DNA of 48,664 nucleotides from positions 1-48,664 of the forward strand of contig JAKSYS010000491.1 of the NCBI GenBank assembly GCA_022925895.1, written 5' to 3'. Source of the DNA: Fragilaria crotonensis. Lineage: Eukaryota > Bacillariophyta > Fragilariophyceae > Fragilariales > Fragilariaceae. Made by a program: the position numbers and the translations under genes. A model generated the notes under the pieces. It was not told where the DNA came from. It did not search any database and saw only the letters and a list, made by a program, of their open reading frames with translations. The stretch's first letter is position 1. Each line of letters opens with the position of its first letter. Shown here in pieces: positions 1 to 48,664 of this stretch.

Positions 1-775
1 GCTTGATTTGCTTGATCCATTTTGGCCAATACATTTTGTTGGCTATCTCAACTACCTTTTGTATGTTCTTCAAATTTCAAAGTGTTTTGGAAACTCTGCA
101 CTCAGGCAAATGCGACGGCCTCCTCAGAATTTGGTGGCGACGCCTTCGCGATTTCGACGGTGTTGGATGACTGGAACCAGATGCATTTTGGTCAACACAT
201 TTTGCTGACTATCTCGAGCCTTCATGACCATTCATGGAATTTCAAGTGTTTTGAAACGCCGCGACTCAGGTGATTGCGACGACCTCCTCGAATTCGGCGG
301 CGACGGTCTCGCGATTTCGATTTTCAAGTTGGAAGCCTGGAACCAGATGCATGTTGGCCAACACATTTTGTTGGCTATCTCGGACGACTCTCATGACTGT
401 TCATGGAATTTTGAAGTGTTTTGGAAACGCCGCACTCAGGCAATTGCGATGGCTTCCTCGGAATTCGTGGCGACGTCTTCTTGCGATTTCGATTTTCGTT
501 GATGCCTGGAACCAGATGCATGTTGGCCGACACGAAACGCCGCGACTCCGGTTAATGCGACGGCTTCCTCGGAATTCGGTGGCAACGTCGCCTTGCGATT
601 TCGATTTTCAGTTGGATGACTGGAACCAGGTGCATTTTGGCCGACACATTTTGTTGACTATCTCGGCGCCCCATGACCGTTCATGGAATTTCAAAGTGTT
701 TTGAAAACTCCACACGCAGGCAAATGTAACGGCCTCGGAATTTGGTGGCAACGCCTTCTCACCATTTCAATTTTC
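1..775. repeat. Diverged ~165-bp tandem repeat, about 4.5 copies
   Basis: The landmark GGCCAACACATTTTGTTGGC and its variants recur at about 24, 190, 356, 525 and 639. The spacing is about 166, 166, 169 and 114 bases, so one unit has lost roughly 50 bases. Other shared blocks are CTGGAACCAGATGCAT, TCATGGAATTT and CTCGGAATTCG. The array probably continues beyond the left edge of the window. The period is close to a multiple of three, so one frame stays open across several units (270-704), but there is no recognisable protein and copies differ by indels. I read it as satellite-like or as a decayed coding repeat. Confidence 0.8.
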
Positions 776-2144
776 AAGATTATATCAGAATGAAGGTTCA
801 CCATATATAGTTACTTTGCAACAGAGAAGACCACATATATAGTTCCTATGAAACAGACTTATCAACATATATAGTCATTACACAACAGGATAGTCAACAC
901 CAATGGCTTATCAGCATCATACAAATGTATTAGGTGATAACAAAACGTTAGCGTCTGTAACTATAAATGTTTTGTTTAACACCCCACATGTTTATGATAT
1001 GGTTTAAAGTAACCGTTTATTGTGTACTTAACATATTTGTTAACAAAAATATTTACATTGTCCAAATGCACAAGTCGTAGGCCATTATCCGGTAACCCTT
1101 AACATGTGAAAATTTAGTTAACAGATAGCACCTTCTGATGGCGTCGCCAATGCCTGCTAACAATGACATACTCATGGCTTTCAATGAAGCCATGGCCGAA
1201 CGACAAAGGTAGCCGCAGTAGTGATGAGTAGCCAATCTAGCTGTCCTTTTTGTAATGTCTAAGAGTTAGGAGAGGGACAACTGATAGACTCTACACGTTG
1301 CATCTCCGCACCAGTCAGGAGTGTTAGGAGTTAGGACTGGCATTTAGGTGCAGTCTACATGTGCATAGAAACACCGAACAATTGTACTGGTACCTACCGC
1401 TACTACTAGGAGTACTCCGAGAATAGCAATCAGTGATGGTACTTGTACCAGACAAGAGAAATTTCGAAGGAATCTGAGTTGTGAAATTTATCTTGTTTTT
1501 TCTAAAAAGAGGACATCAATTTTACACTGTAAATTACAGGAACAAATTTACACAAATCTTCGTAAGGTTACGGGTTCCGTACTGTAAACAATTAAAAAGA
1601 GGATCTCTCTATTGTCCGAAAATCCCGCTTTCGCAAATTAAAAAAGTCTTAATACAGTCGTTGGTTTGCTCCGTAACGTTCACTACTCGTTTTCCCCGCA
1701 CTTTTTGTGTCATATGCATATCATATGTGCTCCGTATGAAGGCCACACACACCATATGCAGCTTTACGCAACTGTGACGTTTCAGATCACCCCGTACACT
1801 CTTACTGTATACTGTATACCTATTACTGCGTACTGCATACTGCGTACAGCATACCTATTATCGAATACCGGTGCCGTACTGCATTACCTACTCCAGTATT
1901 TACATCTACCACACGATAGTCACACGATTAGCATTGCAGTACAGTTGGTAGCGCTGGAGGCATTGGAGTGAGTGTGAGTGCTGAGATGCGTTGAGAAAGT
2001 GCACATTTGTGGAGACTGGAGTGTGTTCCATTGCAATTTGTTGCACCGATTGAGAAGCCTGGCAATCTACTCGAGTACTCTGCAGTACAATCCAGCAGTC
2101 TATTATAGCAGTAACAACAACCACAACAAGGAAGAATAAGAGAC
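776..2144. other. Intergenic spacer
   Basis: No convincing gene is visible. The motif ACATATATAGT occurs three times between about 800 and 870 with 35-40 base spacing. A stretch of short TACTG/GTATAC repeats lies at about 1795-1865. The last 150 bases are A-rich and lead into the start codon at 2145, so they probably hold the 5' UTR and promoter of that gene. The short open frames here are not supported by composition or homology. Confidence 0.6.
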
Positions 2145-3548
2145 ATGAGTGGCTTCAACTCCTCAAGAACCTACGGTCCACTCTGGCGATTACTTGATAT
2201 TCCAGATGAAGCCGTCGTCCACATGATGGAAACATCGTTGCGTCGAGCAGGAGTTTATTCGTTGGATGATCTCGCCTTTCTTTCAACCAAGGATGTCGAT
2301 TTTCCACCCACTGTCAAGCCTGTCTTTGTACGCAAGTTTAGAACCATTTGCGAGTATTATGCTCTTGGGCATAAACTATCTGAGAACTCGACAATGCAAG
2401 ATGTATTGATCCAAATGAATCCAAGACTACGGGCCAATCAAGCACGATCACATGCACCTGCGCCAATCCCTACACCAGTCTACGCGCCTCCATCTCCACC
2501 TCCTCCTCCGCCACCATCACCACCGCCGCCACCACCGCCGCCACCTCAAACGCGTCCCAATCGACACTTGAACGTTGTCATCATTGGGGACTGTGCTCCC
2601 TATCAACCTGGTTGGGAACATTTGCAACAATTCTCACTCATTACATCATGCCGCATACACTCCATTATCAATTCTGGTCGTACGGATGAGAGTCTCCTTA
2701 TTCAATGTCGCACTCGAAACATTCGATTGCATACTAAAATATCGGATCTCTCAGTACCCCAACCAAACTTGTTCATTTTGGGATCCACACGTCTTCATGA
2801 TGTCTTTCAAATCATGGATCTCTTCCATCCACCCTCGGCACTACTCCTCGACCTTCCCGGAACCATTACTCACAAATCCTCACAAGCACTGCAGGCATGT
2901 TCCAACGACCACGCCTGTCCCATTTACTTGAATTTACCCCGCGTCGTGGCCCCGTACGTACAACGAACATTAAATGTTGCATCCAGCATGGAACCCAAAG
3001 TCACGTGGTATCACAAACAAGACATTGCCTTGGCGCACATGGCAGAAGTCTTTTCGCGCGGTCGACTGCTCCACACGACGGCCCTCGACGAGATGGTCAT
3101 TTGTGTCATGTACTTTGTGTCAAACTCGAATCGGTCGCACGGTGGCAAGTCAATCCAGGTCTGACGGAACGACGGACTATTGATGGAATTACCGATTTCA
3201 TTCTGTGCCGCCTTTTGTGTTTACACCCATTCGGGCGTTCAAGTGAGTGTCGTGGTGGATCGGAATGCACCCGTCGCGGCGTGTTTGGGTGTTGTGGCCG
3301 ATGATCAAGGACGAGTCCTACAACAATTTGATCATTTTCATGGCAATTGTGATTTGAAATTGAAACGGCGGTTGGTGCGAAGTCTCATGGACGAATCGAC
3401 CGAAATATTGCCTTCGATACGTATGGGCATTGAAGCATTGCGGTTGGCAGAAATGGCGGAAAAACATCTCAACAAGCTCTATGACGAGTTGACCAAGCCA
3501 GAAAAGAAAGGCACCGGCTTGTTGCAAATGTTGTCGAGAGGGAAATAA
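2145..3548 (+). CDS. Gfo/Idh/MocA-like oxidoreductase with SAM-like and poly-proline N-terminus
   Basis: Predicted 433 aa from two exons, 2145-3141 and 3244-3548; removing the intron 3142-3243 restores a single frame past the in-frame TGA at 3162. Residues about 12-75 look like a small helical SAM-like fold. Residues about 100-135 are a run of prolines. After that comes a Rossmann-like segment beginning NVVIIGDC, in which the usual GxGxxG loop is degenerate. The last exon ends in a helix (GIEALRLAEMAEKHLNKL) typical of the C-terminal end of Gfo/Idh/MocA enzymes. The family normally uses NAD(P) to oxidise sugars or related alcohols; the degenerate loop makes activity here doubtful. The donor (GTGGCA) is weak, so the intron is inferred from frame and from the acceptor TTCAAG. 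It lies tail to tail with the lactonase gene. Confidence 0.6.
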
Positions 3549-3892
3549 TAAATGACGCCGTGATTAAGTTTTGCACGTCGTCGCTATGCTCGCCTTGTCG
3601 TTCGCACAAGGTTTGTGACTTGTTGCAAACACCATTGGAAGACCCTGTACGTTTGGTTCATCCTGCCAGCGACAATCGCAGCAGGGAATGGTGATGATGC
3701 AAGCTCCGTCAATACCTGGTTGTTGGTGTAGCTACTGCAGCTTTGAAGACAAACCTCATGACATCCAAATTGTATAAACTGTAATTACTACTTTTACGTT
3801 TGCTTCCATCTATTTCCACCTCTTGAAAATTAAATAATCGTGTATCTGCGCATTATAGTCTCCACCTCTAGTCTCTTCCGGTCGTTGACATC
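3549..3892. other. Convergent intergenic spacer
   Basis: This region separates the 3' ends of two convergent genes. It presumably holds both 3' UTRs. No other gene or clear repeat is visible. Confidence 0.6.
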
Positions 3893-5765
3893 TCATGCGC
3901 GAACAGTCAAGCCGGTGAGCTGAGCTCTCAAATCCTCCACTTGACGAAGAGCTTCGGCAAGCTGCTTTTGGAGTGCCTCAGTGTCATTGACGGCCATGGT
4001 GCTACCATCTGACTCATCCAAATCAGAATCGAGACGATCAGGTCTCATCATGGAATTGATTCCACTCAAGGTACTGGGTACTTTCATCGATTCTTGAGCG
4101 ACACTGCCGCGGGCATGTGGTCACTGTCGCGGATTGGGCAGCTGCAAATGAAATTGGGCGATGGACACGATATTCGTGACCAGTATACTTGAGTTCACCT
4201 GAACTTAGGTTGAAAGAGAACACAGCGACAGAGTCAGTGTCCTGGTTCGCCAACAAGGAACTGTCCAGAAGAGTCAAACTGAAAGTGGCGAGGTGTTTCT
4301 CCGCGCGTATGATAGTATCCCACGAGACCCAGCTGGCCGCGATTGGGGCCCTTCGTTCTGACGCGGAAGATTGCGATAGACTCATGACCACGGTTTGAGA
4401 CAATGACGAAGCGACCGTTCTTGTGAACGCAGATACGTCCACAGGTATTCATTGTGGTACTAAAAGCAGCGGGGATTGTCTTGATGGACTGAATCAACCT
4501 CAGGGTTGTGCGCCCCTTGAAACGTTCCATTGGCTCACCATTTTCAGCCGCAAGATTGATTTCTTGAAGTAACTGACGATCAACCGCAAACACTGCAATC
4601 TGGAAAAATCAAAGTGTGAGAATATTTGTTTCACGAAATAATTTTAAATAATGGGAAGGGTGCAACAGACGACTCACCGTTGAACTCAGTTCATTGACAA
4701 CATAACCGATATCCAAAGTTGATGGAACTCAAAATAACGGGGTCCATCTGCATGTCCAGTGCAAAGACCACTAGGCATAATGTTGAGTTCTAAATCAATG
4801 GATCCAGTTTTCTTGTTATAGAAGAACTCGAATCAAATCTTTTCCCAAGTCTGGAACGTAGGCGACAGTGCCGACAAAAGGATCGAGTACCAGCGCATGA
4901 GAATGTGGATCAGCTTGGCGTGCCTTGATAGTGCTGTCGTCATTGTGAGAATGGTTCACCCCACCCTTCTTCTTGGGTGCTGCCTTCATGTCCTTTCCTT
5001 CGTTAGGGTCGTAAATGGAATGGATGGGGCCGGCAAAATTTCCAGTCCTGGGATCTAACGGGACGACAGCAAGCGTCGAGTTCCAGTAATTGACAACCAG
5101 CATATTCTTCTGTCCGTGATCGAGAGTAAGGTAGCATGTCGAAGTGCCTCCGGCATCAACTTGGCCTATTTTTTCGAGTTGGCCCTCCACGCCGAGTTTA
5201 TACGCAACGACTTGACCATTTTCGAGGCAGTTTTCGGTGCATGTGTCTGCGTCGGAGTGTTTTCGAATTGTCGAAATTCGTGAGCAAGAAGTTTCAACAG
5301 ATGGATCAAGTTTATCGAACTAACGACAGCGACACTTACAGACAACGTCAAGTTTGGGATGAAAGCGAGAAAAGGCCGGGTTCATGACATCTTCCTTGTT
5401 TCCAAACTTATTGAGAAGCAACATGCTTCCGTCAGAAGGGTGAAAGCGAAAGACGTAGATGCACTGCTTGGCTTGAGTTCCTCGTGGGCCGTGAGCTAAG
5501 ATCGAGAGGAGAAAGGGTGAGTGATATGCTCATAGGATCATTGTAGTGTTAACGTGTAACATCAGGTAGTCAGTTACTCCGTAGCAGTTGAATTACCATC
5601 CGCGATTTAACATATCCTGCGAAATCGTTGAAGCTTACCGAGTTTGTCGAAATCCGAGTACGACGTCACAAAGAAGAGTTGATCGGCACCATCCTCCATA
5701 GAATCCTGAGGGAGAATGACACCGCTGTCACTTGAGTTCGTCGTCAAGGAGCGAAGTAGCTGCAT
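3893..5765 (-). pseudogene. Seven-bladed beta-propeller lactonase-like gene with five frame breaks
   Basis: Four exons (5765-5639, 5495-5340, 5246-4678, 4599-3893) with good GT-AG sites encode a 6-phosphogluconolactonase/carboxymuconate-cyclase type propeller (lactonase family). Typical blade motifs are visible: IYVFRFHPSDGS, NPAFSRFHPKLD, NGQVVAYKL, ADPHSHALVLDP, VPDLGKDLIRV, GYVVNELSSTV and NQDTDSVAVFSF. After the propeller (SPNFIC) there is an acidic tail ending in a short coiled coil rich in LRxxEDLRAQL. The frame is broken near 4823, 4721, 4250, 4164 and 4112, each time by one base. With all five corrected the length is 1,560 nt (519 aa). Protein-level conservation between breaks is high, so the gene is either very recently dead or the consensus has errors. 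The start ATG at 5765 is the first in frame. Confidence 0.7.
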
Positions 5766-6060
5766 GGAAAAAACGAAATGGAGTAGATCGAAATCTGTTT
5801 TTATGGGTAAATGGTTTTTGGATGTTGCTCTGTGTAATCTTCGACAACGTTTGTGGCACAGAGCAGTCCTTTCACGCCAAAGAACTTGTATGTACTGCTA
5901 GTAGAGTACTAGTAGGTACAGGCACGTAGTGATACTTCCGTTAAACGTGAGTTGCAGTTTTGTGTTCTGCGAAGAAGTAACAAATCAAAGCAGGTCGTAG
6001 CAAAATCGTGCGGAGAAGGCCAACTGCAACCTGTTTCTGAAGGATGACACCCCGCTTTCG

Positions 6061-6073
6061 ATTGGCTGACGTC
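6061..6073. promoter_or_regulatory. CCAAT-type and CRE-like (TGACGTC) element
   Basis: ATTGGCTGACGTC places an inverted CCAAT box directly next to a palindromic bZIP site. It lies about 300 bases upstream of the lactonase start. TGACGT elements are known bZIP sites in diatom CO2/cAMP-responsive promoters; function here is inferred only from the motif. Confidence 0.3.
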
Positions 6074-6872
6074 GAAGTTCTATTATTATACTAATCGGAT
6101 TACCTAGCATGAATCAAGTCCCGGCCCGAACAACGGCCCGAAAACGAAAAAGTTAGCTCAATAATTCCAGAATAAATACCGTCATTTACCGGACGTTCCG
6201 TGATATGAGTTGACGTTGGCGAAGAGCGCAAGAATTGAGGACACTAAATGTCACATAGAGGCCGGAATCGTGAAGGTCGAGTTGTCATCGTCGTTCGGGG
6301 TCATATCTATCGGCGAGGGTACTATTGATTATTGATAGAGTGCAACTCGATGAAGTTCAAGCAAAAACAAGAGTCATGTTCCTCGGACGCTACAGTAGTA
6401 GCGTCGTCTATTTCTGTATCGTCAATGACAAGCGGAAACGCACCTGAGCGTGTTCTCTGGTCACGGGTACCGGTACAAATAATCTGCGCATGGAAGACCT
6501 TTTTCAAAACAAGTGTTCCCACCAGATGGCAACCGTTGAGACAAAATACTGGTTACTGGTACGAGGAAGTTGAGTACTGGACTACCCGGTACCCGATTAG
6601 TAGTACAGATAAAAACCAAGCACCGTGTCTGCTTTTGCTAATATGTTGCACTGTGTACAGCTGTAGAAATTAGAAATGAGTGTCAAAAGCGGTCCAGAGT
6701 CCAGAGTTCAGAGTCATGACTCGCCCAATCATAGTGCATAGTACAAGTACCAGAATAACTACTACTACTACTAGCTACGATAGCAGTCATGGTCAGAATT
6801 ACATGAGCATGCCATCTGCCATCTGCCATCTGCACTTTTTGTACTCAACCTGAGTACCACAACGATACGACT

Positions 6873-6885
6873 ATATATGACGTAA
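6873..6885 (+). promoter_or_regulatory. TATA-like plus TGACGTAA element
   Basis: ATATATGACGTAA preceded by CT sits about 200 bases upstream of the acid phosphatase start codon. It could combine a TATA-like box with a bZIP half-site. The evidence is motif similarity only. Confidence 0.25.
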
Positions 6886-7084
6886 TTGTCCATCGATCAC
6901 AAATTCGCAACTTTCGGATCTTCTTTCCACGAAAACGCCGGCAGAATGGCCTGAGCCGTCAAGCGGCAATTCAACAAATGCGAAATCACTCTCTTCTTCG
7001 TTGTTCACAAGTCCGGCTTGTTCAGCTTTGTAAAGGTCAGACCCGAAGTTCGAACAAATTCAAATTCAGCAAACGACACCGACC

Positions 7085-8542
7085 ATGTCACTTCACTTCG
7101 TTCCCATCGCCACAATATGTGTGCTGCTATCGGCATCTCTAGCAGTCGCAATTCCCGAACTTATACAGGTTCAAGTCATTACCTGACACGGATCGCGTAC
7201 CGCGCTCGAAAAGAAAGGATCAACTCTGGTGGAAACAACAAATCCCATTCTGACCCCCTTGGGAGAATTGCAACACTACAAACTAGGGACTTGGTTGCGA
7301 CAACGTTATGCCGTTGATGTTCCGTTACTGGGCGATTATGTCGCAACTCATGTGCGCTTTGAATCCTCAGATTTAGAACGTACCATTTCATCGGCAAACT
7401 CGCTCACTTTGGGGCTTTATCCTCCTGCCAATCGGACATCCAAAGATAGCTTGTTGCCATCCAATTTATACCCAGGCATTCCAATCTACATGAAGGGCAC
7501 TCGCAATGACATATTCATCCGCGCCTATGACAAGTGCCCCGCCTATCTTGACGCTTTGGCCAATCTATACGCGAACGATTCCTGGAAAACGTTGGAGGAC
7601 GACCACCGGCCGTTGTTAGACAACCTAGGTCAGGTTGCTGAATTTCAGCCGTATGTCAATGATGAAGGCTACGTACCTCTCAGTGACGTATGGAATGTGT
7701 TTGATTTGATAAATGTGGCGAAAACAGAATGTGCCGCTGCAACCACCACCAATGACACGGATTGCGAGTTTGACCCCCTGGATGACGACACTTGGTTGGA
7801 ACTTCAAACGATCACCCATCTGGCTGAATTTCAGCGGTATTCCAACACGACCGCGGGAGATTTGCTGGGAGGCAACCTCTTGCTTCAAATTCATCAACGC
7901 ATGGGAGGCAGTACCAGTGGCTTCAGTCCAGGAACAAACGCATCCGATGTCAAAGGCTTTCGCAAATTTTTTCATTACTCGGCACACTATCCGACTATTT
8001 TGTCGGTATTTGCAGCGCTGAATGTATTACCACCGTCCAATGAAGTTATTCCCGGGTATAGCGATGCCTTGATATTTGAATTGTACAACGATACTGAAAC
8101 AGGAGTGTACTCGGTAAACATGCTGTACAAGGAAGCTGATTTGCCAAATGCAACGACTGTTCGCTTTCCAGAAGGACCTTGTCAGGGAGCATCTAGCTGT
8201 TCCTTGGGCGATTTTACACAACTTTTGTCCACGATGAGTTTCACATCGCTGGAAGAATGGTGTGGCCAATGCGAAAATGAGTCTGCTGACGTGTGTCTCG
8301 AGGTCAAACTCGATGCACTGTCACCACGAGATACTACAACAGCATCTGCTGGTTCGGCGACTTGTTCCATCTCAGTTGGGCCATTGATTGTAGCACTCTT
8401 CGGGGGAATTGCACTTGGCGTATTGATGTATGCTATTTTCCAAAAAGTGATGACTAAGAAAACTGCAAAGGATGTCGATATAGAAGCTATCGATCCTGAC
8501 AAACGCATCAGCTTGGACTCGTCTGATATAATAATAAATTGA
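7085..8542 (+). pseudogene. Histidine acid phosphatase, membrane-anchored, with TGA at the RHG arginine
   Basis: One uninterrupted frame of 485 codons except for TGA at 7184-7186 (codon 34). Residues 1-22 form a signal peptide (MSLHFVPIATICVLLSASLA). The next segment reads VQVIT-stop-HGSRTALEKKGS, where the family has RHGxR; the stop is one transition (CGA to TGA) from the catalytic arginine. Downstream are LTPLGELQHYKLG, a conserved histidine-phosphatase block, and YSAHYPTI at residues 299-306, where many relatives have HD; the aspartate is tyrosine here. A transmembrane helix at about 431-452 is followed by a basic then acidic cytosolic tail. The domain would lie outside the cell or in the lumen and hydrolyse phosphomonoesters. 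The rest of the frame is intact. A dead allele, a base error, or read-through/editing are the options. Confidence 0.75.
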
Positions 8543-8721
8543 AGGTGAAATTAAAATTCAGTTCATTTTAAAGATTTGTCAACGTAGGGTGCAAAAAATT
8601 ACCGTATTCGATTCTTACTATGTCAAACTGTATGTCATATATATTGGAGGACTATATAGCTATATAGTACAAATACATTTGACATTTTCAATTTAGTCCA
8701 ATTTTGTTTGCACTTTATTAC
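8543..8721. other. 3' flank of the phosphatase gene
   Basis: AT-rich and TATATAG-containing. It probably holds the 3' UTR and polyadenylation region. Nothing else is seen before the transposon. Confidence 0.5.
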
Positions 8722-8729
8722 CACAACAC
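8722..8729. repeat. Target site duplication, left copy
   Basis: CACAACAC directly abuts the left terminal inverted repeat. The same eight bases follow the right terminal repeat at 13961-13968. Eight bases is the duplication length made by hAT transposases. Confidence 0.85.
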
Positions 8730-8748
8730 CAGAGTCCTGCACTGGGTA
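8730..8748 (+). repeat. hAT left terminal inverted repeat
   Basis: CAGAGTCCTGCACTGGGTA is the exact reverse complement of 13942-13960. The CAGAG start fits hAT ends. Confidence 0.9.
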
Positions 8749-8892
8749 CCCATACCCAGTACCCACCCAGTACCCACCCATACCCATGGATAATGGGTGG
8801 GTATGGGCACGACCAACCAGTGGGTGGGTGGGTATGGGTGGTCCAAACTCCACTGCGCAAATCGTGGGTGGGTAATGGGTGGTCTAACCTGC
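8747..8892. repeat. Left subterminal TACCCA/GGGTGGGTA block, G-quadruplex-prone
   Basis: About 8747-8787 is a run of TACCCA and ACCCACCCA words, so the minus strand is G-rich. From 8791 the polarity flips to GGGTGGGTATGGG words. The segment 8822-8838 (GGGTGGGTGGGTATGGG) meets the strict four-tract G-quadruplex pattern. Bases 8791-8892 align directly, at roughly 80% identity by eye, with 13801-13900 at the other end. Subterminal repeats of this type commonly serve as transposase binding sites in hAT elements. Confidence 0.75.
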
Positions 8893-8997
8893 CCACACGA
8901 ATCGACCATTGCACTCCATTTCTCCAAGTATCCTGTATCCTGTAGCTAGTAGCCATAGGGCACTCCAGTACCATTTCCTAGTGTGGTGCAAGGCGCA

Positions 8998-10228
8998 AAT
9001 CAATGTTGATTGTCACAATCCCCAATTTAATTCATATTCTGTGTTCAGACTTGGAGTTGCAGAAAATAGTCCTATCAATGCTTCATTGGTGATATTGATG
9101 GCACCCTTGGATTGTATGTACTAAGCTTACTCATAGACTAGTACACAAATCAATGTGCCTCAATCCCAAAGAACAGCTTGTCCTGGGTGCCAAATTCCTT
9201 TGTAAATGCAAAATGTGAGGGCTGAAATGGAGATGCAAAAATGCAACTGTCAGGAATTATGAAGATTTTTGGTCGTAGTACTGACGGCAGCCATTGATTG
9301 CAATGGATATGCAAACTGATTGACTAGTGGGCAATTCAATGAGCAATTTGCAACTATAGCACATTTGATGCTTTCCATTAAATGGATGATATTCAGTAGG
9401 CAGACAGTGAGATAAAACAAAATTGTACTGGTGTGGGTTGCTTGGTGTGCATTGATTGTATTGCTTGATGGCATCCTTGGAAGCGCTTCACTTTCCAAGC
9501 TCATTGACTTCTTGAACAAGATTCAATGCATGATCCCAGAATGCAATAAAAATACTATGCAGAAATTCTCATTTTGGAAATGAAAACTAGCTGTCATCAT
9601 GATGGTTTCTTAAGTGTGTATTGGGTGTATTGACAGCACCCTTTGATTGTCAGTACTATCCATGCCCATCAACACTTGTTGAATTCAATGCACAAATCAA
9701 CACTTTGGGTGTGGGATCCTAGTTAAAGAGGTGCAAAATCTGTGGTCAACCTGGGAATTGGAAAGTTTTGGTCAATATTTGTTGAGTTTTTATTATGTGT
9801 GGTATTGATGACACCCATTGATGGTAACTGACTTCTGGTAAACTCAGTGCACAAGCAAATCCAGCACACTTGTTTACTTGGTGTAGGATCCGTGCTCAAA
9901 TGCAAAAACTGCGGTCAGCTATGGGCATGGAGAAATTATTCTGTCAGTGTTTGTTGTATTTTCTTTGGTTGTTTTGTTGACCCTTCTTGATTCTAACAAC
10001 TTTCAATACAAACTGACTGTTGCGCAAACAAGTATGCAAAACCCTGAGAGTACACAACTTTTGCAGATTGGGGGTTCCCACTTCAATTCATATTCTGTGG
10101 TCAGACTTGGAGATGCGGAAGATGGTCCTGTCAAAGTCTCTTTCAGTTGCATTGGTGATAATCATGACACCCTTGGATTTTTGTAGTGAGCTTACTTATT
10201 GGTTGAATCACAAGGCGATGCACAGCCA
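8998..10228. repeat. Diverged ~175-bp tandem units inside the transposon
   Basis: Several degenerate copies of a unit seen more cleanly to the right are recognisable. Shared words are TCATATTCTGTG, GATGGCACCCTTGGATTG, GCACAAATCAA, AAATGCAAAATGTGAGGGCTG and GGAGATGC. The copies become more similar towards 10200, as in arrays that grow from one end. No coding potential is seen; short open frames match the repeat, not a protein family. Confidence 0.65.
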
Positions 10229-11041
10229 AGCCCCAAATATACAGGGTGCAGAGTCCCCATTGTAATGAAAAATCTGAGGCTGCATTGGAGATGCAGAACA
10301 AATCTTCTGTCAAGGAATGTTGAGGGTGTATCAGAAATGTTTTTGACACCCTAGGATTTTGTAGTGAGCTTACTTGTTGGTTGAAAGGCAAGTCAGTGCA
10401 CAAGCCCCAAATATACAGGGTGCAGGGTCCCCATTGTAATGCAAAATCTGAGGGCTGCATTGGAGATGCAGAACAAATCTTCTGTCAAGGATTGTTAAGG
10501 GTGTATCAGAAATGTTTTTGACACCCTAGTTTTTTGTAGTGAGCTTACTTATTGGTTGAAAGACAAGATAGTGCACAAGCCCCAAATATACAGGCGGGGA
10601 CCCTTTGTAATGCAAAATCTGAGGGCTGAATGAAAGATGCAGAAAAATGTTCTGCCAGAGTTTGTCAAGTTTGCATTGATGATACCGGCATCCTTTGATT
10701 GGAGTGGGTATATATACCCATTGACTAGTGTGCAATTCAGTGGGTAATTTGCCACAATTGCCGATACAGGGTTTTTATTAATGAATATTCTGCAGTCAGA
10801 CATTAATATTCTGCAGAATTGTACTGTTGTATTTTGTTGAGTGTGTATGGATTGTATTGATGGCATCCTGAGATCCTTTCAACCTTTTTGCTCATTGACT
10901 TTCAATTATGATGCCAAAATGCGAACAAAAAATACACAAAAATGATCAATACTCAATGGATTTTGGATTTTTAAAAAATCCAAAACTGGCATTTACTCCA
11001 TCATCAAAAGCCTGAGACTCATTGGCTGAAGCTCCCGCAAC
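10229..11041 (+). repeat. Left arm of a giant inverted repeat
   Basis: It runs from AAGCCCCAAATATACAGGG to GAAGCTCCCGCAAC and matches the reverse complement of 11204-12042, about 95% by eye. The outer part contains tandem units whose landmark GCCCCAAATATACAGG recurs at 10230, 10404 and 10579 (174 and 175 apart). The inner part is single copy and includes GTGGGTATATATACCCATTG and an AATATTCTGCAG duplicate. Confidence 0.85.
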
Positions 11042-11203
11042 AATATTTGCTTTGGGAGTTAGTGTTGGTGTTAGCGACATAAGTTAATGTGAAATTTAGG
11101 ATGCGATCACATGTTATCTACTAGTGTTGTAGTCACACAAATCAGAAGTACTTTATGTTCTGAGCTTGTCAGTTGCACTATAACAACCCTAGCATTGACT
11201 TTC
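11042..11203. other. Loop between the inverted-repeat arms
   Basis: About 162 bases of unique sequence lie between the arms. It contains GTTAGTGTTGGTGTTAGC but no gene that I can recognise. Confidence 0.6.
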
Positions 11204-12042
11204 GTTGCTGGAGCTTCTGTAAATGAGTCTCAGGCATTTGATGATGGAGTAAATGCCAGTTTTGGATTTTTTAAAAATCCAAAATCCAATGAGTATTGAT
11301 CATTTTTGTGTATTTTTTTGTTCGCATTTTGGCATCATAATTGAATCTTCAAGAAGTCAATGAGCAAAAAAGGTTGAAAGGATCTCAGGATGCCATCAAT
11401 ACAATCCATACACACTCAACAAAGTACAACAGTACAATTCTGCAGAATATTAATGTCTGACTGCAGAATATTCATTAATAAAAAACCCCTGTATCAGCAA
11501 TTGTGGCAAATTACCCACTGAATTGCACACTAGTCAATGGGTATATATACCCACTCCAATCAAAGGATGCCGTCGGTATCATCAATGCAAACTTGACAAA
11601 CTCTGGCAGAACATTTTTTCTGCATCTTTCATTCAGCCCTCAGATTTTGCATTACAAAGGGTCCCCGCACCCTGTATATTTGGGGCTTGTGCACTAACTT
11701 GTCTTTCAACCAATAAGTAAGCTCACTACAAAATAACCTAGGGTGTCAAAAACATTTCTGATACACCCTTAACAATCCTTGACAGAAGATTTGTTCTGCA
11801 TCTCCAATGCAGCCCTCAGATTTTGCATTACAATGGGGACCCTGCACCCTGTATATTTGGGGCTTGTGCACTGACTTGCCTTTCAACCAACAAGTAAGCT
11901 CACTACAAAAATCCTAGGGTGTCAAAAACATTTCTGATACACCCTCAACATTCTTTGACAGAAGGTTTGTTCTGCATCTCCAATGCAGCCCTCAGTTTTT
12001 TCATTACAATGGGGACCCTGCACCCTGTATATTTGGGGCTTT
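11204..12042 (-). repeat. Right arm of the giant inverted repeat
   Basis: It is the inverted copy of 10229-11041. Differences from the left arm are mostly single-base homopolymer length changes and a few short indels (for example an extra CGT near 11572). Past 12042 one further, strongly diverged unit can be followed to about 12175. Confidence 0.85.
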
Positions 12043-12175
12043 TGCATTGACTATCATACTAGCTAGTCAGCATTGAATAAAGGGATACAAAAATCCATGG
12101 GTAGAACAGTGAGAAAACCTTTAAGAATTATGTTTTGTATCTCTAACTCAGACTTCAGATTATGAACAAAAGCAA

Positions 12176-12666
12176 CGTGTAGTAAAAAGACTGTGTACTG
12201 GTTACTGGTGTACTGAAATCGCTGAACACCGGCGGTAGACTAAGGTGCTACGGTAGTACACCAAGTACAATGATTACGATTTGCCGACAACTGAGTAAAT
12301 TGATTTGATTTTACAGCAATAAGAATTTGTACAAACACCAGGACCATTTTGTAGTAGTAACTGAGAAGCCCTGATGGCATTAGATGTTTTGCTACTACTA
12401 GCTACTAGTATGCAAAGTTTAGTACCTAGTACTACATAGATAGGATGGGGGATCGGGAAGAGCACTGCCAAGTTCTAGTATACCTGCTGCTACCATAATG
12501 ATTTTACTGTACTTCCATCAAATACATTTAGCTGCTGTTTTTCTCTGTCTGCCAAAGCCAAGATATCTTCATCAGCAATCATGTCGACTCCGCCAGTCAG
12601 ATTCCGCGTCAGGCATTGTCATCGTTCTCCTCTTCAATCATCAGGTTCTGGCATGCAAGATTGTCT
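12176..12666. other. Internal transposon spacer
   Basis: Mixed sequence rich in GTAC and ACTAG words, leading into the 3' side of the transposase remnant. The minus-strand stretch around 12500-12650 is open for a while and may be the eroded C-terminal end of the transposase. No separate gene is supported. Confidence 0.4.
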
Positions 12667-13676
12667 TCAGCAGCAGCCAGCAAGAAATGGAGATCCAAGA
12701 TGTTGCAGCCACCACTTGCAGAATTGAGAACTTCTTGTTGTGTCCATTTTACGGAGAAGAAGAAGGTGCTTTGCATTAAAATGTATCGCAGTCCCGGCCC
12801 CTGTCTCAACCTTTGCAGCACCTAACCGGGCACACAAGCAACTGTGCACATGTTTTGGCGACTTGTGGTTTCTCTCTCGCCCACTTGCTCCAGCTACATT
12901 GCGGTGTACTGCAGACAGCAGGTGTTTGATTGAACTGTAGTCAGAGTCGTCGGACAACATCCGCAGCTCTGACGGTTTCATCATTGTATCCTTGAAGTTG
13001 CAAAACATCTCTTCATTTGAATTGTCGTGCTTGGACCTTGTAATGTAAGTGGCGAACTCACCGAACATTTTCTGATGACGGTCATCATTGCCATTTGCAA
13101 GACAAGCGAGAGCAATCTTGGCTTGTTGATTAATTGACGGCTTCCCCAGTTGAAGGAACTCTTCTCCGAATTCACCTGCAATCCTTGTCCGCCTCTCAGT
13201 ATACATTGGATGAGTTGCAAAGGCAAGTGCATGTGCTTCTGTGTAGATGGTTGCAAGACAATGGTCTGTTAGAATTGTCATTCAAAACAATATCATCATT
13301 ATTCAGGTTCAAGCCTTACTTGACAGCACCATCAAGCTTCTTCAGGTGATATTTTATTGCAACAAAGCAAGCATAAACAGACAAGAAGGCAGAAGGTAGC
13401 ATCCTTGCCTTCAAAATAGGTGGGACAGGAACTGATTGTTCGAAAAAGGACTTCGAAAGCGGCGACGCCCTTCCAATACGCTGGATCTGCGACAAGCTGC
13501 TTCAGCTTGTGCAGCTTGTCACACATGTCATGTCAAGAGAGGGGAGTAAGGGGTTGCTGTTTGATGGACAGCACGTGCAAAAAGCATGTTTAACTTCTGC
13601 ATTTCATCTGCCTTGAGAGAATCAAAGTGTTGCCAACCGCCAGAAAAGAATGATGAAATATTATACAGGTGTTGTA
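12667..13676 (-). pseudogene. Decayed hAT-like transposase
   Basis: Reading the minus strand from 13676, the translation gives pieces resembling hAT transposases in the right order: WQHFDSLKADEMQ and MLFARAVHQTATPYS (N-terminal region before the catalytic core); then WKGVAAFEVLFRTIS; then, after frame changes, SVYACFVAIKYHLKKLDG and EAHALAFATHPMYTERR; and finally FCKWWLQHLGSPFLA, like the WW dimerisation segment near the C-terminus. A stop near 13537, a frame change near 13385, and the loss of much of the central domain show that it is dead. A BED zinc finger is not seen. The longest open part is 12667-13281 (204 codons). Its position inside an element with hAT ends supports the call. Confidence 0.55.
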
Positions 13677-13784
13677 ACAGCGTGTATTAAACAGCAATTA
13701 AACAAACACATCCATAGTTATAGTTCGCGGAGTGCGTACTACAGTGTGCTCTCGTTTTGTGTCGAACAGGGACTTTTACGCGCG

Positions 13785-13930
13785 GACAACGGGTAATGGG
13801 TAATGGGTGGGTATGGGTACGACCTAGTGGGCGTGGGTGGGTAATGGGTGGTCCGAGCTTGACCGTGCGAAGAGTGGGTGGGTCATGGGTGGTCCAAGCC
13901 TGCGTACCGGCTGCCTTGGGTACCCATGGG
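13785..13930. repeat. Right subterminal GGGTGGGTA block, G-quadruplex-prone
   Basis: GGGTAATGGGTAATGGGTGGGTA-type words run through this block. The segment 13829-13848 (GGGCGTGGGTGGGTAATGGG) meets the four-tract G-quadruplex pattern. Bases 13801-13900 are a direct, diverged copy of 8791-8892. Confidence 0.75.
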
Positions 13931-13941
13931 CACAGGCGTCA

Positions 13942-13960
13942 TACCCAGTGCAGGACTCTG
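13942..13960 (-). repeat. hAT right terminal inverted repeat
   Basis: TACCCAGTGCAGGACTCTG is the exact reverse complement of the left terminus at 8730-8748. Confidence 0.9.
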
Positions 13961-13968
13961 CACAACAC
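13961..13968. repeat. Target site duplication, right copy
   Basis: CACAACAC immediately follows the right terminus and equals 8722-8729. Confidence 0.85.
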
Positions 13969-15034
13969 CCATGGAAAAACTTACAATTTAGTCCTTTTTT
14001 CAACAAAAAAACCCAATAAAGTCTGGCACGATAGTTTTAAGTTTTACCAGTCTGGGGGGCGGCCATTGGCCGCGGTTGTTGCACGACGGTAGAGGAGGTC
14101 TGGTAAGATCTATACGCAGAGTACGGAGTACGATTGCAAAATTTGTACCACGTTATAAGCATTGGAATCTGGAATTCAAAATATATTTTCCAGTACTCTG
14201 GACATTGGACATGTAGTTTCTACTGCAAAATTTGTACCACGGAATCTGGAATTCAAAATACATTTTCCAGTATTTCTAGACAGATCAAACAAACTGGATA
14301 TGGCATTAACGGAGTACTTGTACATAAAATTGTTGTCCGTTCTACACAACGATTCGTACCACGTTATACAATATACATTTCTGGACACAGTGTAAAAAAG
14401 TTTTCATGTAGATTTCTACTGAAAAATTTGTACCATGTACTTTTCTACCGCAAATGCTACGTCAGTACGTGGATTAAAAAATAAATATATACGATTACTT
14501 TTGAAAATACAGTACGACAATATCTGAGTTATTTTAGGTATATATAATAAAGTCTACAGGGTTAATGCCAATGTTTTGTACCAAGGTCTACGTGGGATGC
14601 AACCTATTAACATTAGTAAAATAATTCAATTGAATACGACTTCGGATGCGTTTGCACACATACTCACAAACAGGGACGTGGTCCAATGAGTCTGCATAGG
14701 TCGTGGCGATACTGCGACATTCGATGACGTGGCTTGCCAAGACTGCGAAGATTACGATGGTGGCGGTATTCGTGATGACACTCTCCAGCTGTGATATGTG
14801 GGAGGCGGTACCTGTGTTCGCATGTTCGCGTGTGATGTGGTGCACAATTTCATTTTGTATATAGGTTTTAGTGTTGAACTTGATCACAGTTCAGTGCAAC
14901 ATCATCATTGCATAAGCTTATCACTCGTTATCATCTTCAAGTCTCCCAATTCAAACGCAGTAGTGACTCCACAAGGCGAAGGCTCAAATACGAACTCTGC
15001 AACAGAGAAAATCGACTCGAACACTAGTAGTACC
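13969..15034. other. Intergenic spacer with short duplicated segments
   Basis: Contains the duplicated block described at 14135-14272 and AT-rich sequence. The last 150 bases probably form the 5' UTR of the dehydrogenase gene. An in-frame extension of that gene to 14798 exists but lacks a convincing leader. Confidence 0.5.
14135..14272. repeat. Two-copy ~78-90-bp repeat
   Basis: TGCAAAATTTGTACCACG occurs at 14135 and 14224. GGAATCTGGAATTCAAAATA plus ATTTTCCAGTA occurs at 14164 and 14241. Weaker GTACCACGTTATA-like echoes follow near 14345 and 14418. Probably an old local duplication or repeat remnant. Confidence 0.6.
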
Positions 15035-16021
15035 ATGGCGGATTCATCAATGAATGCTTCCAGCGACAGCAACAACATCAACGTTATGATCAAGGATGAC
15101 CGTTTCTTCAACAAGGTCATCATCATTACGGGTGCTGGTGGATCCTTTGGTCGCGAGGGCTGCATCTACTTTGCTCAACGTGGTGCCAAGATTGCCGCAT
15201 TGGAAATTAACACGTCATCCTTGGCGGAAACAGTAGCGGAAGTCTCCAAGGCGTGTCCCTGGGGTGCACAAGTTTGTTCCATGGAATGCAATGTTACGTC
15301 GGCCGAAGCGGTCCGTGACACGATGCAAATGATTCAAACCACGCTCGGTCCTATTGACATGTTGTGGAATAATGCAGGATATCAGGGAGAGATCAAACCA
15401 ACATTGGAATACGATCCGCAAGATTTTGCAAGAGTCATGGAGATTAATGTTACTGGGATGTTCATTGTATTGCAAGCTGCGGCCCGTTGCATGGCACATG
15501 AAAATCGAGGGGGCAGCATTGTCAATACTGCGTCGGTTGCAGGATTGCGGGGTACACCCGCCATGGTGGCCTACGTTTCGAGTAAGGCTGCCGTTTTGGG
15601 TATGACAGGTTCGTGCAACTAGCAATGTTCAGTGGACAGTGTCAGTGCACACATAGTTTGTGTATGCGTTGCATGATTGTTCGCTCACACTTCTTCACTC
15701 GCCTTTTTGAATACAGTCTCAACCTCCAAAGATTTGGCACCGCACAACATTCGTGTCAATGCCGTTTCTCCCGCACTCATTGGACCGGGATACATGTGGA
15801 CTCGTCAAAACGAATTGCACGCTGCATCTGGTTCACCCTACTTTGCATCTAATCCCGAAGTTGTCGCGACTGGAAAAATCAACTCGGTTCCTATGAAGCG
15901 TTTGGGGACTGTGGAGGAAGTCATCAAGAGCGTGGCATTTTTGCTTTCCAGTGAAGCCAGTTACACTACTGGGGTGAATCTAGTGATCGATGGGGGTATG
16001 TCTGGTGGACTGAAAGCATGA
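15035..16021 (+). CDS. Short-chain dehydrogenase/reductase (SDR)
   Basis: 292 aa from exons 15035-15608 and 15717-16021; the intron splits a valine codon and has a good acceptor (TTGAATACAG). This is a classical SDR. The cofactor loop ITGAGGSFG lies at about residues 31-38, NNAG follows in MLWNNAGYQG, the catalytic serine lies in NTASVAG, and the YxxxK pair in YVSSKAAV. The C-terminal block YTTGVNLVIDGGMSGG is also typical. The acidic residue after strand 2 (ALEINTSS) favours NAD(H). Substrate is unknown; SDRs act on sugars, steroids, quinones and many other alcohols. The start at 15035 is chosen because the upstream in-frame sequence reads like UTR, though a start at 14798 cannot be excluded. 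Confidence 0.85.
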
Positions 16022-16878
16022 CTAGCTGGGCTCAGGTTAATCCAGGAGAAAGTTGGATTAGAACGTGGTGATGACAGCGAAGACTCCAGTGATGACAATG
16101 ACGATGTCGACGATGACGAACAAATGCGGGTAATCGATAGTGTGATTACCACGTTGGATGACATCATAGAAAGCTCCCGTCACAGATGACGGGCAAGACA
16201 ATGCTGGTCGTGCTCCTGGGATACTGCAATAACAGTAGTTTCATTTTTGGACCTGGGCATCGTGCTGTCAGTCACTTGACTTTATTGCCATACAGTAGCA
16301 AACTACTTGAAGTTTCCCATCCCGATGCCATTACGACCAGATTGAGACAGGAATGCGTAATAGTGGATACTTGATCCCAAAAAGGCCTCATCAAATTTTA
16401 AATTCCGACTTCGGATCCCGTTCGCTTTCATTGTGTTACTTGCACTGGTATGAAGTATTGCCACGTGCGATGATTTGTGAAGGTTATGCCACAGCACACT
16501 TGCTGAATCATGACGAAGGGAATCCCACATGAATCAGCTCCACTGCCACGTTACGTTTGTTGCCTACGTATGATTGGTTTGGTGAACTCTATCCAAATGG
16601 CCTGTTCTCCGTAGATGATATCCATGTCCGGGTCTTGATTGACTGATTTGTAAGTAGACTCACTGTTTCTTAACGTCTACCGTTATTTCGTGTCTTGAGT
16701 TTGATCGTTCTGCATGAGAATTCTGCCGGGAAATTCTTATTGGGTGACGCAAGTCGAAAAAGAACTTCACTTCAGGTTTTTTACATTTTCAGTTTTGCCG
16801 TTGCACTGAAGAGTCCATAATTCTCGCAATCAACGATCAATCACATCTTCGTCACAAGCAACAGAAGCCTTATCTACT
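16022..16878. other. Intergenic spacer
   Basis: Presumed 3' UTR of the SDR gene and promoter of the next small gene. Bases about 16070-16130 are GATGAC-rich but not in a long open frame. No other feature is seen. Confidence 0.5.
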
Positions 16879-17133
16879 ATGACATCCACCACACGCTCCC
16901 GCTCTGCATCTCTCGGAGATGTATCATTCAGCTCTACTCCAGGAAGCCCTCCACAGTCGCACGCTCGTCGTCGGAGCCACAATCCAGTTGTAACTGCGAT
17001 GCTCAGTTCCAACATGCTTCGTGACTGTCATCAAGTACATGACATGGTGACACAATGCCAAATCTCTGGTGACAATACGTCACGCATCTGCGAAACTGCC
17101 AAGAGTTACTTCACGCGATGCCAACAAAAATAA
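16879..17133 (+). CDS. Small twin-CX9C (CHCH-type) protein
   Basis: 84 aa, single exon. The C-terminal third has two exact CX9C motifs: C50-C60 and C71-C81, separated by ten residues (QISGDNTSRI). This is the helix-turn-helix signature of proteins oxidised by Mia40/CHCHD4 in the mitochondrial intermembrane space, which include assembly factors of cytochrome oxidase and complex I. The N-terminal half is Ser/Arg-rich and low complexity (about 1-35), without aromatic presequence features. The spacing is precise enough to support a real protein despite the small size. Which family member it is cannot be told. Confidence 0.7.
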   Translation: MTSTTRSRSASLGDVSFSSTPGSPPQSHARRRSHNPVVTAMLSSNMLRDCHQVHDMVTQCQISGDNTSRICETAKSYFTRCQQK

Positions 17134-17952
17134 GATAATTCCAGCACAAGTGTCAAGTCGAGGCTGCTATTACGATTCACTTCGACGCGCTTCGGCTTTT
17201 CTCTGTACTCATTGATTTATTGGTTCGGGACCTTCACACCCGCCTTGTCACCCTTCCTTTCTGTATCATTCTTTGTTGCATCAAGTATGCATGAGTGTTG
17301 CAGTTTCTCTTGTGAGTCTTGTCAGATTCGAATTTGGAGCATTTATTATTCAGTACTCGGTGCATGTCGCTCTTGCTACTGTTGTATTCTTAACTCAGCA
17401 TCTATACTCTATTAAAGTCAAGTGTTTAGCACTTTGTCTTCTTTCTTTGAAGACTCTACGATAGGATCATGGCATTAGATTCGTTGAGTATCAAGCGTTT
17501 TAGGAGTCGTCATTTTCATTGGCGAGTGTTCCCCCCTGTTGGTGTCACGACCGGTACTTATAGAGGGTTTCGCTTGCACTGCCACCGTGGTCACGGTGAG
17601 TGAGTTGTGAATTTTCGTTGCCCGTGCAATTACTATGATACTGTACGATGGGATTGGCACCGAGGTGAGTGCTAAAAATCTAATGGTGTGAACTTCAACA
17701 ATATGAAATATTACTATTTACGAATACCTTATTTACGAATCTTCCCCACCCCATGGAGCGAAACGTACTCCACATTGTCGAATCTATGGCGTATGCGAAT
17801 GAACTATGTTGACATCATCATTATGCTTCTGATCGATGGTTACAATCACTTCTGAGCTGGTTTGTAATTCAATGCAAATGAACTAGTACTAGTTCTAAAT
17901 AGCGCTGTGGTTAGGAAATTATTACTACTAGCCATGGAAAACACCAGGATAT
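17134..17952. other. Intergenic spacer
   Basis: Convergent spacer between the twin-CX9C gene and the TPR gene. AT-rich patches and ACTAGTACTAG words near 17883. No supported gene. Confidence 0.5.
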
Positions 17953-20398
17953 TCAGAATTCATAACCTTGCTTCTTCTTGGCACGATATGACCGTGTACT
18001 GCTCCCGTCCGACATTGGAAGAGAAAGTATCTCGTCCACATCTTCGTTGGTAACATCCTTTGTGCCACCACCGCAGGCAACTTGCTCCCGAGACAATTCC
18101 TCGACCTTTTCATAAAGTCTCTTGGATCGGTTCCAGGTAAAGGACGACATCATGCTGACAATTTTCTTCACGCTGGGACCCAAATCATGATTGTCATCGT
18201 CAGAGATTGATGTTGAGGCACTCGTGTGCGTCCAAGAAGAAAAGAAATCAGTACTCGCTGTCGTATTGGCGACCTTCTCATCGGATCGTTCGACCCGTTC
18301 AATGCTTTCTACAGTGTTGAGAACCACTGGGTGGTCGTCGCCAAGAACAGATTGTTGAAGCTGCAGGCAATCAGAAATAGATATCGTAAGACATCCATGC
18401 GGATCACATGGGCAGATTCGTTGTTTGGGAAACTTACCAATAGTGCTTCTTCCAAAGCCAGACTTGCTTCATCATATCTAGACCAGCGCACCTTGATGGA
18501 CGCAATATTGCACAGTGTCGCCGCGACACTCAACAAGATCTGATTGAATGAACTTTTCGGCTCGGCAGGGTCATCACGAATCGTCGAACCTCTCAAACTC
18601 TCGCGTTGAATATGCAAGGCTTCTTCAAACGCCAACCGCGCACCCTCCAACTCCTCCAATTCATAGAGTGCACAACCAACATTATTCAAAATCTTGCCCA
18701 CCTTGGGGTGCTTCATTCCAAAAACTAGGCGCCGAATCGTCAAGGCTTCTCGAAAGGCCACGAGTGCATCGCGGTAGTTGTGGCATTCCAGATGCGCGAC
18801 TCCCAATTGGGCGAGGGAAACGGCAACATCCACGTCATTCGGTGGCAGCGACTTCTTTCGTATCGTCACCGCCAACGTACAAATCTCCACCGCTTTTGGA
18901 AAATTGCCACTCTTGAGATGGACAATTCCAATATTATGAAGTGCTGTTCCGACACGATAATGATCGGAACCGTACCGTTCAGCTGACCCCTGAATATTTC
19001 TTCAAAGACTTCCAACGCTTCTTCGTATTCCCCATGCGCCAAATGTTCCATTGCCATGTCATGAATGGCTTGCAAATGTTTCTCGGCTTCCAAAAATGCT
19101 CCCTCATCGACATCCACTGGTCCAGTTTGCTTCCGAGTCTTGGATTGTCTCGTGGGGGAGGAGGAGGAGGAGGATAACTCAACTTGAGTGGGACAATGAC
19201 ACTATTCGCCTGATCCTCCGTCTCGGACACGGCTCGCGCCGATCCCAATCGCAACCGTGAGGTCGTCGGTCGCACCTGATTGGTAGATGCTGCCGAAGTG
19301 AGTGGCATGTCGGGCATGGAAAATCCCTGAAATTGACCACTCGAGGCAATGTAATTTGACAAGGATGACGGTGAGACTAATCCACCTTTTTGGACTGGAG
19401 TTGGCGGTTTGGGGGGTGAGAGGGGGGACGAGAATCGCACCGGCGGCGACTTGGGGGGTCGTCCAGCCTTGGTCGGAGTGACAAAGGGACTGACGTGAGG
19501 AGGAAGTTTAATGGGTGATATACCGAGATTTCCGGGCGGCGACGAGGATCGAGGAGGGGAATGTTTAAAATATGAAACTTGCAACGCGTCGTCGTCCACC
19601 TCTTCCTTGATACAGAACGGTGCATCCACGTCATCTTTCAGCGCTGCTGGAACAGGCGTTTCTGGAGCGTCTCTGGGGCTGACTAGGTTCAAAGGTCGCT
19701 TTCGCGGCAAGAGAAGGGGTGACGCACCGGGACTTGGCTTTTTGAGGTTGTTAATGTTGGCAGCAGCACGTGGGGGTCGATTCGCCGTATGTTGCTCGAG
19801 TCGAAATGGATCAAAGACCAAGGGCACTCCATCCAGATCATCTGCATTGTATGCTTCTCCATCCATGGATTGAAAACCAAACGTTGACGTCTTGTTAGTC
19901 GGTAAGGTGGATGATCGTTGAAGAGTACTGGCGGCAGTGGCAGGCAGTAGTGGTCGTTTTTGTTTTGGCTTGAATGTAATGCCCTTCATTTGCAATAGTG
20001 GATACTCCTCCTTCAAAGGTATCTCGATAATGCGGTCGGCCCAATTTGATTGGTTTCTTGGTCGTTTGATTCGATTGCACTGGTGTCTCGGTCGAATGAA
20101 AGGTGTGGAAGGATGCATTTGATTTGTTGGTACGTTGTGAAAAGACGGATGCGGCATCACTACTGTTAGTGGTATTCGCAAGACTGTTGGCATTCGGTTT
20201 GTTGTTTTTGGAGCGAAACGCAGCAGGTTTCCAGCGCAATTTTCGCCGAACTTTTCCATTCCTGGTTCGTCGTCGAGATTCTTCAGCAAGGGACAGAAGA
20301 TCATCATCTCCTTCATCTTCATCATCGAAGGAAGACCGATCGACAATCATCCCTAGCAGCGACGATTCTGCCAGGTCGGCGCGGTGTCGGTTGGTCAT
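17953..20398 (-). CDS. TPR (kinesin-light-chain-like) protein with long disordered N-terminus
   Basis: Two exons, 20398-18438 and 18360-17953, with a clean 77-base GT-AG intron. The N-terminal ~430 residues are basic, Ser/Pro-rich and disordered, with SP-rich stretches and a poly-proline run just before the folded part. Then come tandem TPR units: AEKHLQAIHDMAMEHLAHGE, GTALHNIGIVHLKSGN, VSLAQLGVAHLECHNYRDAL, ILNNVGCALYELEELEGARL and ATLCNIASIKVRWSRYDEAS. The spacing is that of the kinesin light chain/TPR_12 class, including GDDHPVVLNTVESI. The last ~100 residues are acidic and unstructured. Such proteins are protein-interaction scaffolds. The reading frame needs one-base changes near 20041 (GGG), 19156 (CCCCC) and 18978 (AA); with them the length is divisible by three (789 aa). 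Confidence 0.75.
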
Positions 20399-21804
20399 TG
20401 GGGATTGTTTGTTGTTGTGTCGTGTTGTTGTTGTGCGTTGTACAGTTGTCCTTGGGTCTCTTCTTGACTATCGGTAGAAGTATACTTTGTAATCGATACT
20501 TGATAAAGTATCCGCTTGTGTATGATGGTAGCTGGTAGTCGTCGGAGTGGTTATCGACGGAACAAATTGAGAATAGTTCGAGGGGATGTCCTTGTTTTTC
20601 CAGTCACTCACACAAGTCACACTGTCTGCCAATGCGAACCAGGGTACAATTTGTGCTGTTCGTGGACTCTTGCAATCAATGTTGTATCAGTATCACTTCT
20701 TGGGTACACTTATTCTGAACTCGAAGGATGCCTAATGTGATGAATATGCTGATGCAAATGAGCACAATGGGCAATGGTAATCACAAATCCAAACACAAGT
20801 TCTTCGTCTCTCGTCTGTATTGACAATATCACGAATCTTCAATCGTCGTTCTATCTAAACAGCTGTACTTGTAGTGGTGTATGTAATGATTTTGTCAATC
20901 ACACAATCATGCTATCTAATACGAGTTGTAGACCTGTATCAATTAATATCGAATTACGGGATCCAGCATCGCCAAGGAGGGAAGCAAGATGCGCACCACG
21001 AAAGGGCCAATGAAAGCTGCAGGTGTTGGGATGGCGCACCAGCTCTCGTGCACTCCCCGTATGTTTCGAGACATGCGCTGTAGACAGGGCGGGACCGTTG
21101 TGGCGGGAGCTGTGAATCCGGGAAAATCATACAAATATACGAGTATCGATAATTATATGACAGTGTGACGGAGGGACAGTGGATGTTGTTTTGATGCCAC
21201 TGGATTCTAGTACAGGCGGTCTCGTAGGTCGTACTTGTACTCTGGGATGATAGAATTTGGCGTTGCGATTGTGCTCCGAGCATACAACAATTAGGGTAGA
21301 CGTTTTCTGCTATGGCCTTGATGTATGAATCGTGTCGCCGAGACGTTCAAATGTTCGAATACAGCGATGTTCGCATCTGTAATATACCATCGGTTTGTAT
21401 GACATACATGCATAATGCATATGGCACATTCCAGTCAGGTAGGGGGAGCATCTCGGAGTGTTCAAATCTCAAAACTGGATCGAGTCTTGTATTCCGCATG
21501 ATGCCGGATCCAAAATCGCAAGGAAGAATTGCGAATGGTGATTCCACATTCCGTTTGTGATCTCAGCCCCACATTTCTCTTCACCACCAACCACTCACAT
21601 CAGACCGGACTATCAGTACTGCTACTATTCAACGCGTAGGTTTACCAGTACTAAATTCAGCCGCAGCGCCCGGGATCTGCACTCTCATCCCACCTCGCTC
21701 CTCCAGTCTCCAAACTCAGCCCATCCACAGCCACCTGCTGCCCAGTGCTGCCCACCACTGATTAACTCTCCCATACTTTTTACTCTTTTTTATAAAAGAG
21801 CACG
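20399..21804. other. Divergent intergenic region upstream of TPR and eIF4A genes
   Basis: No gene is supported. A TATAAAAG box lies at 21791-21798, only seven bases from the eIF4A ATG, which is too close to serve that ATG as a standard TATA box. The 150 bases before it are C/T-rich, as in promoters of highly expressed genes. Confidence 0.45.
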
Positions 21805-23748
21805 ATGAGTGAACCATACAGGTTAGTCAACAATCGACAATTGACGAATTCAATTCGAGTGTGCAGTTGTTGCTGTCACAATCATTGCAGAAGGATGTGT
21901 TGTGTGACAACAAGTCCTCAATCCCATCCAGGCAGTCCCATCCAATTCGAGCACCATTCGATTTTCCTCGTGTTTGGACTGGTTATGAGTCTGCGCTACA
22001 CAGGACGCGCGTGTTGTCAGCCGTCACTGGACTCTTGGATTCGACACCGTGAAGTTTGCATCAAATGCAACAATTGATCTCTTGGACACGTTGATGTGTT
22101 TCAGTGTGTAGTCTTGCTATCATGTGTGATTTGCGGATCTGTTCCCCTTGCGATCATCCATAGTGACAAATGGTTGTGTGTATGAAACTGCATCCAATAC
22201 TACTGCGCTAATCCCACAACACACTAACAATTTGCATTCTCCGTATCCTTCTTCTGCTTTCTATTCCTACTTTGTTTATTAACAATGCACGTCTTGCGAT
22301 GATCCACCCCCCGAAGGTGGTGGTGGAGGAGGGGATCTGACAGATGCCGATATTGACTCCAATTGGGAGGAAACGATTGAGACCTTTGATGCCATGGGCC
22401 TGCCAGAGGAATTGCTTCGAGGAATTTATGCATACGGTTTCGAAAAACCATCCGCCATTCAGCAACGAGCGATCAAGCCAACCATGTTGGGACGTGATTT
22501 GATTGCTCAAGCACAATCTGGAACTGTGAGTTTTATGTTTTTATTTATTGTTATTGTGATGTTGAACAGTCCAAGTCCAAAGGAATGATGATTTATATTG
22601 TCAACCATCTTTCGAGTCTGAACAGAGTCATCCTCGACGTGTCTGAGAAACCTAAACAAGACCTAGTCAGACCTTTGGATGACAACTTGCTCGTTTGCGT
22701 TGCAGTTACGTTTCGCCAATGTTATGTATTGCACAACATCACTCACACACCACCACCATCATCATTACAGGGTAAAACTGCCACATTCGCCATTGGTAAC
22801 CTCTCGAGTCTGGACCCAAAGCTCCGCGAATGCCAGTCCTTGATTTTGGCCCCCACCCGCGAATTGGCGCAGCAAATTCAAAAGGTCGTCATTGCCCTCG
22901 GTGACTACATGGACGTGCTCGTCCATGCCTGCGTCGGAGGAACGGCCGTCCGTGACGACATTCGCACCCTCCAAGCCGGCGTCCACGTCGTCGTGGGAAC
23001 TCCTGGTCGTGTCTTTGACATGATCAACCGTCGCGCCCTCCGTCTCGACCATATTAAGCAATTCTTCCTCGATGAGGCCGATGAGATGTTGTCGAGAGGA
23101 TTCAAGGATCAAATCTATGACATTTTCAAGTTCCTTCCCGAATCAGTCCAGGTGTGTCTCTTTTCCGCTACCATGCCACTGGATGTCTTGGAAGTAACGC
23201 AGCGTTTCATGCGCGATCCAGTCCGCATTCTCGTCAAGAAGGACGAATTGACCCTGGAGGGTATCAAGCAATTTTACATTTCCGTCGAGCGCGAGGATTG
23301 GAAGTTGGAAACTCTCTGCGATCTCTACGAAACCTTGACGATTACACAGGCCATTATTTACTGCAACACCCGACGCAAGGTAGATTGGCTGCAGGAGGAA
23401 ATGACCAAGCGCGATTTCACCGTGTCGTGCATGCACGGAGATATGGACCAACGCGAGCGTGATATCATTATGCGCGAGTTCCGTTCCGGATCGTCTCGTG
23501 TCTTGATCACCACGGACTTGTTGGCGAGAGGTATTGATGTGCAGCAAGTGTCGTTGGTGATTAACTTTGATTTGCCGACCAACCGTGAAAACTACATTCA
23601 TCGTATTGGACGTTCCGGTCGATTTGGTCGTAAGGGTGTTGCCATCAACTTTTTGGCGGAGGGGGACGTTCGTTACCTTCGTGACATTGAGCAGTTTTAC
23701 ACGACAGAAATTGTGGAAATGCCCATGGATGTGGCGGATCTTATCTAG
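21805..23748 (+). CDS. EIF4A: Eukaryotic translation initiation factor 4A (DEAD-box RNA helicase)
   Basis: Predicted 409 aa from exons 21805-21821, about 22291-22525 and 22771-23748. It unwinds mRNA 5' structure in the eIF4F complex using ATP. All DEAD-box motifs are present: the Q motif ([13 protein letters not shown]), motif I (AQAQSGTGKT, split by intron 2 between SGT and GKT), [12 protein letters not shown] and TPGR, DEAD, SAT, RGID and HRIGRSGR. The protein ends in MDVADLI, as eIF4A proteins do. The first exon (MSEPY) has a strong donor AG/GTTAGT. No AG lies between about 22163 and the coding region, and a frame-compatible junction ends in GCAC, so intron 1 may be GT-AC. Length and frame fit exactly with that choice. 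Confidence 0.92.
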
Positions 23749-24275
23749 GAAGTCTAACGCAAATGAGAACCAAGTATTATAAGAATGACGGTAGTCTTCT
23801 CCATGGTTGTGTCTTGATCGGTAGTTGTTAGGGTCAAGCCCGACGGATGCAGTAGAGTGCTGATCCGAGAACGAGTTTCAACTATACACCGACAGTATCC
23901 GTGCTAGTAGTTGTAGAGTGATCTCTAGCAAAAAGATAACAGGAACCAGGAACAACTCCGGAATTACTCAGATTGCTTCACTCTCGTTCCAGGGTTTTCT
24001 TATAATACAACACGTCCAAGTGTTCCAAGAGTCCTGACGTCCTGACTATACTCAATACTCACAGACTGCACCTGTACTGGAATATTGTACTCCACGCGTA
24101 TTAGTTGCGAGTTGCAAGTTGGAAGTGCCGAGCGACTGGAAAGCTTCCGCCAACGAAGGTTGTAGGCGAAGAATCGGCTTGCTTTTGATGAGTGTCCTAC
24201 ATTCTTGAGAATTAGTGGCATGGCGAAATCCATCAAGCGACCCAATAGCAAGAAGAGAGTGTGTCATCGACGTGG
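23749..24275. other. Convergent intergenic spacer
   Basis: 3' ends of eIF4A and the TBC gene face each other here. No further feature is recognised. Confidence 0.5.
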
Positions 24276-25754
24276 TCACATTTGTAGATGTGAACTTGAA
24301 CCTTGGGTGGGCGTGACCTCTGTTGGAGACGAACTTGTTAGCATATGGATATTGCTGATACCTCTTGGAACCGATAGCATTCGACTTAACGCCTCTCTCG
24401 AATTGAAAAATACTGTTTGAACTGATTGTTGATTCGACTTCATGGCTACCTTCCCATCAGGATGGAGCAGTGGAGCCATGTTGGAAGAAATCTGAAACCT
24501 TCGCAAGGAACTCAACAAAACTGCTATCAATGGTCCAACCTCGTCCAATGGATCCATGGCTGTGAGTGCCTGCAGGCCATCGTCGGCTCGGTGACTAAGT
24601 AAGTCCTCTCGGCGCATCCATATAAGACTCGCTGCAGTCATTTCCAGCACGACCATGAGATCGAACTCTCCTACACGCAGCATTGGAGTAACACCAGGTC
24701 TTGTGTACTTTGATGGTTCCATACTTGTAATCGCCGTCGCGGTGGAACTGCAATCGAAAAATATGTCCCAAAGTAAAAGGGTATTGCGCCAACCATCAAC
24801 CTCTCGAGCGAAAAGTAGTCGAACCCATCTTGCGGTGTAGAGTGATAAGCTCCACTCGGCTGACTGAACGTGTGTGTACAGTTGTTTATCTCGAGCAACG
24901 TATTGAATTTTCTGAAGTATGGACTCTCCCATTTTTTCAACTGGTCCATCATTTGGGCCATCATTCGAACCATCGCTCACACCAAATGCACTCGAAATGT
25001 GATTCAGAATGGCCTCGGCAAGGCTAAAGGAATCGTGCAACAGATGTTCCGCACTTAGTAGGCCGCTTTTGGCAGCGTTTTGGCAAGTTTCAGCATCGAA
25101 GAGATCCATCTCAATGGCAAGCATTGTGTAGGAGAAAATCTCATCCATGCCTTGCTGATAGCCTGGCTGAAGGTGTTCTTTACCATAAACGTGAAGCATT
25201 TGCAATAGACATTCGTTTCGCTCATGACGTGCCATTTCAAAGTCTACTTCAGTTCCATGATTCTCCGTGTGGTACCTCCAATTGGCACGGCTTCTAAAGC
25301 ACGATGCATGATAGTCAGGAAGACGATTCAGATCCTTGTTCACGACAATGACAATATCATTCGACAGCACAAAGTGCTCTCGTGCGCTTGATGTAGCCTT
25401 ATGAACCTCATGGTCTTTTGCTTCTTGTTCTTCGCGAGCTTCGGCTTGTTTTACCAGCATGCTCAACGGATCTAAATTGTCATAATTGGTCTCTCGTTTG
25501 TCATGACCATCATGCGCCTCTCCCATAGGTATATATAAAGCGATCCTTATCATACTTTGCAACGAGCCGATCATATCGTTCCCTTGCCATACCCATGCGA
25601 TTCGCATTCACATCATACAATCGGTCAAGGAAACTTGCCACAGTGTACGTGGCATTGTCTCTGGGAGGCATTTCCAATACACCCAGTTGCAACCTCCATC
25701 GAATGGATCGGGAAGTGACGTGCCGTCAATGGGAAACGGTGGTTCAGCATGCAT
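24276..25754 (-). CDS. TBC-domain protein (Rab GTPase-activating)
   Basis: About 492 aa, single exon. The TBC fold starts early (RSIRWRLQLGVLEMP, the R..W..LLG block). It continues with VVNKDLNRLPDY, the position of the IxxDxxR arginine-finger motif, then YQQGMDEIFSYTMLAIE, matching the YxQGM glutamine-finger motif, and WSLSLYTARWVRLLFAREV near the end of the domain. TBC proteins speed GTP hydrolysis on Rab GTPases in membrane traffic. The layout resembles TBC1D5/TBC1D13-type members with an insert between helices. In the finger motif the arginine is R in DLNRLP, so activity is plausible. The frame breaks twice: one C missing at GGG 25710-25712 (plus strand) and one extra base at 25545-25546. 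The start ATG at 25754 is the first in frame. Confidence 0.75.
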
Positions 25755-26698
25755 CGGCAAGTTGTTGTGATAATGTTTTTGTTGATGGTTGAAGGTGCGT
25801 CGGTGTTTTTGTATTGGTGGCGCGGAAAAGTCGTCAAGAAGGCCGAAAGCGCCAATAATTAATTGTCTGATGTACTGGCTGTTCTGTACAATGCAGGGAT
25901 TTCACTTGTAAGCGCTTGATAGACCAATCAAATCTTCAAATGCATCACCACTTTGACATCATTCATCCGAAATGACTCCTCGAGGACATGTTCATCGGAG
26001 CTGTCATACGAAGACAAGTACTCCGTACATATGCATGCCAATCCGAGCGGTATTTGCATGTCGTTCTTACCGTTCTATGTCATACAGCTACTACTAGAGT
26101 CCCGAGTCCCGAGTAGGGTATGTACACTGTACTGGACTACAAGCATACTGGATACCGGACTACTGTACGCGGCTACTCCGAGCATACCACACAATACGTA
26201 ATCTCTACTAGATACTCTACTGCATGCATGTACTGTCGTATGTCATCGCTAAATAATTGCGATTCGGAAGTCGGAAGTTGGGAGTTGGGAAATGTTGGGA
26301 GGTGGGGAAGGGGTTGCTCAAATCGTGGTTCCTTGCGAGACCAGTGTGGGATGCAAGATTCCTAGTTTTTTAGCTGGTGTAGAAATGTGTATCCAGGTGT
26401 ACGGCCGAAATAATTAGTTACAGAGAGAGGCACGACACGGTCATTCTTTCTGGTGCTGTGGTACTACATCCAGATCCAGGGAAAAGCAGTATGAATATGC
26501 ATGGGGTACACGTACGTGTACTACACACATAACATTCATACATGCATCCACCATAACAAGTTGGAGCCTGTCTGCATTTCAGCTCTGTCGGCACACAAAT
26601 TCTTCCAAACATTGTACTCCTACTACTCTAGTAGACAATCAGTGCTGTGAAGATTTGTTAATTGATACCTTGATTACAGTCACAATTGATCCAACAAG
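25755..26698. other. Divergent intergenic spacer
   Basis: Separates the TBC gene and the first LRR gene. It contains clustered TACTAGAGTC, GTACTGGAC and similar short words around 26090-26240. No gene or RNA is recognised. Confidence 0.5.
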
Positions 26699-29303
26699 AT
26701 GCTCAGACCCAAGATGTACATGACTCCAAATGCCATTGATGCCGGAGACGCACCTCCTTCGAGACCATCGCGCCGTCGCAGCAACAACATGGACAATACA
26801 GATCAAGATCCGAATGTTGCTCACGGTCCTTCCATCGATGAAGTTAGATCGAACGCCACTCGTTTGTTGCTAGCCACAGAGCGTCATCCTTCCTTTCGTA
26901 TGACAGCAACAGCAACTCGTCAGACTGAGTCTATTGTTATTCAAGTGGATTCTGATCGAGGACAGGTTACAAGTAATGGCGCTACCGGCTTTGGCAACAG
27001 CAATAACACTGCAAGCCATGTCAACACGAACACTTCCCGTGATCAAGAATGCGATGCTACTCACAGTGACACGGCTGCCAGTGTCGTTGCAACAAACTCT
27101 GATGAATACAATGGAGGAGCTGTCACCGATGAAGACACTGCCTTGGCGTATGGGTCATTACCATCCGTAGAGGAAGCAAGATTGTACGCTGGTTTCATCC
27201 TCGATGCTGCCAAATCCTCTCGAGACATGTCTCCCGAATCCTCGGAACGGTTCCGTCTCACATTGTCACCATTTCGTGGTGAACGGCAACAGAACGAATT
27301 CGACGATTACAACTACGACAACGATGCCACAAATATTGTCAAGAATGACGACGGAAGTGTCTTTTTATCCAAGGGAATTCCAATCACTACTCCACCACAC
27401 ATTCTGGAGAAGCGGAAGCGTTGTTTGAGACTTTGTCTCCTTGGAACTCTGGTGATCGCACTGATCGCCGTTGTTATTGGTGTTGCCGTGTATGTGTCTC
27501 AGTCGTCGCAACAGCCACAACAGGGCGCATCTCAACCCCCATCGACTGGTGACAGTCGCAGTGCTCCATCTTCACGACTCGATGCCACCATTAGTTTTCT
27601 GACGCACTTCAGCATTTCTCATCGAGACAATTTGGAAGACATGACAAGGCCACAGTATCTTGCTGCTGTTTGGATTGCTGATTACGACGCATTGGCCTAT
27701 GAAATACCGTACACGCACTTCGACGACACATACGTGGATTTCGTTCAACGCTATGCATTGGCTGTCATGTATTTCTCTTTGAATGGGAATGGTTGGGTCA
27801 ACCAGAATTTATTTCTGGACAAGGTCCATGTCTGCGGATGGTATTCCGTTGATACCTTGAATGATGGCGAAGACATAGCTCTTGGTGTTTCGTGCAATGA
27901 TCGAGGTGAAGTGTCCGAGTTATTAATACGTGAGTGCGAAATCTTGTCCTTCTTTCGCTTAATGGATGCGCCTGTAAATGTGAATCGCCCATTGTACTCA
28001 CCTCGCCGCTATCCTCGTGATCCCCTCTCGATACCATCATCATACAGCGAGAAACAACATGGTTGGCACACTTCCCATGGAACTGTCACACTTGTCCAGC
28101 CTTCACTTTCTTGACTTTAATCGTAACGCGATCCAGGGCACCATTCCCCAAGAATATTCAAACTTGGAGCGCATGCAGTTCTTTGATTTGAGATACAATC
28201 AACTTACTGGGTCGATTCCACTTTGGATTGGTGGAGCATGGGACGAGCTCACCGAATTTGCACTTTCCAACAACAACTTGACAGGCTCGATACCAGAAAG
28301 CTTGCGCTACCTTGAGAGACTCAGGAGTCTGTCTCTTGCTCAAAATCACTTGAATTCGACGTTGGCGAATATTGTAGGACTTTCCAGTCTGCAATTCCTG
28401 TATCTTGATAACAACCGATTCACTGGACTAGTGGATGAAGACTTTTTGTCTGACATGGGGCGCCTTGTGCAGGTGGATCTCTCATCCAATCAGCTCGAAG
28501 CAAACGATATTCCGGTCCACCTTTTTCAATATCCTTTCTTGGAGGTGCTGGACCTTGGCGACAACAGCCTCATGGGCTCGATAACAGTCAACATTCCGGA
28601 GAACACAGTCTTGCAATTCTTGTCCTTCAACGACAATATTCTCACGGGGTCCTTACCTGACAGTATCACCCAACTCAAGGCTCTTCAGCATTTGGATATC
28701 ACTGGCAACGACATGAATGGCGAAATCCCATCTAGTTTGGCGACGATGGAGTCCCTGGCTTACCTCTTTTTGAGCCAAAATCAATTTACGCAGGGTCCAA
28801 TTCCTGATTTCCTGTCTGGTATGGACCAACTTCGGGAATTGAGCCTCAGTTTTACAAAGCGTAATGGCACACTCTCTGCCGATTGGTTGACAGGCTTACG
28901 CGAGCTGGTCCTTTTGGATTTGTCATGGAACGACTTGTCCGGTACGGTTCCACCGACAATTTGGGAGCACCCCAAACTGCAATACCTCCTGTTGAATCGC
29001 AACCAGTTGACGGGAGATTTCCCTCTCGGTGTTACTGATACGATGCTGCAGCTGTTGCTTCTCGATAAGAATGGCATAACCGGCGATCTGAGTTCAGCAT
29101 GCCAATACGGTGTAGATTATATCAGTGCCGATTGTGAGGAAATTACTTGCGGTTGTTGCAAGTGCTGTAACGATGAAGACGTGCGATGCAACCAAGGCAT
29201 TTGGGACTTCAATCAAGAGTTTAGCTGGGAACAAAACTACACTCGAGTCGCGTACGCATTTTCTCCCGTTCTCTTGGAGGACCCACTACCATCAGGACGC
29301 TAG
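26699..29303 (+). CDS. Transmembrane LRR protein, type II topology
   Basis: 828 aa from exons 26699-27929 and 28048-29303 (good GTGAGT donor, CATACAG acceptor). The predicted cytosolic N-terminus (1-240) is disordered and has two copies of a PS-(I/V)-(E/D)-E-x-R segment at about 44-60 and 155-171. A transmembrane helix at about 243-265 follows a basic stop (EKRKR). The outer part starts with a conserved cap (YLAAVWIADYDA, YALAVMYFSLNGNGW, CGW). It continues with about 14 plant-type LRRs (LxxLxLxxNxLTGSIP) and ends in a cysteine cluster (CGCCKCC). There is no kinase domain. It belongs to the large stramenopile/diatom LRR group with unknown ligands. The minus-strand neighbour at 30067 and the gene at 37376 are paralogues. 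Confidence 0.85.
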
Positions 29304-30066
29304 GGCAGTGCAGCAGAGGACAAAGCACTGTGCAAGAGGCATGTCCTGTGAGCTGGTGTTTCCAAATTCAGGCTGTTCATTGAAAACTGAAGTCTCGCGT
29401 GGATGGACATGATGTCTCGACAGACTAAGGCCATGCGACTGGAGGAGCACTAAAGTCCATGGTGGAGATGGGGGCCTTTCACACGACTTCGTTAGTAGCG
29501 TGGCTCAAGACACGACATGAACCAAATGTGACGACATTTTGGAAGCCATCTATCAAAATAGATGCAATTCCATAGTGTAAATTGTATCCAAATAAATTCA
29601 ACCTGCATACCATGGAACAACACCCTCTTAATATCCTTCTCCCTGATTGGCATGTCCAACAATGACTAGTTTGGCGTCCACGTGAGCCTGTGCTGAAGCG
29701 GGTGTGACATGGTTTGTACTCAAAGGAGTTTGCTTGCATTGGAAACGAAGGTTACTGATGCTGAAGCTCGATTTGGTAAATGCATGTTCACCGGATTCAT
29801 CGTGTTGTCCTTGATCGTTGCATGTAACGATATCACTGTCATCGCCAATGCACAAATGCCGAGGGCAGTGGTGCACTGACGATAAGATAAACTAGATTTC
29901 TGATTGTCAATAGCCATACACTGTTTCGATTCGAAGGCAAATTTGTTTGTCCTTCGTTGAAATTCGATGCCACGCATTGGCAACGAAGTAATCTAATAGT
30001 TGAATTGACGCTATACATTGAACAGCATGCCTTACACCCCGCAATGTCAAGCATACCCCCTGCTAA
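29304..30066. other. Convergent intergenic spacer between two LRR genes
   Basis: No supported gene; probably two 3' UTRs. The short minus-strand open frames here show no family features. Confidence 0.5.
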
Positions 30067-32544
30067 TCATCGATCGTTGGGATCAATTCCCTCAGTCATG
30101 TTGACGCCGCCACTTCCAAGGACATCACCCCGCCCGACATGACCGATATGATTGATGGGCGATCCTGTATCATTGGAACCAAAATCTTGATCGGCGAACT
30201 GATAAAATCGGCGTTGAAATGAATTCTCCCAAACTGGATCGAGCTGTCCCAAGTAAATGCTGTCTCGACACGATGTAGCATTGGTCGAGGCGTCGCAGCA
30301 GACAGTGCAACACGAACAGAAGACTTGCGCGGTTGCTTCGTCCCCAACGCAGTCCGCAACGGATATCTCTGGTTTTCGATCTAGCGAGCACATGGTCTTT
30401 AGATCTCCTGTCAAACCTTCATTCATTCCTACTGTAAATACATTGAGCTCGGGAAGCGTCTGGATTTCAGTGGGCACGTCGCCTGAAAAGTCATTGTCAT
30501 CCAATATGAGGTACGTTAACGACCGCAGAAGACCGAGTTCCGAAGGGATTTGACTATCCAACAAATTGTGATCAAGCTCCAACAAGATCAGCTTATCCAA
30601 TTTGGTAAATAAGGATGGTTCGATTGTAGCAACTCGACCACATTCCCGCATGGATAAATCACGAAGATTGGTGAGACTGCCGAAGAAGCTTGGAATTTCT
30701 GAAATTGCCATCTCGCGATTGTCCCCAACGAAAAGGTATTCCAACTTCACCAGTGCTCCAAGATTTCTGGGAAAATGGCCGGTGAACTGGTTGTCGGACA
30801 AGTCGAGGTGGGTCAAATCTGTCAGGTTCACAAGCGCCGACCCAATAGTGCCAGCAAGATAATTACCACTAAGACTGAGGTAGTTAAGGGAGGATAGCAA
30901 GTTGAAGGAAGGTAACTTTCCGGAGAGAGCATTAAATCCGAGATCAAGGATTCGTAGCTTAGAAAGATTTCCGAAATCTGGCATCGCACCCTTCATGAGG
31001 TTCCCGGACAAGTCGAGCTCTTGTAGGTTGGTCATATCACTCCAAGGAATATCCGCGAGATCTTGTTCAAAGTTGTTGTCGTCCAAGTATACATGTTCGA
31101 GTTTTAACATTCCCTGCATCGCGGTGAGAGTACCATTCAATGAATTCGTGTCGAGACCGAGTGTAACAAGGTCGTGCAAATTGGTCCAAGATTGTGGGAT
31201 TGGTCCTTCGAAATTGTTGTCGCCCAAGCCCAGCACTCGAAGGGCGCTGAAATCCCCAATCCACGAGGGCAACTGTCCCTTGAATTCGTTGTAATGCAAG
31301 GCAAGATAGGTTAGACTGACAAGTTCGGCTAATGCTGAAGGTATGGTCCCTTCCAACACGTTGTGGTTAAGCGCCAAGAAGTTCAGACGTGTCAACAAAC
31401 CAAGCTCCGTAATGAGAGTTCCAACCAAATTGTTCTCCGGCAGGTTGATGTTTGAAACTCGATTCTCACTGTTGCACACAACTCCAATCTGAATTGCTCT
31501 CGAATTAGGAGGGGTCAAATCAACATTCCAATTGCAGACGGATCCGGCATTCATGAAACGAAAATCGTAGTGCCACGACTCTCCCTTGGTGGCGAAGTAA
31601 AACAATACAATAACGTATCGTTCAATGAATTCATTCGATGCGCTGTCACCAAGGGCAGATGGGAGTGCCAAAGCTGCATTGTCTTCATCGGCAATCCAGA
31701 CTGCCGCTCGATACTGACTTGAAGTACTGTCCGCGAAATCCGTTTGCGTTGCGACTCCTCGGGTCACCAACCATTCCATGACATCATGAGCTCGTGTATC
31801 CTTGACTGGAGTGGTCTCGGAGGGTACTGCGACTGGTGGTGGCAATGCGAAAGGCGTCCCTGCAGGTGCATAGGCCGGATCGGTACCAGCTGGCTGTGTT
31901 GTGAAGGCACCTTGCGTCCCCATGATAATCTGTTCCTCCATCTTTTTTCCAGCCGAAAATCCCATGACTGCACCGATAACAATACCAATAATGGCGGCAA
32001 GGAGTGCGAAGAATGCAATCTTGTACCACGGTATGATGCGCTTTTGCGGTTGAACACCATGCTGTCCAGCAAGAAATTTGCTGTACTGTTCGTCGTATTC
32101 GTCTTCGGCATCGAATGGATAGTGCGATCGTGATCCTATGGATCGATCCGTTCGAGCATGACTAAGTACATTTGCAGCGTGAGTGCGTGCTTCTTCAATC
32201 GATGGAAGTTGATCTCCAGCATTGTACATGTAGTCATCGCCTTCAAGGTCGACGTTGACATCGTACATGTTGTTGTTCAGTTCTTTCTTGGTACTTGAAT
32301 TGATGCTGGTTCGTGACAGTGGGTGGTTTGCACTTGATGAGGAAGCTCCAAATACGTGACGCGGTGGCCCTCCACCTACACTTCCACTTCCATCCAATCC
32401 CCCACGGAAGCTTCCAGTAACGGAACCAGAACTCTTTACAGAAGCACTTCGTTTCAACGATGCATTGAGTTTGGCCATTACCATATCGTACTCAGAATCT
32501 GCATCCATTGGACCTGTTTTTTCTTCATCGAATATGTTATCCAT
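30067..32544 (-). CDS. Transmembrane LRR protein, paralogue of the 26699 gene
   Basis: 825 aa, no intron. The start at 32544 (MDNIFDEEKT) is preferred to an in-frame ATG 24 codons upstream because the latter leads with a basic, unconserved stretch. Cytosolic residues 1-170 carry LPSIEEARTHAANVLSHA at 113-130, the same segment as in the neighbouring LRR gene. A helix at about 174-196 (IAFFALLAAIIGIVIGAVMG) spans the membrane. The outer part has the cap (YRAAVWIADEDNAAL, YVIVLFYFATKGESW, CNW), about 15 LRRs and a final cysteine cluster (CSCCTVCC). It is arranged tail to tail with its paralogue. The lack of an intron at the position used by the other two LRR genes suggests intron loss or retrocopy origin. 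Confidence 0.87.
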   Translation of the reverse strand: MDNIFDEEKTGPMDADSEYDMVMAKLNASLKRSASVKSSGSVTGSFRGGLDGSGSVGGGPPRHVFGASSSSANHPLSRTSINSSTKKELNNNMYDVNVDLEGDDYMYNAGDQLPSIEEARTHAANVLSHARTDRSIGSRSHYPFDAEDEYDEQYSKFLAGQHGVQPQKRIIPWYKIAFFALLAAIIGIVIGAVMGFSAGKKMEEQIIMGTQGAFTTQPAGTDPAYAPAGTPFALPPPVAVPSETTPVKDTRAHDVMEWLVTRGVATQTDFADSTSSQYRAAVWIADEDNAALALPSALGDSASNEFIERYVIVLFYFATKGESWHYDFRFMNAGSVCNWNVDLTPPNSRAIQIGVVCNSENRVSNINLPENNLVGTLITELGLLTRLNFLALNHNVLEGTIPSALAELVSLTYLALHYNEFKGQLPSWIGDFSALRVLGLGDNNFEGPIPQSWTNLHDLVTLGLDTNSLNGTLTAMQGMLKLEHVYLDDNNFEQDLADIPWSDMTNLQELDLSGNLMKGAMPDFGNLSKLRILDLGFNALSGKLPSFNLLSSLNYLSLSGNYLAGTIGSALVNLTDLTHLDLSDNQFTGHFPRNLGALVKLEYLFVGDNREMAISEIPSFFGSLTNLRDLSMRECGRVATIEPSLFTKLDKLILLELDHNLLDSQIPSELGLLRSLTYLILDDNDFSGDVPTEIQTLPELNVFTVGMNEGLTGDLKTMCSLDRKPEISVADCVGDEATAQVFCSCCTVCCDASTNATSCRDSIYLGQLDPVWENSFQRRFYQFADQDFGSNDTGSPINHIGHVGRGDVLGSGGVNMTEGIDPNDR

Positions 32545-33304
32545 GGCGACAGGCAGAATGTTGAAAGACGCTGTCTTGAACCTGTTTCGTTGGAAGTGAG
32601 TAAGCACTCGGTGCAAAAAAAGAAAGACAAGGTGCTATGAGGATGGCAAAATGGGTCACAAATTCGCCGGAATCTGCAGCCAGGGCCGGTGGGAGAGGGG
32701 TGGAGGCAGTTTCCAAGGGATTGCACGTATGTGTGATGTATGTAGCAGTACAACAGTACCTCCACTGCACTCCATACTAAAGTGAAAACACATCAATGGA
32801 CACGCAGGCTTATACTGTGATCCTCCCCTATGTAAGAATGATGACTCCTGTTTCGAGTTCGCATGTATTTATGGCGAAACCGGCGATTTGGTCGTCGAAA
32901 TCAGTAGACAGCCTTGTTACATGACCAAAGCGATACTGCCCATTCCGACCGATCCGTCCAAATTTCGCTTTCAGGCTTGCATGTATAGCACCCCCTACGG
33001 GACAAGGCTGCGTAACGCTAACGGTCATTTTTTTCATTCGCAGGGAAGGGATCCAGGAATCGTGCCAAGGGGGTTAAGGAAGTCAAAATTCAAAATACGA
33101 ACCAAAAACGCGAACCCTGGGATGAATCCGAACAAGCCAAGAAGAGGGACTCGACCGACGTGGACTCGGGGAAGCGAATCCAACCGACCTGCTTCAAGCT
33201 CAAAGGAGGATGAATTTGAATATGCCGCACGATAGGTGCAGAATACAGCACTGGGATGGCTGCAAACTTGTGTCCTTCTGTTAAATTGTTCAAGTCTTAA
33301 CAAG
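32545..33304. other. Intergenic spacer with a doubtful small spliced frame
   Basis: Between about 32888 and 33214 (+) a frame could run through a 32-base GT-AG intron (33012-33043, with a strong TTTTTTTCATTCGCAG acceptor) into a lysine-rich tail (REPWDESEQAKKRDS). There is no clear ATG or known family, and the intron would be unusually short. I do not call a gene. The rest is spacer. Confidence 0.35.
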
Positions 33305-36300
33305 TTATTTCGACTTTCCTTTCACACTCTTCGAATTACTCTTTCTTGTTTTCTTTCCAAACAGTTCCCTCAATTTTTCTTCTGATAGCTCCTCCTCTTC
33401 GTCATCGGACTCTTCCACCTTGTCGTCGTCTACAGCATCTAAGCTAGCAGGGTCGGAGCTCGCCGTACTCCTCGAGGCCTTGGAAACCTTTCCCGCGCCT
33501 TGTTCATGCACTAGTGCCTGACTTTTGTGAGCACCTTGATTATACTCTCTCGTAAAAGCAGCCTTCTGCTTGCTGTCAATATCATTCAATCCCTTGGCCT
33601 TGGAATCAATCTTAAACTCATCAATGTTCTCAAAAACATCGTTCCGATCCAATCCATATTCGTCCATGAGAGCGATAGCTTCAGTTATCTTCGCTTTGTC
33701 TCCGTCGGCAAGCAATGCCATGAAGCGTGCCCTCAAAACAGGCAAGTAGTAAAGGCGAAGGTCGGCCTTGTCAGTCGATACCTTGTAATTCATGTGATAC
33801 CCCAGCTCATTCAACAACCTATTCTTTTTTCCACGAGTCGAGCTCTTCCCCATCCACCCCGCAAACTCTGGAAAGCCACCCAAAAAGCCACCATTTTCAC
33901 CTCCCGCGTGGTAGCCCGTCTTCACGGTCATCATGGAGAGGAATGGAAGCAATGACCAGTTCATGTCGCCACCGCGTACTGCTTGCTCACCGACGGCAAA
34001 GTCAGACATGGCCAACGTTGATTCGTGCATTCGGTCGACAAAGGCATCCATTTTAGCATCATCCTTGGAACGAACTGCTTCTTGGTACCCACCGACCATT
34101 ACCTTGAGGTAGTTTTGGTGTACATTGATGCCAATGAGACTGTAGTCAACGAAAAATGCATCGCTTCGTTTGTAGAGGCTATCTTTGGCAGCCTTGCGAT
34201 CTGCCCCAGCCAATCCCCTCCGACCCTCAATAATCTGTTTTGTGGCATCGAACATGCTGACTCGCAGTATCGCATCCTTGTTAATGGATGATTCCCGTTC
34301 CTTCAAATCTCTGTAGGTCAGTGAATTGCCACCTGCCTTGCTGCTGGACCACATTTGGAGGCAATTCAATACTTGTCGAATATCATTGCCACATGATTCT
34401 GCGATCGCCTCCACGGCGTTCTGTTCAATCTTCATCCCCTCCATCTCACCGACACGCATCACTCGTCGAGCAATAACAGTCTTGACAGGCCGCTTATACC
34501 TCAAATCCAAACAGTACGGAAGCAAACTCTTGATCTTTTGCGATTGTCGATCATTACAGATGCATATAATGGGGACACGAGAATTCTTGATAATACCAAT
34601 CAATTCTGCCATGCCTCCGCGATCACCAGCACCCATGCCATCCACTTCATCCATAATGAGGCACCGCTTTTTGGTCGTTGTCATCGTAGTCGAGTGTTTG
34701 GTTCCAAACGAAAGAACTTGCGATCCAGTCACATCACCCAAGGCAACTGTCAAGGTCTTTTTGGACCGCGCATCCGATGCATTCATTTCCAACACATCGC
34801 GATTGTCCTCCTTGGCACACAATGTAGCAGTTGTAGTTTTACCAATTCCTGGAGGACCACTGAGCAAGGCAGCCTTCCATGGGCCATTTGGTGACGAAAA
34901 TGCTTTTCCATGAGCCTTGTCATTGTTGAACGTGTGTTCCCATCGACTTAGCCCTATGTTTTATGTTGTTGGCACCGAGGGATTAGAATTCAAACAAGAA
35001 ATTAGCTCCAGCGTCATAAAGTTCTAATCGATATACCAGTATTCAACAGACCACTTTCAACTTACAAGTCTTGAGTTTCTTGACAGAATCTTGATTACCA
35101 AGAATGTCTGCGGTGGATGTCGGTGCGTACTTATCAGCCCACAACGCATTCGGGTCACAGGCTGATTTGTTTTCAATTGGTGGAGCGCTTGTAGAGGAAG
35201 TTTTCGATGCGTACGGGTTAAGTGTTGCATTCGTTGCCGCCGTTTTCGCTTTGGCATATGGATTTGCCTTTTTGGCGTATGGATTAACTCTTGGAGCTGG
35301 TGCTGGGGCAACGACTTCGGGAGTGGGAGTAGCGACTGGTGGCGTTGGGGAAACGACTGGTGATTCACTGCTCTCCAATCCCTTGGCCTTGTCACTGTAG
35401 AGTTTGCAAAGCCCATAGAATTTACCTTCTCCATGGATAACCTTCACACCAATCTCGAGCGCTTTCTTGTATTTGCTTCCTTCCGAGAATGGTCGACCAT
35501 CTTCCAAAAGGTCGCCCACCACGAGATACGATGTCTTACTAGACACGGCAGTTGTGACACGACCGCCCAACTCCTTAACATAATCGATAGATTCCTCTCG
35601 TCCTAGATTGTCCAAAATACCAGAAAAGACAAACGTCAAACCCGAAAGACATTCAGGTGCGGCGTTCATGCTGTCAAACGATGCCAGCTCCAAGGTTGGT
35701 TCAAGAAGAGGTTCCTTCTTGGCACTGGCTGCTTGCTTGGGTGTGGACTTGGTCGGTGTCTTTGTCGTTGGTATCGTCTTTTTTGCGGAAGAGGGGGCTT
35801 TCCTTTTCTTGGGACGGCTGTTCTCCTTGGGTGTGTCGGGAAGATCATCGTTGAAATCATCATCGCTATCTTCATGATCCACCGGACGAGATGGACTTTT
35901 CAATCTCCGATTGGACGGGGGTGTCTCGGATGAAGGGCGCTCATCTTCCTCCGTCGTATCATCATCAAGAGCAATGCTTACCTTCGCTCTGGAATGACGC
36001 GAGTCCTTGGGTGTCGGTTTCGTTTCGTCAGACTTGACGCCAATGATGGCGTCATCCACAGTGGATCTCTTCTTCTTCTTGGGCGAATCGCTTGTCGCAT
36101 CAGCTGATGAGGCCACATTTCGTTTCAAAGGCGACTTGATCTTCTTGGAAGAGACTGTATCCACAGCAAGGTCAACGACCTTGGGAGTGCGGCCCGGAGA
36201 TTTCCCTGTCTGAGTTGGCAGTGTTTCGCCCTCGAGCCAATCCGTTGCGTCCGAGTCATCCGTGTCATCTATAATGACTTTTGCCTTTTTCTTCGGTGGG

Positions 36301-36449
36301 GCACGAGCACGGGCACGAGAGGGAGCTGGAGATGGACGTTTGTTCGAGACTGCAGGAGACGGCAATACCTTGGCATCAGCCTTGCGATCAGGTTTTGGTT
36401 TCTCTGTCTTGGCAGTTGATTTCTTGCCAAAGAAGTTCCTAATGTCCAT
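33305..36449 (-). CDS. RFC1: Replication factor C large subunit (RFC1)
   Basis: 1010 aa from exons 36449-35066 and 34953-33305, intron of 112 bases with GTAAGT and CATAG. RFC1 is the large subunit of the clamp loader that opens PCNA and places it at primer ends. The N-terminus MDIRNFFGKK matches the PCNA-binding start of RFC1 proteins, which fixes the start codon. Residues about 20-250 are charged and rich in SP/TP sites and lysine clusters (nuclear signals). A BRCT domain spans about 265-345 (LSGLTFVFSG, ELGGRVTTAVSSKTSYLV). Then come WADKYAP, the AAA+ Walker A GPPGIGKTT at about 497, Walker B CLIMDEVDGM, a sensor with CICNDRQSQK, and the RFC1 C-terminal helical domain (NYLKVMVGGY onward). 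It ends in an acidic then basic tail. No frame breaks. Confidence 0.95.
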
Positions 36450-37375
36450 TATGCTTGATTTTAATGGACTCCAATAAACTGCAACAAGAACCAGCGCCAC
36501 CACCCCTGTTCCAACAAGCGACAATTACTCTTACAGCGGTAGCAGTGGATGAATGAACCTTGACTTGATTATCGAAATGTGTTGCATGCATTGAAACCTA
36601 TGACAAAAATGTGACATACTGAGCATACATGTGGATACTGGCGGATGCACTCATCCAAGGTGCCGAGTGCCGAGGGATCAAACCGGAACCCTTTTAAGAA
36701 AAGGGTAACTGCCGCATAGTCGATGATAGTACCGGTACAAGTATCGTACCTGGTACTTGTAATCCACAAGCAGACAACCTTCCAGTACTGGTACATGTTT
36801 CGCTGGTACTCATAAGACGTATAATACTGTCGTACGGAGCATTCTTTCTCGTGACTCATTCGTTTTGGCGGGAGACCGGATTTTGAAGCAGGACACCGCA
36901 CAATGTAGCGTTTGACCTTTGGTGTATAATGTTCTACTGGCTACTGGTACTGGAAACAAGACACAAGCTGCTAACGACGAAACGTCTGCCGATCTAAAAG
37001 CCTTGGGATGGCTGGCGCGAGAATCGTCTTCTAGACTATATTGTTCTTCGGGAATGATGAAATTATATCAGATTCACGGAGAGTTACTTAGTGATTCAGT
37101 GACAGCGTTCAACGCCTGTCTTCATAATAATTCCTGCAAGACTTATTTTCACCTACATGTGGGTAAATCCTAATGTGACCCTCAACGCCTCAGATGTCAT
37201 ATGATATACCCTAAACAGCGATGCTTTAGGCGACGAAACTATACTCCCTCACATAATACATACTTCGTGTCCTTACCTTGATGCAACTTCGCGTGCATTA
37301 GGAGTTGAACCACAACTTTGAAGCACTGTGCTCATCATCGGAGACTCAGACTCATTATTCATAACAATAATCACA
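36450..37375. other. Divergent intergenic spacer upstream of RFC1 and the third LRR gene
   Basis: Holds the putative promoters of both genes and repeated GTACTGG/GGTAC words around 36730-36800 and 36935-36950. No gene is recognised. Confidence 0.5.
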
Positions 37376-39062
37376 ATGCGACTGTCGTCCGCGGCATTCC
37401 TCCTTTGGGCAGTCAATGCTGGTGATGCGGTGACAGCGTTACGAACCTCCCGACAAATGAAAGATGCTGAGCTCTGGCAACTAGAGAAGGAGGGCGATGC
37501 GTTTTGGGCCAAGTTCCTTCAGTTAGATATGAGTGTTCCCACCAGTCCGCCTGTTCCCCCGCCCACACCAAACCCGACAATTCCGTTATCCACACCCGCC
37601 CCAATGCTCCAAGTGTGGCGCCAGTGTCTCCCATTGCTCCTACCACAGCACCAGTGTCTCCCATTGCTCCTACCACAGCGCCAGTGTCTCCTATCGCTCC
37701 TACAACAGCGCCAGTGTCTCCAGTTGCACCCACGTTGGCACCAGTGTCTCCAGTTGCACCCACGTTGGCACCAGTGTCTCCAGTTGCACCCACGTTGGCA
37801 CCAGTGTCTCCTATTGTTCCCACTTTGAAGCCAGTCGTTCCAACCTCCGCTCCACTGGCACCCACTTCAAAGCCCGTTCTTCCCACGCGTGCTCCTGTCA
37901 AACTCTCGAAAGCGCCCACAAAGGCACCTACTGCAAAGCCCACAAAGGTACCCACTGCAAAGCCCACAAAGGTGCCTACTGCAAAGCCCACTTCTGCTCC
38001 TCCAACGACAAAGCCTACAAGTCCTCCCACTGAGGAGCCGACCCCTTCCCCTTCTTTTGCACCAACTAAAGCCCCAACCTCTTTCCCTACCAGCGCGCCC
38101 ACACTGGAATGCAATATCTCCGCAGGCGAGCGCGCGGTACTCATCGAAAACATCTTGAAGGGTGTGTCTGATCCCACTGCTCTAAGCACCACCGGAACAC
38201 CTCAAAATCTTGCTCAGAATTGGCTCATCAACTTGGATCCATACTACGTTTGCCCTCAGGACGACAAAGTTGTGCAGCGCTACACATTGGCTGTCTTTTA
38301 TTACTCCACCGAGGGCGACGATTGGGCCAAGTGCTCCGCACCGACTGACTTTTCGGATCAAACTGCAATTGATGTGGCGATTGCGAACTGCCCAGGAAAG
38401 CCGTGGTTGATGGACATTTCGGAATGTGAATGGGCTGGTGCAATCTGCAACGATGAGAACTCGACGGAGCGAATCGATATTGGTAAGTGGGAAAAAGTCC
38501 ATGTCTATAAAGTGGTTGTCATGTCTTCGTTTTCTAACCGATTATTCGAGCAGAAAAGAACGAACTGGGCGGTACTCTCCCTTCCGAGCTTGCCAGTCTC
38601 ACAGCAATGAAGTATCTCCTTTTGGAAGAGGGTCTCATCACTGGAACAATTCCATCTGAGTTGGGATTGTTGTCGTTGATGCTGCAGATCGACATGAATT
38701 TCAATCTCTTGAGGGGTAGTCTCCCCAATGAGCTTTTCAATTTGATCAACCTAACACAGCTGGATTTGAACGACAATGAACTGACTGGAAGCTTCTCGAC
38801 AGAAATTGGAAAGCTCACCAGTCTTTCGTTCTTGCAAGTGGAAAACAACTTTATGACTGGCACGATTCCGACTGAATTTGGAAATCTCGGCTTGTTGTCC
38901 ATTGCCACCTTTCATTCCAATTCGTTCAGTGGGACCATGCCGGCTCAAGTTTGCAGCAACACCACTGGAATGTTGATGGCGTTGACTGCCGATTGCCTTG
39001 GCGGACCATCCCGCCCATCTCCACCCTTTGTCGAATGTGCGTGTTGCACCCAGTGCTTTTAA
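37376..39062 (+). CDS. Secreted LRR protein with Pro-Thr repeat stalk
   Basis: About 538 aa from exons 37376-38482 and 38554-39062 (GTAAGT donor, GAGCAG acceptor). A signal peptide (MRLSSAAFLLWAVNAG) starts the protein. A stalk of about 200 residues consists of ten-residue APVSPxAPT(T/L) repeats and then eight-residue KVPTAKPT-like repeats, typical of O-glycosylated cell-wall or matrix proteins. Next is the cap shared with the two upstream LRR genes (YTLAVFYYSTEGDDW, CEWAGAICN), about five LRRs and a short cysteine end (CACCTQC). No transmembrane helix is seen, so it is probably secreted or wall-bound. One C is missing in CCCC at 37599-37602; with it the frame is continuous. The intron sits at the same place in the cap as in the 26699 gene, supporting common descent. 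Confidence 0.8.
37613..37815 (+). repeat. 30-bp coding minisatellite
   Basis: About seven tandem copies of a 30-base unit (GCGCCAGTGTCTCCCATTGC...) encode APVSPIAPTT and APVSPVAPTL. Three adjacent copies (about 37738-37830) are nearly identical. A second 24-base repeat encoding KVPTAKPT follows at about 37920-37990. Confidence 0.8.
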
Positions 39063-39648
39063 GTGGAAGATTCCTTATTTATTATTCATAGTTCTACTAC
39101 TATTACTCTTTACTAGCATTTACAATTTATAAATCTTTGAGCATGTATGCTGGTTTGTAGGTTGGAGTATCAGACGGGATGAAATTTGAAGACTGTTCTT
39201 CGGAGTACTTCTACTAGAGTCAACTCCTATCCACAGATACGGTAGTCTCTCTTCCTTGTAGACTAACTTCGGCGGTAGAAGTGAGTGTCCTCTATTTGCA
39301 AGCCTACAAGCAGTAGATCCACGTTTCCAGTCACGAGGCTTGAGTCACGAGCTCAGGTAATACTGCTGGTGCATGTACAGATGATGTACAGTAACATTTT
39401 TATCGTCAGACGACTCTGACCAACGGCGACCTGCAGCCTGCAGCCGGCATCAAGGGACTGTAGGCGACTACCGGTACTGCCTGATATGGTCATTGTTTTG
39501 TTTTTATGATAATATGCTTCATCTAAAATCCGAGCACTCCTGATTCTTGATCACCAATCTGCTCATCTCAACCGGAAGGCACTTGTACTAGATACTATTT
39601 ACAACTAGTGACACGGTCTCTCTCCGTCTGTGGTATGATATTGTGACA
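39063..39648. other. Intergenic spacer
   Basis: 3' flank of the LRR gene and promoter of the sulfotransferase-like gene. No further feature is recognised. Confidence 0.5.
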
Positions 39649-41035
39649 ATGTTCCACGGATCAAGAAGCAAACACATTGGATCTCGTCGGGGTCAACCAT
39701 TGCATGCGACAACCAGAAAATGGAAAGGATGTGGATTGTTTCCCGTGAGACTCTTTCTGGCTGTCACATGTGCTGGCATTGTTATCTTATACGTGTACTA
39801 CGTCAGGTCCATTGTCAACAATGCCCATGCCGCAATCAATGCTGCAACTGCACTGCCTCGGAACGAACAAATGTCACGACAGGCCAAAGCCTCCCATGAT
39901 CAAAAGCAAGATCTCAATCATAATCCAGACGATGTGAGTCGAAGCAACAGTAAGAAAATATATCAGGACTGGAGAGCTCTTGCAGTGGATTTGGCAGCCA
40001 AACCTGCCGATGAGATACTATCGGTTCTCGAAACACAAGATCCCTTTGGCGTGCGACGCTTTGAAAAACATCTTTTGGAAGCCGAATCTGCAAGAGGTGC
40101 CTTTCTAACGTCAGAACAATTGCAAGAATTGTTCCCCTGTCCTGTCGATCGCATTACTCTTCCGGATCAGCGTGATCGCACCAAAGAGAAGGCTTTTCGC
40201 GATCCCAGCAATCAAACCTACCTCTTCTTTCAACACCTCCGAAAGGCAGGTGGTACTAATTTTGTTCCTTGGCACAAGATAATCTCCCTCGTTCGGCTGT
40301 GGCATCCTATTTTTGCATGCCCGACATGGAATGGTCGGGCAAGAGGCAGTGTGCTGGATGTTTGGACTCGTACACGAATGCTCAAATTGACGACAATATG
40401 CATGCCAAGGGCCATCGCATCCTGGGCAATGAATGGGATGCGTTCGACCCGTCGCGATACTTTGCTCTGGATGCCATTTTTGCAACGTCGTTTCGGAAAC
40501 CACTGGACAGAGCCCTGTCGCAATTTAGATTCGAGTGCATAGAAGATCGCGGATGTAAACTAAAGAAGGTGGAGGATTTTGGGCGAAACGACAAGACTTG
40601 ACAAATGTATATACCTGGACGTTCACCAGGAGAGGAGTTCGCAAAATTTCTATAACGAATACAAAAGCAGCAGCTGACGCTAGACAAGAGGTCATGGGAA
40701 TGGCTCTCGATGTCGTGGCTCGTTTCCACCTCGTAATGGTCATGGAATGGTTGGCGTATGCCACGAAAGAAGTCGACACTGTGCTGGGCTTTCACGATAC
40801 GTCCGCGCTGACCAGGCGGGTGCGGCCTCATATCGCATCTGCGAAGCGTGAAGACGGACAAGAAAAGAACGTCCTTGGTGCTGCTGGCATTACCAAGGCT
40901 AGTTGGGACCCCAAGGAGTATTTATCACCACAGCAATACAAAATCATGAGCGAGAATCTGGCGTTGGACGAGATCCTTACTGATGCAGCGCGGCGCATGT
41001 TTCTTGAGCGACTTGTCTGCAACGACGTCTTATAG
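39649..41035 (+). CDS. Type II membrane sulfotransferase-like protein
   Basis: About 462 aa, single exon. A short basic cytosolic tail is followed by one signal-anchor helix at about 34-51 (RLFLAVTCAGIVILYVYYV), as in Golgi sulfotransferases. The luminal part has FFQHLRKAGGTNFCSLA, which resembles the 5'-PAPS binding loop (K.G.T), and FATSFRKPLDRALSQFRFE, which resembles the 3'-phosphate motif (xLRdPxxRxxSxyxf). The family transfers sulfate from PAPS to glycans or proteins. Two frame breaks occur where one T seems missing in TTTT runs (40260-40263 and 40577-40580). With both corrected the length is 1,389 nt. The acceptor cannot be predicted. Uncertainty is about the subfamily rather than the fold. 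Confidence 0.65.
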
Positions 41036-41400
41036 GCAAACGCTTCGTGACGGACACACAGGAGACTTCCAGACTCACGATGTCGGTAGCACTGATCAAG
41101 TAGACCACAGCCTTTCTAGTATTCTTTTCTAGTAGTAGTTTATTCGTGAATGCGCACACTCGGCCCTTTAACAAGGCACGGACACCACTTTAGCTAACAC
41201 ATAGGTGTGAATGGCGAATGCATATGACATGTGTGTGTAAACAAAACCAGCACGCCACAGACGCGGCAAGCCTTCTCCTCCGGCAAACTCGCCACGTAAC
41301 ACAATTGATTGATATGAATGTACATCGTTTCTCTTCGCGGTCTTGCTCCTGTATGATAAGTCATTCTTCTATTTGGTGAATCGAAACGACGCTGGTGATC
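41036..41400. other. Convergent intergenic spacer
   Basis: Region between the sulfotransferase-like and PSP1 genes, probably 3' UTRs. Nothing else is seen. Confidence 0.5.
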
Positions 41401-44034
41401 TTAGCGAATCCCTCCTGATCCTCCGTGCTCGCTCTGAGGGATTCCGTACGGATCATTGATGCTGTCAGCCATCACTGGAATCTGATTCATGCTTCCGTAA
41501 TCAACGAGAGGAGAGAGTGCCGCAGGAGATCCAGTTCCTGAGTTATTCTTGTCCAGCTGTTGCATCCAGATTCTCGTTTTGTACATGCTAAAAAGATCTC
41601 GAACCAGCTCGCGGAAGTCAATGCGACACTCAGCCTCGAAGAAGAAGGTCAGCTTATGACGATCAAACTGATACTCAGCATCAACGACGTGCATCGGAAG
41701 CGACCTCTGTTGAACTTTCTCGCGACAAACCTTGAGCAATTCCTCTTCCTCCTCGCGCTTGGCCGCCAACAATCCAACTTCGTCATGAGTGGCAAGTCGA
41801 ACAACGCGCTTTAAATCAGCTAGATTTGTCATCGAGGGTGCCAACAAAACGCCCATATCGCTAACACCTCCGGGAGACCCCGCCCCACGGAAAGCAGAAC
41901 GGCCAGCGACGTTAAATTTTTCAGCTGGAATCTTGTTGACAACAATACCAAGATCTTCGCCGCGATCAGCTTCAACTTTCACATAGCAACCGATTTTCAA
42001 ATCTCCAGCGACGCGAGGGCCTGGGATGAAATTTCGTTGCGTCCGCTTGAACTTTATCGTGTACACGAGTCGAGGGGAAGCCACGCTGGAACCGGAAGCT
42101 ACGCGCATCATAGAATCAGTGGGAACTTGGTGCGAAAACATACTCGTTTGAGAGCGTGACGACGAAGAACCCTCATTTCTCATGTACGCTGCTTGAGGCA
42201 TGTGGTGACCGGAGGGGATCATCGAAGAAGGATTTCCAAAACCCAGGTCATCACCAGGATCGTCGATGTCTTCTCCAGCGAGAGGGTGAGTTAGATCATC
42301 ATCGAAACCAGAAGTAGGCATTGCTCTCAAATCATGTGTACCATCGACAACGTATCTACCACCGCTCTATTCGGGAAAGGAAGGGTTAGACAAGGAAAAA
42401 ATGCACACGCCGTCCATGCAGCAACCACCGCCACGTACCCGAATGCTTTCGGACTGCAATGGCTCCGACGACGTAGGAGAGTAGTTGTAGTCATTGTGAC
42501 GACGAACAGGCACCTGATAGGGAACGTGATGATTCCTTCCGCGGTCGTCGTATCCTTGGCTTCCAAAGGACCGAATATCGTCTTGCGATTGACGGAGCAT
42601 CCCATTTCCGTCGGAACCAACGAACTCGTCACGACTGTGAAAGCTGGGAAAATTTTGTAGTCGGGATGTTTGGGCTGCGTACTGCGCTTCCCCAACAAAA
42701 TCAGTGTTCCTCCTTTGTAACATTTGACCTTCGAATCCGTGATGAGGAATCGCCTGCGACATGCTGACACTCCGCTGCATCAAGCTCGTTGAGGGGGCTG
42801 AATGAGCTGAATGGTGGTCGTTATATGACGGGGATCTCGGTAGCATACTGCTCCCTTGCACCCCGCGCCCGTAAATGTCGTCTCCTCCGTAGAAATGGTC
42901 AGCTCCGTCACTATGAAGCCGTTGATGGTGCACCCGACCTTGCTGATCTACAAACCTTCTATCGTCAGGTATTTCCTGACCGTTTACATGTTGAAGTGTA
43001 CCCGAGTGAGAGTACGAGCGAATATGCCGGGTGGGTGGCAGGACCTGTTGATGAGGCAAGCGTTGAATTTGGATGTTGCTCAGCGATGGCAAGTTGCCGA
43101 ACTTTTGGGTGTGGTCTATAGTGTGTGGTCGAAACTGCTCATTGTGAGCGCTCCGATTCAAATCTTGCAATTGCGGCTCTGACCCAGCAGTCAGAGATCG
43201 TGATCTCCCTTGAAGTCGTTCCGCCATATCAGAGCGCCCCCCTGGCATGTGCGAGTACTCTGACGAATAATCAGTCGAACCGGGACTTCCTCTACCACCA
43301 TAATTAGCGCCACTTCCAAAGCTGCTATCAAGAAAGGCCAGTTGGTTTGACTGACCCGACAGCGGTGGACGTGCGCCGCCACTCGTGCTACTCTTTGTAA
43401 TGAGCGATCGATTTCTGCGAGGATCTGGAGGGAGGCCACGCACGCGATCGCCATCTGTGTACAGCGGCGAGAGGTCGCCTGTCTGGAATGGGTTGACATC
43501 AATTCTGACAGGAGGAGACGAAGAAATAGGATAGATGGGACCGGGTGACGAATGCGCTCTCTCGCGTATGGCACCAAGTCCCAACAACCCGTCGTCAGGA
43601 TCCTCACTTCGATCAAAACTATCGGCGTCCGTGATGGCTCCCCAGTTTTGATCAAACCCACGGTGACTGAACGATCCCAACGTAGGTTCTGTAGTGAATA
43701 GAGAAACAAGGCGGGATTAGCAGATAGTTGATTGAAAGCATACACAGCTTGGACCAAAGTAATTGAGTACTACAAACGCACCAGAAAGTCCAGGAGGCTT
43801 GGGCAAGTATTTGTGAGAAAAGCTGCCCATGGGAGCCTGTGACGAAGGCGACGGAGGAAGGCTGTTGTTTTGAAGCTGATGAGAATCTGAGTTTGGAAAC
43901 GAGAACGACCCAAACGAATGATGACGATTATGGTGGTGATGATCGTCAGGTGCTGAAGATACCGACGAGCCTGATAGCGCCGGCGGTCTACTTCCACTTC
44001 CAGGCACTCTCGACACGAGGCTCAAGCCTGACAT
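41401..44034 (-). CDS. PSP1-domain protein with long low-complexity N-terminus
   Basis: 832 aa from exons 44034-43782, 43688-42409 and 42366-41401. The last intron is only 42 bases and very pyrimidine-rich, and the frame closes exactly across it. Residues about 1-600 are rich in Ser, Gly, His, Asn and Pro, with no fold visible. The C-terminal exon carries the PSP1 C-terminal region: YVKVEADRGEDLGIVV, RLATHDEV, then KREEEEELLKVCREKVQQ and the core DAEYQFDRHKLTFFFEAE followed by DFRELVRDLF. The family includes yeast PSP1, a suppressor of DNA polymerase mutants, and bacterial YaaT/RicT; its biochemical role is not settled. A further 5' exon may exist, since an acceptor-like TTGATATTTCAG lies just before the chosen ATG, in frame. 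Confidence 0.82.
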
Positions 44035-45585
44035 TCCAATCTCCAGCCCTTTTTGATCGTCGGAAGAACTGAAATATCAATTAAAATATGGTGAAGGAGG
44101 CGAGGTTAGAAAAACATGAAAAGTGACGCGAAGCCTTGAAATTGGTAACGTAAAACGTCTTGTACTGCCGGCAATCATAATATATATGATAAACGCATCA
44201 AAAGAACAGACGCACGATGAAAAAATGAAGAAAAGGCTTCTCGTTGCAAATTGCGAAATAAATGAACGCTTCGAAACTAGAAACATAATGAGGACGACTT
44301 GTACCGAACAAGGCTTCACAAGGACAAGGACTCGGTATTCATTGACACTCATGATCGGCCAAAGTTCTTGAATTGTCTCCTGTGCTAGTACTCCAGTAGC
44401 AGTATATGCTAATGGACAACGAAGGGTCAACTCAACTCAATTCAACCAGCCCCCATCAAGCCCACGAATATGAAACGATTGAACTGGTTGAGTGGTCATC
44501 ATATTCGCCACCGCTGTCATCGTTTCAGGGAATGGATGTGAAGCACTCTGGCAGAGAAATCACGCAAGCCTCTCCCTATATGCTGACGTAGAATTCTACG
44601 TCGGGCAAAGACGATGCACGTTCCCTTTCGTCCATGTTCGCGAGCGGTGCATGCAAGCCATTATTCGATCAAACTCAATGAAAATTTCCCCAATGCCTTT
44701 GCAACCACAACAACACTGCAATACTCACTAATGCGACGCCTCATTCCAATTGGAGACTGCGTGGGGCGCGCTCGCCGCCATTGTGCAGTTTCTGTAGGCC
44801 ACTGTGGCGCTGGGAATAATTGTCTGTACTTAAGAGTTTTGGTCAATTGGGATTCCGCATAAAAAGGAATCAGTACGATATGATCATTTCGGTACTTGGC
44901 GTACAGTGTATATTGTGTGGTACAAGTACAGGTACCATCCTGTGGGTTTCTGTGTATGGCGTATGCATTAGAATGTACCAGTATCGCAAGTTCATTTATG
45001 GAGTTCAACACGACCGAATTTTCGTTCATATGCAAGACCGGTCAGATTCCGTTCACTACATCCTTGGCTTTCTTGTAAAGCATCGCTGGTCTTGTTTCCG
45101 TGTTGGATTTGGATATGTGTCTGTGGAAACTTCTACTAGTGAATCGTTACTCATTACTCGTGACTCACAACACTTACTACAGTACCAGCCGTCAGTCAGG
45201 TATTCCCGTGTCGTGGAGTACCAGGTAGTCAGAGGAGTAGACACACAGAATCGGACCACCTCATTATAATCGATTTCTGTAATTCTGGACTCCGCAGTGT
45301 ACATTGTACGTGCTCCATGGCAATTCGTAGTCGAGTTTGCGACCATCACTGATCTCTGATATCTGATATCAGATTCCTCTGATAGATTTGAGAGGGGCGT
45401 GGCACGAATGGCCAAGTCAGATCTAATCCTTATTGCCATCACACTCCGGTATTGTATGTCTCACAACCATACCTAACAGCAATACATTGAGGAAACTCTG
45501 AGCTGAAGTGGTTTATCGTAGACAATATTCATCTTTCATCGAGCAACTTGGCAACGGACCGCACAATATTGATCATATTGAGACA
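44035..45585. other. Intergenic spacer
   Basis: A 1.5-kb divergent spacer. A palindromic cluster GATATCTGATATC lies near 45357-45370. A 149-codon open frame at 44820-45269 lacks an ATG at its start and any domain, so it is not called. GTAC-rich words are common. Confidence 0.5.
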
Positions 45586-47584
45586 ATGAAAGTTTCAACT
45601 CTTATTTTGCTAATTGTAAGGACATGGACTTGGCAACAAGTTGCAAGGTATGGCTCGGCATTCACCATTCCCAGGTCACAACAACGGTGGACTCAGCATG
45701 AGACCACCTCCATCACTACTACGACCTTGTCCATGAACAATATTGAACCCATCGAGGACTTTCCCAACGGCTCTCCAGATGTGAATGATTCTAGTGGTGA
45801 TAGTTTAACCGATGAGATTATCTCCGCAACTGTTGACGTTGCCAAGGATCTGGCGATTGCCGCCTTGGATGCGACAGAAAAGGGACTAGAAGCTATTGAT
45901 GATGCTCACCAGGTGAGCAAAGACAAGCTGAAAAAGGAGAAGAAATATCTAGTTATTGGTGGAGGCTGGGGTGGTTGGGGTGCCGCGAAAGCGCTTTGCG
46001 AATCTGGTATTGACGCCGAGGTTATCCTTTTAGATGCCTTGCCAGATCCAACTGGGAAAACGCCGTACCTCTCCAAGACAGGGAAGCCTGTCGAGGCCGG
46101 AACTCGTGGTTTTTGGAAGGACTACCCGAACATCAACAAGTTGTGTCAAGATCTAGGTCTCTCCGATGACGAGGTATTTTCTCCTTTCACAAACTCTTCC
46201 TTTTATTCCCCCGATGGCCTGGAGGCTACAGCACCTGTGTTTTCGGAGGCCAAGCTCCCGAAGCTTCCCGATATACCATTCTTTCACAGTTCTCAGAACA
46301 GCCTTTTCCACAGCTACCATCACCTCTGGGTCAAGTATTAGCCACATCTCAGCTGTTTGAAAGAATACCTATTCAAGATCGAGCCAGTATGATTGGCTTG
46401 CTGTTGGCTACAGTTGACTGTTTGGGTGGCAATCAAGAAGTTCAGGTTCAATACGATCGAATGACGGCTCATGAATTATTCCTTCGGTTCGGCATCAGTA
46501 AGCGACTTGTCGACGACTTTATTCGTCCCACCTTGCTGGTTGGTCTCTTCAAGCCACCCGAGGAGTTGAGTGCCTGGTCGTCATGGAGCTTCTTTACTAC
46601 TACGCATTGGCTCACCAGGATTCATTTGATGTGCGCTGGATACGCAATGGAACTGTGAGCGATTCCTTGATTGCGCCCATGGCAGAAAAATTACAGAGTG
46701 ATTATGATTTAAAGGTAATGGGTGGATGTCGAGTAGGAAAGATTTCTCTCGACTCCGTGGATGGACAGAAACTGAGTGTCTCGTCCGTGGAGTACACCAC
46801 CATGTCTGGGCAGAAGGAGGTGATCGATAACGTGGATGGTATCGTCCTGGCCTTGGGTTGCAAGGGTTTGGAAGCTGTTGTGAATGCTTCACCAGACTTA
46901 GCGAAACTTCCCGCGTTTTCTGCCGCGGCCTCGCTGAAGGGCATTGATGTGATTAGCGTTCGACTCTGGCTGGACAAGGTAGTTCCAACGAGAACGCCAG
47001 CCAACGTGTTTTCACGATTTGATGAATTGCGGGGTGCAGGTGGAACATTCTTCATGCTTGATCAATTGCAAGACAATAATGAGGCCTTGTGGGGAGGTGA
47101 GAAACCTCAAGGATCGGTCTTGGGATGTGATTTCTACAATGCTGGTGGTTTGTTGAGCCTCTCCGATGAAGACTTGGTTAGCATTCTGATGGAAGATTTG
47201 TTACCCAGTGCGGTTCCTCAGTTCGCCAATGCCAAGGTTGTCGATTCGTGGGTGGGAAAGTTCCCAGGAACTGTCTCGTGGTTTGCACCAGGTAGCTTTC
47301 TCAAGAGGCCTCCGACCGAAGGTGCTGGTCCGGTGTTGCCCACGGTGAAGTTTGCTGGTGATCTTGTACGAATGGGAGACCGCGAGCACGGAGCCAAGGG
47401 CCTGTGTCAAGAACGCGCCTTTGTGAGCGGTTTCGAAGCAGCCAATTCGTTACTGCGATCTACTGTGTCGAACTTCAACATGCATCCGGTACTAGCAGTG
47501 CGTGAGGATGAACCGTTGTTCAAGGCTGCAGTCACAATCAACAGGGGTGTCATGAACTACTTGCCTCGGTTCTGGGTTCGATGA
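45586..47584 (+). CDS. FAD-dependent amine oxidase/phytoene-desaturase-like protein, probably plastid-targeted
   Basis: About 666 aa, single exon. The N-terminus has a hydrophobic signal (MKVSTLILLIV) followed by YGSAF/TIP, matching the diatom plastid bipartite leader with phenylalanine at the cleavage point. An acidic helical spacer leads to the FAD-binding motif VIGGGWGGWGAAKAL at about 123-137. Later blocks (LAHQDSFDVRW, GIVLALGCKG, VKFAGDLVRM and the final GLCQERAFVSGFEAANSLL) are typical of the carotene desaturase-like flavoproteins that many algae have in several copies. The substrate is unknown. Two frame breaks, one T missing in TTTT 46304-46307 and one base near 46573, are both homopolymer-associated; with both corrected the length is 2,001 nt. 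Confidence 0.75.
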
Positions 47585-47713
47585 ACGAATAATCTTGGAG
47601 TAGGAGCTATGACATAATGTAAGAAATGAAGCATTATACATCTTGATTGGCGCTGTATTTGAATCGTTTAGATCACCGAAATAAACCAGAACACCCGTGA
47701 TTTGTTATAGGGC
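47585..47713. other. Short convergent spacer
   Basis: 129 bases between two convergent stop codons. Nothing else is seen. Confidence 0.5.
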
Positions 47714-48436
47714 CTAGAGCCAGGGGACAAAATGCAGAGCAAATAGACATCCGAACGCTTCCACTCCGAGGATAAGTGGCGATAGAAATCCCCAAACAGG
47801 CCAGATGGATCGAATCAGCATGATAGCAATCAAGATACCATTGACAGTCAGTGTTGGAACGACTCGGGGACAATAGACATCCCAAGCTGCTGAATCTGTA
47901 ATCCTCTTGACACGAGGCAGATACAGTACTAGGTATAGCACAAGAACGGTGCTCACTCCCATTAACACCACTGATGCATACAGAAGCGGTTTGACGATGC
48001 GCTCGTCATTCACAAGGATGGGGAAAAAGCGAGTAAATTTGGCAACGACAATTGCAATTGCGACCCAAACAACTGTCCTCGCGTGAACGTGGAAAAGAAG
48101 GTGAGAAGCGCAAATTAACAATCGGGTACTGATGACAGCATTGCACGAGAGTCCCTTGCTATCCTGAGACACTGACCACTTAGAGAGTGGGTGTACCTGA
48201 TATGGAGAGCTCTCCCTTACAAGGCATCGCCATAATGCTCATTGATATGGCATCAATCTGCAGTAGACCTTTCCACGCTCACGACTGCGACTTGATCACT
48301 CTCACTCTCACGTCAACGAAGGTAAACTACAATACTTACAGGCATACACTTTATCAAAAAATCGTTCTGTTCTTGAACGGCTAGTAACTGGGACATCGTC
48401 GCCTTGCGCTACTCGTCGGTAAGGGGCCGCTGCCAT
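47714..48436 (-). CDS. TMEM128-like four-helix membrane protein
   Basis: 151 aa from exons 48436-48340 and 48072-47714 (GTAAGT donor; acceptor GAGGACAG). Exon 1 encodes MAAAPYRRVAQGDDVP, a short hydrophilic start. Exon 2 encodes four hydrophobic stretches: VWVAIAIVVAKFTRFF, LLYASVVLMGVSTVLVLYLV, VPTLTVNGILIAIMLIRS and FLSPLILGVEAFGCLFALHF. WPVWGFLSP and the DVYCPRVVPT segment match TMEM128 family proteins, small ER-type membrane proteins of unknown function. The length is close to the family's usual 150-165 aa. Joining at these sites makes the FFDKVYAFVWVA junction continuous. An alternative open frame beginning upstream in the intron (48172) lacks this fit. Confidence 0.75.
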
Positions 48437-48664
48437 CTTCTCTTTCTGCCTTAGTTCAGATTTTAATGTTCGTGTCCATGGACGCAACGTGCACACTGTA
48501 CACCGGAGTACCAGTACTGGTACCGCATTGACTGACCTTTCACAGCATTCAAAAGTACTGGAGACTGGTGAACGTATTCTTGTACTAGAGATACATGTAG
48601 GCATGTACCAGGTACAGCAAGTACGGCGTACTGGTACAAGTACTGTACCACGAGCGCAAAAGCA
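48437..48664. other. 5' flank of the TMEM128-like gene
   Basis: Very rich in GTAC words such as CCAGTACTGGTACC and GTACTGGTACAAGTAC. It includes the probable promoter. The window ends here. Confidence 0.5.

Follow-up and report, generated by a model that had tools for sequence, protein, structure and literature searches.

The window (the whole stretch analysed, 48,664 bp of Fragilaria crotonensis contig JAKSYS010000491.1) contains a 5,231 bp hAT-type element at 8730-13960. This element is very probably a non-autonomous composite, formed by a TATSG-family transposon nested in a short hAT element and then amplified via the outer ends. The features are listed below.

8722-8729, no strand: left target-site duplication CACAACAC, of which the empty site on contig C133 has just one
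8730-8748, plus strand: left terminal inverted repeat of the outer hAT, CAGAGTCCTGCACTGGGTA
8730-8988, plus strand: host (outer hAT) sequence on the left, which carries GGGT-rich subterminal repeats; common to cargo-free short elements
8989-13716, no strand: nested TATSG-family remnant, left end lost and right end kept; left limit placed where similarity to cargo-free elements ends (8983-8988)
9016-10654, plus strand: degenerate tandem array of units of about 175 bp
10228-11041, plus strand: left arm of the internal inverted repeat
11042-11203, no strand: loop of 162 bp, homologous and equally placed in related elements
11204-12041, minus strand: right arm of the internal inverted repeat
12547-13653, minus strand: remnant of the nested element's transposase, with separate stretches corresponding to C175 protein residues 137-173, 460-534 and 537-797
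13698-13716, minus strand: right terminal repeat of the nested TATSG element; 39 of the 45 bases of 13672-13716 agree with C416
13717-13724, no strand: GTTATAGT, putative survivor of the target duplication of the nested element, the left copy being lost
13717-13960, plus strand: right part of the outer hAT, common to cargo-free short elements from 13719 on
13942-13960, minus strand: right terminal inverted repeat of the outer hAT, reverse complement of CAGAGTCCTGCACTGGGTA
13961-13968, no strand: right target-site duplication CACAACAC, an exact match to the left copy

The outer element was confirmed as a hAT-type insertion with a target duplication. The sequence-only reading had described an element of this length with exact 19 bp terminal repeats and an 8 bp duplication on both sides, and all of this held. 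The terminal repeats agree at 19/19 bases. An empty site was present on C133, another contig of the same assembly, and consists of the left flank of the window, one CACAACAC and the right flank of the window. C133 follows the right flank for approximately 74 bp past the site and then diverges. An empty site had been suggested as a check and was found; given this departure C133 could be a paralogue rather than an allele. No other family copy was matched when the left flank was searched against the assembly, so homology ends at the left tip of the element. Genomic repeats of the right flank begin only approximately 64 bp outside the end. Homology past the ends, named beforehand as evidence against an insertion, was not seen at the left end.

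A search for other copies with the same ends had been suggested, and these proved numerous. Across the 62.1-Mb assembly, sites with up to two mismatches to the 19-mer end numbered 50 in forward and 51 in reverse orientation. Read backwards, the 19-mer gave 0 forward and 0 reverse sites, so the number of sites exceeds chance. At least 43 paired elements were present among 100 end sites listed, ranging in size from 439 bp to 15.2 kb, and both ends were present at 36 of the 40 loci examined. Both 8 bp flanks could be read in 33 copies and were identical in 31, the exceptions being C76 (2/8 bases agree) and C560 (7/8). The duplications followed the pattern nTnnnnAn, with T at position 2 in 26/31, A at position 7 in 30/31 and both in 25/31. 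This is the target rule quoted for the Hermes type in the available part of PMC10368747. Short members lacking the 175 bp array also carry identical duplications, and a requirement of the array for transposition of the outer element is unsupported.

The tandem array and the internal inverted repeat are real, as is the contrast with a normal hAT element that the sequence-only reading had drawn. The array itself includes, at 9285-9571, an old copy of the core of the arms (68%), and the right arm takes in approximately 2.5 array units (11607-12052). No match to Rfam was found at gathering thresholds for 8600-14100. By sequence comparison the broken transposase and the cargo of array and inverted repeat are foreign to the outer hAT and belong to the nested TATSG family. 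Three TATSG elements with both ends were found and all have their own ends with identical 8 bp duplications, as in hAT elements: C175 (GTCGTGTC), C824 (CATACGAC) and C416 (ATTCTGCC). C175 is a 7.6-kb member encoding an open 801 amino acid transposase and containing an inverted repeat homologous to that of the window cargo.

The junctions of the cargo were located by comparison with six cargo-free short elements. On the right, all six begin to align at 13719 and continue to the tip, and the TATSG terminal repeat ends exactly where outer hAT sequence restarts. Cargo-free element C141 has GCTATAGT where the window has GTTATAGT. On the left four of the six align unbroken from the tip to 8983-8988, and the remaining two align in pieces, C659 to 8983 and C15 to 8979. 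The left junction lacks both a TATSG end and a duplication. The right junction was common to 17/17 long copies tested and the left junction to 15/17; of the other two, C668 has its start at the edge of a contig and C94 is a truncated copy. Because these junctions are shared, the long copies apparently descend from one founder and the composite would have a single origin.

A broken transposase had been taken to mean that the element was moved in trans. The element cannot supply its own transposase, having no hAT transposase with BED finger, DDE core and C-terminal dimerisation region. The remnant is not that of the outer hAT and is related to the 801 amino acid C175 ORF, of which residues 174-459 are absent from the window. 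The remnant frames matched no Pfam family up to E 1. A chance match to NOA36 (E 0.27) was seen in another frame of the window. The TATSG transposase matched no Pfam family up to E 10, and three further frames matched none up to 0.1. Against PDB it gave one irrelevant match (E 0.99), and profile comparison with five hAT frames of the same genome gave nothing significant (probability 0.1). By eye we take its motif order to be D, D, CxxH and ER-type.

A transposase sharing the outer ends was sought and a candidate is present in C393:35016-50219, a 15.2-kb element with perfect ends as in the window and a target duplication identical on its two sides. Its domain matches fall below Pfam cut-offs (zf-BED E 0.0016, Dimer_Tnp_hAT E 0.0017). 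Relatives on C55, C71, C23 and C15 adjoin PF05699 matches above the cut-off. Its catalytic motifs were recognised by eye and are presumed to be such. The 15.2 kb also contains other ORFs without assigned names. The C393 gene is a likely trans-acting helper for the CAGAG ends.

What stands out most is how closely the two arms of the internal inverted repeat match: in each of 23 copies they are 91-99% alike, although lineages differ by about 11%. The arms group by lineage and carry lineage-specific differences. The loop was 162-168 bp in 14 of the 16 copies measured (C281, 146 bp; C251, 151 bp). These 16 come from a set of 18, the other two being C658 and C560, each of which shows a loop match. 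A separate origin of the inverted repeat in each lineage is unlikely given this homologous and equally placed loop. Likeness of the arms may be caused by recombination between them. A nested foldback element with the arms as its own ends was rejected, as the shared sequence extends beyond the arms into the transposase remnant. Long arms form the termini of foldback elements; here the arms are internal and the termini are the 19 bp repeats. In C175 the arms agree at 232/234 positions beside the open transposase, despite a sequence only 61-72% like that of other members, and the repeat has been carried in symmetrical form into hAT hosts of at least three kinds. For these reasons the inverted repeat might be a maintained working part of the TATSG family, such as a DNA hairpin or a source of dsRNA, rather than a passive palindrome. 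This suggestion is tentative and somewhat doubtful.

An assembly artefact, with the inverted repeat and its symmetrical arms produced by chimeric long reads, is scarcely credible. The assembly does contain single-base indels, many within homopolymer runs, and several copies are located at contig ends, but chimeras do not fit a homologous loop of near-constant length or arms that group by lineage with their own differences. An internal-deletion derivative of one autonomous hAT, to which the transposase, array and inverted repeat would all belong, is what the sequence-only reading had implied and is very improbable. Ds-like deletion derivatives are common and the remnant transposase does lie within CAGAG ends in the long copies. 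Against this, the intact relatives of the remnant sit in elements with other ends (C175 and C416), around which no CAGAG-type end was found within 3-4 mismatches. This explanation is largely refuted by the right junction, where a TATSG terminal repeat marks the edge of the cargo.

The alternative of end capture is improbable, if less so. Here recombination or faulty gap repair would have joined CAGAG ends to a partial TATSG element with no insertion of a whole element. The bare left junction is consistent with such an event, as are the differing limits of the shared interior in C277, C273 and C515. The right junction, where the TATSG repeat ends just as the host restarts, is insertion-like and argues for nesting. 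We infer nesting rather than end capture from this junction, the left end and left duplication being missing.

Under nesting, the starting host would have been a short hAT of approximately 0.5 kb with CAGAG ends and nTnnnnAn 8 bp duplications. A TATSG transposon would have inserted into it, bringing a gene for a transposase as well as tandem repeats and an almost perfect internal inverted repeat. The nested element would then have lost its left end, together with approximately 20 nt of adjoining host sequence, and a central portion of its transposase gene. Spread of the composite as a single unit of approximately 5.2 kb would have followed, with a hAT transposase in trans acting on the outer ends, the best candidate being the C393 gene.

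Known systems were compared through the available parts of their descriptions. Hermes/Ac-type hATs and their Ds-like derivatives share the short terminal repeats, 8 bp nTnnnnAn duplications, a BED-finger transposase (here a putative one in the candidate helper) and short and long non-autonomous members with only the ends in common (PMC10368747, PMC3260210). Unlike these, the window element devotes approximately 4.7 kb of its interior to a second transposon, which contains a giant internal inverted repeat. In Drosophila, Tetris and the related MITE DAIBAM are similarly non-autonomous, with tandem repeats of about 220 bp inside inverted arms, 8-10 bp duplications, a short relative with the same ends and signs of repeat homogenisation (PMC4079207). 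The repeat-bearing arms of Tetris are its termini (PMC4079207), whereas those of the window element lie in its interior, between unrelated 19 bp repeats at the outer ends. Galileo, of the P superfamily in Drosophila, has long arms that contain tandem repeats; its copies undergo exchange and include chimeric ones with an interior from another subfamily. It differs in transposase superfamily, 7 bp duplications and terminal arms (PMC3573991).

The assembly shows a two-layer transposon at several stages, namely the cargo-free host, the complete guest, the composite, the amplified composite and the empty target. This provides a natural test of guest transposons hitch-hiking on host ends. As the guest arms stayed symmetrical across lineages differing by 11% or more, it also makes testable whether palindromes in transposons are selected for or self-correcting.

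The window element runs from 8730 to 13960 (5,231 bp) and is bounded as follows:

8730-8748: left terminal inverted repeat (TIR), CAGAGTCCTGCACTGGGTA, with an exact counterpart at 13942-13960
8722-8729 and 13961-13968: target duplication, CACAACAC

The sequence-only reading had called this a hAT insertion with exact ends and a target duplication. The finding is real. The 19-bp TIRs match and CACAACAC stands on each side. The genes of the window, among them those for leucine-rich-repeat and Pro/Thr-rich proteins, seem to be of a diatom kind. Copies with the same ends were sought in the whole assembly (62.1 Mb, 881 contigs, the window being contig C439). The TIR occurred at 101 sites with up to 2 mismatches and the reversed pattern at none. 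Pairing by contig order, with 100 of the 101 sites listed, gave 43 paired elements and 14 sites without a partner. Twenty-five paired elements measured 439-537 bp, three 775-1,158 bp, 14 3.8-5.3 kb (including the window's) and one 15.2 kb. Duplications were surveyed at 40 loci; both ends were present in 36, both flanks were readable in 33 and the flanks were identical in 31 of these 33. The mismatched loci were on contigs C76 (2 of 8 positions agreeing) and C560 (7 of 8). T was found at position 2 in 26 of the 31 duplications, A at position 7 in 30 and both in 25, the same pattern as the Hermes target rule in PMC10368747. The insertion event itself is ordinary.

A search with the left flank (8100-8729) gave three matches outside the window: a near-identical one at the edge of C133 and two weak ones at 68%. 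On contig C133 the left flank, a single CACAACAC and approximately 74 bp of the right flank are contiguous without the element, with single-base indels relative to the window. The empty site proposed as a check is thus present and suggests a recent, perhaps heterozygous insertion in the window. It is possible instead that C133 is a paralogue of the window locus. Beyond the 74 bp C133 diverges, near the start of a repeat of approximately 500 bp (14034-14552) which begins 74 bp beyond the element. This repeat has dozens of copies in the genome, often in tandem (at least 66 matches, from 40 scored candidates). Other repeats in the window were a 166-bp tandem repeat at its left edge (14-533) and a 30/60-bp repeat inside an ORF (37616-37823).

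The junctions of host element and cargo were compared with six short elements that have window-type ends and no cargo. All six aligned on the right side, from 13719 to the tip. Left of the cargo four aligned unbroken from the tip to 8983-8988, and C659 and C15 aligned in pieces reaching 8983 and 8979. Only 21-23 nt of host lay between the left and right aligned parts in five of the six. The terminal repeat of the TATSG family ends in the window at 13716, with 39 of 45 bases as in the C416 element, and is followed by GTTATAGT, where cargo-free C141 has GCTATAGT. Since host similarity resumes at 13719, the right junction points to a TATSG insertion; on the left the nested element's junction is deleted. 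Among 17 long copies the right junction was common to all and the left to 15, the exceptions being C668, which starts at a contig edge, and C94, which is truncated. The simplest reading of these shared junctions is one founder composite, later amplified as a unit. The cargo had been thought odd for a hAT element; its array and inverted repeat are real, and a second, nested transposon accounts for it.

Three elements with the same or related ends were compared, and their family is named TATSG here:

C175, 92887-100524: 7,638 bp, duplication GTCGTGTC, ends TATGGAATTGTATG/TATCGAATTGTATT, containing an 801-aa ORF
C824: 3,171 bp, duplication CATACGAC, ends as in C175
C416, 124400-127308: 2,909 bp, duplication ATTCTGCC, ends related to those of C175

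The transposase remnant in the window (12547-13653) matched residues 137-173, 460-534 and 537-797 of the C175 ORF, with 174-459 absent. C416 has an 806-aa frame, with a relative's N-terminal part in a different frame. A genome search found the C175 left end complete at C824, C783 and C38 and partial at further places. C38 has a hAT left end like the window's at 40848 (L071:99-117) and, 1.7 kb further on, an exact TATSG left end (C38:42575, L071:1826-1845); no right ends for the pair were found within L071. The C175 element has an inverted repeat downstream of the transposase; its arms are 234 bp long and identical at 232 positions. This repeat was homologous to that of C515, C277 and C273 (61-63% in long alignments) and, in shorter local alignments, matched arms in the window and in five other elements at 67-72% (scores 44-67, shuffled maximum 25). 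C175 also has a 188-bp tandem array, which showed no similarity to the 175-bp array of the window. In C175, C748 and C212 the 188-bp array (377-bp higher-order) adjoins the inverted repeat (L070:1-2100, L064:4131-5801, L061:4405-6501). Rows of its end box were found on C324, C656, C465 and C417, where PF05699 matches lie within approximately 400 bp; arrays next to hAT genes may therefore be frequent in this genome. C204:56550-61477 looks like a further composite: its ends are of the window type, one with 4 mismatches, its flanks agree at 6 of 8 positions and a C175-like array lies within.

A transposase sharing the CAGAG ends was also sought. The 15.2-kb element C393:35016-50219 has perfect ends identical to the window's and GTCTGTAG flanking both sides, and its similarity to the window begins at 13719, as in the short elements. 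Two open frames lie on its lower strand (46287-48174), matching zf-BED (E 0.0016) and Dimer_Tnp_hAT (E 0.0017), both slightly below the Pfam cut-off. VFDGW, GDN, CGAH and ECERLFS are visible by eye, which we take to be the hAT catalytic and CxxH motifs. The 79-nt stretch separating the frames starts with GT, ends with AG and its removal would keep the frame, as read from the sequence. Sequences related to the N-terminal frame adjoin PF05699 matches above the cut-off on C55, C71, C23 and C15. C393 is the best candidate for the helper element. Other ORFs occupy much of its 15.2 kb, with long ones of up to 827 codons in C393:36401-46400 (L067); two of the other ORFs gave no Pfam match up to E 0.1.

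A window-like interior (84-87% identical) was present in three further elements:

C277: 8,015 bp, open 727-aa hAT frame at C277:50628-52811 (L054:7129-9312), inverted repeat carried
C273: 5,660 bp, window-like interior
C515: 5,646 bp, window-like interior

The C277 element has intact ends, a duplication and a Hermes-like transposase (PF05699, E 1e-21; Hermes DNA-binding domain, E 8.5e-6). Ends were compared over 230-bp stretches with 100 shuffles. Against C515 the window ends scored 8 and 10, within the shuffled range; the right end scored 14 against both C277 and C273, likewise within it (maxima 20 and 19). The left end scored 16 and 17 against C277 and C273, one point above the top of 100 shuffles, and similarity is visible over the first 18 bases. 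By these scores the C515 ends are unrelated to the window's, and those of C277 and C273 share with them little beyond the TIR.

The arms of the inverted repeat show concerted evolution. Within copies they were 90.7-98.9% identical (23 copies with both arms). Between the window family (14 copies) and the other nine, mean arm identity was 89% for any side pairing. A tree was built from 20 arms of ten of the 23 copies, picked for known orientation. Arms of C273, C515 and C277/C284 clustered by lineage (bootstrap 100), and the constraint placing all left arms together was rejected (AU p 9e-95). Inside the window family the picture is mixed, with mean identities of 98.5% left to left, 96.0% right to right and 96.5% left to right between copies. 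Of 16 loops measured, 14 were 162-168 bp long, that of C251 was 151 bp and that of C281 146 bp. The C251 loop is reversed (94.7% inverted, 73.0% direct), and that of C281 fits about equally in both directions. The likeness of the arms is likely caused by recombination between them. Recombining arms can stay alike without selection, so arm likeness alone does not demonstrate function. The predicted RNA folding energy of 10640-11619 was -713 kcal/mol, with 20 shuffles averaging -229; this merely restates the palindrome.

Among titles and abstracts of the open-access literature searched, no hAT element with an internal foldback was found. In that literature Tetris/DAIBAM (PMC4079207) and Galileo (PMC3573991) are the nearest in architecture, with arms that are terminal; PMC4168063 added little. 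It is the maintained internal palindrome that deserves attention.
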